This document shows, in pieces, positions 1 to 64,000 of a stretch of DNA of 64,000 bases. How positions within the stretch are numbered: position 1 is the first letter of the stretch; the number at the start of each line of letters is the position of its first letter. The notes below the pieces were generated by a model. The model was not told the DNA's origin, made no database searches, and was given only the letters and a program-made list of their open reading frames with translations. The DNA is from Dyadobacter alkalitolerans DSM 23607. Lineage in GTDB: Bacteria > Bacteroidota > Bacteroidia > Cytophagales > Spirosomataceae. The stretch lies in the NCBI RefSeq assembly GCF_000428845.1, contig NZ_AUAS01000007.1, forward strand, positions 310,001-374,000, given 5' to 3'. A program made the translations under genes and the position numbers.

Positions 1-1649
1 ACAGCCGTATGACCTATGATTTGAAACTGGGACGTCACGGTGTCAATATTATGGCTGGTCATGAAGCACAGGCATTTACCTATGAATCATTGAGCGGTAC
101 GCGTAAAAAGTTCATTACCAATACAATAGAAGAGCTTTCTGGTGGTGACGCATCTGTTATTTCCAATGTCAGCAACAACAGCGGTAAAGGTTCAGGATCG
201 CGTGAATCGTATTTTGCACGTGTGAATTATAGCTTCAATGAGCGTTACTTCTTGCAGGGAACTTACCGAATGGACGGTTCTTCGGCATTCCGTGAAGGAC
301 GTCGCTGGGGCAACTTTCCGGCCGTTTCGGTGGCATGGCGCGTTTCGGAAGAGCCTTTCCTGAAAAGTGTCAATGCAATCAATGACCTGAAACTGAGATT
401 TGAGATCGGTCGCTCGGGTAACCAGGGCAGCGGTGGTAATGCCATCTATTCAACGCTTCAAACGGTTCCAACGGGCTGGGGCACAGGCTTCCTGGCTTCT
501 AACTTTGCCAATGAATTCCTGACCTGGGAAAAAGACGACGTGATCAATGCCGGATTGGACCTGCATATGTTCAGCAACCGCGTGGAACTGATCGTGGATG
601 CTTATATCAAAAACATTACGAGCCTGATCACAGTTAACTCATATCCGTTTACATATGGTGGTGACATTGCTTACTCACCAGGTTACCTGAGCTGGCCGGC
701 TGTTAATGCTGGTTCCATGAAGAACCGCGGTGTCGGCTTCACATTGAACACCGTGAACATCGACAAAGCAGGTTTCTATTGGAGAACAGGCATTAACCTT
801 TCGTTCGACCGCAATAAGGTAACGTCACTGCTGAACCCGATCACACCAACCTGGAACGCGACTTCGGTTGGTTTCAAAACAGAGGTGGGACAACCAGCCA
901 GTATGCTAACCGGCTACATTGCCGAGGGACTTTATCAGGACGCTGCCGACATTAAAGGCCATGCGATCCAGACATCCAACGGCGAGCTGACGATGAATCC
1001 GCTGACAGGCAGCTGGGTAGGGGACACGAAATTCAAGGATCTAAACGCGGACGGCATCATCGATGCAGAAGACCGCACGGTGATCGGTAACCCATGGCCG
1101 AAGTTCACATTGGGTTTCAACAACAATATGACCTACAAAAACTTCGAGCTGAACGCGTTCATGACGGGAAGTTTCAAGAATGATATCCTTAACTATCCGC
1201 GTTATCGTGCAGAAGTGCCGGGTAATGGCGGTGTATTTGGAAACCAGTGGAAATCGGTGGCCAACTATGCACGCCCAAGCAGCTATGCAGTAGGTGATGC
1301 GGAAACGGTAACTCTTACCAATCCTGGTTACGTAATCCCGCGTATCGCGCCGGGTGACCCGAATGGTAACAACCGGATGAGCACCAATTTCATTGAGGAC
1401 GGCAGCTACGTGCGTTTGAAAAACATCACATTGAGCTACAACTTCCCTAAGTCCTTGCTGAAAGACACTTTTATCCGCGGATTGAAAGCATCGGTAGGCG
1501 CGCAAAACCTGTTTACCATTACGAAATACAAAGGTTATGATCCTGAGATCGGAATGGTAAGCTATGGCGGAACGGTCATGGCCGGCATCGACACAGGACG
1601 CTATCCGTCTGTCCGTATGTATTCTTTCGGTCTGATGGCTGATTTTTAA
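1..1649 (+). CDS. SusC/RagA-family TonB-dependent outer-membrane transporter, C-terminal part
   Basis: The reading frame is open from the window edge, so the gene starts upstream; the first ATG at 9 is internal. Only about 548 residues, roughly the C-terminal half of the beta-barrel, are present. Family features are GRSGNQ, the sequence NERYFLQGTYRMDGSS, the calcium-like stretch KDLNADGIIDAEDR, and a terminal strand ending in F (SFGLMADF). SusC proteins import oligosaccharides across the outer membrane, with SusD as lid. The SusD gene follows after 36 nt, then a TIG-domain lipoprotein and a GH31 enzyme, so this is one polysaccharide utilisation operon. The TonB box, plug and signal peptide lie outside the window. 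Confidence 0.95.
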   Translation, partial: SRMTYDLKLGRHGVNIMAGHEAQAFTYESLSGTRKKFITNTIEELSGGDASVISNVSNNSGKGSGSRESYFARVNYSFNERYFLQGTYRMDGSSAFREGRRWGNFPAVSVAWRVSEEPFLKSVNAINDLKLRFEIGRSGNQGSGGNAIYSTLQTVPTGWGTGFLASNFANEFLTWEKDDVINAGLDLHMFSNRVELIVDAYIKNITSLITVNSYPFTYGGDIAYSPGYLSWPAVNAGSMKNRGVGFTLNTVNIDKAGFYWRTGINLSFDRNKVTSLLNPITPTWNATSVGFKTEVGQPASMLTGYIAEGLYQDAADIKGHAIQTSNGELTMNPLTGSWVGDTKFKDLNADGIIDAEDRTVIGNPWPKFTLGFNNNMTYKNFELNAFMTGSFKNDILNYPRYRAEVPGNGGVFGNQWKSVANYARPSSYAVGDAETVTLTNPGYVIPRIAPGDPNGNNRMSTNFIEDGSYVRLKNITLSYNFPKSLLKDTFIRGLKASVGAQNLFTITKYKGYDPEIGMVSYGGTVMAGIDTGRYPSVRMYSFGLMADF

Positions 1650-1685
1650 TCGATCTGATCCCATTTATTTTAAAAGAAATTTTAT

Positions 1686-3311
1686 ATGCAATTCAAAATA
1701 AAACTCCTGGCAGCCATCGGCACATTGATGCTTATGCAGGGATGCAGCGAAGAATTCCTGGACCGCCCGCCACTGGACGCGCTCACTTCGGGTAATTTCT
1801 ATAAAACCGATGCCGAAATCCTGGCCGGAACGGCGCCGCTTTACAACATTGTGTGGTTCGATTTTAATGACAAGGCCAACATGTCTTTTCAGGAAGCGCG
1901 TGCCGGTAACCTCAATTCCAACGACCGGACGGCATACGTTAAGCACGCCATTCCATCGACGGATGTAAATACGCTTTTGCCGGGTTACAAATCGTTTTAC
2001 AAAATCATTGCGCAAAGCAACAATGCTTATAAGGCGATCAAGGAAGCGACCGGAAGCACGGCTTCGGCCACTGTAAAAGCGCAGGGATTGGGCGAATGCC
2101 GTTTCATGCGTGCAACAGCCTATTACTATCTGGTATCCAACTGGGGCGCAGTGCCGATTGTGTATGATAACGTGGCACAGCTTAACTCGCCACCGGTCCG
2201 CAACCGCGTTGAAGATGTGTGGAAGCTGTTAATTCAGGATTACCGTTTCGCAGCAGAAAACCTTCCCGTTACTGCCGATCAGGGCCGTTTGACAAAATAT
2301 TCAGCCGAAGGAATGCTGGCCAGAATGTACCTGATGCGTGCCGGATTGAACCAGAAAGGAACGCGTAACCAGTCGGATCTGGACAGTGCGAAATATTATG
2401 CGGAAGATGTGATCACCAAAAGCGGCCGAACGCTGGCTCCAACCTATGCGGAGCTGTTTGAAAGTGCTAATAACAACTCTTCCAAAAATAATCCGGAAAG
2501 CTTGTTCTCGCTGCAATGGATGCCGGTAAGCAGTCCGTGGGGAGTTAACAATTCGTTCCAGGCATACTTTGCTTACGACGCCAACATTACCACAACGGGT
2601 GATGGCTGGGGCGCAGCGCAAGGCTTGTCGGCGGATCTGGTTAAATATTTTGTAGAAAACCCTGCGGATTCACTTCGCAGAAAATCAATCGCCATGTTCG
2701 ATAGCGATGTGTACCCGAACATTCAGAAAGCGACCGGTGGTTTGAAATACAACAGGCCTGCGCAATTATCGGCGATTAAAAAATACATTGTCGGATCGCC
2801 GGCAGATAATGGTGGTTTGGGCGGATTCATGGCTGCCAATATCAACTCCTATATGCTGCGTCTGGCCGAAGTTTATCTGATTTATGCAGATGCAGTTTTG
2901 GGTAATGCGGCTACAACCAATGATGCCAAAGCATTGCAATACTTCAATGCGGTGCGCAAAAGAGCAGGCCTGGCGGCTAAAACTTCACTGACTTTCGAGG
3001 ATATTTTCAAAGAAAGAAGAATTGAAACCGTATTTGAAGGTAACTCCTGGAATGAGATTGTCCGCTGGTATTATTTCAACCCGGCCAAAGCAATTGCTTA
3101 CACCGCTGCACAACGCAGGGAGAACTATACAATGACTTACGTGCCAGGTTCTACCAATCCGAAGAAATACACCGTGACTTATTCGCCGGCTGAGTATTAT
3201 CCGTTATCGGAAAATACGCTTTACCTGCCGTTGCCTGAGGGTGAGCTCGTGAATGCACCCTCATTGAAAGGCGAACCGGTTCCTTTTGATTTCAGCACAT
3301 TAGTTGACTAA
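1686..3311 (+). CDS. SusD/RagB-family glycan-binding lipoprotein
   Basis: 541 residues, usual SusD length. The N-terminus is a lipoprotein signal with lipobox LMQGC at about residues 16-20, followed by the typical SEEFLDRPPLDALTSGNFY. Internal TPR-like helices (for example GECRFMRATAYYYLVSNWG) and the C-terminal RNAVRKRAGL-type motif (FNAVRKRAGLAAKT, then FKERRIETVFEGNSW) are family hallmarks. It should sit on the cell surface capping the SusC barrel encoded immediately upstream and capture oligosaccharides. Co-transcribed with SusC and with the binding protein 19 nt downstream. The substrate cannot be read from the protein alone; the downstream GH31 points to an alpha-linked xyloside or glucan. 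Confidence 0.95.
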   Translation: MQFKIKLLAAIGTLMLMQGCSEEFLDRPPLDALTSGNFYKTDAEILAGTAPLYNIVWFDFNDKANMSFQEARAGNLNSNDRTAYVKHAIPSTDVNTLLPGYKSFYKIIAQSNNAYKAIKEATGSTASATVKAQGLGECRFMRATAYYYLVSNWGAVPIVYDNVAQLNSPPVRNRVEDVWKLLIQDYRFAAENLPVTADQGRLTKYSAEGMLARMYLMRAGLNQKGTRNQSDLDSAKYYAEDVITKSGRTLAPTYAELFESANNNSSKNNPESLFSLQWMPVSSPWGVNNSFQAYFAYDANITTTGDGWGAAQGLSADLVKYFVENPADSLRRKSIAMFDSDVYPNIQKATGGLKYNRPAQLSAIKKYIVGSPADNGGLGGFMAANINSYMLRLAEVYLIYADAVLGNAATTNDAKALQYFNAVRKRAGLAAKTSLTFEDIFKERRIETVFEGNSWNEIVRWYYFNPAKAIAYTAAQRRENYTMTYVPGSTNPKKYTVTYSPAEYYPLSENTLYLPLPEGELVNAPSLKGEPVPFDFSTLVD

Positions 3312-3330
3312 CCCTAATTTTTGAAAAGCA

Positions 3331-4497
3331 ATGAACTTTAAAAATATATATAGAACAGCACTGGGGCTGTGCCTGGCAGCGGGAATGCTGCTTTCGTTCC
3401 AGAGCTGTAATGACGACGATGTGGACGGCGCACCTTCCATCACAAACGTCCGCCTGCTCGACCCTACCAAAGCCGACAGTTCGCTGAATGCAGCAGAACC
3501 CGGCAGTCTGATCGTGATCCAGGGGCAGAACCTGGGGAGTGTGATGAAAGTCTATTTCAATGATTTCGAAGCTACATTCAATGCTGCATTGGGCAGCAAT
3601 TCGAATCTCATTGTGACCATTCCGGCGAATGCGCCTACGAAGGCTGTGGACGCGGGGGTTTCCAATAAGATCAAAGTACAGACCCGGGGCGGAGAGGCTA
3701 CTTACGACTTCGTATTATCGGCGCCAACGCCGGTGCTCACAGGTTTGTATTCCGAATTTGTAAAGCCGGGAGGCACGCTGGTTATCAACGGAGATTATTT
3801 TTATAACATTAAATCCGTAAAAGTAGGCGCGACCAACTTGCAGATCCTGAGCACTACGGTGAAGCAGATCACCGCCAAAATGCCCGCTACTGCCGTTTCG
3901 GACATTGTTACGGTGGAGGGAGAATTTGGCAGTGTCAAAACCACTTTCAAAGTGAACGGTATGGAAGGGCATATGGTCAATTTCGATGTGCCAGCCACAA
4001 CCTGGGGAGCAGAAGTATGCTGGGGCGGAGCGGCGATTGTGCCGGCAACGGATGCGAACGCGATCTCAGGTAAATATTCGCGGATCAAACAAACCAAATT
4101 ACCCGCAACCGGCTACGCCGACGCGTGGGTTTTCTCTACTTGCAGTTTCGATTTCAAGCTGGCAGCAGGTCCGGCCGCTGAGAGACAATTCAAATTCGAG
4201 CACAACATTGCAGAGCCTTGGAAAGCAGGTAAATACGAAATCACGATCACCGCAGGCGGCACCGAATTCGTATACGCATTCCAGCCCTGGAATTCCACAG
4301 AATTCACCGCAACCGGTTACCAAACCAATGGATGGAGAACGGCAGTCATAGAACTTTCCGAATTCAAAAGTGCATCAGGAGGCACCATCGCGGACGCATC
4401 CAAAGTAAGCGATCTGAAAGTATCATTCGGCACAGCCGACGTTGCCATTGCTTCGTTCAATGGAAGTGTTGATAATTTCAGGATTGTGAAGAAGTAA
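3331..4497 (+). CDS. IPT/TIG-domain surface glycan-binding lipoprotein (SGBP-B-like)
   Basis: 388 residues. Lipoprotein signal with cysteine in FQSCNDDD at about residue 26. Two IPT/TIG immunoglobulin-like repeats follow (about 36-125, containing GSLIVIQGQNLG, and about 128-210, containing GGTLVINGDYF). A C-terminal beta-sandwich (about 215-388, FNGSVDNFRI near the end) resembles the glycan-binding domain of SGBP proteins of xyloglucan loci. It follows SusD by 19 nt and precedes a GH31 gene, the usual place for an extra surface binding protein. Binding specificity is inferred from this domain order only. Confidence 0.85.
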   Translation: MNFKNIYRTALGLCLAAGMLLSFQSCNDDDVDGAPSITNVRLLDPTKADSSLNAAEPGSLIVIQGQNLGSVMKVYFNDFEATFNAALGSNSNLIVTIPANAPTKAVDAGVSNKIKVQTRGGEATYDFVLSAPTPVLTGLYSEFVKPGGTLVINGDYFYNIKSVKVGATNLQILSTTVKQITAKMPATAVSDIVTVEGEFGSVKTTFKVNGMEGHMVNFDVPATTWGAEVCWGGAAIVPATDANAISGKYSRIKQTKLPATGYADAWVFSTCSFDFKLAAGPAAERQFKFEHNIAEPWKAGKYEITITAGGTEFVYAFQPWNSTEFTATGYQTNGWRTAVIELSEFKSASGGTIADASKVSDLKVSFGTADVAIASFNGSVDNFRIVKK

Positions 4498-4511
4498 CAG
4501 TACGGCCGGCG

Positions 4512-4650
4512 GCCCCTGTCACCCTCAGGGGCGCACCGCCTGACGGCCGAGCCCCTGTCACCCTGAGCGGAGTCGAAGGGGAGGAGCACGATGCCGAGGG
4601 CGTCAGGCCTAGCCAGTAGCGCCCCTTCGACTCCGCTCAGGGTGACAGGG
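4512..4650. repeat. GC-rich dispersed palindromic repeat with a perfect 29-bp inverted pair
   Basis: Between the binding-protein and GH31 genes. Arms at 4553-4581 and 4622-4650 are exact reverse complements (29 of 29), separated by 40 nt. A partial copy of the left arm precedes at 4513-4530, itself able to form a small CCCCTG/CAGGGG hairpin. The arm contains the core CACCCTGAGCGGAGTCGAAG, which I recognise as a widespread bacterial intergenic repeat. Its place inside an operon suggests mRNA processing, partial termination or stabilisation of the upstream susCD part; that is inference. Confidence 0.85.
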
Positions 4651-4699
4651 AGGCAGGCCCATAACATAGCCCCATCAACCAACGGGCAACACAAATTGC

Positions 4700-7096
4700 A
4701 TGATGTATCATTTTAAACCTTTACCCAAACTAGCGTCGCTGCTCCTGCTGCTTTCGCTTGTTTTCGATTGCGATCCGGTTTCAGCTCAGCAGAGCAAACT
4801 TGTGAATGATCCGGTTGATATCAGCGGTGATTTTCGGGATTTTTCCAACACATTGTTTTTTGCCGATAGTCTGGCTTCATTTGATCCTGCAACAGGTGTG
4901 GGAAAGATCAATTGGAAGCGGCATGAGGCTTTCGCTGCGCATAATTTTGATAATTCCATGCTGAGCTATAAGCGCTCTTATAGCAATGAATTTCCTTCTA
5001 TTGAATACGCCCAGGACCCTGTTCTGCCGTTTTCGGTTGAGTTTACATCGCCGCGTACAGTCCGTATCCGTGCGAACACGGGTGCGCAGGGGCCTTCCGG
5101 TGAACTTTCATTGATGCTTGTTCGCGAGCCTGTGAAAGATGCTTCCTGGAAGTATAAGAAGATTAGTGGTGGCCACGAATACACGAATGTACACGGATCT
5201 GTTACTATTTATGAAAATCCCTGGAAGATCCTGATCCGGGATGCCAGTGGAAAAGTGCTTACGCAAACGCGGGGGCAGGCGGATGGAAGGGCTTCCTATA
5301 CGCCGACATTGCCGTTCTCATTTGTCCGCCGGGCTGCCGACTATTCACGGAGTGTTGCTGCGGTTTTTTCTATTTCGCCTGACGAGAAGATTTTTGGTTG
5401 CGGCGAGTCGTTTACGCGGCTCGACAAAAACGGGCAAAAGGTCATTTTATGGACGCATGACCCTAATGGTGTTCAAACGCAGACCATGTATAAACCGATT
5501 CCATTTTACATGAGCTCGCGCGGCTATGGAATGTTTATGCACACAACTTCGCCCATTACGTGCGACTTTGGCGCTACTTACGGAGAGTCCAACGCCATGC
5601 AGATCGGCGATGAGAGCCTGGACCTGTTCGTATTTTTAGGTCAGCCCAAAGACATTCTGGATGAATATACAAACCTGACCGGCAAGGCATCCATGCCGCC
5701 ATTGTGGTCATTTGGCCTCTGGATGAGCCGCATAACGTACTTCTCAGAACAGGACGGGCGCAATGTCGCCGCCAAACTGCGTGAGAACCGCATCCCTTCC
5801 GACGTGATCCATTTCGATACAGGCTGGTTTGAGACGGACTGGCGTTGCGACTACAACTTCGCCCCAAGCCGCTTTAAAAATCCCGAAGGCATGATCGCGG
5901 ACCTGAAAAAACAGGGTTTCCGCACATCGCTGTGGCAGCTGCCTTATTTTGTTCCGAAAAACACACTGTATCCCGAAATCGTGGACAAAGGCCTGGCCGT
6001 GAAGAACGCGAAGGGGACCATTCCATATGAAGACGCTGTGCTTGATTTTTCCAATCCCAACACCATTAAATGGTATGAAGATAAAATTTCGGGGTTGCTG
6101 AAACTCGGCGTCGGCGCTATTAAAGTTGATTTTGGTGAAGCTGCACCATTATCGGGCGTATATGCATCTGGTCGCACGGGCTTTTATGAGCATAACCTGT
6201 ACCCATTACGCTATAATAAGATCGTTTCGGAACTGACAAAAAAGATAACCGGCGACAACATTATCTGGGCCAGAAGCACCTGGGCAGGCAGCCAGCGTTA
6301 CCCGATCCATTGGGGCGGGGATGCGGAAACCACAAACAAGGGGATGGAAGCACAGCTGCGCGGCGGATTGTCGCTCGGACTTTCGGGTTTTACGTTTTGG
6401 AGCCATGATATAGGCGGTTTTACCATGAAAACGCCCGAAGATCTGTATCGCCGCTGGTTAATGATGGGCTTACTGAGCTCTCACACCCGCACGCACGGGC
6501 AGGCGCCCAAAGAACCCTGGGAATATGGGAAAGATTTTCAGGATTATTTCAGAAAAGCGGTGGAGCTGAAATACAAGCTTATGCCATACATTTATACGCA
6601 ATCCAAAATCGCTTCCGAAAAAGGCTTGCCGATGGTGCGCGCGCTACTGGTAGAATTTCCGGACGATCCGGGTGCCTGGATGGTGGATAATGAATATATG
6701 CTGGGATCGGATATGCTGATTGCGCCGTTTTTTGAGAATGCGAAAACCCGACAGGTGTATTTACCAAAGGGGAAATGGGTGGATTACCAAAGCCGCAAAG
6801 TGTACGAAGGCGGCTGGCACGAAATTGCCGCCGGTGAATTGGAAGTGGTCATGCTGGTCCGAGAAGGTGCCGTATTACCCCATGCAAAAGTGGCCCAGTC
6901 AACGGATCAGATCGATTGGAAAAATATAGAATTGGTGGGTTTCAATGTGGAAAGTCCGCGGACGACTATGAAGTTGTTTCTGCCGGGTGAAAGTGTAGTA
7001 AAAGATGTTTTGGTTATAAAAAAAGGCGGAAAGCTTGTGATGAGCAAGGATTCCTTTGTCGCTATATCCCCCGTAAATAGTCCCGCAACCCCATAA
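4700..7096 (+). CDS. GH31 glycoside hydrolase, YicI-type alpha-xylosidase-like
   Basis: 798 residues with an N-terminal signal peptide (hydrophobic LLLLLSLVF, ending near SAQQ). The catalytic barrel runs from about residue 325 (MPPLWSFGLW) to 650. The nucleophile is Asp477 in IKVDFGEAAP, matching the KTDFGER type of E. coli YicI rather than the WxDMNE type of alpha-glucosidases. The acid/base is Asp541 in HWGGDAETT. GFTFWSHDIGGF and LLSSHTRTHG also match YicI. It probably removes alpha-xylosyl, or less likely alpha-glucosyl, groups from oligosaccharides in the periplasm. It is last in the susCD-SGBP operon. Alternatives within GH31 such as alpha-glucosidase or sulfoquinovosidase are not excluded. 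Confidence 0.9.
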   Translation: MMYHFKPLPKLASLLLLLSLVFDCDPVSAQQSKLVNDPVDISGDFRDFSNTLFFADSLASFDPATGVGKINWKRHEAFAAHNFDNSMLSYKRSYSNEFPSIEYAQDPVLPFSVEFTSPRTVRIRANTGAQGPSGELSLMLVREPVKDASWKYKKISGGHEYTNVHGSVTIYENPWKILIRDASGKVLTQTRGQADGRASYTPTLPFSFVRRAADYSRSVAAVFSISPDEKIFGCGESFTRLDKNGQKVILWTHDPNGVQTQTMYKPIPFYMSSRGYGMFMHTTSPITCDFGATYGESNAMQIGDESLDLFVFLGQPKDILDEYTNLTGKASMPPLWSFGLWMSRITYFSEQDGRNVAAKLRENRIPSDVIHFDTGWFETDWRCDYNFAPSRFKNPEGMIADLKKQGFRTSLWQLPYFVPKNTLYPEIVDKGLAVKNAKGTIPYEDAVLDFSNPNTIKWYEDKISGLLKLGVGAIKVDFGEAAPLSGVYASGRTGFYEHNLYPLRYNKIVSELTKKITGDNIIWARSTWAGSQRYPIHWGGDAETTNKGMEAQLRGGLSLGLSGFTFWSHDIGGFTMKTPEDLYRRWLMMGLLSSHTRTHGQAPKEPWEYGKDFQDYFRKAVELKYKLMPYIYTQSKIASEKGLPMVRALLVEFPDDPGAWMVDNEYMLGSDMLIAPFFENAKTRQVYLPKGKWVDYQSRKVYEGGWHEIAAGELEVVMLVREGAVLPHAKVAQSTDQIDWKNIELVGFNVESPRTTMKLFLPGESVVKDVLVIKKGGKLVMSKDSFVAISPVNSPATP

Positions 7097-7164
7097 ATAT
7101 TCTGCTGCGCTGGCGTTAGTTTTGTAACAAAATTTACTTTGTTAACAAACAAAAAACGCTTAAA

Positions 7165-7731
7165 ATGAGGAAGCTGGTTTTATTTGCGCATATGTCTCTT
7201 GATGGTTTTGCCGGTGACTCGAGCGGTGGCCTTGGTTTTTTGACATACAACGAGGAGCTGCAACAATTCGCGGACGAAGTGGTCAAAACAGTTGGTTCCC
7301 CGGTATATGGCAAGAATACTTATCATTTAATGGAAGGTTACTGGCCCACGGTTCTGAACGACCCGAATGCCAACGGACATGCACTCGCCCATGCGAAATG
7401 GGTGCAGGAAGTTCCGAAAATCGTTTTCTCGACGACTTTGGAAAGTGCGGATTGGAATAATACACTGCTGATCAAAGACAACATTGTAGAAGAGGTGAAC
7501 AAGCTGAAAGAGCAACCGGGTAAAGATCTTGTGATATTCGGCAGCCCTGGTCTGGCTAAAAATCTGATGAAACTCGGGCTGATCGACGAATATCAATTGA
7601 CCCTGCATCCCATCATATTAGGAAAAGGAAATAGCTTGTTCGACGGTAATGCACAGATGAATAATTTAAAATTGCTGGAATCAAGAACACTGGCTTCGGG
7701 GGTTGTTACGTTGCATTATGCGAATCAGTGA
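7165..7731 (+). CDS. Dihydrofolate reductase-family protein (RibD C-terminal-like)
   Basis: 188 residues covering a single RibD_C/DHFR-like domain. The N-terminus RKLVLFAHMSLDGFAG is the typical first strand and glycine loop; YGKNTYHLMEGYWP and DLVIFGSPGLAKNLM are the later NADPH-site and helix motifs. Such proteins are predicted NADPH-dependent reductases of unknown substrate and are common as single genes in Bacteroidota. It begins 68 nt after GH31; an imperfect GTAACAAA/TTTGTTAAC inverted repeat at about 7121-7145 lies just upstream and may be part of its own promoter. Confidence 0.9.
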   Translation: MRKLVLFAHMSLDGFAGDSSGGLGFLTYNEELQQFADEVVKTVGSPVYGKNTYHLMEGYWPTVLNDPNANGHALAHAKWVQEVPKIVFSTTLESADWNNTLLIKDNIVEEVNKLKEQPGKDLVIFGSPGLAKNLMKLGLIDEYQLTLHPIILGKGNSLFDGNAQMNNLKLLESRTLASGVVTLHYANQ

Positions 7732-7806
7732 ATGTGAAGTTTTGAAAATAGTTTAAAGCGCAATCCGACATTCATTTGATCAGGACCAAGAAACAGCAGT
7801 TCCAAG

Positions 7807-8439
7807 ATGATACCATTCAGACCTTTGCCATTTAAAATCAATCAGGTATACCTCACTTCCGACACGCATTATGGGCATAAAAACATTTGCCTGGGAACAA
7901 CTACGTGGCCGGAGGATCATGCCGCCGGATGTCGGAAATTTCCGCTCATTGAGGAGATGAATGATGCCATCATTGCCGGCATTAATGCAACTGTCGGCAA
8001 AAATGACCTGCTGATCCATTGCGGCGACTGGTCTTTTGGTGGTAAGGATAACATCCAGATATTCAGGAAGAAAATTGCCTGTAAAAATGTGATCTTACTG
8101 CAAGGCAATCACGATCACCATATCTCGCGTTCGCATGTAGGCCCGCAAAATTTATTTATTGAATTTACCCAGATAGGCTTCTATCAGGTGGAATCCCTCA
8201 AATTCGTGTGTGCCCATTATCCTATGGCGATCTGGCACCAGTCGCATCACAATGTTCCGCTTTTCTATGGACATGTTCACGGCTCGTACGAGAATGTGGG
8301 CAAATCCCTGGATGTGGGAATAGACAATATCTTCAAAATAAAGCAACACTACGCGCCAATTGGGTTGCAAGAGGCATACGACATTTGCCAGCGTAAGCCT
8401 GCATTTCTCGAATCGCATCACGACGAGTTTACCAATTGA
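7807..8439 (+). CDS. Calcineurin-like metallophosphoesterase
   Basis: 210 residues. All metal-binding motifs are present in order: DTHYGHKN (about 20-27), GDWSFGG (about 72), GNHDHH (about 99), HYPMAIW (about 138) and the C-terminal GHVHGS (about 156). It therefore should be an active two-metal phosphoesterase, probably cytoplasmic since no signal peptide is seen. The substrate is unknown. The gene is convergent with the cytochrome gene, with only 11 nt between their stops. Confidence 0.9.
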   Translation: MIPFRPLPFKINQVYLTSDTHYGHKNICLGTTTWPEDHAAGCRKFPLIEEMNDAIIAGINATVGKNDLLIHCGDWSFGGKDNIQIFRKKIACKNVILLQGNHDHHISRSHVGPQNLFIEFTQIGFYQVESLKFVCAHYPMAIWHQSHHNVPLFYGHVHGSYENVGKSLDVGIDNIFKIKQHYAPIGLQEAYDICQRKPAFLESHHDEFTN

Positions 8440-8450
8440 ATTGTTGCTTA

Positions 8451-9335
8451 TTATCTTTTCCTTTTTATAGGTGGGACAGTTTGTAAGTAGGCGAATATGG
8501 CCGAGCTTTCATCTTCCGTCAGTTCCGGGAAGAGGGGCATAGGATAACTGATAACCGAATTGTCCTTTGAAATGCCCTCGGTAATTGCACGTCGGAACTC
8601 AGCATCCGTCCAATTCCGGATGCCGGTTATGTGCGGCGTAAGATTCGGCGATTTGATCTTTTTTCCGCTTGCATCCCGCAATTTATTCCCGCCACCCATA
8701 TAGCCCTTCGATCTGGCGGGGTCCAGCGCGTCAAGGGAAGCAAAACTTTTGGAATGACAATGGTAGCAAGCCAGGTTATCGACCAGATATTTGCCCAGCA
8801 TCACCTTATCATCTGTTGGCTTTTGAATGTTGCCGTAGTGATATTCCTCAGGTTTCATCATGCTCAAACCAAGCCTCCCCGCAGGCGTGTACTTCGTTTT
8901 GCCCGCCGTCCTTGCGGATGGTTTTACGGCAACATCATCTGATTTTAAGTAGGCAATGATGTCGTCCAGGTCCTGATCGGCCATATTGGGGCGGTGCATA
9001 TAAGGCATTAGTCGACCCGTCCTGCTTACGCCCGTGCGGATCAGGTAAGCCAGTTCGCCGGGCGTATATTTGCCGGCACCGTGCTGGGGATCCTGTGTGA
9101 TGTTTGCAGAGTAGATCTTACCGATGAATTTTGGCGAGTCTTCCAGCTTTTTTCCACTGAAATCCTTCGTCTCAAAATTGTAATGACAAGATCCGCAGAC
9201 CAGCATAGTGAGTCGTTTTCCTTCTGCAACTTCCTGGGACTCGACTTTGTATTCAATCTTTTCGGTTTGGTACTGAATTTTACACCCCGAAGCAATAAAT
9301 ATCGCCCCCGGAAGCATCCACTTTTTCCAATTCAT
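8451..9335 (-). CDS. Dihaem c-type cytochrome lipoprotein
   Basis: 294 residues with a lipoprotein signal (IASGC, Cys18). Two haem-binding CxxCH sites are visible: CGSCH at 47-51 and CYHCH near residue 190. Candidate distal methionines are in RLMPYMH and YPMPLFP. The two-domain layout resembles cytochrome subunits that accept electrons from periplasmic dehydrogenases; the partner here is unknown. The protein should be anchored to a membrane facing the periplasm. No operon partner is adjacent: the neighbour upstream is about 1 kb away on the same strand. Confidence 0.9.
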   Translation of the reverse strand: MNWKKWMLPGAIFIASGCKIQYQTEKIEYKVESQEVAEGKRLTMLVCGSCHYNFETKDFSGKKLEDSPKFIGKIYSANITQDPQHGAGKYTPGELAYLIRTGVSRTGRLMPYMHRPNMADQDLDDIIAYLKSDDVAVKPSARTAGKTKYTPAGRLGLSMMKPEEYHYGNIQKPTDDKVMLGKYLVDNLACYHCHSKSFASLDALDPARSKGYMGGGNKLRDASGKKIKSPNLTPHITGIRNWTDAEFRRAITEGISKDNSVISYPMPLFPELTEDESSAIFAYLQTVPPIKRKR

Positions 9336-9630
9336 GGCTTTAAAATGTACTTTTTGAAATACAAAAACTAGCTGTTACAAGCAGCCAACGGCTCCTTTTA
9401 ATGACCGTCACTGGCCACTTCATCCGTCAGATTACGCAGATGTCATGAGTCCGGATGCTAGTTTAGCAATGTTGTATAAGGAAGGAAAGTACACTTTGCA
9501 GCAATTGGCCTTAATGGACAACGAAGCGGCTATTTTATGGCATCAATTGGGTCATAGGGGTTTTAGTAAAAAAAGTATAATAATTTCTCCCGTGAAGTTT
9601 CCGGATATCTCACACGCTTTGCAATGTATA
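9336..9630. other. Intergenic stretch with a possible short ORF remnant
   Basis: Between the cytochrome and nucleotidyltransferase genes. A plus-strand frame opens at 9445 and reads LAMLYKEGKYTLQQLALMDN, with plausible codon use, before running antisense into the nucleotidyltransferase gene. I do not recognise the protein, and its last third overlaps a better gene, so it may be a fragment or chance. Nothing else is visible. Confidence 0.2.
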
Positions 9631-10425
9631 TTACCGGGAGGAATGGTTCGTGTTGTCGGACAGGTAAGCCATTACAGCTTGTTCCGCGCGGTGGTTTATT
9701 TTGAGGGAATCGGGCTTCGTGGCTTCTCTTAGGAAGCGATAATAGCGGACTGTATTTTGCAAAGCATTTAAACAGGATTCGGCGTTATGTTCCGCCATCG
9801 TGTTTTTCATGAATGTTAAGTCTTGGTCGGGAAGCAGGAATTCTATTTTTCTTACCCCTTTTGGCAACTCATTATTACTGATCAAAGCCAGCGGCCCTAA
9901 TACGGTTTGCTGGATAAATGAGAAAAATGTTGTCGTTTCAAAATACTCTCCACGGCCAATTTTTGCCGCTGCGTAGTGAACCCAAACCCAGAAACGGTCT
10001 TCAATCCACTGCAAATCGGGATAGGGGAATTTCGCCGCCGACTGTGTCAGTACGTCGGTTAATACACCATTTCTTTCCCAAATAATAACCGGATCTTCCA
10101 CTCTCGAAGCCATATCAGGCAGGCAGACGAACTTTAAGTCGACATGGAGCATGGGGTTATTGTATAGACAAATCAGTAATCTTGGCTCACCTACATGCTC
10201 GCCGGTGAAGCACGCGAGCAAATCGCCGGCAGATTCTGCCAATGCTTTTTTATCTTCAAAAGAAATGGTCTCGGACTGATGAACGATGACCAGGTCAATG
10301 TCTGAGAATTGGTCCATCCGGCCATCAATCCATGAACCACCTGCTGCCAGGGCTAGGAATTCATTATTAGATGAAAGAATTTCGGAAAAGGAAGTAACAA
10401 ATTCTTGAAAATAGATAGGCTTCAT
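9631..10425 (-). CDS. Nucleotidyltransferase-domain protein
   Basis: 264 residues from the ATG at 10425 (protein start MKPIYFQEF); an upstream in-frame ATG at 10461 adds 12 residues that do not look like part of the domain. The motif GGSWIDGRMDQFSDIDLVIV near residues 30-49 is the nucleotidyltransferase GS...DxD signature, with metal-binding aspartates in SDIDL. The C-terminal helical part carries no obvious HEPN motif. Related proteins are aminoglycoside adenylyltransferase-like or orphan enzymes; the substrate is unknown. Single gene, on the same strand as the small secreted protein upstream. Confidence 0.85.
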   Translation of the reverse strand: MKPIYFQEFVTSFSEILSSNNEFLALAAGGSWIDGRMDQFSDIDLVIVHQSETISFEDKKALAESAGDLLACFTGEHVGEPRLLICLYNNPMLHVDLKFVCLPDMASRVEDPVIIWERNGVLTDVLTQSAAKFPYPDLQWIEDRFWVWVHYAAAKIGRGEYFETTTFFSFIQQTVLGPLALISNNELPKGVRKIEFLLPDQDLTFMKNTMAEHNAESCLNALQNTVRYYRFLREATKPDSLKINHRAEQAVMAYLSDNTNHSSR

Positions 10426-10497
10426 GAAGAGAATTGGTTGGAAAATTATTGCGGAACACATTGCAATAATGGTATAGTTCCCAATTTCTTCAAAATT

Positions 10498-10920
10498 TCA
10501 ATAGCGGCGTCCGTGGACTTTAAATTTCCGGCTTTCAGCGCCATGCTGCACTTCCAGGATCCCGCGATAGTCGGAAATGCCGATCTCGCTTTTAATTTCG
10601 TCCCTGATAATCAACCTGACGTTGTAGTTTTCACCCGAAAAATAATCCGTAAAACCCTTCCGGTCTTTATCGGTCATGGTGTAGCTAACATTGATGGTCC
10701 GGCCATCGATCATCAAATTGCCTTTTTTTAAGGGTGTGGCGACGAAAATGTATTGATTTTCGGACAATGGTGTCGTTGCAAGGCAAAAGTAATAGCCGGG
10801 CTCTACTGCGCGCGACTCGGTGGAAACGGCTGGTAAGTGATTCGAAGAAGCTGCACCCAAATCCCATGCAGTCCAGTTAAGACAGGCGATAATGAAGGAT
10901 AGAAAAAGCATATAAGTCAA
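10498..10920 (-). CDS. Hypothetical secreted protein
   Basis: 140 residues (137 if started at the second ATG, 10911). The N-terminus MLFLSFIIACLNW is a hydrophobic export signal. The rest is predicted beta-rich (YYFCLATTPLSENQYIFVA, ILEVQHGAESRKFKV) with no recognised domain. It lies 73 nt upstream of the nucleotidyltransferase gene on the same strand, so the two may be co-transcribed. No function can be assigned. Confidence 0.6.
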   Translation of the reverse strand: MTYMLFLSFIIACLNWTAWDLGAASSNHLPAVSTESRAVEPGYYFCLATTPLSENQYIFVATPLKKGNLMIDGRTINVSYTMTDKDRKGFTDYFSGENYNVRLIIRDEIKSEIGISDYRGILEVQHGAESRKFKVHGRRY

Positions 10921-11061
10921 GGATTAAGTTGGACAGAGTGTATACTTCAATTGGGACTGGGCCATTTAACGGAGGTATCCCAAGCTTTTATATCACGTGA
11001 ACATTAGGCCAAAACCGGATCAGCAGGCTGAAAGAGAATCAGCAAAAATTTCAACCATAAA

Positions 11062-11094
11062 GAAAAAAAGCCGGGAAGATGTTTCGACCCGGCT
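11062..11094 (-). terminator. Rho-independent terminator
   Basis: The stem arms are AGCCGGG (11069-11075) and CCCGGCT (11088-11094) with a 12-nt loop. Read on the minus strand the stem is followed by a run of seven T, so it ends minus-strand transcription coming from the 54-residue ORF at 11165-11329. Confidence 0.75.
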
Positions 11095-11164
11095 AAATTT
11101 AATACGTTGAGTATAGTCTAGGTTGATATTTATAAGTACAAGTGTGTTTTTTAAGCTTGTAAGC

Positions 11165-11329
11165 CTAAGGCCGGCGTACCAAGCCCGCTGCCGGGACAGT
11201 ACTTAACATTTTACTTTGAAGCTGAGACTTCAACTTACTGTTTTCCTCAGCACGTGCGCGTGCCTCTTTGAGGTAGATGCAGAGTATAAGAAAAAGACTA
11301 GCTATTAGTAAAGTGCATTTATTGCTCAT
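11165..11329 (-). CDS. Small membrane protein with a short coiled coil, 54 residues
   Basis: ATG at 11329 and TAG at 11165. The translation begins MSNKCTLLIASLFLILCIYL, a single membrane-spanning or signal segment, continues with KEARARAEENSKLKSQLQSK, a charged helix likely to form a coiled coil, and ends VPAAGLVRRP. A good rho-independent terminator lies 70 nt downstream on the same strand, and another hairpin (11401-11465) separates it from the NHL gene, so it looks like a self-contained transcript. No homologue is recognised. Confidence 0.5.
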   Translation of the reverse strand: MSNKCTLLIASLFLILCIYLKEARARAEENSKLKSQLQSKMLSTVPAAGLVRRP

Positions 11330-11400
11330 AAGTATGCGGATAGTGTGGCCCCCTAGCAGACCATGTATAGAGCAAAATTTCCATGCCAGAAAATGGAGAA

Positions 11401-11465
11401 ATTAAATACAAAAAAGCGGAATAGATAACCAATCGGTTACTTCATTCCGCTTTTTTGTATTTAAT
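11401..11465. terminator. Long perfect hairpin, bidirectional terminator
   Basis: Arms 11401-11422 and 11444-11465 are exact reverse complements over 22 bp. The arms hold the A6/T6 tracts next to the GC core (GCGGAAT/ATTCCGC), so a T run follows the stem in both directions. The 21-nt loop contains a second small stem TAACC/GGTTA. It lies between the small minus-strand ORF and the end of the NHL gene. The rest of 11466-11659 shows no gene. Confidence 0.8.
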
Positions 11466-11659
11466 CCTAAATTGATAGCACTGGAATAATTAGTGCAAGG
11501 AAGAACTGCACCATTATTTGCGAAACTTAGAATAATTATAAATAAATTATCCGGTTTCGTGTCGTCTGAAACGGTTTTCTGAGACGTAACTTCCCCATTG
11601 AGATCATGGAAGCGCTAATATATCGGGCGACTGTCCACACTTTTCTGGAAAGACGAACA

Positions 11660-12643
11660 TTAATACGACAGCTTGCTGATTGTGCCGTCCTGATAGCTAA
11701 GCAAATAGTAGAGTTTGCCGTTGCCACGAATAATGTCAGTTGGCCGCGAAAGACCGTCGAGCAGGATCTTTCCGTCTTCATTGAGCACTTTGCCAGACTT
11801 AGCCGCAAATCCCATTGCTCCGAAAACACCATGCTGGATGACGATGGGCTTTTGGTTCGCTGAAAGTGTAATGCCGGTCAGGGTTGTGAAGTTAGACTTG
11901 TAGACCTCAACCGCTCCCGAGGTCTTTACCTCAAAAATTTTGGCATCGCCCGGTGTAAAAGGGAAGCCGGTTAATGTGCTTACGAGGAATTTGCTTCCGT
12001 CGTAAACGATGCCCGTTGGCACAGCCTCCACGCCCGTCGCAACATTGGGTATTTTAGCAAACAAGCTTAGGGCGCCGTTTGTCTTGTCTCTTTTAATAAT
12101 GGCATTGCTTCCGGCGTCAACGATGTACATATGATCGTCCGGCCCGAATGTGAAATGGTATGTATTTGAATTAATGGGATTGGTCAAAGCCAGGCTTTCG
12201 ACATAGCTTCCAATGTCTGCTGAGTCGATAAGGGCCAGCGCAACAGGGCTGTCGCCGGATTTGAAGGACGACACATCGGCTGTGTAAAGTATGCCGTTGG
12301 AGCCATGCAGAAAATATAATTTCCCTGCGCGGTAAGCCAGATGAGCTATTCCTTCTATGGATCCTTCCCGCATCAGGGACTGGAGACCGGTAACAAATGT
12401 TGTTTTAACGCCCGATTGGGTAATCATGGATACGCTGCCATCATCGCCCTTACCAGACCCGGCTTCGGTTACCCACAGGTTGTTCTTGTCATCCGCGGCC
12501 ATCCCGATCGGATATTTCAGCCCGCTTACAAATAGTTCGGAAGACAAGGTTTCCGGTTCAGGTTCAAAAATGTCGTGGTCTGTGCAAGCCAGGACGATGA
12601 GAAAAGCCAGTAATGTTGAAAGTGAGTAAAGTAATTTTTTCAT
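11660..12643 (-). CDS. ScyD/ScyE-family (NHL-type beta-propeller) lipoprotein
   Basis: 327 residues with lipobox VLACTD (Cys about 20). The mature part starts LFVSGLKYPIGMAADDKNNL, typical of ScyD/ScyE-family proteins; repeated blades contain GxxxxxDxxxxLxVxD-like strands (FGPDDHMYIVDAGSNAI) and GLSRPTDIIRGNGKLYYL. These are extracellular six-bladed propellers, often found as single genes in Bacteroidota; the catalytic or binding role is unknown. The name refers to cyanobacterial scytonemin genes but does not imply that pathway. Monocistronic; 358 nt upstream hold no gene. Confidence 0.85.
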   Translation of the reverse strand: MKKLLYSLSTLLAFLIVLACTDHDIFEPEPETLSSELFVSGLKYPIGMAADDKNNLWVTEAGSGKGDDGSVSMITQSGVKTTFVTGLQSLMREGSIEGIAHLAYRAGKLYFLHGSNGILYTADVSSFKSGDSPVALALIDSADIGSYVESLALTNPINSNTYHFTFGPDDHMYIVDAGSNAIIKRDKTNGALSLFAKIPNVATGVEAVPTGIVYDGSKFLVSTLTGFPFTPGDAKIFEVKTSGAVEVYKSNFTTLTGITLSANQKPIVIQHGVFGAMGFAAKSGKVLNEDGKILLDGLSRPTDIIRGNGKLYYLLSYQDGTISKLSY

Positions 12644-13001
12644 TGTTTTGAAATTGAGGTTGTTAAGGATGATGATTGTGGCGTTTTTGGCTGTGCAGAC
12701 CAGGGAAATCCTGTGAAGAACGCTGTTGCAGCATTTTCACAGAACCTGGCATTCGACATAGTGATTAAGAAAAAAACGTTGAGTAAAATCTTAGCGCAAA
12801 AGACGATAGGAAAGCGCCATGGCGCAATAGCAAATTATTGCTATACGTGCCGGTTTTACTTCCTTAATCATTGTTGTGACAGGCGGTTAGAAAAAAGGTT
12901 ATTTGTTCTTTAATCGAAAGTCAACTTTAAGAGTACACAAGTTACATCCGTCTTATATTCACTCCCATCTCTTCATGCTGCGCAGACTTTTACAATTCAA
13001 G
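12644..13001. other. Divergent intergenic region without a gene
   Basis: It separates the NHL gene (minus) from the broken sensor kinase (plus). I see no ORF with protein-like composition, no tRNA and no strong hairpin; promoters for both sides are expected here. The frame open from 12903 is not believable as coding before the ATG at 13002. Confidence 0.5.
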
Positions 13002-14866
13002 ATGAATTTGTCTTGCATAAAAATCCACTTGTATGGTCTGCTAGCTTTCCTGGTTTTGCTTTTTACGGATATCTGTGTGGCGCAGGCTCCGCAAACGCGT
13101 GTAAACATTCAGTTGCTTGGTCCGGAGCAAGGCTTGCCCAGCCGGAATACACGCGCTCTCGCCCAGGATGGCCGCGGCTTTATGTGGGTGGCAACCGGCC
13201 AGGAACTATGGCGCTATGACGGTTACAGTTTCCAGAATTTTACGGGCATGCTAACCCGATCCATTGGCAGCGGGACCCTGATCAACCAAATCAAGACCGG
13301 GCCGGGTGGCGACATATGGGTGACGCATAATATCGGCGTCAGCATTGTTGATGTCCTTAACCTGACGTGTAAGACCATTAAGCCTTCGACTGCTCTCAAA
13401 AGTGTTGATTCCCAACAGCATCTGGATGTTTTTTTTGATAGTGATCAAAATGGCTGGGTTTCAATACCGCGTGGAAAGCTCATTAAGATCAGTAAAGATT
13501 TTGTTCCTGAGGCACTATATACGCCACCAACCAATGCGGGGCCGGCCGCTGGTGTCGGCAGCCAGGTTACCAACCTGTTTCTGGACAGGAAAGGCAAGCA
13601 GTATGCGTTTAGTGACGGGACTTTTTTGGACGAAATAGATGATAAAGGCAAACTGGTTAAACGAACTGATCTGATAGGAAATGACATTAACCTCCGTCCA
13701 TTTCGCATCTTCAGTGTGGTGCAGACAAGTGTAGATACGTTATCAATATATTTCGAGCAAAAAAAAGAGGGAAGCACTTCCGGATGCGGCATTACGCTTT
13801 CAAAACCGAACATGTTGGCCCTATTACTGATACGGACGCCCCGATAGCGCCCGGGATTATTTATACCGATAAAGGAAATTACAAGTGGTATAAATCTTCA
13901 AAGGAAATTGGTTTACTAAATCAAAAAACGGGTCAATTCACCGATCTGACCACCCGCCTGCTGCAAAAATCAGGTGCAGACATTTACTTTTTTGGCGCGT
14001 GTTTAAGCACCGACGGCAGTTTTTGGGTGGCAGGCGTCAACGGTCTGATAAAAGTTACGCTAACCGAAGAGATTTTTAGAAGATACATGAGCGTGCCTTT
14101 GGAAAAGACCGGCGATATCGGCAGCAGCGTCAGAGGCATTACTGAGGATAATTCCGGAATGATCTGGGCATGTTCCTATGGGTATAACCGCGACGGTTTG
14201 CAATATCTGCTTCATCAGATCGATCCCGTGACACACAGGAGCAGGCATATGCAGCTGCACAGCCAGAACAGGACTTTGAAGAATGTGGTGATTCCTTATA
14301 AAGTGCTTTTTACCAAAGACGAGGTTTATGCAGTAACAGATGGCATCGAGTTCCTCAAAATTGATCCTGAGACCGAGGCTTACACGGAGGTGGATTTTCC
14401 GTTTGTGAGCGGGCGCGGCTTTACTTCTTTTTACAAACTTAATGACTCAACCTTCTGGACAGGCACCTGGGGTGGAATGGGCATTTATCGGCACGCGGCC
14501 CGGATGTTTCAGTTTGGCAGCACATTGGCAGAGTCCAAGGGATTTACTTTTCGTTTTGAAACAGATATTCAAGTCCAAAACCTGAAACTGGATATGCAGA
14601 CGAGGAAAAATCTGTATCTGATTTTCAAAGAAGCGATGAACAATGCTGCCAAATATTCTAATGCCAGCACCGTAGATGTATTTACAACGCGGGAAAGTGG
14701 CCATACGAAGCTGACTATCCACGACAATGGCAGGGGCTTTGATCCCGATTTCATCAGGAAGGGCAATGGATTGGCGAATATGCACCACCGTGCGGCACAG
14801 ATGAACGGCCAGCTTATGATACATTCCGTCATTGACGCCGGAACCACCATTACGCTGGTATTCTGA
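13002..14866 (+). pseudogene. Two-component propeller histidine kinase, frameshifted and internally deleted
   Basis: The start at 13002 gives a signal peptide (LLAFLVLLFTDICVAQ), followed by propeller blades: EQGLPSRNTRALAQDGRGFM, FMWVATGQELWRYDGYSF. The frame breaks near a run of eight A (13759-13766); the protein continues one frame back from about 13770 (overlapping frame starts 13784). At about 14490-14525 the propeller (WTGTWGGMGIYRH) jumps in frame to the end of a kinase dimerisation region and the ATPase domain: KEAMNNAAKYS (N box), DNGRGFD (G1), GNGLANMHHRA (G2). The remaining blades, Y_Y_Y domain, membrane helix and phospho-accepting histidine (350-400 residues in relatives) are absent. 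It should not signal. Confidence 0.85.
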
Positions 14867-14971
14867 AGCAATGAGGATGACTAGTATTTGCTATATTGTA
14901 GAAGAAATTCGATTGCTAATTTTGCAGGATATTGTATTTCAACATCATATCAATTGCTATTGACTCACCGT

Positions 14972-15604
14972 ATGGCGTCAAGGATCATAATTTTCGACGA
15001 TAATCAGGAAAGGTTGAACAGCGTGTCCATGCTTCTCAATCTCTCCGACGGTTTCGTGTGCACCGGAACTTTCCCCAATGCCAACAACCTTCTGGCCAAC
15101 ATTACCGAATCGAAACCGGACCTTGTGCTCATGGATATAGACATGCCCGGAATCAACGGCATAGACGCCACCATCCTGATCAGAAGGCATTTTGGTGCAT
15201 TGCCCGTGCTGATCCAAACGAACTTTGAGGAAGATGAGCGGATTTTTGGCAGTCTGCAAGCCGGTGCCAACGGATATTTATTGAAAAAGACAAGTCCGGA
15301 GCGGTTTATCGAGAGTTTGCGGGAAGCACTTGAAGGCGGCGCGCCTATGACCGGCAGCATTGCCACCAAAGTCCTGCGCTACTTTTCTGCTGAAACCACA
15401 GCTAAAAAAGACTACCGCCTGACCGAGCGTGAAAAGCACATATTAGGTTTTCTGGTCAAAGGTTACAGCTATAAATTAATCGCCGCAGAATGTGATATTG
15501 CCTACAACACAGTAAATAACCACATCCGCAATATTTACGATAAACTTTACGTAAACAGCGCCACCGAAGCAGTAAGCCTGGCGATCAGGGAAAGGCTGGT
15601 GTGA
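14972..15604 (+). CDS. NarL/LuxR-type response regulator
   Basis: 210 residues from the ATG at 14972 (MASRIIIFDDNQ); the longer frame from 14888 adds an unlikely leader. The receiver domain has the acidic pair in FDDNQ, phospho-acceptor Asp55 in LMDIDMPG and the conserved Lys in LLKKTSPE. The output domain is a LuxR helix-turn-helix (LTEREKHILGFLVKGYSYKL, NTVNNHIRNIYDKL). Its cognate kinase would be the gene directly upstream (106 nt), which is broken, so this regulator may now be orphaned or rely on another kinase or acetyl phosphate. Confidence 0.92.
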   Translation: MASRIIIFDDNQERLNSVSMLLNLSDGFVCTGTFPNANNLLANITESKPDLVLMDIDMPGINGIDATILIRRHFGALPVLIQTNFEEDERIFGSLQAGANGYLLKKTSPERFIESLREALEGGAPMTGSIATKVLRYFSAETTAKKDYRLTEREKHILGFLVKGYSYKLIAAECDIAYNTVNNHIRNIYDKLYVNSATEAVSLAIRERLV

Positions 15605-15623
15605 GGTTTGGGGGGCTCAGTTG

Positions 15624-16376
15624 TCAATTAAACTTAAACATATCAACATTCCGGCTGAATGATTTCATAGAAGTCATCTGGTCCATAGATGGATAAGTAA
15701 TATTTGGCATTGCATTCCCGACATTATTGAGCGTGCTTTCAACAAATAATTTGGCTGTAAGCTGTTCTGATACATTTAATTCGGACTTGCAGTGCGTTTC
15801 TTCAACAATGTCTAGTTTCTTTATTGCCAAATCCTTTGCATTCATGTTGCTTTTTGTGAATAATCTGGCATGCATATCATTTGCTGATCCGCTCAATTCA
15901 GCATTACATGACGTTTCCATCCTCAGGTTAAAGGAATTCAATTTAACCATTCCGGTAATGGATGATTTGGTTTGAAGTTTTACAACCAGAGAATTATTTT
16001 CAAGTGGAGAAAGCAATTTGATATTGGAAACGCTGCCCAATATGCTGTTTATATTATTGTTAAAAGTCAGCTTTATTTTAGGGCTTGTTACATTTCTTAA
16101 CGGTTGATTTCTCTCGTAATGAATAACAAGCGTGTCGCCGTCGACCTTACTCACAATGTGCTCAATAATATTTGATTCTGCAATTAAAGAAACAGAATTG
16201 GTTTCTCCTTTTTGTAAATCTACATCCAGTCCGATAATTCTTAAATGATTAAAATTCGGAATCTCCCGACTGGAATTTGTCATTTGCTTATTGCCGACAA
16301 TTTCTGTTTTGATGCCTTGGCCGACCACTGTGGTGCACGTTAATGCAAATAGGGATGCATAGAATAGATTTTTCAT
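15624..16376 (-). CDS. Head-GIN (DUF2807) secreted protein
   Basis: 250 residues from the ATG at 16376 (MKNLFYASLFALTCTTVVGQ, a good signal peptide); the 11 residues before it in the open frame are not signal-like. The body is the right-handed beta-helix-like 'putative auto-transporter adhesin' head-GIN fold: FNHLRIIGLDVDLQKGE, then regularly spaced short strands such as NIKLLSP, SSITGMVKL, NAELSGSANDM, SNMNAKDLAI, SELNVSEQL. Function is unknown; proteins of this family are periplasmic or surface-exposed. Convergent with the response-regulator gene. Confidence 0.85.
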   Translation of the reverse strand: MKNLFYASLFALTCTTVVGQGIKTEIVGNKQMTNSSREIPNFNHLRIIGLDVDLQKGETNSVSLIAESNIIEHIVSKVDGDTLVIHYERNQPLRNVTSPKIKLTFNNNINSILGSVSNIKLLSPLENNSLVVKLQTKSSITGMVKLNSFNLRMETSCNAELSGSANDMHARLFTKSNMNAKDLAIKKLDIVEETHCKSELNVSEQLTAKLFVESTLNNVGNAMPNITYPSMDQMTSMKSFSRNVDMFKFN

Positions 16377-16440
16377 GGTATATAGATTTTGTATACACCA
16401 ATAATACAAAAGTTTATAAGATTAGTCAAATACAAAATGC

Positions 16441-16555
16441 GGGGGGGGCTGATTGTTTCTACCTCAGGGAAAAAAGGGAACTTCGATTCATATAGGGATA
16501 AATTGATCCCCTATTGCACAAATTGAGACATACATTTACATTTGAAATATGTATG
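16441..16555. promoter_or_regulatory. Divergent promoter region with G8 tract and palindromes upstream of the HxlR gene
   Basis: A run of eight G (16441-16448) sits between the head-GIN and HxlR genes. Two imperfect palindromes precede the HxlR start: ATAGGGAT/ATCCCCTAT at 16492-16514, and CATACATTT/AAATATGTATG at 16529-16555, the latter covering the start codon. HxlR proteins bind such dyads and often repress themselves, so these are operator candidates; no binding evidence exists. Confidence 0.35.
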
Positions 16556-16914
16556 AGCGGAAAACATTGCCGAACCTGAATTGTAGCCTTGATCTGATAG
16601 GCGAAGTGCTCTATGGCAAATGGAAAATCCGTTTGCTGTGGTTTATCAATGAAGGTCATAAACGTCCAAGCGAGCTCCAACGCAAAATTCCCGATGCGTC
16701 ACGCAGGGTTTTGAATATTCAGCTGAAAGAATTGGAAGAACACGAATTGGTGACCAGGAAAATTTACCCCGTTGTGCCGCCAAAAGTGGAATACAGCCTA
16801 ACAGAATTTGGCAAGACACTAATCCCCGTCATCGCCGCATTAGGGCAATGGAGCGATGAACATGAAGACCGTTTGCGTGATGTGATTTTGAGACAAGTGG
16901 TGAGTTCTGAATGA
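16549..16914 (+). CDS. HxlR-family winged-helix transcriptional regulator
   Basis: 121 residues, standard HxlR length. LYGKWKIRLLWFINEGHKRP is the characteristic helix 1 and wing entry, followed by PSELQRKIPDASRRVLNIQL (recognition helix) and the wing PPKVEYSLTEFGKTL. The usual N-terminal CPV is replaced by NLNCSLDLIGE, retaining one cysteine typical of redox-sensing members. Autoregulation and control of the divergent head-GIN gene are plausible from position. A 14-bp terminator follows. Confidence 0.92.
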   Translation: MYERKTLPNLNCSLDLIGEVLYGKWKIRLLWFINEGHKRPSELQRKIPDASRRVLNIQLKELEEHELVTRKIYPVVPPKVEYSLTEFGKTLIPVIAALGQWSDEHEDRLRDVILRQVVSSE

Positions 16915-16967
16915 TGGATTAATTTGCGCAATGAAAGCAGACAAAAAAAGGGAAATGTATAAAGCAA

Positions 16968-17007
16968 AAAACAGAACTTAGGCGATTTCTCGTCTAAGTT
17001 CTGTTTT
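16968..17007. terminator. Bidirectional rho-independent terminator
   Basis: Perfect 14-bp arms AAAACAGAACTTAG (16968-16981) and CTAAGTTCTGTTTT (16994-17007), 12-nt loop, with T tracts at the stem end in both orientations. It can end both the HxlR transcript and the minus-strand susCD transcript whose last gene stops at 17087. Confidence 0.8.
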
Positions 17008-17086
17008 GTAAGCGGCAGCGGGATAAATTTCAAATCACTACTAGCCGCAACTCCCATCTGATTGTTGCCTAACAGATTCAAATCCT

Positions 17087-18562
17087 TCAATATCCTTCGT
17101 TTTGCACAATCGCCGGGCTGCTGGTAATTACTGCCAGTGCCGGAATTGGGTACAGCAGTTGGTAAGCTTTAATGGGCGATGAAATGCCCACAGTTGCTTT
17201 GCCAGGTCCTGATACTTTCGCATTCATGACTGTGAGTGCGCGATCCGTACGCAGGAGATCAAACCAGCGATGTCCTTCAAATGGGGATTCCAACCTTTCT
17301 TCGTTGTAAACCGCTGCCTTGAATGTTTCGTAGGTCAGGCCGCTCAAATCTTTAAGGCCTGCGCGCTTCCGGACCGAATTAATGGCCGTGTAAGCATCGG
17401 CAACCGGTCCTTTGTTTACTTCATTCAATGCTTCTGCATACATTAAGAGAATGTCGGCATAACGGATCACGTACCAATCCGCTCCCGAATCGGCATAACC
17501 GCCGCCTGTTTCGCGCTCCACGTATCCACGGATGTATTTGGCTTTAACAAATGTGCTCCCATTCTGATATCCGTCGGCGATATTGTTGCGGCGTACATCG
17601 CCTGTTGTATAGGCCGCAGCGATATCGTCGGTGGGTTGGTTAAATCCGTAAGCTCCGCCTGAGGGAATGGTAATCCCCTCGGAACCGGTTGGCGCGAAGT
17701 GATTGGGCAAGTTTGAACCCAGGCCATTGGCTGCGCCTTTGAATTGCGCCTGCCAGATCGCCTCCGGATTTCCCTGCTGTCCGGCTTTGTATAAATCAGC
17801 ATAAACAGGCAGCAGACTATAAGTGCCGGATGAAACTACTTTTTTGAATTCGGCAGCAGCTTCTGCATATTTTTTCTGTGTCAGGTAAACCTGCCCGAGC
17901 AGACTTTGGGCAACCCCCAATGTTGCGCGTCCCACAGAAGCGTCATCATAAGAAACGGGCACCAATCCCTCCGCCTTGATAAGGTCAGCTTCAATTTGCT
18001 TGTAAACATCCTGAACCGAGGCACGGCCAACTTCGTAACTGGCATCGATGTCAGTAACCGGTTCCGTTACCAGCGGAACGCCTCCGTATAACCGCACCAG
18101 ATTGAAATAAGCCAGCGACCGCAATGTAAGCGCTTCGCCGGTGTATTGCTTTTTCAAATTATCCGCAACAGTTGAGCCATCGATCTTGGCAAGAATGCTG
18201 TTGCTTCTGGCGATCAGCACATAACTATTCTGCCAGAAGGCGGTAAGGTGCTCATTGTCTGTTGTTTCGCGGAATTCATCAAGATTTCTTTTTGCATCAT
18301 TTCCATCTCCGCCAGCAGTAAGTTCGGTGGTGTTATCGGAACGAAGATCGACGAGCAGGGGATAATATCCATTACCGGAATACACTTGTGCAAATGCAGA
18401 ATAAGCACCTACCAGCGCCTGGTTGAAATCAGATTCGGTTTTGAAAAAATCAGTTTCACCGACCTGGGAAATGGGTTTGGATTCCAGGAAATCATCACAG
18501 GACGTGCCCGCAAATGCCAGGGCAACCAGGATAACAGCTGTTTTTATATTTTTTGAGGTCAT
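17087..18562 (-). CDS. SusD/RagB-family glycan-binding lipoprotein
   Basis: 491 residues. Lipobox AGTSCDD (Cys about 22), then DFLESKPISQVGETDFFKTE, typical of SusD N-termini. TPR-like helices (LRSLAYFNLVRLYGGVPLVT, QSLLGQVYLTQKKYAEAA) and the C-terminal INSVRKRAGLKDL and YNEERLESPFEGHRWFDLLR motifs are present. It is the partner of the SusC gene 37 nt upstream. By location it should bind the glycan processed by the GH20-like enzyme next in line. Confidence 0.95.
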   Translation of the reverse strand: MTSKNIKTAVILVALAFAGTSCDDFLESKPISQVGETDFFKTESDFNQALVGAYSAFAQVYSGNGYYPLLVDLRSDNTTELTAGGDGNDAKRNLDEFRETTDNEHLTAFWQNSYVLIARSNSILAKIDGSTVADNLKKQYTGEALTLRSLAYFNLVRLYGGVPLVTEPVTDIDASYEVGRASVQDVYKQIEADLIKAEGLVPVSYDDASVGRATLGVAQSLLGQVYLTQKKYAEAAAEFKKVVSSGTYSLLPVYADLYKAGQQGNPEAIWQAQFKGAANGLGSNLPNHFAPTGSEGITIPSGGAYGFNQPTDDIAAAYTTGDVRRNNIADGYQNGSTFVKAKYIRGYVERETGGGYADSGADWYVIRYADILLMYAEALNEVNKGPVADAYTAINSVRKRAGLKDLSGLTYETFKAAVYNEERLESPFEGHRWFDLLRTDRALTVMNAKVSGPGKATVGISSPIKAYQLLYPIPALAVITSSPAIVQNEGY

Positions 18563-18599
18563 GTCAATTCAATGTTAAATGATCTGGGTTTCAGTTGGA

Positions 18600-21500
18600 T
18601 CAAAAGCCAAGGTTAAGGCCAAATACAATCGTTCTCGCCATAGGGTAAGTGCCATAGTCGATGCCCGGCGTAAGCGCAGAAGAAATCCATGGGTCACCTT
18701 CGGTGGTGTTTACTTCGGGGTTGTAGCCCGAGTATTTGGTAAAGGTGTGCAGGTTCTGAATGTTCACATACACCCGCGCATTTTTCAGGATCGACCCATT
18801 GAACAACTTGTCAAATCTATAACCGAGGGTAACGTTTCTGATGCGCAGGAAAGAGGCATCGTCTACGAGGTAAGATGAAATCGTGCGGTTGTTGGCCGAG
18901 CTGCCCGCACCAAACGTCCTGCCATCACCCGGCTCTTCCGGAGACCGCCAGTAATTCTCGGAAATAGTCCCGTTGTTGCGGTAAGCGCTGCGTTTTGTCA
19001 GGTTCATCACCTCTACATCCTGAACGCCTTGCAACGAAAACCCGAAGTCCAGGCTTCCATAAGTGAAGCTGTTGGTCATTCCATAAGTAAACTTGGGAAG
19101 GTTATTTCCAATGATTGTTTTGTCAGAATCATTGATCACGCCATCATTATTGATATCGCGGAACTTGGCATCACCGGCAAAGGTGTTGGGTAAATGCGCG
19201 GATGCATTCACTTCGTCGATTGTGTTATAAACGCCATCAAAAATGTAGCCATAGTAGCTTCCCAGCGGGCTGCCGATCTGTGTAATATGTGTCAAAGAGT
19301 TCTCCTGAGCCCGGTTAGCAACAATGATTGGCGTTCCGCCCGCACCAAGGGATTCTACTTTGTTTCTGTTAAAAGAAATGTTGGCATTGGTATTCCAGGT
19401 AAACTTATCCGTCTTGAAATTTCTCGTCTCCAATGCGATTTCAAGTCCTTTATTACGCAGACTTCCCAAATTGCGCAGGGCCGTTTCGTAACCTGTTGAA
19501 AGCGGCACAGGCACGTTGAGAAGCAGGTCGGAAGTCAGTTTGTTATAATAATCAACATTCAGGAAAATACGGTTTTGGAACAGCCCCAGATCGAGACCGA
19601 AATCGATTTCCTTGGCTTTTTCCCATCCCAAATTTGCATTGCCTAATGAACCCTGCGCCAACCCGCTGGCGATAGAACCGTCACCCGAGCCTAAAATATA
19701 ATTGCTGCCATAAATCAGTCCGACAGAAGCATAGTCGGGAATCTGGTTGTTTCCAATCAAACCATAGCTTGCACGCAACTTCAACTCACTCACGGCATTT
19801 ACATTAGCCATGAAGTTTTCCTCCCCGATTCTCCATCCAACCGAAGCGGAAGGGAAGTTTCCCCATTTATTGTCCGAACCAAAACGCGACGAGCCATCGC
19901 GGCGGAAAGTGGCCGTCAGAAAATACTTTTCATTGAAATTATAGGTCGCACGGCTTAGCAACGAAAGCAATGTCCATTGCGAACGAATAGAGCTTCCGCC
20001 CGTCACAATCCCGGCATTCAAAGTTGGCACAAGGTCGTTTGGAAACGAATTTGCATTAACTGCCGTGGAGTTGAAGCTCGACTTCTGTTCAGTCAAACCC
20101 ACGAGTACATTCACGTGATGCTTTTCAGCAAACGAGTTGTTATAGGTCAATGTATTTTCATTAATCCAGCTGACATTGGTAGCCGCGTAAGAACGACCGA
20201 ATGATGGATTTACACTGATAAAGGAAGGTGAGAACTTGTTGTTGCTGAATGTATTGACATCCGCATTGATGCTGGTTTTGAATTGCAGGTTTTTCAAAAT
20301 GTCAACAGTCGTGAACATGCTGCCCACCGTGCTGAACTGGTTCATGGTGTTCTTGATGCCTTCACCAAAAGCCAGCGCGTTGTTGTAAATAATATTTTGC
20401 GTGGTGCCGTCGTCATAATGCAGCGTGTAAGATGTTGCATACGTGCCATCGGCATTGCGTGCAGGATACAAACCCGGAACGGACATTACTGTGGTCGCTA
20501 CGGCGCCGTAATCCTGGATTCCGCCCGTGGTTGCGATCCGGTTATTGGTGTAAGATGGCGCAACACGGAAGCCTACTTTTACTCTTTCCGACACTTTTGC
20601 GTCCACATTTAAACGAAATGCATATTTCTTGAATCCCGAGTTAATCACAATTCCTTCCTGGTTCTGATAGTTACCGGAAAGATAGTAACGCGCATTTTCT
20701 GTTCCGCCCGAAGCTGCAAGCTGATAATTTTGCATCGGTGCACGGCGGTAAAGCAGGTCTTGCCAATCGGTGAATGGGAGGGAGGCCGCGTTTTTAAATT
20801 CATCCGCTATTTTATATTGAGGGCCGCTTCTTACGGAGTTAGGGTCCGTAGCCTTTCCACCTGCACGCACCCAGTCTGTGTTTCTCTGGTCTGTGAGCCG
20901 TTGTGTATATTGCTGGTTGCTCATGATCCCAACTTTTTTCGCAATTTCCTGAAAACCGTAGCTTGCATTAATGCTGATTTGTGACTTGCCCGCTGCTCCT
21001 GTTTTTGTTGTGATCAAAACCACACCATTAGAGCCTCGCGATCCGTAAATAGACGTAGCCGACGCATCTTTCAAAACATCAATAGACTGGATATCACCAG
21101 GGTTAATGCTGGCCAGTGGGTTTACCGGAGACTGATCCCCAATATCGCCGCCCTGCGCAGATGCATTACTAACCGAGTTGTCAAGAGGTACGCCGTCTAC
21201 CACATACAAAGGCTGGTTACCTGCTGTAATAGAGCCTGTTCCCCTGATTTTCAAAGAAATTCCCCCGCCCGGCGCAGCCGAAGTTTGCTGCACCTGAACA
21301 CCCGCCATTTGTCCTGCCAGCGCTTCACCAAATGAAACCACCGCCCGATCCTGCAATTGCCGGGAACTAACAGAGGCCACCGAACCGGTCAATTCTCTTT
21401 TTGACTGGCTTCCATAACCTACAACAACGACTTCATTGAGTGATCTATCGCCTGTTTCGAGTTGAGGTGAAATCGTTGACCGGTTGCCGACCGGCTCTTC

Positions 21501-21815
21501 CACGTCACTATAACCTATATACGTAAAGAGCAATGTGCTATTGCGAGGCACCTGAACTTTATAAGCGCCATTCGCATCAGAAACAACACCGTCTGTGCCG
21601 CCTTTTACCCGAATGGATACGCCAACCAGCGGCTGGCCAGTCGCTTTCTCAGTAACCTGGCCACTAACATCAACAAGATTTGCCCGACTGGAAGTCTGAG
21701 CCTGTATGGCAGTGCCACAAAAAAACAGAAATAGCACTTTGAAGAGTATTCCCGGAGGCACTCCGCACGCGTTGCGGAAACAATTGGATGCTTCGGTAAA
21801 AATTTGTTTTCCCAT
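18600..21815 (-). CDS. SusC/RagA-family TonB-dependent outer-membrane transporter
   Basis: 1071 residues, full length. Signal segment VLFLFFCGTAIQAQ at about 27-40; carboxypeptidase-D-like domain (VSGQVTEKATGQPLVGVSIR); TonB-box region SLNEVVVVGYG; plug domain with GQMAGVQVQQTS and IRGTGSITAGNQPLYVVDGV; then the barrel, with a calcium-like DINNDGVINDSDK and C-terminal strand ending NLGF. It imports the glycan of this locus. On the minus strand a TATATTTG box at about 21869-21876 fits the Bacteroidota -7 element. Confidence 0.95.
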   Translation of the reverse strand: MGKQIFTEASNCFRNACGVPPGILFKVLFLFFCGTAIQAQTSSRANLVDVSGQVTEKATGQPLVGVSIRVKGGTDGVVSDANGAYKVQVPRNSTLLFTYIGYSDVEEPVGNRSTISPQLETGDRSLNEVVVVGYGSQSKRELTGSVASVSSRQLQDRAVVSFGEALAGQMAGVQVQQTSAAPGGGISLKIRGTGSITAGNQPLYVVDGVPLDNSVSNASAQGGDIGDQSPVNPLASINPGDIQSIDVLKDASATSIYGSRGSNGVVLITTKTGAAGKSQISINASYGFQEIAKKVGIMSNQQYTQRLTDQRNTDWVRAGGKATDPNSVRSGPQYKIADEFKNAASLPFTDWQDLLYRRAPMQNYQLAASGGTENARYYLSGNYQNQEGIVINSGFKKYAFRLNVDAKVSERVKVGFRVAPSYTNNRIATTGGIQDYGAVATTVMSVPGLYPARNADGTYATSYTLHYDDGTTQNIIYNNALAFGEGIKNTMNQFSTVGSMFTTVDILKNLQFKTSINADVNTFSNNKFSPSFISVNPSFGRSYAATNVSWINENTLTYNNSFAEKHHVNVLVGLTEQKSSFNSTAVNANSFPNDLVPTLNAGIVTGGSSIRSQWTLLSLLSRATYNFNEKYFLTATFRRDGSSRFGSDNKWGNFPSASVGWRIGEENFMANVNAVSELKLRASYGLIGNNQIPDYASVGLIYGSNYILGSGDGSIASGLAQGSLGNANLGWEKAKEIDFGLDLGLFQNRIFLNVDYYNKLTSDLLLNVPVPLSTGYETALRNLGSLRNKGLEIALETRNFKTDKFTWNTNANISFNRNKVESLGAGGTPIIVANRAQENSLTHITQIGSPLGSYYGYIFDGVYNTIDEVNASAHLPNTFAGDAKFRDINNDGVINDSDKTIIGNNLPKFTYGMTNSFTYGSLDFGFSLQGVQDVEVMNLTKRSAYRNNGTISENYWRSPEEPGDGRTFGAGSSANNRTISSYLVDDASFLRIRNVTLGYRFDKLFNGSILKNARVYVNIQNLHTFTKYSGYNPEVNTTEGDPWISSALTPGIDYGTYPMARTIVFGLNLGF

Positions 21816-21849
21816 AGGTCATGGAAGATTAAGTTGTCTAGAAATGATT

Positions 21850-21880
21850 GAATCGAAAGGTATCGAAACAAATATAATGT
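21850..21880 (-). promoter_or_regulatory. Promoter and possible DeoR/AgaR operator of the susC gene
   Basis: On the minus strand the sequence TATATTTG matches the TAnnTTTG -7 element, followed by GTTTCGATACCTTTCGAT. The same ATATTTGTTTC...TTTCGAT arrangement occurs in the agaS/S9 peptidase divergent region (36212-36237). The shared GTTTC/TTTCGAT part is a candidate operator of the DeoR-type regulator at 25286-26044. Confidence 0.35.
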
Positions 21881-22065
21881 TTTTATTAAATGTAAAATGT
21901 TTTCGTAAGAAAAAAATAACAATGACAGTTTAAAAAGAAAGGTAATGTAGATTTTGGGGAAATTTTATTGATAAGAGACAGTAGAAAATGAAAATGCTTC
22001 CAAACGCAGGTCCGGAAGCACTTTCATTTTCTAAAAAAAATACGGATTATAGGAAGCGGATGCCG

Positions 22066-24477
22066 CTATTTATATTGCTGCCAATTCAGTTGCTTCTTCA
22101 TAACAGGCAACTTGTGTTGTTGCGCATAATCGTTCCTGACTTGCTGTACATCATTCCACCATTGGTTCAATGGATAATGCAATTCCCTGTAAATAAGATA
22201 GCTGAGATCGAGGGTGCGCACTGGCTGGTGATCCTTAATGTCGTCTACTTGTTGCAGGAACTTGCGTCCGTTGGCCTCTGCAACGAGCGGGTGCCATTCT
22301 TTAAACCATACTTTCTCGACGAATGCGAGCGTACTGTCGCGTTGCGTTTTTAGTTTATTAACCTTTTCAAGCGCAGCATCCAGTTGTTGAATTGCTGCGG
22401 CTGGATTGCTCGCCGCATTTGAGGACGCTTTTTGTAGCAAATCGGTTACCTCATTCAATGCCACCAGCATCCGCAAGTTTTGCCCGCAGATCGCCGCAAC
22501 AGATTCCAGCACTTCTAGGTTGTAAAGCTGCGTTTTGGCGAGCGATTTGTTTTTTTGAAGTAATCGAAGTGCGTATGCATTGCGCGGAAGCATCGCTTTT
22601 GCAGTGGCAAGGCGCTCTGCATTAACCGGGTAAGTTTGGTTTGGAACCGCAAGGGAACCGGACGCTGGCACAGGTAAGAGGGGTAAGGTCTGGTCTCTTT
22701 CAGGTTGGAGGAATAAGCTATCCGAATTTCCCTTGATCATCGGTCGCCAGGTTGATGGAATCCAGTCCCAGCTTTCGGTATGAAACTCTGCCTGAGCACT
22801 TAACGCGCGGTACACACTATCCATATCCTTTTGAGCGGGTCCGTAAAAAGCATTCATAAACCGCGCCGAGGCGTTTGCGGGAGTAAGGTTTTTATTGTTC
22901 CATCCGGCAGCTGTGGCTGTAGCATATCCCAGCCAGAATGTTTCAGGATGCAGGCCCGCATCGCCCCAGCCCGCAATCACTACGCCTGCAAAAGAGGACA
23001 GGTTTTCGTCAAATGCGGTTTTGATTTCTTTCATCATATCCGCCACCCGGCCCGAGGAGCGGTCGCTCCCATCCGCCATGACATTGGTTTTTGTATGCAA
23101 AGGATAATAGTTGGGAAATACAGGTTCGCCACCCTGCGTGGCTGTGTAAACAAACTGCCTGATCCCGTGCTTTTTATAATCGGCGGCAATCGCATTGTTA
23201 TAAACACCATTTACCAAATGCTTGGGCAATGCGGTAATGTCCTCTTTTCTCAATGGAAATTCACCCCAAAAAAGCACCGTGCGGCCCTGTTCGTGCAGCC
23301 TATCGGCCATTTTTTTAATAAACCACGCCAGTAAACGTCCATTTCCGCCAAGACTGTCTGCCACCGGTTTTTCCGAAGGCGCTTTCCCGGTGTAGTAAGC
23401 CTCATCATTGGAAAGAATAATGTATTTGCTGCCTTTACTCGCATTGATCAATTCGCTGAACATTGCGTCGAGCAGTTTGAATGTTTCGGGATTGGTAACC
23501 GAAAACTGATAATTAATGTCGTCGATCAGCCGCAGTTTCCGGTATTCCGGATGTTTCAGGATAAACGAGACATGTGCTGGTGCATCCAGAAACGGCACGA
23601 GATCAACATAATGCGCTTTTGCATAATCCGCCAGTTCCTGATATTCTGCCGGAGATAATGCATAAGGCTCCACAATCGCAGGTGCGGATTTGTATTGAAA
23701 ATGACCTTCCAGCTTGATCGTAAAAGCATTGATCTTAAACGTGGACGCCTGCCGGACAATACGCTTCAATGCGCTTAGCTTCTCCAAATGGTGGGCATCA
23801 TCCCAATAAATCATCCTGATGTCCACATTAGGCCAGTCGGTAACCTCACCTTCCGGAAGCTGCATTTTTGGAGCCTGCTCGCGTAGTAATTGCAAGAAGG
23901 TCTGAACACCATAATACAAACCTTGTGAAGCATTAGCCGTTATGGTAACACTTCGTGGTTTCAAACTCAGCCGGTAAGCCTGGCGCGCAAGCGCAACCCG
24001 GTTTGTATCAACACTTTCTCCAATTTTAACAGATCCTTTTTGAACCACCAGCCGAATGGTAGGAGAATTAGCGGAACTACCAGTTGCAATGGAAAGCGGA
24101 AGGCCGGCTTCCTTTAATCCCTCTCGCAGGCTTAGTAAAGCCTGTTCCTTGGAAAGTGCCGGATCGGCAACAATCTTCCAGTTTTTGTCAATTGGAAACA
24201 TTTTTTTAGCCAGCGCAATCTGTTGCGGAAGCGGAAGTAAGGCTGAACCTGGGCCGGTTTTTTTTACATGATTTGGCTGTGAGGCCTTGTTCTGTGCATT
24301 TGCCAAGATTGCTACGAGGACAAAGCAGCAAGCCAGCAAAAAGCTCCTGCTGGTTTTAATTGAACGAGCCTTTGGGGAATTCGGAATGGTGTACAAGGCG
24401 GAAAATTTTAAAGGTTGTTTTTGGAATAGCTTTGGGGGTGCTTGGACAGAAAATGGCATAGTACATTCCACAATCAC
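22066..24477 (-). CDS. GH20-like beta-N-acetylhexosaminidase
   Basis: 803 residues. A signal segment (FLLACCFVLVAILANAQ, about 46-62) lies unusually far from the first ATG, so the true start may be nearer. A zincin-like GH20 N-terminal domain (about 75-195, ending QGLYYGVQTFLQLLRE) precedes a TIM barrel (about 205-560) with the Asp358-Glu359 pair in ILSNDEAYY at the place of the GH20 catalytic DE. AFTIKLEGHFQYK and VPFLDAPAHVSFILKHPEYR are family-like barrel strands. The C-terminal 200 residues are helical. Predicted to release terminal GlcNAc or GalNAc; specificity is inferred from the locus. Confidence 0.75.
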   Translation of the reverse strand: MIVECTMPFSVQAPPKLFQKQPLKFSALYTIPNSPKARSIKTSRSFLLACCFVLVAILANAQNKASQPNHVKKTGPGSALLPLPQQIALAKKMFPIDKNWKIVADPALSKEQALLSLREGLKEAGLPLSIATGSSANSPTIRLVVQKGSVKIGESVDTNRVALARQAYRLSLKPRSVTITANASQGLYYGVQTFLQLLREQAPKMQLPEGEVTDWPNVDIRMIYWDDAHHLEKLSALKRIVRQASTFKINAFTIKLEGHFQYKSAPAIVEPYALSPAEYQELADYAKAHYVDLVPFLDAPAHVSFILKHPEYRKLRLIDDINYQFSVTNPETFKLLDAMFSELINASKGSKYIILSNDEAYYTGKAPSEKPVADSLGGNGRLLAWFIKKMADRLHEQGRTVLFWGEFPLRKEDITALPKHLVNGVYNNAIAADYKKHGIRQFVYTATQGGEPVFPNYYPLHTKTNVMADGSDRSSGRVADMMKEIKTAFDENLSSFAGVVIAGWGDAGLHPETFWLGYATATAAGWNNKNLTPANASARFMNAFYGPAQKDMDSVYRALSAQAEFHTESWDWIPSTWRPMIKGNSDSLFLQPERDQTLPLLPVPASGSLAVPNQTYPVNAERLATAKAMLPRNAYALRLLQKNKSLAKTQLYNLEVLESVAAICGQNLRMLVALNEVTDLLQKASSNAASNPAAAIQQLDAALEKVNKLKTQRDSTLAFVEKVWFKEWHPLVAEANGRKFLQQVDDIKDHQPVRTLDLSYLIYRELHYPLNQWWNDVQQVRNDYAQQHKLPVMKKQLNWQQYK

Positions 24478-24717
24478 TCCGAGTGCCCGCTAGGGAATGC
24501 AATTAAAAACAAAAAGATAAGGAAACGAAACTTTTTGATTCAAATTTAGAGATGAACGTTTCTGTTCAGCGTTCGTTGCTGTACCCAATGAGCTGCCAGC
24601 AGTTTGAAACAATTTTGAAGAAGGAAGTGCAGATATGGTTCTTTCTTCACTTCCTGTTTATGGTCGGGGAGGTGGGAGAGGGAGGTTTTCATCGGGGGGT
24701 GTAGGTAGTGTGTTACA
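24478..24717. other. Intergenic region upstream of the GH20-like gene
   Basis: No gene seen. It should hold the minus-strand promoter of the GH20-like gene; the segment GGAAACGAAACTTTTTG at about 24521-24537 resembles the CGAAA-rich sites proposed for the DeoR regulator elsewhere in this locus. Confidence 0.3.
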
Positions 24718-25156
24718 TTATTCTCTTTCTATTCCTAATTGAAAGCAAAGTGCATCCACTACGTCAACCTGTGTGTCCAAACTGGTCGCAGTTCCATAAA
24801 GCAATGAAAGTCTTTGTTTATCCAGAGTGCGAATTTGATGGCACAAAATGACGGACTCGTTACCAAGACCAAAATTATTTGCAGAGATTAACACTTCGTT
24901 TGGGTAGATTTTCCCGCCAGGGTTGCGAGTTGTGATCGGAATAACCTGTGTGAATTTCACTAATGTCGGCCAGAAACATTGGATCTTTCGCAGCCATTTT
25001 CATTGCCTCAAGTTTCTTAGACTTAGCATCGATTTGATCATCGACATATACAGTTACCTCCGTTTTATCGCGAAAGTTGGGTGGAAGCGTCAAGATCACC
25101 TGATTGTTTTTTACCGGACAAACGATTTTATAAGTCATAGCCAATTTATAAGTCAT
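24718..25156 (-). pseudogene. MazF/PemK-type toxin-antitoxin pair collapsed by a deletion
   Basis: The upstream frame (ATG at 25156 or 25138) encodes an antitoxin-like protein: VILTLPPNFRDKTEVTVYVD, then MAAKDPMFLADISEI, after which the normal C-terminus is missing. In another frame starting near 24963 comes the toxin's C-terminal two thirds: KFTQVIPITTRNPGGKIYP, SVILCHQIRTLDKQRLS, ending VDALCFQLGI. The toxin's first 30-35 residues, including the usual start and nucleic-acid-binding strand, are gone. A deletion of roughly 150 bp around 24950-24965 joined the two. An exact 18-bp tandem duplication (25127-25144 and 25145-25162) repeats the antitoxin start region. The toxin should be inactive. 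Confidence 0.75.
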
Positions 25157-25285
25157 AGCCAAGAATTTTCCGTAATGTACAAAATTTTAAAATAGTGAGC
25201 TTGCTATGTATTGCAGCCCCTCATTCTCAATCCATAACAATCTATTTTGCATTTACATCCAAAATCTTCTCAATTCGCCACACCC

Positions 25286-26044
25286 CTAAGCAATTATCAC
25301 CTCAATATTATGCTGCTTCAGCATCCTCAAATCCGACTCTTCAATCTTATCATCGGTTACCACTTTGTCAATCTTATCAAAACCGCAAATAAACGCCAGG
25401 CCCGACTTTTTGAATTTTGAGGAATCGGTTACGACGATTACTTCTTCGGCGATGTCGATCATGATTTGGTTGAGGTGGGCTTCTTCCATGTAGTGGGTGA
25501 AAAAACCGGCGTTTGACTTCATGCCGTCGATTCCCAGGAACAGTTTGTTGCAGTATAATTGCTTGAAGTTCCGCTCGGCCATCGGACCTACTAGCGACAT
25601 GGAGAATTCTTTCAGATATCCACCCGGCATATGGACCTGCAGATTTTCGTATTGCGCCAGGTTATTGACAATGTCCAGCGCGTTGCTGATCACAGTCAGG
25701 TTTTTGAATTTGTCGAGGTTATTGGATATTTCAAAAGTTGTTGTGCCGGAATCCAGAATGATGCTGTCATCTTCATTGATCAGCGACACGGCTTTCCGGC
25801 CGATCAGCCGCTTGGTATCGTGGTTGATCTTCCTTTTTTCGGTAACCGTCAGGGCAATGTTGTTGGTTTTAAAAGCCCCGCCGTGCGCCCTTACGAGCAG
25901 GTTGCTATTTTCCAGCTTATCCAGGTCATTGCGGATCGTTACTTCACTCACTTCCAGCATTTCACTTAGATCATTCACATTTACTTCGCCCAACTCATCG
26001 AGCTTTTGTAAGATCAGCGAACGGCGCTGTGCGGTCTTTTTCAT
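25286..26044 (-). CDS. agaR: DeoR-family sugar-phosphate-responsive regulator, AgaR-like
   Basis: 252 residues, standard DeoR length. N-terminal winged helix (RRSLILQKLDELGEVNVNDL, VSEVTIRNDLDKLENSNLLV) and DeoR C-terminal sensor domain with the phosphosugar-binding motifs IILDSGTTTFEISNNL and LFLGIDGM. DeoR regulators of amino-sugar operons (AgaR, GlcR types) bind GalNAc or GlcNAc phosphates and repress. Location between the GH20-like and GH123-like genes and near agaS makes it the likely repressor of this locus. The symbol is a best guess based on that context. Confidence 0.85.
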   Translation of the reverse strand: MKKTAQRRSLILQKLDELGEVNVNDLSEMLEVSEVTIRNDLDKLENSNLLVRAHGGAFKTNNIALTVTEKRKINHDTKRLIGRKAVSLINEDDSIILDSGTTTFEISNNLDKFKNLTVISNALDIVNNLAQYENLQVHMPGGYLKEFSMSLVGPMAERNFKQLYCNKLFLGIDGMKSNAGFFTHYMEEAHLNQIMIDIAEEVIVVTDSSKFKKSGLAFICGFDKIDKVVTDDKIEESDLRMLKQHNIEVIIA

Positions 26045-26177
26045 GGTATCAAACCTTTATTCAGTTAATGTCTATTATTCATTTGTCTGCAAGCCAGCCA
26101 TGCAGGGCCGGTCAAACGAGTTTGTAAAGGTAGCAACATCCGGGGAAATGGTGTTGTAGAAACCAGTATGAACCGTT

Positions 26178-26450
26178 TCAACCGGCAAAAGGGTTTTCAT
26201 CCTGATGCGGAAAAGCCCTGTGCACTTCAATAATCTTTTCAATGCGGCTAAGGATCAGCGTCATCATTTCTTTCGGGAATGATGCTTCCACGACAATCAG
26301 TTTCAGGTCTGCATCCGGCGTTTTAAAAACCTGAATGTAGCTGACTTCGAACCTGCTTTTGCCAAACAATTGCAAAACCCTGCTCAAAACATTATTGGTG
26401 TCGGTGGCGTAAATTGATATCCGGCTTGAATCAGTACACTGGGTTTCCAT
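26178..26450 (-). CDS. Small single ACT-domain protein
   Basis: 90 residues. The fold signature of an ACT domain is visible: RISIYATDTNNVLSRVLQLF (strand 1 and helix 1 with N and VL positions), RFEVSYIQVFK (strand 2), LKLIVVEASFPKEMMTLIL (strand 3 and helix 2), IEKIIEVHRAF (strand 4). It resembles the regulatory small subunit of acetolactate synthase (IlvN/IlvH) but is short and no ilv gene is near. It starts 5 nt after the esterase stop and precedes agaR, so it is part of this operon. It may sense a small ligand such as an amino acid; this is inference. Confidence 0.7.
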   Translation of the reverse strand: METQCTDSSRISIYATDTNNVLSRVLQLFGKSRFEVSYIQVFKTPDADLKLIVVEASFPKEMMTLILSRIEKIIEVHRAFPHQDENPFAG

Positions 26451-26455
26451 CGGTG

Positions 26456-28486
26456 CTATTTTTTGACTTTCACGATGAAGGAAACCCGCTTCGTTTCATG
26501 GATAAAAGAATGCGCACCGTGACTGTCCCGGCGTGTGTTGCCATTTTTTGGATATTCATAAATGCCGTAAAAAGTAATTTGGTGACCGTCGGGGCAATCC
26601 GGTTTAATCTGCACTTGCGAGGTAAGCCGCTGCGCTCCCGACCAATCATTTCTGGCAAAAAACAGCATGCGACGGTTGTCCATCGCCACATAAGGGTCTT
26701 CTGTATAAAGTTGCAGGCCAAAATCGTGCAGCGAATCAAGGTCGGATTTAGTAAAAACGCTGATCCACTCGCCCGGATTGGCGATTCCATCGCCGTTACC
26801 TTCTCCGACCACTGTTTTCTCTTCCACTTCCAACTTTACGGCTTGTCCGTCGGCAATTTTAAAATGGGTGAGCGTTTTTTCAGGTGAGTAAAAAGGGACT
26901 TCCAGCAAAAACTGATCTTTTTTGTCATTATAACGTACTACTAATTTCAGTTTAGCGCGATCCAGACCCGCACTCCGCGAGCGAATTCTAAATCCTGTTT
27001 TTTCATGTAAAGCGCCTTGCGCGAGTTTTCCAATCGCGATGGCCGGGTCGATAACCTCTATTTCTTCATCCTGTGCAATTAATTCAATGTGAATAGAATC
27101 CACCGCAGATCCACCTTTGTTAAACAATACCGGACTCAGGTACACAATGTCTCCAACGCCAGGCATTTGCCGGTCAAGCTTGTAGGTCGCCATCGTAATG
27201 TGCCCGGGATCACCGGACTTGTATATTCCAATGTTAGTCTGCTCACCGGTTCCCTGCCATTGTATGCGGCCTTTTTTGTCGCTTCGCACATGCGAGCGGG
27301 AAATTTTGCGGGCAGGCACATCCAGTTGAATCAGCTCAAATCTGGTATTCGGCGCGTAAATGCTGTCAGTTATAATGTTTACAGCAAGATTGGGCACGGA
27401 TGGGCCATCGGGCAGCCATTTTTTGGTTTGTAAACTAAATCCTTCCTTGTGCACATCATCCAGCACGGTAAATCCCGGAATCTTGCGGTTTGTGCTGACA
27501 TTGTAATTCCAGACTGAAAAGTTGGGATACAAATCAATATGATGCCATTTCTCCGGGCGGGCTAGCGGCATCCGGAAGTAATTCATGTGAAAATCAAACT
27601 GTCCTTTAATGTTGACCGCATTGTGAAAGCCCCTGAAATAACCGATGCCATAATGCCAGCTTTCGTAGTTCAGTTCAAGGGTTTGGTAAGCGTCATCTAT
27701 CTCCTGGTCATGCTGACGCAGAAAATCCTTGCTGCCTAAATGCATCCTAACAGGCAAGCCGATAAAATTGCGCCCCATTTCTTTAAACGGCGTATAAATC
27801 TGCAAAGCTTTCGGCCCGACCGTAAACGAAGCCGAAGGACAGAAAAACGAAGCACTTGACAGCAGATGCGGATATTTGGAAGCAACCAGCATCGACATAA
27901 ATCCACCCATGCTCAGCCCGGAAACCGCCCGGCCTTCCCGGTAAGCCTTGGTGCGATAATGCGCATCAATATATTGTACAAATTCCGGGAAGTAATCAAC
28001 AAACTGCCGGTCTTCCTTTACCGGTGCAATGTCGTAGGGTCGCGGATATTGTGCAGGCATATAGCCATCCCATTTGGCGATGATCACATCATTGTCAGCT
28101 ACATAGCTCGCAAAGTTGTCCAGCGAATCGGGTCCGCAGCGTTCGTGATTTCCATTAAATTCATCGTAATAGCGAGCTTCGCCAGAACGTGAAACTTCCC
28201 CCTCGGCCGGACCATTGAACCGGCCTGCATTGCCGTGGAAATAATAGATTACCGGATAATGCCGCTCAGGATGCACATAATAATCTGGCGGCAGGATCAG
28301 CCGAAAATTCCGGTTTTCCCTGAACACCTCACTATAATGCACCTTGTCTTCAATGATCGCTTTGCGCTGTGACGGCTGCGCGTAAACGTTCCGCATTGCA
28401 GCTGTTAATAACAATATAAACACCCCGAGCAACACCAGATAATTTTTGCCCTTTTGTAAATTAAAAAGTTTGTCAATCTTATTCAT
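26456..28486 (-). CDS. Secreted esterase-family (esterase D-like) alpha/beta hydrolase with C-terminal beta domains
   Basis: 676 residues. Signal peptide/anchor YLVLLGVFILLLTAAMRNVYAQ (about 15-37). An esterase D-like alpha/beta-hydrolase domain (about 45-310): FRLILPPDYYVHPERHYPVI, oxyanion YFHGNAG, nucleophile Ser192 in GLSMGGFMS, His in GFHNAVN. From about 330 come two beta-rich domains (VWNYNVSTNRKIPGFTVLDD and a bacterial Ig-like region ending ISVFTKSDLDS). Such enzymes remove acyl groups from glycans. Within a hexosamine locus, O-deacylation of the substrate is likely; N-deacetylation is not usual for this fold. Confidence 0.8.
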   Translation of the reverse strand: MNKIDKLFNLQKGKNYLVLLGVFILLLTAAMRNVYAQPSQRKAIIEDKVHYSEVFRENRNFRLILPPDYYVHPERHYPVIYYFHGNAGRFNGPAEGEVSRSGEARYYDEFNGNHERCGPDSLDNFASYVADNDVIIAKWDGYMPAQYPRPYDIAPVKEDRQFVDYFPEFVQYIDAHYRTKAYREGRAVSGLSMGGFMSMLVASKYPHLLSSASFFCPSASFTVGPKALQIYTPFKEMGRNFIGLPVRMHLGSKDFLRQHDQEIDDAYQTLELNYESWHYGIGYFRGFHNAVNIKGQFDFHMNYFRMPLARPEKWHHIDLYPNFSVWNYNVSTNRKIPGFTVLDDVHKEGFSLQTKKWLPDGPSVPNLAVNIITDSIYAPNTRFELIQLDVPARKISRSHVRSDKKGRIQWQGTGEQTNIGIYKSGDPGHITMATYKLDRQMPGVGDIVYLSPVLFNKGGSAVDSIHIELIAQDEEIEVIDPAIAIGKLAQGALHEKTGFRIRSRSAGLDRAKLKLVVRYNDKKDQFLLEVPFYSPEKTLTHFKIADGQAVKLEVEEKTVVGEGNGDGIANPGEWISVFTKSDLDSLHDFGLQLYTEDPYVAMDNRRMLFFARNDWSGAQRLTSQVQIKPDCPDGHQITFYGIYEYPKNGNTRRDSHGAHSFIHETKRVSFIVKVKK

Positions 28487-28569
28487 ATGATGCTAGCAAT
28501 TACCAAAGGCTGGATGGAGGAAAAGAGCGCTCACGCAGTAACGATGAAGATTCAGGGATGGACTTAGGA

Positions 28570-30519
28570 TTATTTTTTGCCTTTTGAAATGAGCTCGCCC
28601 ATTTCCATACGGACTTTATGCCATTGTTCCGGATCATAGCTCCAGACGTCCAGGTTACCAATGGATTTTTCGCCAAAAGGCTCCTTAATAAGCTGATCAA
28701 CAAGCGCATCTGCACGTTTGGTGTTGCCGTCGATCTTTGCCAGCAATCGCAGATATTCATATTCCTGCACGCCGTCACGCATGGTTTTCAGGCGGATCGA
28801 CGGACAAGGCTCGGACACATTCGGAACCATGCCGGGTTTGTAAATGACCGAGCCGTTTCCGTTGAATGTCCGGTATGTGAATTCCGCATCGGCCTCAGAC
28901 GCTTCTTTGTAAAAGTCTTTCCAGGATTCGGGATCGTACCAGCCACGTTCCCAGCCAGCACCCACGCCCCAGCTGATCCAGGAGAAAGTTTTGTATTTCC
29001 AGCACGACCAGCTGATCGCGCGGTCGTTGATCAAAGGTAAATCAATAAATGTGGAACTGCCCACCCAGCTGTTCAGCTTAGCTTCATAAAGCATCGGCCC
29101 GTAAAGCCAGTCTTTAATGCCCATTTGCTGGTAATGTTTTACGGTGTCAATGTTGTAGTTGATCGTATGCGACGCCCAATCGGTGATGGATTTGCCAATG
29201 ACGTCCATGGCATCTTTGGTATAACCGCCATCGACCCGGAACTTGGCCTCGGGATATTCTTTTTTGAATAAATTTCCATAAAACACCATCCGTGACCATG
29301 CTTCGGGAAAATAGGATTCATCCAAACCATTGAGATAAACTGTCAGCAGTGTTTTTTTAGGATTCACCATTGGCAGTAAATGCTGGCGAACCTGCCGAAT
29401 GCTGCTTGTATAAATGGCCTGATTCGCTGCATTGCGCTCGACCTCGGGTTTGCCGATGTCCGGCCAGCCGGCAGTGCCGTGTTTGCCATAGACATCGAAC
29501 GGGAGCGCAAAAGTTTCGAGCGGCTCGCCATAACCCGGGCCGTCGCTGTAACCCTGGGCTTTAGTGAAAGCTTCCCCGGTCAGGTATTTTTTCAATCGCT
29601 GGTCAAATTTGGCCCATTTGATTTCGACCTTGGCATTTTTTATCTGGATCTCCGGATCATAAGTCGGGTCCATCAGGGAAATGCGGTTTCTTTTAAAGAG
29701 CTGATATACGGCCAGTTCTTGTTTCTCGTCCATCCGGCTGAGGAAACCTTCGTGTTGCAGGCTGGCTTTGAAAAGGTTTTCATTTGGCAATTCGAAGTCC
29801 CAGACGGTCAGGTTGACGGGGATCTGTTTCTTAATTGTGCCAATTGTAACGGTGATTACGCTTTGGTATGTTCCCGGTTTTGCCTTTTGAATGTCCAGGG
29901 GAATGAACTGATCCACCCAAATAATCTGAGAACGCTGGTTAACAATTCGGTTATTGAAATCCGGCAATGTGAACGGGTACACCCAGCGGCCGTGCACTTC
30001 GGCCGAGTCGGTTTGAATAAATTTAAATGGGATCAGCGCATCAGGATACCAGCCTTTTCCCAGAGTAGACCTGGGATAACCCGTGCTGGTGCTCTCCACA
30101 TTAACCGACCATTCCAGAAAAAGCTCCGATTTCACAGCCAATTCCGTGCTCCCGTTCTTGAAGGGCGCCATGTCAATTTTGATCCCGGTTAGGTCTGAAT
30201 CTGATTCATTTGTCAGGACAAGCTGAAAAGAAACATATTCCCCCCGCGCTCCTTGTAATGCGACTTTTTTACCATCATATATCCAGTTTTTATCAAGCAG
30301 ATTGCTTTTTCCAGCCTGGTTAGAGGGAACGCCTTTGAACCGGTGTTCTATAATTTCATTGGTGACCGGGTCCAGCCGGACGGATGAAGGCAGTGCGCGC
30401 AGCAGCCATGGGTCTGCGGCGTAAGTTTTATTTCCAATGCTGAATGCAGTGAATGCTAACAAACAGAGGAATAGTCTTGCAAATTGTATCATAATCATGT
30501 TTAGGAATAGCTGGTGCAT
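28570..30519 (-). CDS. GH123-like (DUF4091) beta-N-acetylgalactosaminidase candidate
   Basis: 649 residues. A signal peptide near residues 10-33 (LFLCLLAFTAFSIGNKTYA) suggests the real start could be Met8 or Met10. The N-terminal half is a beta-sandwich (GEYVSFQLVLTNESDSDL); the catalytic barrel runs from about 245 to 600, with the Asp400-Glu401 pair in LNGLDESYFPEAW at the place of the GH123 substrate-assisted DE dyad; the C-terminal part (WGVGAGWERGWYD, MRDGVQEYEYLRLL) is typical of the DUF4091/GH123 family. GH123 releases beta-linked GalNAc, which fits the agaS operon nearby. It directly abuts the stop of the upstream propeller gene, implying translational coupling. Confidence 0.8.
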   Translation of the reverse strand: MHQLFLNMIMIQFARLFLCLLAFTAFSIGNKTYAADPWLLRALPSSVRLDPVTNEIIEHRFKGVPSNQAGKSNLLDKNWIYDGKKVALQGARGEYVSFQLVLTNESDSDLTGIKIDMAPFKNGSTELAVKSELFLEWSVNVESTSTGYPRSTLGKGWYPDALIPFKFIQTDSAEVHGRWVYPFTLPDFNNRIVNQRSQIIWVDQFIPLDIQKAKPGTYQSVITVTIGTIKKQIPVNLTVWDFELPNENLFKASLQHEGFLSRMDEKQELAVYQLFKRNRISLMDPTYDPEIQIKNAKVEIKWAKFDQRLKKYLTGEAFTKAQGYSDGPGYGEPLETFALPFDVYGKHGTAGWPDIGKPEVERNAANQAIYTSSIRQVRQHLLPMVNPKKTLLTVYLNGLDESYFPEAWSRMVFYGNLFKKEYPEAKFRVDGGYTKDAMDVIGKSITDWASHTINYNIDTVKHYQQMGIKDWLYGPMLYEAKLNSWVGSSTFIDLPLINDRAISWSCWKYKTFSWISWGVGAGWERGWYDPESWKDFYKEASEADAEFTYRTFNGNGSVIYKPGMVPNVSEPCPSIRLKTMRDGVQEYEYLRLLAKIDGNTKRADALVDQLIKEPFGEKSIGNLDVWSYDPEQWHKVRMEMGELISKGKK

Positions 30520-31722
30520 TTATTTTTCAACCGGAAATATCATCAGCTGGCTTAGCGCTTCATTTTCCCCGATTACCATGTATTTTCCGTCGGCCGAGGC
30601 TGCCAGCGTACTCAGCTGAAAGCCCCGCCATAAGATTCCCTGCTCTATGCCAGGTGCCACCATCGTAAATTCGGGATTTCCGAGATCATAAAATCCGGCA
30701 CCATTCTCATCATAAGAAAACAAATGTGAATAACCCGGCGCACCGCCAGCAAGACCATAAAGCTTTCCATCTCCTCCGAATGCCAGGGCTTGTAACCGGG
30801 GCATCATAGTAGGCTTACCCAGGTTCCTGACCTTTTTTGTAGCGGGATCCAGCACAAACAGCTGTCCATCACCTGCATTGCCGCCATAAAGTTTCCCATC
30901 CGGTGCTTTGGCCCAGGCTTCAACCTGGCCCAGAACTTCGCGTCCCCAAACTGCGGGTAGTGGGTTTTCCAGAAACTCAAATGTCTTTTTAGCCGGATCA
31001 AATACAAAAATACGGTTGCCTGCCATACTTCCGTAAATTAACCCGGCATTGTCCTCAATGAGGGATTTGCACAAGTAAACTTCCGGCCCCACGGCGTATT
31101 CGTGCAGATTGTTCAGCTCTTTTTCCTTGGGAGCAACCTCGTCGAAGATTTGTACTTTTTTTGTTGAAATGTTAAAGGTAAAAAAGCGACCGCTTGGATA
31201 GCTAATGCCATACAAATCAGCACCTTGCTTGTTGCCAAGCAATGTAAAAATGCTTTCTCCGGCAACTGGTATACCCAGGTCTTTCACTTCAATGCTTCCG
31301 CCGGCGCCGACGTTAACCTGTATCAAATGCCCTGGCTGCTGATTGTTGTTCACCTGCGCCATCGTTCCTGCGAAAAGCTGGTTGCCGGTGCCTTTACAAA
31401 AGCCGGTGGAAATGCCTTTTTGGTCCGGCACAACTTCTTGTAAATCTTTTGTGGTCAACAGGTTTTTGCCGGAAATGGAGGCTGTGAAAAGATAGGGGGA
31501 TAAGCCTTCTTTGGCCGTAGTGCCACCCAGTACCAAATCTCCCTGCACAGTTAGGGACGTAATTGCATTGCGGTACATTGGCAGGCGTTTTTCAGCGCTG
31601 TTAGGAAGCGAAACTTCGATTGCAAACGCTTCTTTTGGCGTAAAAAACGTGTATTGCGCAAGCAGCGGGCCCGACCAGGTTATCAATAAAGCCGATATCA
31701 GTATTTTAGTAACATTTCTCAT
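30520..31722 (-). CDS. Secreted beta-propeller protein (first of a tandem pair)
   Basis: 400 residues with signal peptide ILISALLITWSGPLLAQ. Repeated blades contain APDGKLYGGNAGDGQLFVLD, GGDGKLYGLAGGAPGYSHLF and DLYGISYPSGRFFTFNIS, i.e. 'DGxLYG...FxxD' repeats as in Kelch/NHL-like propellers; six or seven blades are expected. No catalytic motif recognised. It overlaps the upstream propeller gene by 4 nt (ATGA) and its stop touches the start of the GH123-like gene, so the three are translated as a coupled unit. Probably a glycan-binding or accessory enzyme of the locus. Confidence 0.8.
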   Translation of the reverse strand: MRNVTKILISALLITWSGPLLAQYTFFTPKEAFAIEVSLPNSAEKRLPMYRNAITSLTVQGDLVLGGTTAKEGLSPYLFTASISGKNLLTTKDLQEVVPDQKGISTGFCKGTGNQLFAGTMAQVNNNQQPGHLIQVNVGAGGSIEVKDLGIPVAGESIFTLLGNKQGADLYGISYPSGRFFTFNISTKKVQIFDEVAPKEKELNNLHEYAVGPEVYLCKSLIEDNAGLIYGSMAGNRIFVFDPAKKTFEFLENPLPAVWGREVLGQVEAWAKAPDGKLYGGNAGDGQLFVLDPATKKVRNLGKPTMMPRLQALAFGGDGKLYGLAGGAPGYSHLFSYDENGAGFYDLGNPEFTMVAPGIEQGILWRGFQLSTLAASADGKYMVIGENEALSQLMIFPVEK

Positions 31723-32954
31723 TTCCGGATTGCTTTTTCTGGATTGAATTGAATCATAAACGGAGTAGTGTTATCGCCAGCGCTGGAAGGGTTACGCCGG
31801 GCTGCAAAGTACAGGTTACCGTCTTTGTCTCTGACATCCAGGCCCGTAGCCTCCGTCACTACGGTTGTGGGATATTCCTGGAGAATTGTCTTTTTGCCCG
31901 TGGCCGGATCAAATTCCACTAAAAGGGTTCTGTCTTTTACAACATAGTTATCGTGGCCGCCGATGATGTAATACAGCTTGCCGTTTCTGCCAATGTTCAG
32001 GTTGGGTACATAGGGTCCCCATGCATCCCCATCGCCGGTTTCAATCACGCCACCCAAGTCTTTCACTTTTCCGATACCGTCTTTTTCTGGATAAAATGAG
32101 ATGAGTTTTGCACCATAAGTGATGAGGTAAATAATGCCTTTGGCTTCATCTTTGGCATAGGCTGTGACGCCTGTAATGATTTTTGAGCCGGGCGTTCCCG
32201 GAAATGCGGGCAGGCTTTCTCGTGCAAAGACGAGTGAATCGCTATCCTTTTCGTACTTCACCAATCGTTGCCGCCAATCCACATAATAGCAGTTTCCCCA
32301 CCAGTCCGTGAATAGTACGCGGGGGACGTGCGAGCTGGCGAGGCGGCCAAGGTCGCGCAGGTGGTTTTTAGCGGGGTTATATACCAAGAAATGCGCCTGG
32401 GGATACGAAATTGCATATAACATTCCGGTTTTCGGATCCATGTCCACATCCTTGATGCTTTCATACTGCATGCCAATTCCCAGGTTTTTTAGGCCGTTTT
32501 TGGCATCCCATTTCATAAAAAAACCGCCGGCATACCCTTGTGGGTGTTCCATCAAATATTCTTCGCGGGACTCGCCGCCATCTGTTGAGAAATAAATGGA
32601 GCCGTCCGGTGCTGCAACAATTTTGGAATGTATTTTCCCCTGCCACTGATAATCGCGGAGATTCGCCATATCCCGGATAAATCCGTTCAGTTTCATCGCG
32701 TTGTTCGCAGGATCGTAGGTGTACAGGCCAATGTTATTGCGGTGATTGGTTACGCCGATATGCACCGTATTGGAAGCCGCATTGTATCCGATCGAACCCC
32801 AGGTGGAGTGTGCATCCGGGAAGTCGGGATACTCGATAAAGGCAATGTTCTTCTCGCTAATGGCAGATTTCTGGGCTGGTGCAGGCTCCACAAGCAGTAA
32901 GCCCGCCATCCAGCATGCCGCGAAGCATAATGGTTTAGGAAAGTTGAAATTCAT
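31719..32954 (-). CDS. Secreted beta-propeller protein (second of a tandem pair)
   Basis: 411 residues, signal peptide CFAACWMAGLLLVEPAPAQ. Blade motifs AAPDGSIYFSTDGG, DPKTGMLYAISYPQAHFLVY and NIGRNGKLYYIIGGHDNYVV resemble those of the following gene product, so the two are probably diverged paralogues. Related propellers in Bacteroidota accompany polysaccharide lyases and GH genes, but no active site can be named here. First gene of the propeller-propeller-GH123 set; a pyrimidine-rich TTTC-repeat site lies upstream at 33064-33098. Confidence 0.8.
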   Translation of the reverse strand: MNFNFPKPLCFAACWMAGLLLVEPAPAQKSAISEKNIAFIEYPDFPDAHSTWGSIGYNAASNTVHIGVTNHRNNIGLYTYDPANNAMKLNGFIRDMANLRDYQWQGKIHSKIVAAPDGSIYFSTDGGESREEYLMEHPQGYAGGFFMKWDAKNGLKNLGIGMQYESIKDVDMDPKTGMLYAISYPQAHFLVYNPAKNHLRDLGRLASSHVPRVLFTDWWGNCYYVDWRQRLVKYEKDSDSLVFARESLPAFPGTPGSKIITGVTAYAKDEAKGIIYLITYGAKLISFYPEKDGIGKVKDLGGVIETGDGDAWGPYVPNLNIGRNGKLYYIIGGHDNYVVKDRTLLVEFDPATGKKTILQEYPTTVVTEATGLDVRDKDGNLYFAARRNPSSAGDNTTPFMIQFNPEKAIRK

Positions 32955-33059
32955 GAATGCTGTTCTGAATTAACAGTTAAAGGTTTAGGAAAAGATTCTT
33001 CGATCTCTAATATTGCTAACTTATATAATTTTGTGCAAAAAACTATATATGAAATAAAA

Positions 33060-33098
33060 AAATCTTCATTTCATTTCTATTTTCTTTCAAATATTGAG
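33060..33098. promoter_or_regulatory. TTTC-repeat site upstream of the propeller/GH123 genes, DeoR operator candidate
   Basis: The segment CATTTCATTTCTATTTTC (about 33067-33084) followed by TTTCAAATATT is a phased TTTC repeat of the kind bound by DeoR-type repressors such as AgaR. A comparable ACTTTCGTTTTATGATG lies in the agaS divergent promoter. Similarity is by eye only. Confidence 0.3.
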
Positions 33099-33115
33099 TT
33101 TTCTAATCTTTCAAC

Positions 33116-34003
33116 TTATGCGTTGCTGGCTTCTTCAAACCCCATGAGCAGGGCTGCTACAATGGTCAGAATAATTCCTGCGATAATAATGGGATGTGGA
33201 ATGGTTTGGTATAAGGCCAGTGATAATGTAACGGTAAGCACTGGCGCAAGGGCGGTGGTGATGGGTGCAATGATGATCGCTTTGCCGTAACGAAAGGCAT
33301 AAACCAGGCAAAGCGCACCAAATGCGTTCAGTGACTGTAAGATAGCAGATAAGTAAGGGCCCTTAAACCCCCATTCGATAGGCTGGGTAAAATCCGTCAT
33401 GTATAAGGCAAGCGGGATCAGCGCAATAGACGAGAGCATCATATAAAAATAGAGACTTTCGGCCGACATGATCTCGTTGGCAAACCGCATGATACAGCCT
33501 TGGGCCCCCCAGGCAAGAAGCGGTATAGCCGTGAGCGCCAGCCACATATAGCCGCTGGTCCGGGCCGAGCCGGCAGGCTGGTAGGAAAGCATAAAAATGG
33601 AAATCAGCGCCAGTGCAATTCCGATCCACCCTTTTTTGCCCGTTTTTTCATGAAGTAATACAACGGCCAGCAGGATCGTAACCACCGGCGTGAGTGACAG
33701 GATCGGGAAGACGAGATAGGCTGGCGCAATGCGCAGGATGAAGAAAAGCGCCAGTTGCCCGCCAGCTCCCAACAGGCCTACCGCGCTACCCCATAGCACC
33801 GATCTTTTATCAAAATCCAGTTTCCAGTTCTTTAATTTTAAGGCCGCCAATGCAGCCGGGATCATCGTCAGCGCCCAGACGGCGTAGCCCAATGTTGCAG
33901 GAAAGCCATTTTTCTCTGGAATTTCTATGACAGCGCCCCACACCCCGATGAACAGGACATGAATAATTACGTAAATCGGCCAGTGGTTTTTGGTGCTGCT
34001 CAT
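33116..34003 (-). CDS. EamA/DMT-superfamily transporter
   Basis: 295 residues with about ten hydrophobic segments forming two EamA repeats (first about 10-145, second about 155-288, e.g. IAPAYLVFPILSLTPVVTIL and KAIIIAPITTALAPVLTVTL). Drug/metabolite transporters of this family move small metabolites, including some amino sugars. It lies between the S9 peptidase (65 nt upstream) and the propeller genes, so import of the monosaccharide or a peptide-derived metabolite released by the locus is the natural guess, yet no dedicated GalNAc permease of another family is present in the window. Confidence 0.88.
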   Translation of the reverse strand: MSSTKNHWPIYVIIHVLFIGVWGAVIEIPEKNGFPATLGYAVWALTMIPAALAALKLKNWKLDFDKRSVLWGSAVGLLGAGGQLALFFILRIAPAYLVFPILSLTPVVTILLAVVLLHEKTGKKGWIGIALALISIFMLSYQPAGSARTSGYMWLALTAIPLLAWGAQGCIMRFANEIMSAESLYFYMMLSSIALIPLALYMTDFTQPIEWGFKGPYLSAILQSLNAFGALCLVYAFRYGKAIIIAPITTALAPVLTVTLSLALYQTIPHPIIIAGIILTIVAALLMGFEEASNA

Positions 34004-34068
34004 TAATCTTTGATTTTGCTGCTTTTGTACAATTGGTGTTTCTTGATTTTCATGTAAGCGATTGATAG

Positions 34069-36042
34069 CTAAGGAGCTGCGGATTTAACATAAGTGTCAA
34101 ACCAATTGATCATTCGCCTGTTCAGATCGGCTTTGCTGTATGGTTTCAGTTCGGGCCGCCAGCCGTGACCTTCGCCTTTGTATTGCACGAGCTGCGTCTT
34201 TACACCTTTCTTTTTCAGGGCGATATACATTTCTTCGGCCTGGGAAAAAGGAACTTCGTTATCGGTTTCGCCGTGAAGAATCAATGTTGGCGTGGTTACC
34301 TGGGCCGCATTCCGCAGTGGCGACCATTGCCAAAGCAAGTCGAATTGCTCATAAGCGCGGCCTCCGAATTCAGATTCCATTAAGGAGTGATACAAGGAAG
34401 TTCCCGCAAAACTGACAAGGTTACTGAGCCCGCCATCCGTAACCGCTGCTTTGAAACGCGAAGTCTGCGTGACGATCCAGTTTGTCATATAACCTCCGTA
34501 ACTCTGGCCGGTCACGCCCAGTTGTGCGGCGTTAAGCCAGGAGTTTTTCTCCAAAACAAAATCCACACCGGCCATTAGATCCTGATAATCACCGCCGCCC
34601 CAGTTATTAATGGTGCCGTTCGAAAATGCTTGTCCGTAGCCGTGGCTGCCTCTTGGGTTTATATACACAACCGCATAGCCCGCCTGTGAAAGCAAATGCA
34701 TACGTTCGTCAAAATCATGGCCAAACATGTTGTGCGGGCCGCCATGAATCAAAAGGATCAGCGGATAATGTTGTGTATGCTCAAAATCCACCGGCGGCAT
34801 AAGCCATCCCTGGATTGCCGTTCCATCAAAGCTCTCAAACCAGAATGCTTCGGCTTGTTGCAGCGTTTTTGTTTCGAGCCAATCTGTATTTTCGTGCGTG
34901 ATCTGGTCCGAAACTGCGCCGTGGTTTTTGGCTGAAAAAAGCTCAGCCGGATGATTTGTAGCTGACTTTACAAATACAAAGTCTTCTCCGTTTTTATCCA
35001 AACAAAATTCAGAAATGCAGCTTGCGCCGCCCAGAACTAATCCAACTTCTTCTTTATCAATGCTTACGCGGTAAATGGATGTGTCCCCACGATCACCCGC
35101 AGTGAAATAGATGTAATGTCCGGACGGATGCCAGCGAATGTGCTCAATCCGCCGGTCAAACGATTTGGTCAGATAGCGAAAGTTTTCACCGTTGGCAGAA
35201 ATCAATGCGATATGCGTATCCTCAGCAGTGCTGTCGTTGGTCCCGAAGGCCCCTGAAACGGCCAAAAAGGCAATGTTGCTTCCATCCGGCGACCAGGCTG
35301 GTTGATAAGCCAGGCCCGTATGCTGCGTGAGGCGGGTGATTACTTTTGTAAAAATATCAACCCTCCAGACATCGCTCTCCTGCATATCATCAGGCCGCGC
35401 GCTTCTGTTGCTGATGAACGCAATGTGCTGACTGTCTGGTGACCAGCTAATGGAATGTTCATTAACCTGGCCCTGCGTGATCATTTCCGGTGATCCTCCC
35501 GCAGCAGCGATTATATGTATATGCGTATAGGAAGAGTCGGCATAAGTGGCCCTGCCTAGTCCGCCTTTGGATTTATAAAGCAGGCCGTCTATGACCCGGA
35601 TATCTTCATTTTCTGGTTCTGCTGTTGCAATGTCTGCGCTGAGGTAGGCGATAAATTGTCCATCCGGCGACCAGATACAGTTCTTTTCTGCCAGATGATT
35701 GATGAAGTAGGAAGAATCATGCCGACGGACCAAAAATCGGCTTGCTGCTGTCTGAACGGTGTAAATGTAAAGGTCGCCTTCGGCGGTTTCGTATAAAAGC
35801 TCCTTCCCGTCGGGCGACCAGGCATGCACATTGCCTCGGCCCAAAATGGTTTTCGCAGTTCTGTCTGCCGACAAAAGAATCGTCAAATCATAACGATCAT
35901 TTTCAGCTAAATCCGCTACGGAAATGTGATATACAAGCTCCCCGCCAACAGGAGATAGCAGCGGCGTGCCTACTTTTCTGATTTTGGATAAATCGGCTAT
36001 CAAAAGTCCCCGGGATGAGGGCTTCGTTTCCATTGATGTCAT
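34069..36042 (-). CDS. S9-family prolyl-oligopeptidase-like serine peptidase
   Basis: 657 residues from the ATG at 36042 (MTSMETK); the frame is open to 36129 but those 29 residues do not resemble the family or a signal peptide, suggesting a cytoplasmic enzyme. An N-terminal WD40-like propeller (WSPDGQFIAYLSAD, WSPDSQHIAFISN, WSPDGSNIAFLAV) precedes the alpha/beta-hydrolase domain with nucleophile Ser514 in GQSYGGYM, Asp in HGETDNEVP and His in EGHGWRPE. It is an acylaminoacyl-peptidase/DPP-like exopeptidase. Divergent from agaS, sharing its promoter region. Confidence 0.93.
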   Translation of the reverse strand: MTSMETKPSSRGLLIADLSKIRKVGTPLLSPVGGELVYHISVADLAENDRYDLTILLSADRTAKTILGRGNVHAWSPDGKELLYETAEGDLYIYTVQTAASRFLVRRHDSSYFINHLAEKNCIWSPDGQFIAYLSADIATAEPENEDIRVIDGLLYKSKGGLGRATYADSSYTHIHIIAAAGGSPEMITQGQVNEHSISWSPDSQHIAFISNRSARPDDMQESDVWRVDIFTKVITRLTQHTGLAYQPAWSPDGSNIAFLAVSGAFGTNDSTAEDTHIALISANGENFRYLTKSFDRRIEHIRWHPSGHYIYFTAGDRGDTSIYRVSIDKEEVGLVLGGASCISEFCLDKNGEDFVFVKSATNHPAELFSAKNHGAVSDQITHENTDWLETKTLQQAEAFWFESFDGTAIQGWLMPPVDFEHTQHYPLILLIHGGPHNMFGHDFDERMHLLSQAGYAVVYINPRGSHGYGQAFSNGTINNWGGGDYQDLMAGVDFVLEKNSWLNAAQLGVTGQSYGGYMTNWIVTQTSRFKAAVTDGGLSNLVSFAGTSLYHSLMESEFGGRAYEQFDLLWQWSPLRNAAQVTTPTLILHGETDNEVPFSQAEEMYIALKKKGVKTQLVQYKGEGHGWRPELKPYSKADLNRRMINWFDTYVKSAAP

Positions 36043-36139
36043 ATAAGTGGGTCTGGGAGCGAATGTCTTGTAACGTACATCATTTAGAAGCAGGTTACTT
36101 GCTAAAAATACGCTAATATTTTTCTGCAATATATAAGTA

Positions 36140-36266
36140 AGAATAAATAAAGTAAAAGAAAGGTTTAAAAATTCTTTTTACTTTCGTTTTATGATGTTTA
36201 CTTTGAGAGGCCATCGAAATGTATTTCAAAATGAAACAAATATGATCCATAATTACCGCCCTAATA
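36140..36266. promoter_or_regulatory. Divergent promoter region of agaS operon and S9 peptidase with DeoR-like sites
   Basis: AT-rich control region. Visible are TTTTTACTTTCGTTTTATG (about 36175-36193) and ATCGAAATGTAT...GAAACAAATATGAT (36212-36245). The second resembles the region before susC (21850-21876), where the complementary strand contains a -7 box. Together they are candidate sites for the DeoR/AgaR-type regulator. Confidence 0.35.
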
Positions 36267-37415
36267 ATGCAGAAAAATGAAATCAGTGTGCTCAAAAGCG
36301 GTGGGGAAGCACACACCCAGCGAGAAATCTTGTCACAACCCGAGCTTTGGCAGGAAGTATATCAACTAATTAATGAACAAAGTCAGGAAATAGCCGGCTT
36401 CCTACGTCCCATTTTACAAAAAGAGACCCTGAGCATAGTGCTGACCGGCGCAGGCACTTCGGGATTTATCGGTGAGGCGGCACAAGGAACTTTGCAAAAA
36501 ACGTGGGACAGACCCGTTCGGGCGGTGCATACGACGGAAATTGTTACCCAGCCGGACGCTGTTTTTATCCGCTCGGTTCCTACACTTTTGATATCATTTG
36601 CTAGATCAGGTAATAGTCCGGAAAGTGTCGAGGCAGTGAGGCTGGCCGATGCTTGCTGTGATGAAATTTATCATTTGATCATTACCTGCAATAGTGAGGG
36701 CGCGCTGGCGAAAATGAATTCGGTTGCCGCAGGTCACATATACTGCATTGTTTTACCCGAAGCGACCAATGACAAGAGCCTGGCGATGACCAGCAGTTTT
36801 ACTTGTATGTTGCTCAGTGCCATGCTGGTTGCGCGCGTAGATGCATTGGAAGGTGAATTCGAAAAAATCAAACACATCACGGATCAGGGGCATGCAATCC
36901 TGGATGAAAAGTATTTGCTTGAATCACTGGCCCTGAAAGGTTTTGAACGGGTAGTGTTTCTAGGCTCGGGAGCGTATCTGGGCATTGCCAAAGAATGTCA
37001 TTTGAAATTGCTCGAACTAACCGATGGAAAGCTGTTGTGCATGTCGGATTCGTTTTTAGGTTTCAGGCACGGGCCAAGGGCTTTTGTGAATGAGCATACG
37101 CTGATCGTCTATCTGTTTTCAAGAAATCCGCACGTGATGCGTTACGAGCGTGATCTTGCCCATGACATTTCGCGTGACGCCAGGGAAATTCAATGTCTGC
37201 AAATAGGGCGTTTTTCCGGATTGTCATTGCCGAACAGCAGCAAAATAGAATTGGACATTGATCCTGAAAATCAATATCAGATGATCCCGGTTACGCTTGT
37301 AGGGCAGTTGCTGGGTTATTTCAGCGCAGTGCATTTTGGGATTGATCCGGATAGTCCGTCGACGTCGGGATCGATCAGCAGGGTGGTGCAGGGAGTAAAT
37401 ATTTACAAGGAATAA
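36267..37415 (+). CDS. agaS: AgaS-type sugar isomerase/deaminase (SIS domain)
   Basis: 382 residues, the length of AgaS. Two SIS domains: first about 45-200 with VLTGAGTSGFIGEAAQG and SFARSGNSPESVEAV, second about 210-350 with VVFLGSGAYLGIAKE and SFLGFRHGPRAFV. AgaS converts galactosamine 6-phosphate to tagatose 6-phosphate with loss of ammonia; related SIS proteins act on other sugar phosphates. First gene of a three-gene operon with a PfkB kinase and a class II aldolase, exactly the AgaS-kinase-aldolase set of GalNAc catabolism. The GalNAc-6-phosphate deacetylase expected before this step is not in the window. Confidence 0.9.
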   Translation: MQKNEISVLKSGGEAHTQREILSQPELWQEVYQLINEQSQEIAGFLRPILQKETLSIVLTGAGTSGFIGEAAQGTLQKTWDRPVRAVHTTEIVTQPDAVFIRSVPTLLISFARSGNSPESVEAVRLADACCDEIYHLIITCNSEGALAKMNSVAAGHIYCIVLPEATNDKSLAMTSSFTCMLLSAMLVARVDALEGEFEKIKHITDQGHAILDEKYLLESLALKGFERVVFLGSGAYLGIAKECHLKLLELTDGKLLCMSDSFLGFRHGPRAFVNEHTLIVYLFSRNPHVMRYERDLAHDISRDAREIQCLQIGRFSGLSLPNSSKIELDIDPENQYQMIPVTLVGQLLGYFSAVHFGIDPDSPSTSGSISRVVQGVNIYKE

Positions 37416-37427
37416 TAATGAGCATTA

Positions 37428-38384
37428 ATGATGGCTATTCCTAAACTATTGGTAGTCGGCGAATTGAATGTCGACCTGATCTTAAATAAAATCCAGGCTT
37501 TTCCGCAAGTTGGAAAGGAGATGATCGCAGAGGAGATGGAGATGTGCCTGGGCAGTTCTTCGGCCATTATGGCCGCTAACAGTGCTGCAATGGGTGTCGA
37601 TACTGCGTTTTGTGGCGTAGTAGGGGACGATTATAACGGTGATTACATTCTGCGGGAACTGGAACGCAAGTCGGTTAGCTGCGCGCATGTCACGAAAGTC
37701 AAAGGCCAGAAAACAGGTTGCACGCTGATCTTAAATTACGAACAGGATCGGGCCAATGTGACTTATCCGGGTGCGATGAATGCGTTGACAATCCATGATA
37801 TACCTTTTGAAAACTCTGCTGTTTACCAGCATTTGCATGTATCAAGCCTGTTTCTTCAAAAAGGGATTCAACACGACATTGAGCAGATTTTAATTAGTGC
37901 GCACGCGGCTGGTATGACCACTTCGCTGGATCTGCAATGGGACCCGACCGAGCAGTGGGAATTTGACTATGCGCGGTGCCTGCCCTATGTAGATGTTTTT
38001 ATGCCAAATGAATCGGAATTGCTAGCCCTTACCAAAACCGGTTCGATCAACAGCGCAATTGACAAAATCTCACCTTACCTGAATACCCTGGCTCTGAAAA
38101 TGGGCAGAAAAGGAAGTTTAGGAATCCAGGACGGGCAGCAAATTACGGTGCCTTCCTTTGAGGTTTTACCATTCGTGGACGCAATAGGCGCGGGTGATTC
38201 CTTCAATGCAGGATTTATTCAAAAATACATGTCAGGAGCTTCCCTGGAAGAATGCCTGCGGCAGGGCAACATGATGGGCGCATTGAATACGACCGCAGCG
38301 GGCGGCACTGGTGCATTTTGCGATCGTGCCAGATTGAAGGAGCGGATCAAAGATATTTTGGGAATCGAACTAAGCCTGATATGA
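37428..38384 (+). CDS. PfkB-family sugar (phosphate) kinase, probable tagatose-6-phosphate kinase
   Basis: 318 residues. PfkB signature 1 region near GGSSAIMAANSAA-like GSSSAIMAANSAAMG (about 42-56) and signature 2 DAIGAGDSFNAGFI with catalytic Asp257; NESELLALT is the usual PNE motif. ATG pairs at 37428 and 37431 make the start ambiguous by one codon. Between agaS (12 nt upstream) and the aldolase (4-nt ATGA overlap), so phosphorylation of tagatose 6-phosphate to the 1,6-bisphosphate is the likely reaction. Alternative: it phosphorylates the free amino sugar, since no separate hexosamine kinase is seen. Confidence 0.85.
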   Translation: MMAIPKLLVVGELNVDLILNKIQAFPQVGKEMIAEEMEMCLGSSSAIMAANSAAMGVDTAFCGVVGDDYNGDYILRELERKSVSCAHVTKVKGQKTGCTLILNYEQDRANVTYPGAMNALTIHDIPFENSAVYQHLHVSSLFLQKGIQHDIEQILISAHAAGMTTSLDLQWDPTEQWEFDYARCLPYVDVFMPNESELLALTKTGSINSAIDKISPYLNTLALKMGRKGSLGIQDGQQITVPSFEVLPFVDAIGAGDSFNAGFIQKYMSGASLEECLRQGNMMGALNTTAAGGTGAFCDRARLKERIKDILGIELSLI

Positions 38385-39208
38385 AACTGAAAGAAAAACT
38401 ACAAGAATTAACACAGCTCAAAAAAGGCTTGTTGGCTACCAATTATTACGATCTGGAAACATTACACGGTGTGTTGCAGGCTGCGGCCGAAACAAAACAG
38501 CCTGTCATTCTGCAACTTACCCAAAGTTCCATTGAGTACATGGGGCTGAAAACAGCCGTAAACCTGGGACGGAACGGATTGGAAGAATTCGGCGTGGAAG
38601 GCTGGATACATCTGGATCACGGCGGTTCGGTAGAGCTGGTGCAGCGCTGCCTGGATGTGGGTTTTGATTCGGTAATGATCGACGGCAGCGAGCTTCCTTT
38701 TGAGGACAATGTGAGGCTTACCAGGGAAGTGGTCGAGCGTGCAAGGAAATACGAAGCGCACGTGGAAGCTGAGCTGGGTTATGTTGCAAAATTAGGGCAA
38801 TCACATCATACCACAGGCTTTACGCAACCAGATGAAGCGGCTGCATTTGTGGAAGAAACGGGGGTTGATGCCCTGGCGGTAGCCATCGGCACAGCGCATG
38901 GATTTTACAAAGAAGAGCCGAAGCTGGACATTGATCTATTACGCAAAATTGCAGAGAAAACTGCCGCGACCCTGGTTTTACACGGGAGTTCGGGCGTGCC
39001 GCATACGCAGGTGCAGCGGGCAATTTCGAACGGGATTTGTAAAGTAAACCTGGCGACCGAAATCAAGAACATTTTCATGGCTTCCCTAAAAGCCGAATTA
39101 ACTTACACCAACGACATTGACCTTCGGAAAGTGTTTCCAAAAGCCACCTGCAAAATCACGGAATTAGTGAAAACCAAGCTGGAAATGGTCGGGAATATTC
39201 CGGCATAA
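38381..39208 (+). CDS. Class II ketose-bisphosphate aldolase (tagatose-bisphosphate type)
   Basis: 275 residues starting at the ATG at 38381, which overlaps the kinase stop in ATGA; the 43 residues of open frame before it are antisense-like kinase overlap. Zinc ligands and active site: HLDHGGSVE (about 78), EAELGYVAK (about 130), GTAHGFYK (about 170) and LHGSSGVP (about 203), with the phosphate-binding IFMASLK near the end. Cleaves a 1,6-bisphosphate ketose to dihydroxyacetone phosphate and glyceraldehyde 3-phosphate; in this operon tagatose 1,6-bisphosphate is expected (KbaY/AgaY/GatY type). Confidence 0.92.
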   Translation: MKLKEKLQELTQLKKGLLATNYYDLETLHGVLQAAAETKQPVILQLTQSSIEYMGLKTAVNLGRNGLEEFGVEGWIHLDHGGSVELVQRCLDVGFDSVMIDGSELPFEDNVRLTREVVERARKYEAHVEAELGYVAKLGQSHHTTGFTQPDEAAAFVEETGVDALAVAIGTAHGFYKEEPKLDIDLLRKIAEKTAATLVLHGSSGVPHTQVQRAISNGICKVNLATEIKNIFMASLKAELTYTNDIDLRKVFPKATCKITELVKTKLEMVGNIPA

Positions 39209-39299
39209 TTTGTGTTTTCCTTGCTGATTTCGGTAGCTGACAAACGGATTTTCATGTTTGTTTGCAAATTCAATCGATAGCCTCAATTCCTCGACTATA

Positions 39300-40204
39300 A
39301 TGTTACAATCTGTTTTCAACAACTTAATGCTAAGGCCGGGCAACTGGTCTTAACATGGATTACTGTCTGTATTTCAATGTTTTCGGTGTTTGCGCAAACA
39401 TTGAAAAAGCCTGAAAGTAACCGGTTTACCAAAGTTGTATTGGCCCAACGTCTTGAAGAACCCATGCAATTTCAAATTTTGAAAGATGGCAGAGTGCTTT
39501 ATGCTGAAAGGAAAGGAAAATTGAAGGTTTATGACCCAAAGTCGGAAGCAACAGAGACGATAGGTGAATTCGCGGTCAGTACAAAATATGTGAGTAAAAA
39601 AGGGGAGGTTACCGAGGAGAAGACGGCGTGCAGGGTGTGATCCTTGATCCTGATTACGACAAAAACCATTGGATCTACATTTACTATTCCCCGGCTGGCG
39701 ATCCGGCGAAAAATGTGCTGGTGCGTTATGAATGGCCTGGAAAAGAACTGTTGGAAAGCTCCCGAAGGTTTTGCTTGAAGTCGTGGTGACTTAAAAGGTA
39801 TTGTAAGGTATATTTTGACACCAAAATCCGCAAACACATTGCCGGTAAAAGGAAGCTACACAACGATTGTCCCAAAAGGCCATTCCGACGGCAGCTTCAT
39901 TTTCCGTGCCGCCTATACGGACCGCGGTGTAAAATCGTTGCCTGCGCAATCTGCACAGGCAACGATTTTACTAAGAAATCCGCTGGTATCCGTCTTTTAC
40001 GCCGATCAGGCTGATCAGGTCAGCTTTGATGACGACAGTACGCGTGCATTTATCGAGAAGTCCGGCGCTTTTTTAAGATTTGAAAAAACTGATTTAACAG
40101 AAATTAAAAATATCGAGATCCTTGGTTCGTCGGAAGAACATGGAGATAATGCTCGTTCCGGCGTCATTGAAGCACGGGCTAATCCGGTTTGGTTCTGGAA
40201 ATAG
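39300..40204 (+). pseudogene. Remnant of a PQQ-type glucose/sorbosone dehydrogenase (ThuA/cytochrome-associated family)
   Basis: N-terminal fragment with signal-like ITVCISMFSVFAQ and RFTKVVLAQRLEEPMQFQIL, KDGRVLYAERKGKLKVYD. At about 39625 the frame shifts; the new frame reads GVQGVILDPDYDKNHWIYIY and VLVRYEWPGKELLESS. A second shift at about 39760 is followed by stops. From about 39815 only the far C-terminal beta domains remain: FRAAYTDRGVKSLPAQSAQ, LRFEKTDLTEIKNIEILG. Most of the catalytic propeller and any cytochrome domain (several hundred residues) are gone. Its end is 4 nt from the stop of the convergent GH32 gene. Confidence 0.8.
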
Positions 40205-40208
40205 ATGA

Positions 40209-41711
40209 TTATTCTACCGAAGGTTTCAAAACCGTATATTTCAGATTATCAACAGTAATGCCTGAAACGGATTTAATAGATAATTTGGACATTGGCGTTT
40301 CAGGAAAGAAAATATCGGTCATCACCGTTAACCCGTTGTCGGCAAATAGCTCTACGGAAGCAACATCTGCAATCAATGTTAGTGGAATGTTAGTTTCGGC
40401 TGCAAACCTGGGTGCAATGTGTTTTTCTCCAAAACCCTTTTCAAAGTCGATTTTTCCTGATTTGGAACGGTCAATGTAGTATTGATTTTTAGCTTTGTCA
40501 TATCCAATGATCAGTTCGTTGCCTGCTTCATTGGCTAGTACGATGGAGAAATCGGCTGTGTTTTTGGTCGTTAAATCCAATCTAAATAAGCCGGTTTTGT
40601 TTTTTGCTTTATCCGTCAGATCCAATTGATCTTTCACCTTTACACTTTTCATTGAAAAACCAGTCGTGTTCAGCACATCCAGTTCTTTAACCGGAACCGA
40701 AGTCAGGTAAATTTCTTTGCCAACCGTTTTCAACCCCAGTTCACGGGCGATTGTATTGGCGCTTCTCCACGGATCTGTGGGAACCTGATTGGCGTATTGC
40801 CAGTTGCTCATCCATCCCATCAGAATGTTGCGGTTGCCTGTGTTGGCGAATGTTACAGCTGCATAATTGTCGGTTCCGAAATCCAGCCATTTGGTTTCTT
40901 TTGAGTTGGAAGTGAATGTCTTACCGTCAAAATTTCCTAGGAAATACTGACCAGCAGAACCCTTGTTTGGGCCACCCGGGTTAATGTTGACGATCAGCAC
41001 CCAAATGTCTTTCCCTTCGTGTTTGATCGGAAACAGATCAGGACATTCCCATACGCCGCCATGGCCGCCTTCGTTTGCTCCGAATTCACTTTCACGCGTC
41101 CACGATTTCAGGTCAGGTGACGAATAAAATGTAATTCTATCTTTGGTTGCCAAAGTCATCACCCATTTTTTCTGCGCCTCAAACCACCTAACTTTCGGAT
41201 CGCGAAAATCGGTTATGCCCGGATTTTGAAGCACGGGGTTGCCCTTGTATTTCGTCCAGGTTTTGCCGTCGTCCAGGCTGTATGCGATGCTTTGCGTTTC
41301 GTGTTTGCCGGTTTTTTGCTTTTCCTGAACTGGGTCGTGATGCGTGAAAATGGCTACTAATGCGTCTTTCCCGAATCCGGCTGTATTATTTTTATCTACA
41401 ACCGCACTTCCCGAAAAGATGTAACCCAGACTATCCGGATACAAAGCGATCGGCTGCTCTTTCCAGGCGATCATATCTTTGCTCGTAGCATGTCCCCAAT
41501 GCATGGGTCCCCAAATCTTGTCGTCGGGATAGTATTGATAAAACAAATGGTAAATCCCGTTGTGATACACCATCCCATTCGGATCGTTCATCCAGTTGGC
41601 TTTTGGGGTAAAGTGAAATTGCGGGCGGTATTTTTCCTTAAATGTCTGCGCGATAGCGGTTGAGCCGGTTATAGCGCAAATGAGGAGTAATGCAATGATT
41701 ATTTTTTTCAT
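40209..41711 (-). CDS. GH32 fructan hydrolase (levanase/inulinase/invertase type)
   Basis: 500 residues from the ATG at 41711 (signal peptide KKIIIALLLICAITGSTAIA); the 14 codons before it belong to the linker after SusD. Nucleophile Asp43 in NWMNDPNG, transition-state stabiliser in FRDPKV, acid/base Glu in WECPDLFPI; the C-terminal beta-sandwich is present. No lipobox, so periplasmic. It releases fructose from beta-fructans or sucrose. Last gene of the fructan operon, after SusD; the pairing with fructokinase and the sugar symporter upstream makes an exo-fructosidase role likely. Confidence 0.95.
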   Translation of the reverse strand: MKKIIIALLLICAITGSTAIAQTFKEKYRPQFHFTPKANWMNDPNGMVYHNGIYHLFYQYYPDDKIWGPMHWGHATSKDMIAWKEQPIALYPDSLGYIFSGSAVVDKNNTAGFGKDALVAIFTHHDPVQEKQKTGKHETQSIAYSLDDGKTWTKYKGNPVLQNPGITDFRDPKVRWFEAQKKWVMTLATKDRITFYSSPDLKSWTRESEFGANEGGHGGVWECPDLFPIKHEGKDIWVLIVNINPGGPNKGSAGQYFLGNFDGKTFTSNSKETKWLDFGTDNYAAVTFANTGNRNILMGWMSNWQYANQVPTDPWRSANTIARELGLKTVGKEIYLTSVPVKELDVLNTTGFSMKSVKVKDQLDLTDKAKNKTGLFRLDLTTKNTADFSIVLANEAGNELIIGYDKAKNQYYIDRSKSGKIDFEKGFGEKHIAPRFAAETNIPLTLIADVASVELFADNGLTVMTDIFFPETPMSKLSIKSVSGITVDNLKYTVLKPSVE

Positions 41712-41753
41712 ATCGTTATTTGATTGTTTTTGGATCAGACCAGTTGCTGACAT

Positions 41754-43472
41754 TTACCAGCCTGCATTCTGTTTGTACAAGCCACTGCTGAAATTAATTT
41801 GATTCAATGGAATCGGAAGATATTCATCCCGACCGGCTATAAAGCGGGCATCTCCTAAATGCGTTGCCCTGGTTTTTTCAATCTGGAAATAGGCATTAAT
41901 CGTTTGCGCCGCAACGCCCCAGCGAACCAGGTCGAAGAAATGGTAGCCTTCGCCCGCAAATTCAAGTCGTCTTTCCCAGCGCAAGGCCATTCTTGCATAG
42001 TTCTGTGTCCAATCCGAACTTTTAACGTACGGTTTGATCCTGAAATTGGCCGTAGGTTTTCCATCCGCTGTTACTAGCAAACCAATGCTTGTGGCTGCGC
42101 GGGAGCGTATCCTGTTGATCAAAGGAAATGCTTCGTCGTGTCTACCCAGTTCTATTAATGCTTCTGCTTTCCAAAGCAGCACATCTGAGAACCTGATAAT
42201 CTGCCAGTTTTTCGCACTGGACATAAAAGGAGGCACTTTTTGAAAAGACGGATCCGTTGGCAAAACCACTTCTTTAATGCTGGCAAAAGCGCCGTAAACC
42301 GCCGGGGCACGCGCCCAGGATTTTTGGAATACATAATTTTTTCCATATTTAAACGGAGCATTTGGCCTTGCTACGGTGTGGTCCAGCCGAGGATCGAACG
42401 AGCTGGTCTGGAAGTCGAGGGATGCTGCCACGTCATTCGCAGCGTAGGTTTGAAACAGCGGCAGTCCGTCAGCACTGGTTTTGAAGGAATTGATCAGGTC
42501 GTGGCTGGGGACGTGGAAACCGCAGCATCCGTATTCCTGATTCATGGTATAATTCAGCGCATGCCCGTAGTCAAGCCTTCCTAGCGGCGTTCCGTCGTTT
42601 TTTGAGTATTGGATTGCAAATACGGACTCCGGACCGTTTTCTGTTGCTGTTAAAAAGTTGTCAGCAAAATCAGCACTTAGGTTGTATTTGCCAGAGTTGA
42701 TCACTTCATCACAAATTGCATTTACTTCCGTCAGCACGGCTTTGTTAATAGTTACTAGGGCATGGGTTTCGTTTTGTTCATATGCCTTGTACAAAAGGGT
42801 TTTTGCCAGATATGCTTTTGCTGAAAACTTGTTAGCGCGGCCTTTGTCGCTCTGGTCGTCAGGTAAATTCTCAGCGGCACTTCGGAAATCGGCTTCAATT
42901 TTCGACCACAGTTCCGCATCTGATAGCTTGTCATTGGAAATGGTCGGATAGTCGGTTTTGTCGATGGTTTCGTCTATGTAAGGGACATATTTGAACAAGA
43001 TTTTCAGTAAAAAGTAGAAGTGCCCTCTCAGGAATTTCAATTCACCCATACGAACTGCCTTTTGCGGATAATCCGCGTCGGACATTGCGCTTACCCTTCT
43101 TAATGCATCATTTGTCCGGCTGATGCCAACATACAATCTGAACCAAACCTGGTCAATCAATGCATTATCAACCCTGTTCAGGGAAAATGTTTCGAACAAA
43201 TGAAATTCGGACAAATCACCCGGCCCGTCCCCGCCTTTGTACATATCGCCTCCGCGAATGCTCCCATAAGCCCACATACTGGAAAAAGGAGAGGTGTAAT
43301 GATCATTTCCAAGTGCGGAGTAGGCGGCTATAACCATCTTGTCCACATTTTCAGGCGTATTCAAATCGTCGCCCGAAATGACACCTTGTGCCGGTTCTAC
43401 CAGCGCATCATCGCAGCCCGTGAAAAGCACCATGAGCAATGTCAGGGCGTATATTAATTTTTTAGTGATCAT
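41754..43472 (-). CDS. SusD/RagB-family fructan-binding lipoprotein
   Basis: 572 residues. Lipobox LFTGCDDA (Cys 20). Family motifs: NVDKMVIAAYSALGND, MGELKFLRGHFYFLLKILFK, KSWARAPAVYG, LINRIRSRAATSIG and ALRWERRLEFAGEGYHFFDL near the C-terminus. Located 12 nt after SusC and 42 nt before the GH32 gene. By context it binds beta-fructans (levan or inulin) at the cell surface. Confidence 0.95.
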   Translation of the reverse strand: MITKKLIYALTLLMVLFTGCDDALVEPAQGVISGDDLNTPENVDKMVIAAYSALGNDHYTSPFSSMWAYGSIRGGDMYKGGDGPGDLSEFHLFETFSLNRVDNALIDQVWFRLYVGISRTNDALRRVSAMSDADYPQKAVRMGELKFLRGHFYFLLKILFKYVPYIDETIDKTDYPTISNDKLSDAELWSKIEADFRSAAENLPDDQSDKGRANKFSAKAYLAKTLLYKAYEQNETHALVTINKAVLTEVNAICDEVINSGKYNLSADFADNFLTATENGPESVFAIQYSKNDGTPLGRLDYGHALNYTMNQEYGCCGFHVPSHDLINSFKTSADGLPLFQTYAANDVAASLDFQTSSFDPRLDHTVARPNAPFKYGKNYVFQKSWARAPAVYGAFASIKEVVLPTDPSFQKVPPFMSSAKNWQIIRFSDVLLWKAEALIELGRHDEAFPLINRIRSRAATSIGLLVTADGKPTANFRIKPYVKSSDWTQNYARMALRWERRLEFAGEGYHFFDLVRWGVAAQTINAYFQIEKTRATHLGDARFIAGRDEYLPIPLNQINFSSGLYKQNAGW

Positions 43473-43484
43473 GATTTCAGAATT

Positions 43485-46400
43485 TTAGAAAGTGACATTC
43501 AGTCCGATAGTTCCTATGACGGGGATGGGGAAAGCAAAGTTTGGAATCTCAGGGTCGGGGCCTGTGAAAGCTTTACTTTTAATTGTAAATAAATTACTCC
43601 CTTGTAGATACACGCGCGCACTCTGGATTTTCAGGCTATTCAAACTCTTGAAATTGTAGCCGATCTGTGCGTTTCTCAATTTCAAATAGGAACCGTTTTC
43701 AATAAAGTAAGTCGAGAAGCGGCCTTCGTTATTCCTGTCTACCAATGTCAGCGCAGGGATATCAGAACTTGTGTTTTCGGGCGTCCACGCGTCCAGCGTC
43801 CGTTCACCCCAGTTGGTGCCCGTCCAGAGTGACGAGAAATCGGTGTAGGTTTTGAATTCGTTTTGAACCTTTACATTGATCCCCTGGAAGAAAAAGCTCA
43901 GATCGAAATTTTTCCAGCTTACGGAAGTGTTGAAGCCATACATATACTTTGGCGTGCTGTTTCCGATGAAATCCCTGTCCTGCGCATCAATGGTGCCATC
44001 GCTGTTCAAATCTGCATATCTGATTCGCCCAACACCTTTTCCCGGCTGGGTTGCAGCATTATCCACTTCGCCCTGATTCTGGAATATTCCGTCGGCTACG
44101 TATCCAAAGAATGAATTGGCCGGGCGGCCTAGTATGGTCTTATCCGTTCCGTTTCCCGGATAGGATGCGATCACCTCTTTGGGTAAATAAGTGATTTTGT
44201 TTCGATACAGGGAGAAGTTACCTGTCAGGTTGATTCTTAGATCGTTGCCAATTTTTGTGTCATAGGAAAGCAAAGCTTCGAAACCGCTGTTCTTCATCGA
44301 AGCGCCATTTGTAAATCTGTTTCCACCATCGCCAATCACAGCCAGATAGGCCGGGCTGATCAGGATGTCGGATGTTTTTCTTTGAAAATAATCAACAGAG
44401 CCAGTTAATGTGTTGTTTAAGAAACCAAAATCTACACCAAAATTCGATTCAGCTAGCGATTCCCATCTCAGGGCATCATTACCTTGTTGGATTAATGTAA
44501 ATCCAGACGGAAGCTGACCCGTGCCATTTCCGCCAATGTCATACGCACTGCCATTATCAAAATCCCAGGTTGGATCGCTGCCGTAAATGGCTGAGTATAA
44601 AGACTGCGTAGCATTATTCGGGATTTCCTGGTTACCCGAGCGACCCCAGCCGTATCTCAGTTTTAAGTCGGAAATGAAAGGAATATCTTTAATGAATGCT
44701 TCTTCGCTCAAACGGTAACCTAATGAAAATGCAGGGAATGTTCCGAAGCGGTTATCCTTTCCAAAACGTGAAGAACCATCCCGGCGTACAGTTGCCGATG
44801 CCAGGAATTTGTCGGCATAAGTGTAATTAACTTTCGCGAAATAGGAGAAAAGGGAATTCGCACTGCCGCTGCCGCCATTATTAATGTTGTTGCTTCCAGC
44901 GTTCAGATAACTATAATTGATATTCTCCAATGCCAGGCCTCTTCTGCTTGCCGAAAATTCTTGGGAGATATATCGGATGCTTTCCTGACCCACAACGATT
45001 CCGATCTGGTGCTTACCTGTTTGAATGTCATAGTTCAGCGTATTTTGCCAGATCGAATTTCCCGAGTAGTCCTGGAAGTTAGAAATCTGATTGGTTGGAT
45101 CAGACAAAAAACCGGAGGTGTACGATTTTCGGAGCAGCCTTTTGTAACCACCGCTGTAGTCAATTCCGTAGCTGGTTTTAAGATGCAGTTTTGGGATAAT
45201 TTCCAGGTCAGCAAATACATTTCCGAAGAGTCGGTAAAAGTTGCCTTTATTCTGCCTGTTGTCCTCAATCAGCCTGACAGGATTTTGTCGGTCAGTCATT
45301 CCGGACGCAGGGCCACCCCAGCCGCCAGCCTCGGTGTAGACCGGCACAACGGGCTGCGATACTAGCGATGCAAACAATATGTCGGCGGTAGGAGACTGCA
45401 CATCCTGGATGTAAGTAGCAGACAGGTTTTCTCCAATTTTTAGTTTTGATTTAAAAAGGGAGAAATCCGTGTTCAGCCTTGCCGTGTATTTTTTATTATG
45501 CGTCGATTTTACAATTCCCTTATTATCGTAATAGCCCAACGAAAACATCGTATTTCCCTTTTCAGAACCATTGGAAATAGACATATCATACGATTGAATG
45601 ATAGACTTTTGTGAAATCTCATCATACCAATAAGTGTTCGCAGGTTTCATCGTTTTTGCAGCATCAATGAATTCGGGATACTTTACTTGATTCAATGACG
45701 GACTATTGAAGTCGTTATTCCAATCGTATTGATAAATCTGGTTGGCGTTCGGATCTGCTTTGTCATTGACTGCTGCCTGCCAATAAGCCCGGCCTCTGCC
45801 GTCGGCATTCAGTGTTTTTAATTTAGAAGCGTAATCCTGAATTGAAGTGGAAATGTTCACATTCAACCGCGATTGACCGTTTTTTGCTTTTTTGGTGGTA
45901 ACAATCACAACGCCATTTGCAGCCCGAGAACCGTAAATGGTTGCGGACGAAGCATCTTTCAAAACTTGGATAGATTCGACGTCAGCTGGGTTTATTTCAT
46001 TCAATCCTCTTTTGGTAGGAATGCCGTCGATGATGTAAAGCGGATCATTATTGCCCAATGTGCTGCCTCCTCTGATCCTTACCGTGGCACCGCCACCGGG
46101 CGCTCCATCCGTGGTGATCAACACACCTGGCACTCTTCCCTGCAATGCTTTCGCCGGATTACCCACCTGGCTGTCTTTTATGTCTTTAATGTTCACCACA
46201 CTTACAGCACCTGTGATATCTTTCTTTCGCTCAGACTGATAGCCGGTAACAACTACTTCATTCAGGCTTTTTGAATCATATTCCAGCGTCACATCCATGA
46301 TACTGTTCGTGCCCGGAACCACTTCACTAGGCACCATGCCCACGTAAGAAAATACCAGCGTTGCATCACTATTAATGCTGATGCTATACTTTCCATCAGC

Positions 46401-46562
46401 GTCAGATAATGTGCCATTGGTTGTACCCTTTTCCAGGATACTTACTCCGGGGAGCGTCACGCCGGCGCCGTCTTTCACGGTTCCGGTAATGTTGGATTGA
46501 GCAGCCGCAAGTTGCACCCAACAGAGTATGGCAAAAGCGAGAAGCGGTAGTCGTTTAAACAT
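43485..46562 (-). CDS. SusC/RagA-family transporter of the fructan locus
   Basis: 1025 residues. Signal peptide LLAFAILCWVQLAAAQ, carboxypeptidase-D-like domain (GTVKDGAGVTLPGVSILEKG), TonB-box region SLNEVVVTGYQSERKKDITG, plug with ALQGRVPGVLITTDG and IRGGSTLGNNDPLYIIDG, barrel with DLNSDGTIDAQDRDFIG and terminal strand IGLNVTF. The start overlaps the end of the fructokinase gene by 8 nt, so translation is coupled. Predicted to import fructo-oligosaccharides. Confidence 0.95.
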   Translation of the reverse strand: MFKRLPLLAFAILCWVQLAAAQSNITGTVKDGAGVTLPGVSILEKGTTNGTLSDADGKYSISINSDATLVFSYVGMVPSEVVPGTNSIMDVTLEYDSKSLNEVVVTGYQSERKKDITGAVSVVNIKDIKDSQVGNPAKALQGRVPGVLITTDGAPGGGATVRIRGGSTLGNNDPLYIIDGIPTKRGLNEINPADVESIQVLKDASSATIYGSRAANGVVIVTTKKAKNGQSRLNVNISTSIQDYASKLKTLNADGRGRAYWQAAVNDKADPNANQIYQYDWNNDFNSPSLNQVKYPEFIDAAKTMKPANTYWYDEISQKSIIQSYDMSISNGSEKGNTMFSLGYYDNKGIVKSTHNKKYTARLNTDFSLFKSKLKIGENLSATYIQDVQSPTADILFASLVSQPVVPVYTEAGGWGGPASGMTDRQNPVRLIEDNRQNKGNFYRLFGNVFADLEIIPKLHLKTSYGIDYSGGYKRLLRKSYTSGFLSDPTNQISNFQDYSGNSIWQNTLNYDIQTGKHQIGIVVGQESIRYISQEFSASRRGLALENINYSYLNAGSNNINNGGSGSANSLFSYFAKVNYTYADKFLASATVRRDGSSRFGKDNRFGTFPAFSLGYRLSEEAFIKDIPFISDLKLRYGWGRSGNQEIPNNATQSLYSAIYGSDPTWDFDNGSAYDIGGNGTGQLPSGFTLIQQGNDALRWESLAESNFGVDFGFLNNTLTGSVDYFQRKTSDILISPAYLAVIGDGGNRFTNGASMKNSGFEALLSYDTKIGNDLRINLTGNFSLYRNKITYLPKEVIASYPGNGTDKTILGRPANSFFGYVADGIFQNQGEVDNAATQPGKGVGRIRYADLNSDGTIDAQDRDFIGNSTPKYMYGFNTSVSWKNFDLSFFFQGINVKVQNEFKTYTDFSSLWTGTNWGERTLDAWTPENTSSDIPALTLVDRNNEGRFSTYFIENGSYLKLRNAQIGYNFKSLNSLKIQSARVYLQGSNLFTIKSKAFTGPDPEIPNFAFPIPVIGTIGLNVTF

Positions 46563-47454
46563 GATTCGTTTGATTATTTGTTAGAAAATCAGCAATTTCT
46601 TTTTCGGCAATAACAGGTGTAGCACCTGAATAGGACGCAACCAATGCACCAACTGCGCAGGCTTTTTTGAGGGCTGTGGGAATGGACGAGCCGCATATGT
46701 ATTCTTTGAGGAACATCGCCAAAAAGGAATCGCCGCTGCCAATGGTGTCCTGCACTTCCACTTCATATCCGCCTTGCGAATGAAATCCATCGCTGGAAAG
46801 AACGAGCGCGCCATCGGCACCGAGCGTTACACAAACCAGTTTCAGGTTGAAGCGTTCGTAAAGGAATTTCATCTGCGTTTCCACTTCGGGTTGTATGCCA
46901 AACCAGGTGCAAACGGTGTTGAGCTCATGCTCATTCACTTTTACAATGTCGGCCTGTTCCAGCAGATATTCGGTGATGACTCTGTCCAGATGCGGGGGAC
47001 GAATGTTGACGTCAAAAACTTTCAGTTTTGCATCTTTTAGCAATTCAAAAAGCGTGTCGCGTGATTGCTGGCTGCGAACGGAAAGCGTGCCGTAGACAAA
47101 CACATCTGAGTCCTTAACCAATTGCTTGTTTTCAGGCGTCGTCATAATGTAATCCCAGGCCACGGGCTGCACGATTTTGTAAGTAACTTCTGTTTTGTCA
47201 GTCAGATTTACCTTTACAATGCCGGTAAGGTGCGTAATGCCGGTTTGGATAAAATCTGTATTAAGATCCTGATTTTTAAGGTAATCCATGAGCTCAACGC
47301 CTAGGTCGTCGTCACCGACGCGGCTGATGAATGCCGGATTCAAGCCAAAGTTTTTCAGGTGAATGGCCACATTCATGGGTGCTCCGCCGGGTTGTTTGCC
47401 CGAAGGCAGCATGTCCCAAAGCATTTCTCCGAAAACGGTTATTTTTGGTGTCAT
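46555..47454 (-). CDS. PfkB-family fructokinase
   Basis: 299 residues. N-terminal VFGEMLWDMLPSGKQPGGAP with the GGAPMNVA signature, and TIGSGDSFLAMFLK with catalytic Asp242. KVNEHELNT is the family NE motif. The GGAPMNVAIHL start is characteristic of bacterial fructokinases, which make fructose 6-phosphate in the cytoplasm. It lies 13 nt downstream of the sugar symporter and overlaps SusC by 8 nt: uptake, phosphorylation and outer-membrane import are co-transcribed. Confidence 0.9.
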   Translation of the reverse strand: MTPKITVFGEMLWDMLPSGKQPGGAPMNVAIHLKNFGLNPAFISRVGDDDLGVELMDYLKNQDLNTDFIQTGITHLTGIVKVNLTDKTEVTYKIVQPVAWDYIMTTPENKQLVKDSDVFVYGTLSVRSQQSRDTLFELLKDAKLKVFDVNIRPPHLDRVITEYLLEQADIVKVNEHELNTVCTWFGIQPEVETQMKFLYERFNLKLVCVTLGADGALVLSSDGFHSQGGYEVEVQDTIGSGDSFLAMFLKEYICGSSIPTALKKACAVGALVASYSGATPVIAEKEIADFLTNNQTNHV

Positions 47455-47467
47455 ATAAGTTGAGATA

Positions 47468-48790
47468 TTAATGTAGAATCATTGTTTTATCAGTCCTTTC
47501 CAGCGAGGTTCCCTTGGTTTCCGGCATGATGCGCCATACGAAAATGAGCTGCAAAACCATCATGACTGCGAAGAAGGTGAATGTGATTCCGCCGCCCAGA
47601 TATTCGGAAATGATGGGGAATGAAAAGGCGATAATGGCAGCCATGAACCAGTGGGTAAAACTTCCCAGTGCCTGACCATTTGCACGCACTTCATTAGGGA
47701 AAATTTCAGATATAAAAACCCAGATGACCGCGCCTTGTGAGAATGCGAAAAAAGCAATGTAAACGAATAGAAAAACCGGAACGCCCGTAAAATCCTGGAT
47801 AAAGAACGCCCTGGCCACTAGTCCAAGCGTGATAATAACGCCCACGGAGCCGATCGCCATTAATGTGCGTCTGCCAAAACGATCAATGAAGTTGATGGCT
47901 AAAAGTGTGAATGCAAAGTTGACAAAACCGATTCCTGCGGAAGACAAAAACGCAGCTTTTGCTCCCAAGCCCGTCATTTCAAAAATGCGCGGACTGTAAT
48001 AAATGATGGCATTAATGCCTGAAACCTGATTGAAAACCGCAAACAGAATGGCAAGCATTACAGGCGTTTTGTATTTGGCAGAAAACAGACGGGCGGAAGG
48101 TTGGTCTTTTGTTTCTTCGTTCGCATTCCTGATCGCAAGCAATGTTTCTTCGCTGGTCACAGGATCGATAATGTTCAGAATTTTCCTTGCCTGCTGCACG
48201 TCGCCTTTCTTCATGATCAGCCAGCGTGGACTTTCAGGAACGTAAAGAATTGCTAGTAAGAAAATCAGCGAAGGCAATGCTTGCACGCCCAGCATCCAGC
48301 GCCACGCATTGTCGCCCATATCCTGCATAAAATAATTTGAGAAGTAGGCAATGAGAATTCCGAAAACGACATTGAACTGGAATAGCCCAACCATTTTTCC
48401 GCGTGATTTGGCAGGAGAGATTTCGGAAATGTACATGGGCGCAGCAACCGAGGAAGCACCTACACCTAAGCCGCCAAGGAAGCGGAAAAATATGAACGCA
48501 TACCAATCTGTGGCCAGCGCTGAGCCGAGTGAAGAAACTAAATAGAGAACGGCAATCCAAAATAAGGTGGTTTTTCTCCCAAGCCTGTCTGCCGGGATGC
48601 CGCCTAACATGGCGCCGAGCACAGTTCCTATGAGTGCGATGGAAACGGTGAACCCGTGTTCGACTGCAGACAGCTCCCATAAATGTTGAATGGCTTTTTC
48701 CGCTCCCGAGATAACGGCCGTGTCGAATCCGAAAAGGAATCCGCCAAGTGCAACGACGATCGACCAAACTAATACCTTACTGTTTTTCAT
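47468..48790 (-). CDS. Sugar porter (MFS) proton symporter, probably fructose
   Basis: 440 residues from the ATG at 48790 (MKNSKVLVWSIVVALGGFLF); the open frame extends 14 codons further but without hydrophobic or start support. Twelve membrane segments. Sugar porter motifs: GGFLFGFDTAVISGAE, DRLGRKTTLFW, PESPRWLIMKKG, DRFGRRTLMAIG and the C-terminal PETKGTSLE. First gene of the operon with fructokinase, so free fructose is the best substrate guess. Repeated TTTGATACA-like sites lie in the 267-nt region upstream. Confidence 0.93.
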   Translation of the reverse strand: MKNSKVLVWSIVVALGGFLFGFDTAVISGAEKAIQHLWELSAVEHGFTVSIALIGTVLGAMLGGIPADRLGRKTTLFWIAVLYLVSSLGSALATDWYAFIFFRFLGGLGVGASSVAAPMYISEISPAKSRGKMVGLFQFNVVFGILIAYFSNYFMQDMGDNAWRWMLGVQALPSLIFLLAILYVPESPRWLIMKKGDVQQARKILNIIDPVTSEETLLAIRNANEETKDQPSARLFSAKYKTPVMLAILFAVFNQVSGINAIIYYSPRIFEMTGLGAKAAFLSSAGIGFVNFAFTLLAINFIDRFGRRTLMAIGSVGVIITLGLVARAFFIQDFTGVPVFLFVYIAFFAFSQGAVIWVFISEIFPNEVRANGQALGSFTHWFMAAIIAFSFPIISEYLGGGITFTFFAVMMVLQLIFVWRIMPETKGTSLERTDKTMILH

Positions 48791-48859
48791 TGGTAGTTCT
48801 GATTTTTTGTCAAAACTACCGCCACTTGCCACCCGGAATAACTAAATAATATCTCAAAA

Positions 48860-49000
48860 AAGTTAAACTTTGATACAGTGGTATTTCGAAAGTATATATT
48901 TGTGATAATCAGTGAATTAGCCTGTTATTTAAATTTTGATACATGAGCAGTGTTTCAAATTTGATACATCAAGTTTAAAAATTGTATCATTTGTGATGTA
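48860..49000. promoter_or_regulatory. Cluster of repeated TTTGATACA sites before the fructan operon
   Basis: TTTGATACA occurs three times on the plus strand at 48869-48877, 48935-48943 and 48960-48968; the reverse form TGTATCA is at 48983-48989. Two of the copies are followed after 6-9 nt by TTTCGAAA or TTTCAAA. The same pair of words occurs in front of the hybrid regulator gene (51834-51857). These are likely binding sites of the regulator's AraC domain, giving fructose-dependent activation of the operon. Confidence 0.6.
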
Positions 49001-49057
49001 ATTGATTAAATAGAAATTGAATGATTGAGTGAAAATCTTGAATAAAAAAACGCTTGC

Positions 49058-51793
49058 TTACGATTTTTTATATTCCATAGGCGTTTGATTATATTTCCCT
49101 TTGAAGGCCGTGGAAAAATAAGTAGGAGAGGAGAAACCGACTTTATAGGCGACATCTGCAATAGTAAGATCGTCTCTCCGAAGCAGGAACTTCGCTTTGT
49201 TAAGCCTCACCTGCTGGATGTATTCATTGACGCTCAGGCCCAGTAGCGCCTTCACTTTTCTGTACAACTGCACCCGCGACATGCCCAGGTCTTTGCCAAT
49301 ATCTTCCACGCTCAATTCAGAATTGTCGTAACGCTCCTCTATATATGCAGTGAATTGGGTGATAAATTTCTTGTCCAGTTTGTTGGGGTTCATTCCCGAC
49401 GAGGTTTCAATGGGCAATTCACTGGTATAATGTTCCCGAAGCACCGACCGGTTTTTCAGTAACGTCTTAATGCTTTCCTGCACATATTGCAGATTGAATG
49501 GCTTGGTAATGTAAGCATCCACGCCTGTCTGAATGCCTTCGATCTGCTGTTCAATGGTGGTTCTCGCAGTTAATAAAATGACCGGAATGTGCGAAGTTCT
49601 GAAATCTGCTTTGAGGATAGCACTCACGCTCAATCCATCCTTCTTGGGCAATGTCACGTCACACACGATCAGATCCGGAATGTGCTCAAATGCCAGTCTT
49701 AGTCCTTCTTCACCATCATTGGCAACCAGAATCTGGTAATTGACATTCAGTTTTTGTTCTAAAAGCCTTACCAGATCATTGTTGTCTTCGACAAGCAGCA
49801 CAGATTGCTCATGGACTGAAACCTCCTTTACAGCATTGCCCGACGCCGGATCATCTTCCTGAATTTCAAAGTTTTGGACCATAGAGAGATCTTCCGCCTG
49901 CTCGGGTTGTAACTCGTCTTCCTGGAAATGTTTATTACCTAGCGGCAGTTCAATGATAAATGCTGTTTCTTTATTGGGCTGACTGCGAACAGAAATTGTT
50001 CCTTTATGAAGGGCGATCAACTCTTTGGAAAGTGCCAGGCCGAGTCCGGTCCCGAGTGCTTTATAACCGCTTTCAGCCTGATAAAACACTTCAAAAACGT
50101 GGGCAACTTCCGATTCGGTCATGCCTATTCCATTGTCTTCTACCGTAATCTGCGCCTGATGGGAAGAAATTGTTTTGATATACAAATAAACCCTGCCTTT
50201 ATCCGGCGTGAACTTGAATGCATTGGAAAGTAAATTAAAAATCACCTTATCCAGCATCGTAGCATCGAACCACACCATCACTTCGGGATCAGAGGCGATC
50301 AATTGAAAATCTATCTTGCGTTTGGATGCAATGCGTTCGAAAGCCACCATAATTTCTTTCACAAATGTCACCAAATTGTGCTCCCCGGCACGAACCTGCA
50401 TCCGGTGACTTCCCAGTTTCCTGAAATCCATTAGCTGACTGACCAGCCTGAGCAGCCTTAATGTGTTTTTGCGGATGAGTGAAAGCTCTTGTTTGATCAA
50501 AGGGTCACGGATTTTTTCGCTGGCTAAGACATCTTCAATCGGTGCTAAAATCAATGTCAGCGGTGTGCGGAATTCGTGCGAAATGTTGGTGAAAAATTTG
50601 AGCTTCGCCTCGTTTTCAATCTCAGCGCTTTGCGCCAGTTGCTCGATCTGGTTTTTTTGGTCTGATATTTCATGGTTCTGCACTTCCAGGCGCTTGTTGA
50701 TCTTGCGGTTTTCGCGTAAAGAATAAAAGGAAATGGCCCCGAAAATGAGCGCGAGGGCAAGCGTAATGGAAACTGTATAAATCACAATGCTCTGGTTTTC
50801 GGAGATCGCACGCTGCTCCTCAATTTTTTCCTGCCGCCGTTCAATGTCTTGCTGCTGCGCCACCAGTTTTTCACTCTGCAATTTCATGATCCGGACATTG
50901 GTCGAGTCGATCATGGTGATTTGCAGCCGGTTTTCTCTTTTAAAAGGGCGCTTTTGCAGGATCGAAATGGCGGTTCGTATGGCTTCTTCTCCACCGGTAG
51001 GATAGAGAATGGTTGCATTTAAAATGTTCCTGTCAACCAGATCAATGCCTCCGTTCGGGCCGGTAAGTCCGTCTACACCAATCAGGCGGATCTTTTTTTC
51101 TAGACCCAGATTTTTACAAACCTTAAAAGCGCTGAGTGCACGGCGATCATTCTGGCAGAAGATAACATCAATATCCGTATGCGTTTCAAGCAGCTTTGTC
51201 AGCGGAGCTTCAAAGGAATATTTGTCCCAATCTCCATCCAGTTTTGCCGTCAATCGGATGCCCGGAAAACGAGTAATCGTTTCCATAAAGCCTTTGTGAC
51301 GATCAATATCCGCGGACGAGCCAGGCTTTTCGCTGATCTCAATCACCTTTCCCTTCCCTTTCAAAAGCGTATTCGTATAAGCCCCGGCAACCTGCCCGAC
51401 TTCCACATTGTCCGCACCGACATAGGCTGTATACTGATCAGAATTGGTCCGGCGATCCAGAATAATGACCGGAATTCCGCTTTGATAGGCCTTCTCAACA
51501 ACAGGTGTAATCGGCTCGGCTTCATTCGGAGATACAATCAGCAGGTCAATTTTTTGTTCGAGTAATGCTTCAATCTGCGTGATTTGTTTCTGACTGTTTC
51601 CGCCCGCATCCTTCATCACAAAGTTAATTTCCGGATTGAAAGAAAGCTCGCGGTACATGCTCTCCTGCATGGTTTTACGCCAGTTATCACTGCCCGTGCA
51701 CTGCGAAAAGCCAATCGTAAACTGCTTCGATTCCTTTTTGGAACAAGCAGTTACGATAAAACAAACCAGAATAATAAGGTTAAAGTATTTCAA
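49058..51793 (-). CDS. Hybrid two-component regulator with periplasmic sugar-binding sensor (HTCS), fructan locus
   Basis: 911 residues. N-terminal signal or lipid anchor (IVTACSKKE), a LacI/ribose-binding-like periplasmic domain (about 25-300: FTIGFSQCTGSDNWRKTMQE, VIILDRRTNSDQYTAYVGAD), membrane helix (about 335-360), HisKA with His406 in FTNISHEFRTPLTLI, HATPase (NLLSNAFKFTPDKG, GTGLGLALSKELI), receiver with Asp712 in VCDVTLPKKDG, and AraC DNA-binding domain (about 800-911). The same domain order is known for BT1754 of Bacteroides thetaiotaomicron, which senses fructose; here it lies upstream of the fructan operon in the same orientation. Confidence 0.93.
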   Translation of the reverse strand: MKYFNLIILVCFIVTACSKKESKQFTIGFSQCTGSDNWRKTMQESMYRELSFNPEINFVMKDAGGNSQKQITQIEALLEQKIDLLIVSPNEAEPITPVVEKAYQSGIPVIILDRRTNSDQYTAYVGADNVEVGQVAGAYTNTLLKGKGKVIEISEKPGSSADIDRHKGFMETITRFPGIRLTAKLDGDWDKYSFEAPLTKLLETHTDIDVIFCQNDRRALSAFKVCKNLGLEKKIRLIGVDGLTGPNGGIDLVDRNILNATILYPTGGEEAIRTAISILQKRPFKRENRLQITMIDSTNVRIMKLQSEKLVAQQQDIERRQEKIEEQRAISENQSIVIYTVSITLALALIFGAISFYSLRENRKINKRLEVQNHEISDQKNQIEQLAQSAEIENEAKLKFFTNISHEFRTPLTLILAPIEDVLASEKIRDPLIKQELSLIRKNTLRLLRLVSQLMDFRKLGSHRMQVRAGEHNLVTFVKEIMVAFERIASKRKIDFQLIASDPEVMVWFDATMLDKVIFNLLSNAFKFTPDKGRVYLYIKTISSHQAQITVEDNGIGMTESEVAHVFEVFYQAESGYKALGTGLGLALSKELIALHKGTISVRSQPNKETAFIIELPLGNKHFQEDELQPEQAEDLSMVQNFEIQEDDPASGNAVKEVSVHEQSVLLVEDNNDLVRLLEQKLNVNYQILVANDGEEGLRLAFEHIPDLIVCDVTLPKKDGLSVSAILKADFRTSHIPVILLTARTTIEQQIEGIQTGVDAYITKPFNLQYVQESIKTLLKNRSVLREHYTSELPIETSSGMNPNKLDKKFITQFTAYIEERYDNSELSVEDIGKDLGMSRVQLYRKVKALLGLSVNEYIQQVRLNKAKFLLRRDDLTIADVAYKVGFSSPTYFSTAFKGKYNQTPMEYKKS

Positions 51794-51830
51794 TGTTTTC
51801 TTGTATTCAAGGCTGTTGGTTGAGTTCTAT

Positions 51831-51860
51831 AAATGTATCACAAATGGAGTTTGAAACAAA
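51831..51860 (-). promoter_or_regulatory. Promoter of the hybrid regulator gene with an overlapping TGATACA site
   Basis: On the minus strand TTTG (51857-51860), a 19-nt spacer and TACATTT (51831-51837) fit the Bacteroidota -33/-7 pattern. The TGATACA word (51834-51840) overlaps the -7 box and TTTCAAA lies in the spacer, the same words as in the fructan operon promoter, suggesting autoregulation. Confidence 0.5.
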
Positions 51861-51986
51861 TCGAAAAGAATTGGTGTGTTACTGAATTTATCCGGGGTTT
51901 GGCTACGCAATGCCCCGATTTCACTACGCCGGGGAGTTTAAGGCTGATGAACTTTGCATATCTCAAAATTCAAATTCAATAACAAC

Positions 51987-52916
51987 ATGAAACAGTCACA
52001 AACACCCATCATGAGCTTTAGCCCGGTTATATTACCAGTTCACGGCCGTCACGTAGACCTTGCAATAAAAGTTTCTGCTCCTGCCAGCGGAAACAACCTG
52101 CCTGTCATTCTTCTTTCGCATGGGCATGGCGCTTCCAATTTTCTTTCGTCGTACAGAGGATATGGCCCCCTTGCCGATTTTTTTGCGGCACAAGGATTTG
52201 TAGTCATCCAGCCTACTCATCAAAATTCCAAAGCACTCGCACTTCCCGCAACCCTTCTGGAAGCACCGTTGTTTTGGAGTTCACGGCCAGCGGACATGAC
52301 ATTTATCCTGGACCATTTGGACGAAATTATTTCCACGGTACCAGGGTTAACGGGAAGAGTTGATAAAGCAAAGGTTGCTGCCATTGGCCATTCTTTAGGT
52401 GGTCATACCGTTGCTATGCTGGCTGGTATGGAAGTGACGGATCCCGCAACAGGTAAAATAGTAAATTTAACAGAACCACGGATAAAGGCCCTTGTAATGA
52501 TTGGCTTACCGGGCGGTCCCGAAGGATTGAACGGTGCAGCCAGACATCATTATCCTGTAATGGCAGCTTCCAATTTCGCCACTATGACTTTGCCGGCACT
52601 CATTGTGAATGGAGACAAAGACAAAAACCTCATGTTCTCTGATTTGGACAATTGGCGTGCGGACGCTTATTATCAAAGCCCCGGCCCGAAGGACCTGCTG
52701 ACCGTGTTTGGCGCCGAACACATTTTCGGTGGCATATCAGGGTATGATGCCCTTGAAACTAGTGATGAAAATCCGGAGCGTGTTGCCTTTGTATGTGAGA
52801 GCATTCTTGCGTATGTTCGGAGTACATTCGATCCGAATGATCCAAGTTGGGAAGACGCCAAGAAAGCCCTTAACGGCGTACAGGGTGCATTAGGCAGCAT
52901 CGAAAGTCAATTATAA
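51987..52916 (+). CDS. Alpha/beta hydrolase (dienelactone hydrolase/PAF-acetylhydrolase-like)
   Basis: 309 residues from the ATG at 51987 (MKQSQTPIMS); 11 further codons upstream are open but unlikely. The fold is clear: LPVILLSHGHGASNF (oxyanion loop), nucleophile Ser in IGHSLGGHTVAML (about 140), Asp in LIVNGDKDKNLMF, His in FGAEHIFGG. No signal peptide, so cytoplasmic. Substrate unknown. Followed after 13 nt by an AraC-type regulator, with which it probably forms a small operon. Confidence 0.9.
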   Translation: MKQSQTPIMSFSPVILPVHGRHVDLAIKVSAPASGNNLPVILLSHGHGASNFLSSYRGYGPLADFFAAQGFVVIQPTHQNSKALALPATLLEAPLFWSSRPADMTFILDHLDEIISTVPGLTGRVDKAKVAAIGHSLGGHTVAMLAGMEVTDPATGKIVNLTEPRIKALVMIGLPGGPEGLNGAARHHYPVMAASNFATMTLPALIVNGDKDKNLMFSDLDNWRADAYYQSPGPKDLLTVFGAEHIFGGISGYDALETSDENPERVAFVCESILAYVRSTFDPNDPSWEDAKKALNGVQGALGSIESQL

Positions 52917-52929
52917 AACAGACATTACT

Positions 52930-53844
52930 ATGAAGGATGAAATGTCTAACCATAGATTCGATTCCTTATCAAGGCTGCATAAGGCGCTGGACATTCCGGC
53001 ACCTATGCATCCATTGGTAAGTTTAATCAACAATGCTGATGGGACCATTCCGCTGGAAAGACTTCCCAGTCCCCATATTCTAAATTTTTATAAGATCTCC
53101 TACAAGACGAACTTCCGGGGGAAGTTCAAATATGGGCAGCATTACTACGATTTCGACGAAGGGGGAATGTTTTTTGTTTCGCCTAATCAGATCACGGGAG
53201 GCCACGCACCGCTCAGTGATCAATCCGGTTATACCTTACTTTTCCACCCCGATTTTTTACTGGGTTACGAAATCGCCAGGAAGATCAAAGCGTACGGATT
53301 TTTTTCCTATTCTATCCATGAAGCGCTGCACTTATCGGAAAGAGAAAAAACAACGATCATTTCTGTTTTTGAAAGTATTGAAGAAGAATTAACAGGCAGA
53401 ATTGATAATTTTAGCCAGGACGTTGTTATATCTCAGATCGAATTGCTGCTGAATTATGCCAACCGGTTTTACAGTCGGCAATTCATTACCCGTAAGGCGG
53501 TAAGCAGCGATCTCCTTCAAAAGGTAGAAGACATTTTACATGCCTACTTTCAGTCACCACCAGCCAAAAAGCAGGGGCTTCCAACGGTCCAATTTCTGTC
53601 GGAGCAGTTAAACGTCAGTGCGAGTTATTTAAGTGACATGCTGCGATCAATGACCGGGCAAAATGCACAACAGCACATTCACAACCATCTGATTGAAAAG
53701 GCTAAGGAACAGTTATCGACGAGCGATGCTTCTATAAGCGAAATAGCGTATGAACTAGGGTTCGAACATCCCCAGTCCTTTAGCAAACTTTTCAAGCTCA
53801 AAACCAGTGTATCGCCTTTGGATTTCAGGCGTTCTTTTATTTAA
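52930..53844 (+). CDS. AraC-family transcriptional regulator
   Basis: 304 residues. N-terminal cupin-like sensing region (YDFDEGGMFFVSPNQITGGH) and C-terminal pair of helix-turn-helices (TVQFLSEQLNVSASYLSDML and ISEIAYELGFEHPQSFSKLF). The closing KTSVSPLDFRRSF is typical. Likely controls itself and the upstream hydrolase. Confidence 0.92.
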   Translation: MKDEMSNHRFDSLSRLHKALDIPAPMHPLVSLINNADGTIPLERLPSPHILNFYKISYKTNFRGKFKYGQHYYDFDEGGMFFVSPNQITGGHAPLSDQSGYTLLFHPDFLLGYEIARKIKAYGFFSYSIHEALHLSEREKTTIISVFESIEEELTGRIDNFSQDVVISQIELLLNYANRFYSRQFITRKAVSSDLLQKVEDILHAYFQSPPAKKQGLPTVQFLSEQLNVSASYLSDMLRSMTGQNAQQHIHNHLIEKAKEQLSTSDASISEIAYELGFEHPQSFSKLFKLKTSVSPLDFRRSFI

Positions 53845-53864
53845 AGCATATTGAAGTGCAGTAC

Positions 53865-53935
53865 ACCTCCTGAGGGCTATTTGTACCCAGAGCCGAACAA
53901 ATGTTCGACCAAATGCTTGACGATTTAAAGTAAAC
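53865..53935 (-). repeat. Dispersed element, copy A
   Basis: A segment of about 55 bp (GGGCTATTTGTACCCAGAGC ... TTCGACCAAATGCTTGACG ... GATTTAAAG) recurs at 56530-56588 and 61388-61442. This copy lacks the terminator stem that accompanies the other two. On the minus strand it resembles the T-arm and acceptor end of a tRNA (TTCGA...GGGTAC) interrupted by a few bases. Confidence 0.55.
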
Positions 53936-54079
53936 ATAGGGGATACATTTAAGGCTTAGCTCAGCATCAGTCTGGACTTTCCTTCTATGTACCAAACTGT
54001 TCGACTAATTCACTGTTATTTTCTGGCACGTATTTAGTTAATACAAATATTTGAGAATCAACAAATTGTAATCACTCTT

Positions 54080-54493
54080 ATGAAAATATGGAGATTAGCT
54101 ATACACACTGTTGGAATACTTGGGGGCTTTTGTGTCCAGGCGTTCTCGCAGAACGAAATGATTGAGCGTTTGCCGGAAGACGCCTATGTGGTCGATTGGG
54201 AGCCCGTGTATCGTAACAGAATTGTGTCTTATGTTCAGCTTCCTGGGGATTCTCTGGAATACAGAAAAGTGAAGGTTTACGTAGTGTACAAGCCAAAGAC
54301 CGACGTAGCAAAAAATGAAGAACCGGTCAAATATCAGGATCTAATCCGGCTGAGATATCTGGGGGCAGTACTTATCGCGACAGGGCGGAAGTTCAGTCAG
54401 CTGTTGGACAACAGCGTGTTAGGAGTGGAAAATACAAACCTGACGACCCAGGATCAACTTGTCAATAATGAAATGATAACTGCATGGAAATAA
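54080..54493 (+). CDS. Hypothetical secreted protein
   Basis: 137 residues, signal-like N-terminus (LAIHTVGILGGFCVQAFSQ). The rest (DAYVVDWEPVYRNRIVSYVQ, YQDLIRLRYLGAVLIATGRK) has no recognised domain. It overlaps the next ORF by 10 nt. About 235 nt upstream hold only repeat copy A and presumably a promoter. Confidence 0.5.
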   Translation: MKIWRLAIHTVGILGGFCVQAFSQNEMIERLPEDAYVVDWEPVYRNRIVSYVQLPGDSLEYRKVKVYVVYKPKTDVAKNEEPVKYQDLIRLRYLGAVLIATGRKFSQLLDNSVLGVENTNLTTQDQLVNNEMITAWK

Positions 54494-54954
54494 TCCGATA
54501 TACTAAAGCGGCGGCACCTACGCACGAACAAACTGCCCTTGATGGGTTTTGGAGGGAATATCAGGAAACTCCCTCTTTAATGGAAGGATTGCAGGCTTTT
54601 ATTGAAGCGCACCCGATCATGCAGTTGGGTAGCCACTATTGGAGACCGATCTCCGAGGACGGGATTGTTTTTTGCAAACCAGATCGAGATTCTGTTCACT
54701 TTTTGCATGTAATTGCCTGTTCGCGGATTTTTGAGGGAAAAGAAATTTTGTGTGCTATTAACCTCCACCATCAAAATCAGGCGGTTGTATATGTAACCAT
54801 TGATAACGACCTGTACGATTCGGGATCCAGAATGAACCTCTTGTACGGCGTCGGGTCGGTCCCGAACGAATTGAATGTTGAAGACCGTAACGGAAAATCT
54901 ATTCGGTTGACCATACCACCACGCGCGCTTGTATTTTATGGTGATAACGCCTGA
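54484..54954 (+). pseudogene. C-terminal domain fragment of a GH13 (alpha-amylase family) enzyme
   Basis: 156 residues. The part from about residue 40 (IEAHPIMQLGSHYWRPISED, ACSRIFEGKEILCAINLH, VYVTIDNDLYDSGSRMNLLY, IRLTIPPRALVFYG) matches the C-terminal all-beta domain and preceding helix of alpha-amylase-like GH13 proteins as I know them. No (beta/alpha)8 catalytic barrel is present, so this cannot hydrolyse glycans. It is either a truncated relic or a domain captured downstream of another gene. The ATG at 54484 inside the previous ORF may not be used. Confidence 0.55.
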
Positions 54955-55202
54955 ATCCGCGCATCCTTGACAATACCCAGCTATATTTCCCATTGGGCAA
55001 GGGCAACCCCAACTTTTAATGTTGTCCCATAATTATCCCGGTATACATCCGGATCATGGTAAAAACACAATTTCTTAATATGAAGAGCCTCGCTGAAATG
55101 CCCTCATTACTTGCAGCATTGTGGGTTGTGCTACGCATAGGATCTGCCAGCACCGACCAGCAGTAATTACGTCCTTTTATTTATATACTAAACACGAATG
55201 TG

Positions 55203-56291
55203 ATGACAAACAAGGTAAAACAAATACACGATTTTGGCCAAAGTATCTGGCTGGATTTCATAGATCGCAAAGTAATTTCTTCAGGAGCGCTAAAAAAGCT
55301 GATTGAAGAAGATGGCGTTAGGGGAGTTACTTCCAACCCTGCGATTTTTGAAAAGGCGATCAGCAGCAGCTCTGATTACAATGCAGACATCGCCGAGCTC
55401 TCAAAGGGAGATCAGACCAATGAGCAAATCTTTTTTCAGATTGCCGTTAAAGACATCAAACAAGCTTGCGATCTGTTAGCGCCCGTTTATAATGAAGGAG
55501 ATGTTGTTGGTGCCGACGGATATGTAAGCCTGGAAGTCTCGCCATTTTTAGCGAATGATACACAGGCGACCATTGAGCAGGCGCGGGAGCTGTGGAAAGC
55601 TGTTGATAAAGAAAATGTGATGATCAAGATCCCGGGAACCGAGTCCGGCCTTATTGCGATCCAGACAGCGATTAGCGAAGGTATTAACATTAATGTCACC
55701 TTGCTCTTTGGTCTTGAACGTTATGAAGCAGTAGCTGAGGCTTACATCAGTGGATTGGAAGAAAGAGCGGCAAAAGGCCTTCCGGTTGATCGTGTTTCTT
55801 CTGTGGCGAGTTTCTTTCTGAGTCGCATCGATATTCTGGTCGATCCGTTTCTGGACGGAAAGGGACTCGGTGAACTGAAAGGTGAAGTAGCGATTGCGTC
55901 TGCCAAACTTGCTTATCAGATTTACAAACGCGTATTCAACACGGAACGCTGGAAAAAGCTGGCTGACAAAGGCGCGGTACCCCAGCGGTTATTGTGGGCG
56001 AGTACCAGCAATAAAAATCCGGCTTTCAAAGACACCAGGTATGTCGAAGCATTGATAGGACCAGATACGGTTAATACTATCCCGCTCGAAACATTGGAGG
56101 CATATCGTGATCATGGAGATCCGGCAAGCCGTCTGGAAGATGATCTGGGATCTGCAACCAGTGTACTGGAAAGGATTACAGAGGCCGGTATCGATATGGG
56201 TGCAGTAACAAAACAGTTGGAAGATGAAGGGATTGAAAAGTTTACAGTGCCATTCCAAAAACTGCTCGATGCAATAGAAAAACAGAAATAG
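55203..56291 (+). CDS. tal: Transaldolase
   Basis: 362 residues from the ATG at 55203 (preceded by an in-frame GTG). Motifs: IWLDFIDRKV, GVTSNPAIFEKAI, Schiff-base Lys142 in VMIKIPGTESG, NVTLLFGLERYEAVAEAY, and RLLWASTSNKNPAFKD. The length and the C-terminal extension fit the long Tal type of actinobacteria and Bacteroidota. Pentose-phosphate enzyme in the cytoplasm: exchanges dihydroxyacetone units between sedoheptulose 7-phosphate and glyceraldehyde 3-phosphate. Monocistronic; the upstream 248 nt hold no clear gene. Confidence 0.95.
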   Translation: MTNKVKQIHDFGQSIWLDFIDRKVISSGALKKLIEEDGVRGVTSNPAIFEKAISSSSDYNADIAELSKGDQTNEQIFFQIAVKDIKQACDLLAPVYNEGDVVGADGYVSLEVSPFLANDTQATIEQARELWKAVDKENVMIKIPGTESGLIAIQTAISEGININVTLLFGLERYEAVAEAYISGLEERAAKGLPVDRVSSVASFFLSRIDILVDPFLDGKGLGELKGEVAIASAKLAYQIYKRVFNTERWKKLADKGAVPQRLLWASTSNKNPAFKDTRYVEALIGPDTVNTIPLETLEAYRDHGDPASRLEDDLGSATSVLERITEAGIDMGAVTKQLEDEGIEKFTVPFQKLLDAIEKQK

Positions 56292-56507
56292 CGCGGTTTA
56301 TACCAAATTGAGATAGTTAAACTCATTCATCGGGATGGGATCTCTCAATGAAAGATATGATTCCCTCCACGATCCAACATCCCTGGTATGAGATTCCTTT
56401 ATGATCAGAACTCAATTAATTTAACTTGGTCAAGTGATGAAAAAGCATCATGAAAATGATCAACATGGAATAAAAAGCGCCCATGTAGTTCATAACAATG
56501 AAGCAAA

Positions 56508-56588
56508 AAAGCCCTTCGACTTGCGTTGAAGGGCTTTCGTACCTGCAACGGAACAAATGTCGAACCGGATGCTAATCGATTTGAAAAA
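56508..56588 (-). repeat. Terminator plus dispersed element, copy B
   Basis: A terminator stem AAGCCCTTC/GAAGGGCTT (56508-56537, T tract towards the minus strand) is followed by the repeat at about 56530-56588 (CGTACCTGCAACGGAACAAA ... TCGAACCGGATGCTAATCG). Close match to copy C at 61365-61442, including the terminator. Confidence 0.65.
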
Positions 56589-56591
56589 GTT

Positions 56592-56920
56592 GTCAGATAT
56601 AAGTATCTAAGAATGTGACTACTATTTTGGTTGATAATTTTATTAATGTATCGTAATGGTGACTAAAACTCCTCGGAGGCGAGGTCGTGACACAGGAGGT
56701 GTCTATGAAGCTGTTCAAGGTTATTAAATTGTAATTTTTAAAATATGGATGGGCATTTTCATGCCGTCTCCCCTGGGCGCAAGGAGATATAGTCACACAC
56801 ATGCAAGCGGTTTTGTATGCACCGATATAGACGGCTGCGACAATCTTCTTCTCAAAAAAAAAGCGTGGCTGTTGCACAACTAGATACCCTAAAAATAATG
56901 TAGAGTATAAGACACATGAT
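56592..56920. other. Intergenic region with no recognisable gene
   Basis: Between repeat copy B and the membrane regulator. A 94-codon minus-strand frame (56593-56877) is rich in Cys, His and Thr and has no domain or start signal; I do not consider it a gene. No tRNA or strong hairpin seen. Confidence 0.5.
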
Positions 56921-58060
56921 TTAAATAATCTGTCTTTCAGCTATTTCAAGCTTGTATCCCTTCCCATGAACATTCGTTATTCTTAGCTCAGGATCAGAGC
57001 TTAATTTCTTTCGCAGTTTGGACACAAACATGTCCAGACTGCGACTGGTGAACACCCCTTCATTGATCCAGACTTCCTGCATCAGCGTTTCTCGGGAGAT
57101 CAGTTCACCGAAATTTTTGTGGAGCAGTTCCAGAACCTTGCATTCTTTGTCTGTGAGACTAATCGCCTCGCTTCCCAAAAGCAAGCGCTGACCCTTCACG
57201 TTAAATAAAAAACTTCCGAGCGCAGCCAATTCCGGAACCGGCTCTTTTATGACAGCTTGGTGTTGATTTTGCCCGGGCACCGGTTTTAAATTTTTCCTAA
57301 AATAACCAATCAACAAGGTGGCACCCAGCAATGCAAGAACGCCGCCATAAACATTAATTAATGGATAGTCAAAGGTTGTCGTTTTTAATTCTTCAAGTTT
57401 GGGACTGACTTCCGTAGGGCCCGTTTCAACGGATTTGAGCTGCTTAGCCCGTTGGCCGATGTGAGAGTCGACGGTTGCCGTTTCTAATTCTTCAAGTTTT
57501 GGATTGGTCACCCGAGCCTCCACTTTAACTGATCCAGTCGGCTGGTCGATGTCAGCTTTGTTCCACTTTATATTCTCATAAAAATCCGGAAAGGCGAATT
57601 CGATTGTATAACAACCTGCAGGCTGACTTCTGCCACTGCAAGCGAGGATGTTCGACGATGTATTATTCACCTGGAAACCATAGACGATGTCGCCTTTCAG
57701 GCAATCATGTACTGTAACGGTGTAACCGGATGGGAACTGTGTTTTGGGAAGTAAGTCCTGTGACAACACCACGAGCGAGTCGTGATTAAAAACAAATTCA
57801 TTTTCGAACCTAAGCAGAAACGTGCCTTCTTTAATCTCGGTAACCGGTAATACGCGTGAGGTTGAGTCACCTGCCTGCAGCAGCAGCCGATGACCAGTTT
57901 GACGGATCATGAGGTTCACTTCCTTCGCCCGTAAGTCACGGCCGGAATGTTCTACGAAAGACGAGGTGCTAAAAAACATAGCAAGCATCACCGCGGTAAT
58001 GCCTGATTTCACCACCAACCGGTTAGTGAAAAAGCCAGTTAAAGCAGAATTTACACGCAT
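56921..58060 (-). CDS. Membrane-anchored winged-helix (OmpR/PhoB-type) transcriptional regulator
   Basis: 379 residues. An N-terminal hydrophobic segment (VVKSGITAVMLAMFFSTSSF, about 17-36), a beta-rich extracytoplasmic domain (about 45-190), a linker with two copies of a 33-residue unit (PKLEELETATVD and PKLEELKTTTFD), a membrane helix (YGGVLALLGATLLIGYF, about 236-252) and a C-terminal winged helix (about 275-375: SLTDKECKVLELLHKNFGEL, LISRETLMQEVW, VHGKGYKLEI). It is a one-component sensor with the DNA-binding domain at the C-terminus, the mirror image of CadC/ToxR. Divergent from a secreted propeller gene; the 88-nt gap is their common promoter. Confidence 0.85.
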   Translation of the reverse strand: MRVNSALTGFFTNRLVVKSGITAVMLAMFFSTSSFVEHSGRDLRAKEVNLMIRQTGHRLLLQAGDSTSRVLPVTEIKEGTFLLRFENEFVFNHDSLVVLSQDLLPKTQFPSGYTVTVHDCLKGDIVYGFQVNNTSSNILACSGRSQPAGCYTIEFAFPDFYENIKWNKADIDQPTGSVKVEARVTNPKLEELETATVDSHIGQRAKQLKSVETGPTEVSPKLEELKTTTFDYPLINVYGGVLALLGATLLIGYFRKNLKPVPGQNQHQAVIKEPVPELAALGSFLFNVKGQRLLLGSEAISLTDKECKVLELLHKNFGELISRETLMQEVWINEGVFTSRSLDMFVSKLRKKLSSDPELRITNVHGKGYKLEIAERQII

Positions 58061-58148
58061 TTACATTTCTTTTTACAATTGATTTACACGGTGCAGTAAC
58101 GCGGATGCCTACATTCGGATATGTTAAATTAAAACAATTTACTTGTAA

Positions 58149-59258
58149 ATGAAAATGACCAAATCCGTGCACATTACAGCGTTATTTGTGTTGATTCTAT
58201 CCACTTTTTGTGAGGGACAAGGCCTGCCAAAAGAGACTAAGTCGGAAACGAAAGAATTGATTATCTCTGATGTGCCTAAGACAATCGCCCGTAATATTAT
58301 AAAAGATAGTAAGGGCAATATGTGGGTTGCAGCGTTTGATGGTATTTTTCGGCACGATCCCACACGGGCAGTAGGAAAGTCGTTCACGAACATTACGAGC
58401 AAAGTAAGTTCAGCTCGTTTTTTTGATGTATTAGAAGATAAAAAAGGAAACTTCTGGTTTTCGACCACTGGCTCCGGAGTGTATTATTACGAACCCGGAC
58501 GGGCAGGTGGGGAAACTCTCCGGCATTTCACAATGGAGGATGGGCTCGCCAGTAATCAGGTTCTTGATATTTATGAAGATAAGACCGGCAACATCTGGTT
58601 TGGGACAAAAGCCGGAGCAAGCCGCTACGATCCCGCTCGGCGGTCCGATTCGGCCGCTCAAAGGTCCGATACGCTAGGGGCAAAAGGAAAATCCTTTACG
58701 ACATTTAAGATGAACGAAGGATTGTCGCGTTTTGACCCTTATGATAATGATGTTAATTCAATTGTTGAAGACAATACGGGGAAATTTTGGTTTGGCACAA
58801 GGGGCAAGACTTTCACTTTTGACGGGAAAAAGTTTACCGTCGTCACCAATCATGGTGAAACTTTTTTGAATGTTCGTAAGATAATTAAGGATACGAAAGG
58901 TAACGTCTGGCTGGCAAGCACAGAAGACGGCCTTTGGCGCATTAATGGCAATACATTTACCAATTTTTCACAACAACCTACCGGGTATGTCTACGAAGAC
59001 AAAAAAGGCAATATCTGGACCAGTTCGCAACCTCCGTATAACGGAAGCGACAAATGGGCACTTTCCCGTTTCGACGCGCAGACATTGTCTAACCAAAAGC
59101 CTACTGTAACCGATGTAATGTCGGAATACGAAGATTATAAAAATTTGATTTTTGGTATCGCAGAAGCGAGCGATGGAAGCATCTGGTTTGGCACTTTAAG
59201 TGGAGTGTATCGGTATGATGGCAGTGCTATTACTGCCTTAAATAAAAAGGATCATTAA
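58149..59258 (+). CDS. Secreted two-component-regulator-type beta-propeller protein
   Basis: 369 residues, signal peptide VHITALFVLILSTFCEGQG. Repeated ligand-sensor blades: NIIKDSKGNMWVAAFDGIFR, EDKKGNFWFSTTGSGVYYY, EDKTGNIWFGTKAGASRYD, EDNTGKFWFGTRGKTFTFD, DTKGNVWLASTEDGLWRIN, EDKKGNIWTSS and DGSIWFGTLSGVYRYDGS: about seven blades as in the sensor half of hybrid kinases, but with no kinase. A short duplicated insert (RRSDS/QRSDT, residues about 164-176) interrupts one blade. As divergent neighbour of the membrane regulator it may be its ligand-binding partner or target. Confidence 0.85.
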   Translation: MKMTKSVHITALFVLILSTFCEGQGLPKETKSETKELIISDVPKTIARNIIKDSKGNMWVAAFDGIFRHDPTRAVGKSFTNITSKVSSARFFDVLEDKKGNFWFSTTGSGVYYYEPGRAGGETLRHFTMEDGLASNQVLDIYEDKTGNIWFGTKAGASRYDPARRSDSAAQRSDTLGAKGKSFTTFKMNEGLSRFDPYDNDVNSIVEDNTGKFWFGTRGKTFTFDGKKFTVVTNHGETFLNVRKIIKDTKGNVWLASTEDGLWRINGNTFTNFSQQPTGYVYEDKKGNIWTSSQPPYNGSDKWALSRFDAQTLSNQKPTVTDVMSEYEDYKNLIFGIAEASDGSIWFGTLSGVYRYDGSAITALNKKDH

Positions 59259-59277
59259 TGATATATCGTTTGTCTAA

Positions 59278-60724
59278 AAGACGTCAGGAATTTGCTATGG
59301 ATCTGGACAGATAGTCGAGGTTATACAGTCTCACGTTCGAGACAAAAAGGTTACCCTGCGCGGGATAGTCAGTCATACCACCGGTCTTACAGTGCACGGA
59401 TTCCCGGGATACGCGGTGGGCACGAAGATTCTTTCGGTCGTTCAAATTCTGGATGGGACAGACCCGGCCAATACACCACCGGTTCGCGTAGACTTTGTTC
59501 CCGGCTCCCGTTGGAGGTATTCAGGTGGCGGGTATACCGTTATGCAACAACTGATGGTGGATGTGACTGGCGGTGATTTTCCTGAATTTATGAAAAATAA
59601 GGTGCTATCGCCATTGGGTATGACAAATAGTACCTACCAGCAACCTTTACCTCCGGAACTGGCAAAATTGACAGCAACCGGTCACTACAACAATCGAAGT
59701 TTAGTGGAAGGTCGCTGGCACATTTATCCTGAGATGGCAGCAGCGGGATTGTGGACTACGCCGTCCGGTCTGGCCCGGTTCGCGATTGGTGTTCAGAATG
59801 CTTATGCTGGAAAATTTGGAAGTGTAATATCCCAATCCATGACCCGCCAGATGTTGACAGATCAGAAAAACAGGGATGGACTTGGTGTTTTTTTGCAGGG
59901 GGATAGTACTACGCTCCGCTTCGGTCACAATGGGCGCGACGAGGGTTTTGACGCGTTACTTACTGCTAGTGTGGACAAAGGACAAGGCGTCGTGATCATG
60001 ATCAATGCGAATGATAACTCGCATATGATGGGCAGGATTGTTGATTTTATCGCTGACTATTACCACTGGGACGGATTTCCTGTAAAGACTAAATCGACCG
60101 CGGTGGATGTGGCTTTCAAAACTTTAAAGGCTTTCGAAGGCCGGTATGAATTATTTAATAATCGAATTGTCACTTTGCAGGCTGAAAATCAGCGACTCTT
60201 TACCTTGGAAGATGGTTTTGTTGATGAAGAATTTGTGCCCGTCGCTAATAATACGTTTACATCGACGGACCGCAATGTTTCTGTGATCTTCAATACCGAC
60301 GCTACTGAAAATGCGACTGGCTTTACGCTTCAAGACAATGATCAAAAGTATGAGCGAAAAGTACCACGTATCGGGCCGCTTGCCGATGCCCATCAAACCA
60401 ATCCCGACCGGATCCGTCACGCACACCCAAAATCTTGGCGGCTTTGCAGGCTATGGAAAAGGTGGTAAAGTATTAGAAGAAGCATCAGGCCTTACTTTGG
60501 GAGCCAAACGCGATTTTGCAGGAGGAATGCGGGAGCCGGAAGCTCTGAAATCATTAACCTTTATTCATTCAGAAAACGTCGCAGGCCGGGGAATTCAACG
60601 CCATGAAAGCGATGTAAGCGAAATAGTAACTTACCAATTGAAGTCCAATCTGCCGGAGACCTATATACTTGTCCATCTGACCTCCGACGGCCTGGTTACG
60701 GATTGCGATCTGGTTGAAAAATAA
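59278..60724 (+). pseudogene. Beta-lactamase-family serine hydrolase, 5'-truncated and frameshifted
   Basis: The frame is open from 59278, but recognisable family sequence begins only at VTLRGIVSHTTGLTVHGFPG (about 59350). The catalytic SxxK motif, normally about 60 residues earlier, is absent. Preserved: VPGSRWRYSGGGYTVMQQLM (YSG motif), LSPLGMTNSTYQQPLP, PEMAAAGLWTTPSGLARFAI, FGHNGRDEGFDALL. Near 60420-60470 the frame breaks twice; the C-terminal region continues in another frame (AKRDFAGGMREPEALKSLTF ... VHLTSDGLVTDCDLVEK) to 60724. Without the nucleophile it cannot be active. Confidence 0.8.
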
Positions 60725-60741
60725 TAGAAATTTGAAGCGGA

Positions 60742-61332
60742 TTATGCGGGGTACATCAAAGCTCGCTCTTGCCAATGCTTGATTTCTCCTTTATTAAAAT
60801 TGAATTCAAAATTTTCAAAAAAGTTATTTGCAGAATCAAACCAAGCCTCAAACAGTTTTTCTGCTTTTGCCTGTCTTTGTTCAGCATTCATGGCTTTCGG
60901 CTCTGATAATTTGAATTTCTCCGAGTCAAAAAGCATAATTCCTTCTTTTAAAATATCGACAAAAAAATATTGATTTTGTTCGATCGCATGATTTACAAAG
61001 CCAATCCCGTGATGGATCATGCTGACGTTTGTTTGCCCGCTAATACTCATCACCCTTTTTTCCAGGTTCCACCACTTTTCGTCGGCTTTGGCTGATTTTC
61101 TGTCTTTGGTAATCACCAGAATATCGTAGTCGCTTACATACTCAGTATGCTGCTGATAATCCTCCACCCAGTCGCCACGCGCGTGGCTGCCGAAAAGAAT
61201 GACCATTTCGGCGTGTACATTTTCAATGATGATTTCGGTAATGAAAAGTAATTCTTCTTGTTTGTGATCGGGGAGATGAGCGAGGGATGTTTTGATTCGT
61301 GTGTGGGGGGCTAATTTTTTGTTAAGATACAA
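60742..61332 (-). pseudogene. MNT-HEPN-type nucleotidyltransferase lacking most of the HEPN domain
   Basis: Recognisable from about 61296 (KTSLAHLPDHKQEELLFITE). The nucleotidyltransferase core is intact: MVILFGSHARGDWVED and VSDYDILVITKD hold the GS and DxD elements. YFFVDILKEGIMLFDSEKFK and ANNFFENFEFNF lead into where a C-terminal HEPN domain (HQAxE helices) is expected, but the frame stops after about 15 unrelated residues. No ATG is found at the family's usual start; TTG at 61332 or a lost ATG (now ATC at 61296) are options. A run of nine C (61344-61352) lies just upstream. These domains normally form toxin-antitoxin or phage-defence pairs. Confidence 0.6.
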
Positions 61333-61364
61333 AATTTGGCCTTCCCCCCCCCAAACACAAAAAA

Positions 61365-61442
61365 GCCCCTCAACTTGCATTGAAGGGCTTTCGTACCCGC
61401 AACGGAACAAACGTCGAACCAGATGCTGGTTGATTTAAAGAT
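61365..61442 (-). repeat. Terminator plus dispersed element, copy C
   Basis: Terminator-like stem AAGCCCCTCAA/TTGAAGGGCTT (61363-61393) followed by CGTACCCGCAACGGAACAAA, TCGAACCAGATGCTGG and GATTTAAAG. Nearly the same as copy B, and related to copy A. The minus strand resembles a tRNA 3' end followed by its terminator. Confidence 0.65.
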
Positions 61443-61578
61443 ATATGAGTTAAGTGGTTGTTGATCAGTGGTATTCTGTCGGCCGCTTTTTAGGTATGTA
61501 TGTTAAATGCAAAATCAAAGTTTCGTTCATTCGTGTTAGTTGATTATAATTAGAACGGCGCAGAAAAAAATGTTTTAG

Positions 61579-62679
61579 ATGTCAGATAAAATTCGATATA
61601 AGACAAAGATCATAGTCATTGGTGCCGGCCAAGCCGGCCTCTCCGCAGCTTATCATTTAAAGAAGCTGGGGTTGGCTATAGGGCCTGATTTCATCGTACT
61701 CGACGCCGCCCCATCAGCGGGTGGTGCATGGCAATATCGTTGGCCATCGCTTACGTTGAGTACTGTAAATAGAATCCATGACCTACCCGGAATGTCTTTC
61801 GAGGAAACCCTCGATCAAACTACTGCGACCGTACAAGCCAGCATTGCCGTGCCCCATTACTACGAGCTTTACGAGCAAAAATTCGGCATTCGCGTCTATC
61901 GTCCAGTGAAAGTGAAAAATGTTTATCTCCGTAACGATCGGTTCTATATCGATTCGTCGGAAAGACTATTTTCTGCAATGGGAATCATTAACGCCACCGG
62001 TACCTGGGAAAACCCTTACATTCCGGCCTACCCCGGAGCTGATCTCTTCACGGGCGAACAGCTGCATACAAAAGATTTTAAAACTGCCGATTACTTCAAG
62101 GGAAAGCATGTAGTTGTGGTAGGCGCTGGTATATCTGCCATCCAATTACTCGACCAGGTTTCAAAAGTGACCACCACTACCTGGGTTACCCGCCGTGCCC
62201 CCGTTTTTAGAGAAGGTCCTTTTGATGATGTAGCAGGGCATAATGCCGTGGCAGTAGTGGAAGACAGGGTGAGAAAAGGTCTGCAGCCTTCATCTGTTGT
62301 TTCCGTTACCGGCCTCCCTCTTTCGCCGGAAGTCGTAGACATGAAACGGAGAGGTGTACTCAACCGTTTTCCTATGTTCAGCGAGATCACTCGTAACGGT
62401 GTTAAATGGGAAGATGGCAGGGAGGAAAAGGCCGATGTCATTCTATGGAACACCGGCTTCCGAGGGGCGCTAGAGCATTTGCAATCCGTTTTACCCCGGG
62501 AAGAAGCTGGCGGCATTATTATGTCCGGCCGGTTGGCAACTATGGTTGCGAAAGAACCCCGCATCCATTTACCTGGATATGGTCCGTCTGCGTCCACAAT
62601 AGGAGCAAATCGCGCCGGGTCGGTAGCGGCTCGTGAGTTGATGTCCACATTAGGTTTGGGCGAACGACGATCTAACTAA
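61579..62679 (+). CDS. FAD-dependent flavin monooxygenase-like oxidoreductase
   Basis: 366 residues. N-terminal FAD-binding motif IVIGAGQAGLSAAYHL (about 12-27), WQYRWPSLTLS, ATGTWENPYIPAYPG (FMO-like linker), NADPH-binding VVVVGAGISAIQL (about 175-187) and C-terminal NTGFRGALEHL and VHLPGYG-like IHLPGYGPSAST. It is a class B flavoprotein monooxygenase or related NAD(P)/FAD oxidoreductase, cytoplasmic; substrate unknown. It is the only clearly intact gene between 59.3 and 64 kb. Confidence 0.92.
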   Translation: MSDKIRYKTKIIVIGAGQAGLSAAYHLKKLGLAIGPDFIVLDAAPSAGGAWQYRWPSLTLSTVNRIHDLPGMSFEETLDQTTATVQASIAVPHYYELYEQKFGIRVYRPVKVKNVYLRNDRFYIDSSERLFSAMGIINATGTWENPYIPAYPGADLFTGEQLHTKDFKTADYFKGKHVVVVGAGISAIQLLDQVSKVTTTTWVTRRAPVFREGPFDDVAGHNAVAVVEDRVRKGLQPSSVVSVTGLPLSPEVVDMKRRGVLNRFPMFSEITRNGVKWEDGREEKADVILWNTGFRGALEHLQSVLPREEAGGIIMSGRLATMVAKEPRIHLPGYGPSASTIGANRAGSVAARELMSTLGLGERRSN

Positions 62680-62775
62680 TTTACACATAGCTGCTTTCGA
62701 CTGTTGTGTGACTTTCTTATATCCAGCAGCCGCTGCGCGCACCGAGCACGGCAAAAGTGAATTCATAAAATGCAG

Positions 62776-62997
62776 CTAAAAGTTAAAGCCAAAATGAAAT
62801 CCTGGTTCTCCGAAGATGAATTTGGACCATTTATCGCCTAACTTTCTAAATCCATCAGGCATTCTTGTGTGATATGCACGATGCGTAACTGCAATTGATG
62901 GTTGAATAAAAAATCTGTCCTTAAAAAGTTTGATGTGATAACCAATTCGGTACGTATTGAAAATCTGAAAACCATTGTCAATTTTTTTGCCTTTCTT
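62776..62997 (-). pseudogene. C-terminal half of a small secreted protein (copy 1 of a tandem pair)
   Basis: 73-codon open frame beginning right after a TAA: NGFQIFNTYRIGYHIKLFKD, RFFIQPSIAVTHRAYHTRMP, DKWSKFIFGEPGFHFGFNF. The last block matches the end of copy 2 at 63126-63190 (ENKWPNYFPFEPGLHFGFNF). Upstream, 62998-63060 matches the 5' flank of copy 2 (63574-63655), including TCTAACATAAA and AAGTGAACGAT on the minus strand. The gene's first half is deleted between flank and this frame, so no start or signal peptide remains. Confidence 0.75.
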
Positions 62998-63125
62998 TTA
63001 TGTTAGAAGATAATGCGAAAGTAGACTGTAATAGCCTTAAAATCGTTCACTTAATTTAAGAAATGAAGTTGTCTTTTTGCTCGGATTTCACTTACTATAT
63101 TGTGGCTTATTGCTCTGCAAGAATG

Positions 63126-63573
63126 CTAAAAGTTGAATCCAAAATGAAGCCCGGGTTCAAACGGAAAGTAGTTGGGCCATTTATTTTCTACTACTTTAAA
63201 TGATTCTGGTGGATGTGTAGATCCCTTTCCACCAAAAATGCTGATATGCTAACGTAGGTGCAAGTATGCGGGCATGTCCGGGATAGTTTAGTCCCGGAGC
63301 ATCAAATGATGGTCCCCAGGGAATACCTAACGGCCAGGAATAAATGGACCTTTTAAATTCAAAGGAAATAACATTTTTAGGTGTTATCCTATATCCGACA
63401 TTTACTTGTACAAACTCAGGATTATTTACTTTGGAAAAATTTCCAAACAGCAAGAATGTACTCCCGGCAAACCATTTTTTATATGTGCTATCCTTTTTTG
63501 CATTTTGCGCATCCACCTGTAAACTGTCTGCCAAAACGAAGGCAAGTACAATCCATAAAATTTTCTTTTGCAT
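63126..63573 (-). pseudogene. Small secreted protein with lost middle segment and frameshift (copy 2 of a tandem pair)
   Basis: ATG at 63573, signal peptide ILWIVLAFVLADSLQVDAQ, then FAGSTFLLFGNFSKVNNPEF, RITPKNVISFEFKRSIYSWP and TLAYQHFWWKG. An extra base in the GGG near 63222 shifts the frame, giving an early stop at 63196; in the other frame the C-terminus continues PPESFKVVENKWPNYFPFEP and ends HFGFNF at 63126. Compared with copy 1, about 45 residues (NGFQIF...THRAYH) between these parts are missing. Function unknown; the fold looks like a small outer-membrane-type beta protein. Confidence 0.75.
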
Positions 63574-63657
63574 TACATTCCCCTTTATGTTAGACGATGC
63601 TGCAAAAGTAGATCGGCGAGCGACTATGGATCGTTCACTTAAGTTAAGAAATAAGTC

Positions 63658-63976
63658 TTAGCTCTTTTTTTCAAGGATTCTTGCTCTCAGTCTGCTTAAT
63701 GACTGGGGTTTGATACCTAAATAGCTTGCTAATTGGTGTTGCGGAACGCGTCCATTTCTGTGTAGAAAGCTGTCGATTTTTCTTCCCCGTCTATGATGTA
63801 ATACTTCCGTATGCATCCTTTTAATACAAAATAACAATCCTGCGATTTCTGTCCTTCTTGGAGTACGTAGTCCCTTTCTTAACAGAACGGAATAGGTCCA
63901 AAGAAGCTATAGCGTTCTTTTCATCTTCTGTCAGAGAAATGTATTTCGCTATAAAGTCGAAGAGTACGTCCTGCAT
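63658..63976 (-). pseudogene. Crp/Fnr-family regulator, frameshifted and internally deleted
   Basis: ATG at 63976: MQDVLFDFIAKYISLTEDEK, LDLFRSVKKGTT, then a frameshift into VLQEGQKSQDCYFVLKGCIR and KYYIIDGEEKSTAFYTE (cyclic-nucleotide-binding-like domain). After a gap of some 80 residues and another frame change the C-terminal helix-turn-helix appears: RNGRVPQHQLASYLGIKPQS, LSRLRARILEKKS, stop at 63658. An intact relative is about 190 residues; here only about 100 codons of recognisable sequence remain. Confidence 0.75.
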
Positions 63977-64000
63977 TGTGTTTATATGTTGTTATGTTAT

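Follow-up and report, generated by a model that had tools for sequence, protein, structure and literature searches.

A predicted membrane-integrated one-component regulator of Bacteroidota, its TTTACA repeat array and its exchangeable secreted partners

What might a membrane-bound transcription regulator and a secreted propeller protein have to do with each other when their genes depart in opposite directions from one short intergenic region? The question is raised by a locus in the 64-kb stretch of Dyadobacter alkalitolerans DSM 23607 analysed here (the window), in which the gene of a 379-aa membrane regulator (REG; 56921-58060, minus strand) lies 88 nt (58061-58148) from that of a 369-aa Reg_prop protein (PROP; 58149-59258, plus strand). 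The ORFs, coordinates and strands agree with the divergent arrangement given in a preliminary description, which had proposed that the two proteins form a split one-component system in which the propeller feeds signal to the regulator. This interpretation is supported in part: the linkage between regulator and propeller proved to be real across genera, but the regulator has several interchangeable secreted partners, of which PROP is one. Our own reading, which we consider reasonably probable, is that REG is a one-component activator that controls an exchangeable secreted partner through an array of TTTACA repeats, and that the partner probably signals back to the sensor of REG.

The assignment of REG draws on its ORF, Pfam, hydropathy and genus orthologues. 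Its sole Pfam match at E <= 0.1 is Trans_reg_C (PF00486; E 1.3e-19), which places a PhoB/OmpR-type winged-helix DNA-binding domain at the C-terminus (aa 298-371; 56948-57169, minus strand); no kinase or receiver was found at this threshold, as the preliminary description had held. The best NCBIfam model, RprY, scores 86 bits in the winged-helix part alone, against a cut-off of 370 bits. Averaged over 19 residues, hydropathy is highest at aa 234-252 (1.93), with another maximum at aa 15-33 (1.56). The first peak marks a transmembrane helix (about aa 233-254; 57299-57364, minus strand), which appears as helix 235-255 in the full-length model, and the second an N-terminal hydrophobic segment (about aa 15-35; 57956-58018, minus strand) that may be a signal peptide or a signal anchor. 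The membrane helix described earlier is thus present, but with two hydrophobic segments it is not strictly the only one. The sensor is predicted to face away from the cytoplasm, beyond the inner membrane, and the winged helix to be cytoplasmic, the latter because of the hydropathy profile and the positive residues that follow aa 254. A search of 47 other Dyadobacter genomes found orthologues of 66-83% identity in 13, and in 12 of these the frame is full-length and begins at the conserved start (the N-terminus in G028 is atypical). Two genomes of the genus, G009 and G038, hold only remnants of REG (aa 81-118 and 313-379 in G009), indicating decay within the genus.

Between the hydrophobic segments lies the sensor domain (aa 38-166; 57563-57949, minus strand), delimited from a 75-sequence alignment, an AlphaFold model and its cysteine pattern. 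Modelled alone, it takes a confident fold (pLDDT 89, pTM 0.86). Foldseek returned no solved structure at E <= 0.001; comparison of the model with structures in VIA gave weak matches at best (Z 6.2, rmsd 4.0-4.1 over 94-95 aligned residues), and the sequence had two weak matches in the PDB (E 0.78 and 0.95). The Foldseek and VIA matches, among them Hsp90/gyrase-type ATPases, AlaX and the norovirus P domain, were weak and scattered, and we drew nothing from them. No Pfam family of weight was found for the sensor among the 75 members: at E <= 0.01, four match Tox-HDC (best 0.00061) and three match two other families. Conservation within the alignment is pronounced. C141 (57638-57640, minus strand) is invariant in 75/75 sequences, within a C-x-x-R motif that mostly reads C-x-G-R, and R53, D65 and R144 are likewise invariant. 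The other two cysteines, C120 (57701-57703) and C150 (57611-57613), both on the minus strand, occur together in 63 sequences and are replaced together in 12, with neither ever found alone. It is entirely from this joint presence or absence that we propose a C120-C150 disulfide; the simplest reading of the pattern leaves C141 apparently unpaired.

PROP has a signal peptide, is possibly a lipoprotein, and was assigned by ORF, Pfam and motif scan. It matches Reg_prop (PF07494) with E 7.2e-31 and 102.7 bits (curated cut-off 20.4), and the motif scan places seven repeats at aa 53, 97, 144, 208, 248, 284 and 342 after discounting extra pattern matches at aa 225 and 266. Its earlier description as a complete secreted propeller holds for the domain, the repeats and the signal peptide; a closed fold, that is, one seven-bladed propeller, is consistent with the repeats. 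The protein ends in KKDH and has no terminal cysteine. Directly behind PROP lies a 5'-truncated gene of a beta-lactamase-family serine hydrolase (PF00144 + DUF3471; 59292-60468, plus strand); in L208 the gene that diverges from REG is an intact relative of it.

Reg_prop propellers are known from hybrid two-component systems (HTCS), and they are best known as parts of hybrid two-component sensors. PROP could then be a sensor half left behind by a hybrid kinase, and REG a response regulator in decay, so that the pair would be debris. We regard this as highly improbable: it is largely contradicted by the conservation of REG, with 12 of 13 orthologues full-length, by sensor residues that stay invariant across 75 sequences, and by stand-alone Reg_prop proteins, which are found next to REG again and again across many genera. 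Kinase, receiver and AraC-type domains are absent from the Pfam matches of both REG and PROP, and the likeness to HTCS is confined to the type of propeller, PROP being a separate secreted protein. The proposed REG system would also give a role to stand-alone secreted propellers of the Reg_prop and BNR types.

The preliminary description had also proposed a shared promoter. The intergenic region holds a conserved array at a fixed spacing from a -7 element directed toward the partner. Four TTTACA direct repeats begin at 58050, 58060, 58072 and 58083 (58050-58088, plus strand) in steps of 10, 12 and 11 bp, the second overlapping the REG start codon (58058-58060). This is more order than chance would give: nowhere else in the 64-kb window do two or more TTTACA words follow each other at 9-13 bp. 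A -7-type promoter element toward PROP, TACATTCG (58110-58117, plus strand), starts 32 bp after the end of the third repeat (58077) and differs from the consensus TAnnTTTG at one position. The Bacteroidota -7 element is described in PMC6847099 as spanning positions -12 to -5, which would put the PROP transcription start near 58122. The idea that the one changed position inactivates the promoter was dropped; TAnnTTCG stands at the equivalent place in 16 of 46 arrays from other genera.

Both features recur. TTTACA direct repeats 10-12 bp apart are found across the genus, with at least three repeats at 13 of 14 loci, the sole exception being the copy beside REG in G035, where one repeat is mutated; in seven genus loci the array region is 20 bp longer. 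On the genus side, a set of 50 arrays that includes a few from the same family and order, TAnnTTTG follows the array after 31-32 bp in 29; the distance is 20-21 bp in six (counted from the fourth repeat where present) and 51-52 bp in four. Among the 46 arrays from other genera, 22 have TAnnTTTG at 31-32 bp, and 38 have it when TAnnTT[TC]G is allowed. A search of 85 genomes for three-repeat arrays gave 63 matches at 55 distinct places, against 7 matches for a reversed-pattern control. At 46 of the 55 places the array adjoins a REG sensor, a partner-family gene or both. The nine that adjoin neither speak against our model; four of these precede an FKBP-type lipoprotein family (two of the genes assigned by BLAST cluster and two judged by eye), and five fit neither group. 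In the genome of the window, the pattern occurs in only two places, at REG and at a REG paralogue on C16.

PhoB-type activators work from tandem sites that are spaced by one turn and keep a constant distance to the promoter. REG would, on this pattern, be a membrane-integrated one-component transcription activator, one of a family in many Bacteroidota, whose periplasmic sensor controls the cytoplasmic C-terminal winged helix. The winged helix would bind the tandem TTTACA repeats, whose spacing is close to one helical turn, and array-bound REG would recruit RNA polymerase to the -7 promoter, which follows the third repeat at 31-32 bp, driving the divergent secreted partner gene (operonic in some paralogues). 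At loci such as the one in the window, at which array and REG start codon overlap, REG would probably also repress itself, because REG bound at the second repeat is expected to hinder its own expression. We infer array binding, activation and autorepression from the arrangement of sites and genes. With a predicted operator, a promoter spacing, a partner and a candidate reactive cysteine, each step proposed for the REG family is open to simple reporters.

To follow the family beyond the genus, peptides of the winged helix were scanned against 84,980 species genomes. This returned at least 578 relatives, many of which may be ordinary response regulators, and the loci of the best 80 of them were examined. 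These come from Chryseobacterium, Flavobacterium, Pedobacter, Mucilaginibacter, Chitinophaga, Spirosoma, Marivirga and other genera. Of the 76 loci retained from outside the genus, 74 have a REG-type sensor. Our main counts refer to 66 of the 76, after exclusion of loci with at most 1 kb upstream or with no neighbour by our rule, which counts as neighbours up to three chained divergent genes plus one upstream gene on the REG strand. Locus L196, from a MAG record named Flavisolibacter and probably close to the genus at 64% identity, has too little upstream DNA and is uncounted; an earlier neighbour rule had missed partners in L250 and L259. At least two TTTACA repeats are found at 51/66 loci and at least three at 39/66, with 15/66 lacking even two; the reversed word gave 0/66.

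The neighbours fall into a small number of families. Five partner families, initially drawn up from the genes that adjoin REG within the genus and its order, account for at least one neighbour at 52/66 loci, compared with 6/411 other ORFs. By locus, the families are CL15 (23), Reg_prop (19), BNR (8), CL18 (5) and CL2 (3). Co-occurrence in other genomes had been set as a test in the preliminary description, and it was found: a PROP homologue lies in the neighbouring unit at 19/66 other-genus loci, and a propeller of either kind (Reg_prop or BNR) at 26/66. The partner of REG would accordingly be exchangeable, whether a BNR propeller, a Reg_prop propeller or a CL15, CL18 or CL2 protein.

Counts were lower in an even draw across the phylum, in which the sensor was matched in 24/296 genomes and 16/140 genera (two of the 24 genomes solely by weak kinase-length matches). 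From its 29 loci, eight were set aside: L282 and L300 belong to the genome studied here, L274 and L278 had already been examined, and L296, L297, L301 and L302 are frames of about 420 aa with weak scores, L302 proving on checking to be a kinase. The 21 further loci, two of them from genomes already sampled (G051 and G093), have at least two repeats in 13, at least three in 9 and a neighbour with a C-terminal cysteine in 8. Because of these lower counts, we consider that the best 80 loci, biased to REG's own kind, overstate the pattern of array and tail. On a tree of the sensors, partner labels change 28 times, against a mean of 54.5 for shuffled labels; the tree has 106 rows, of which 88 were labelled by hand and two are under half filled, few columns, and 62 of 103 inner branches left open. 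The window REG falls in a starred set of 14 rows, 11 of them BNR. The partners of REG are thus clustered on the sensor tree, yet exchanged, as far as the sequences compared can tell.

Within Dyadobacter, the exchange appears to have left traces at the locus itself. At 12 of the 13 loci with a REG orthologue, the divergent neighbour is a secreted BNR-type protein of another family, with BNR/Asp-box and Sortilin-type repeats and a terminal cysteine, which we take to be a propeller; PROP is the immediate neighbour at none of the 13. It is for this reason that we regard PROP as an exchangeable partner. The thirteenth locus, in G035, has a broken BNR copy beside REG. On a second contig of the same genome an array, BNR and PROP follow one another in the same direction, with no REG within the 12 kb examined, and in G034 the order is REG, BNR and then a 3' fragment of a Reg_prop gene. 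The PROP orthologues in G009, G017 and G035 are about 79-84% identical to PROP, and the copy in G034 is the fragment. No BNR relative was found in the 6.29-Mb genome of the window at E <= 0.001, with a query that found a relative in 29/99 genomes at E <= 1e-25. Alignments of the window place a junction within 58130-58148 (plus strand), close to 58138-58140, where the promoter and leader of a lost BNR gene are joined to the PROP leader. A similar junction is seen in G009, where REG is reduced to remnants, and the two fit a single shared deletion.

The present adjacency of REG and PROP therefore most likely arose by loss of an intervening BNR gene: the ancestral BNR partner would have been lost, and PROP would now stand directly behind the same promoter. 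Such an origin leaves room for an accidental pair, in which the loss of BNR brought PROP beside REG with no functional tie. We consider this rather unlikely, but it has points in its favour, namely the junction and the absence of BNR, the missing cysteine tail of PROP, G017 (where PROP is kept with no close REG and no array of at least two repeats within the 14 kb examined), the decay of REG in G009 and G038, and the truncation of the hydrolase behind PROP. Against it, PROP already lies behind BNR in the same direction in G035, and its fragment likewise in G034; PROP homologues occupy the REG-neighbouring unit at those 19 loci of other genera; and the -7 element keeps its 32 bp after the third repeat, with a short leader before PROP. 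The division in G035, with REG and a mutated array at one place and an intact array-BNR-PROP unit at another, fits REG acting in trans, with decay as the alternative.

If REG activates the partner gene, a further question is whether the partner also informs REG. The layout of the locus is most directly read as making the partner a target of REG, as the array and the -7 element point at the partner gene with activator-like spacing. The partner might then be an output gene only, never contacting REG, with REG sensing redox state, envelope damage or a ligand. This explanation carries appreciable weight, although we hold it to be less probable than not: arrays also precede partner genes that lie more than 1.5 kb from any REG (L177, L183, L188 and L102) as well as the FKBP lipoprotein, and the sensor retains C141 even where the partners have no tail. 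What it leaves unexplained is that the partner stays beside REG in many genera though targets of the array can sit elsewhere, and that unrelated partner families share a C-terminal cysteine, mostly as Gly-Cys, for which ordinary outputs have no need. It is this conserved adjacency, together with the odd tail, that suggests a partner reporting back. Under the activator model with feedback, the partner would probably act on the REG sensor from the periplasm, via the cysteine tail where one is present; we put this feedback forward as a hypothesis.

The tail itself is well marked. Of 109 neighbour genes, 42 end in cysteine, mostly Gly-Cys, and they are spread over 39/66 loci; the background among other ORFs of the examined loci is 5/436, of which two are partners missed by the neighbour rule. 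All BNR (9/9) and CL15 (23/23) partners have it, as do CL18 (3/5) and CL2 (2/3), compared with 3/19 Reg_prop partners and 2/50 unclassified neighbours, and the terminal cysteine is the only one in many CL2 and CL15 proteins. At 27/66 loci there is no Cys-tailed neighbour, and the tail is absent from PROP and from 16 of the 19 Reg_prop partners. A connection between the tail and the C120/C150 pair of the sensor was considered, and the numbers (36/57 versus 3/9) are too few to claim one. More speculatively, one type of sensor might read the common C-terminal Gly-Cys tail of unrelated secreted proteins, the tail cysteine pairing with or being gauged by C141, while the regulator controls the tailed protein via the array; the various folds would then be exchangeable input modules, and PROP-like proteins a mostly tail-less variant. 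We judge this extended scheme doubtful as a whole, and the contact between the tail cysteine and C141 is a conjecture within it. A common C-terminal cysteine facing an invariant, apparently unpaired sensor cysteine may nevertheless be a clue to how an extracytoplasmic protein could signal to a transcription factor.

Most of what is known of membrane-integrated one-component regulators comes from gammaproteobacteria, and in the ToxR family the winged helix is N-terminal and the sensor C-terminal. REG resembles ToxR, CadC and TcpP in its OmpR/PhoB-type winged helix, in the membrane helix between domains and in a periplasmic sensor with cysteines. As with ToxR and ToxS, the gene for a periplasmic partner adjoins the regulator gene; ToxR activity is described as depending on periplasmic cysteines and on ToxS (PMC7496328). 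In REG, however, the order is reversed, with the sensor at aa 38-166 and the winged helix at aa 298-371, and for this reason we do not file it under the ToxR/CadC type. It further differs from ToxR/CadC in a partner that is divergent and exchangeable, and in its phylum, Bacteroidota; none of our sequence or structure searches linked its sensor to those of ToxR, CadC or TcpP. The REG family is like the known periplasmic-partner regulators, with the winged helix at the opposite end. The domain order is shared with SusR-like proteins, described as one-component activators of Bacteroidota with a periplasmic sensor and a C-terminal cytoplasmic DNA-binding domain (PMC3878776). By the same description, the DNA-binding domain of SusR is not significantly similar to those of other known regulators, and the two sites predicted for SusR are separated by 67 or 77 bp (PMC3878776); on that account of SusR, REG is set apart by its clear PF00486 domain and by repeats 10-12 bp apart. 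In the open-licence literature searched, we found no paper recognisably on the REG family or its array; others may exist.

A last comparison is with RprX/RprY, from which REG differs in having sensor and winged helix in one chain, with neither kinase nor receiver. The genome of the window encodes a histidine kinase (HisKA, HATPase_c) whose sensor is distantly related to that of REG (E 1.6e-7) and whose gene lies beside that of an RprY-like regulator (C13:159089, assigned from partial sequence and below the model cut-off). REG may have arisen by fusion of an RprX-like sensor and an RprY-like winged helix. Such an origin is favoured by the sensor link and not by the winged helix, which matches the RprY-like regulator with E 5.3e-16 and two other regulators of the same genome with E 2.4e-16 and 4.3e-16.

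Judging from its remnants, the membrane regulator REG is undergoing loss in some lineages of the genus. Such remnants were found in two genomes (L131 in G009, and G038:C4:585337-585471), and in G009 the array of tandem TTTACA repeats, the predicted operator, and the secreted Reg_prop propeller PROP are retained while REG itself persists only in this fragmentary form. A separate observation comes from G035, in which decay is complementary between two loci (L133, G035:C35; L041, G035:C75). One of them retains the array, a gene of BNR, the usual partner family in the genus, and PROP, without REG; at the other REG survives, but the BNR gene is a pseudogene and the array is mutated.

REG paralogues in the genus (L038 and several of L151-L170) mostly follow the operon order array, CL2 partner gene, REG. 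At several of these loci, genes for MacB/FtsX-type permeases (ADOP) come next, with an MFS gene opposite. TTTACA arrays also precede genes for FKBP-type lipoproteins in four cases from four genomes (L107, L128, L172 and L174), with neither REG nor partner-family genes within 1.5 kb. These lipoprotein genes are a possible further target of the REG family of regulators.

REG may be a kinase-free fusion derived from a pair such as that at L302 (contig C13 of the strain's own genome), where a 414-aa histidine kinase, whose sensor is a distant relative of the REG sensor, adjoins an RprY-like regulator.

At L237, REG has as its divergent partner a fusion protein that combines a Reg_prop propeller with a YceI domain (2248-3816); a 217-aa neighbour at L212 shares its terminal residues, KIVAKK, and gave no match to the propeller model. 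In G010 and G031 (L142/L143), a Reg_prop gene adjoins a Cys-tailed BNR gene, and the stretch examined around the pair gave no match to REG; the two propellers can thus travel together.

Directly behind PROP in the window lies a gene for a beta-lactamase-family serine hydrolase (PF00144 and DUF3471; 59292-60468, plus strand), missing the first ~130 profile positions. An intact 512-aa relative is the divergent neighbour of REG at L208, followed by a Reg_prop gene.
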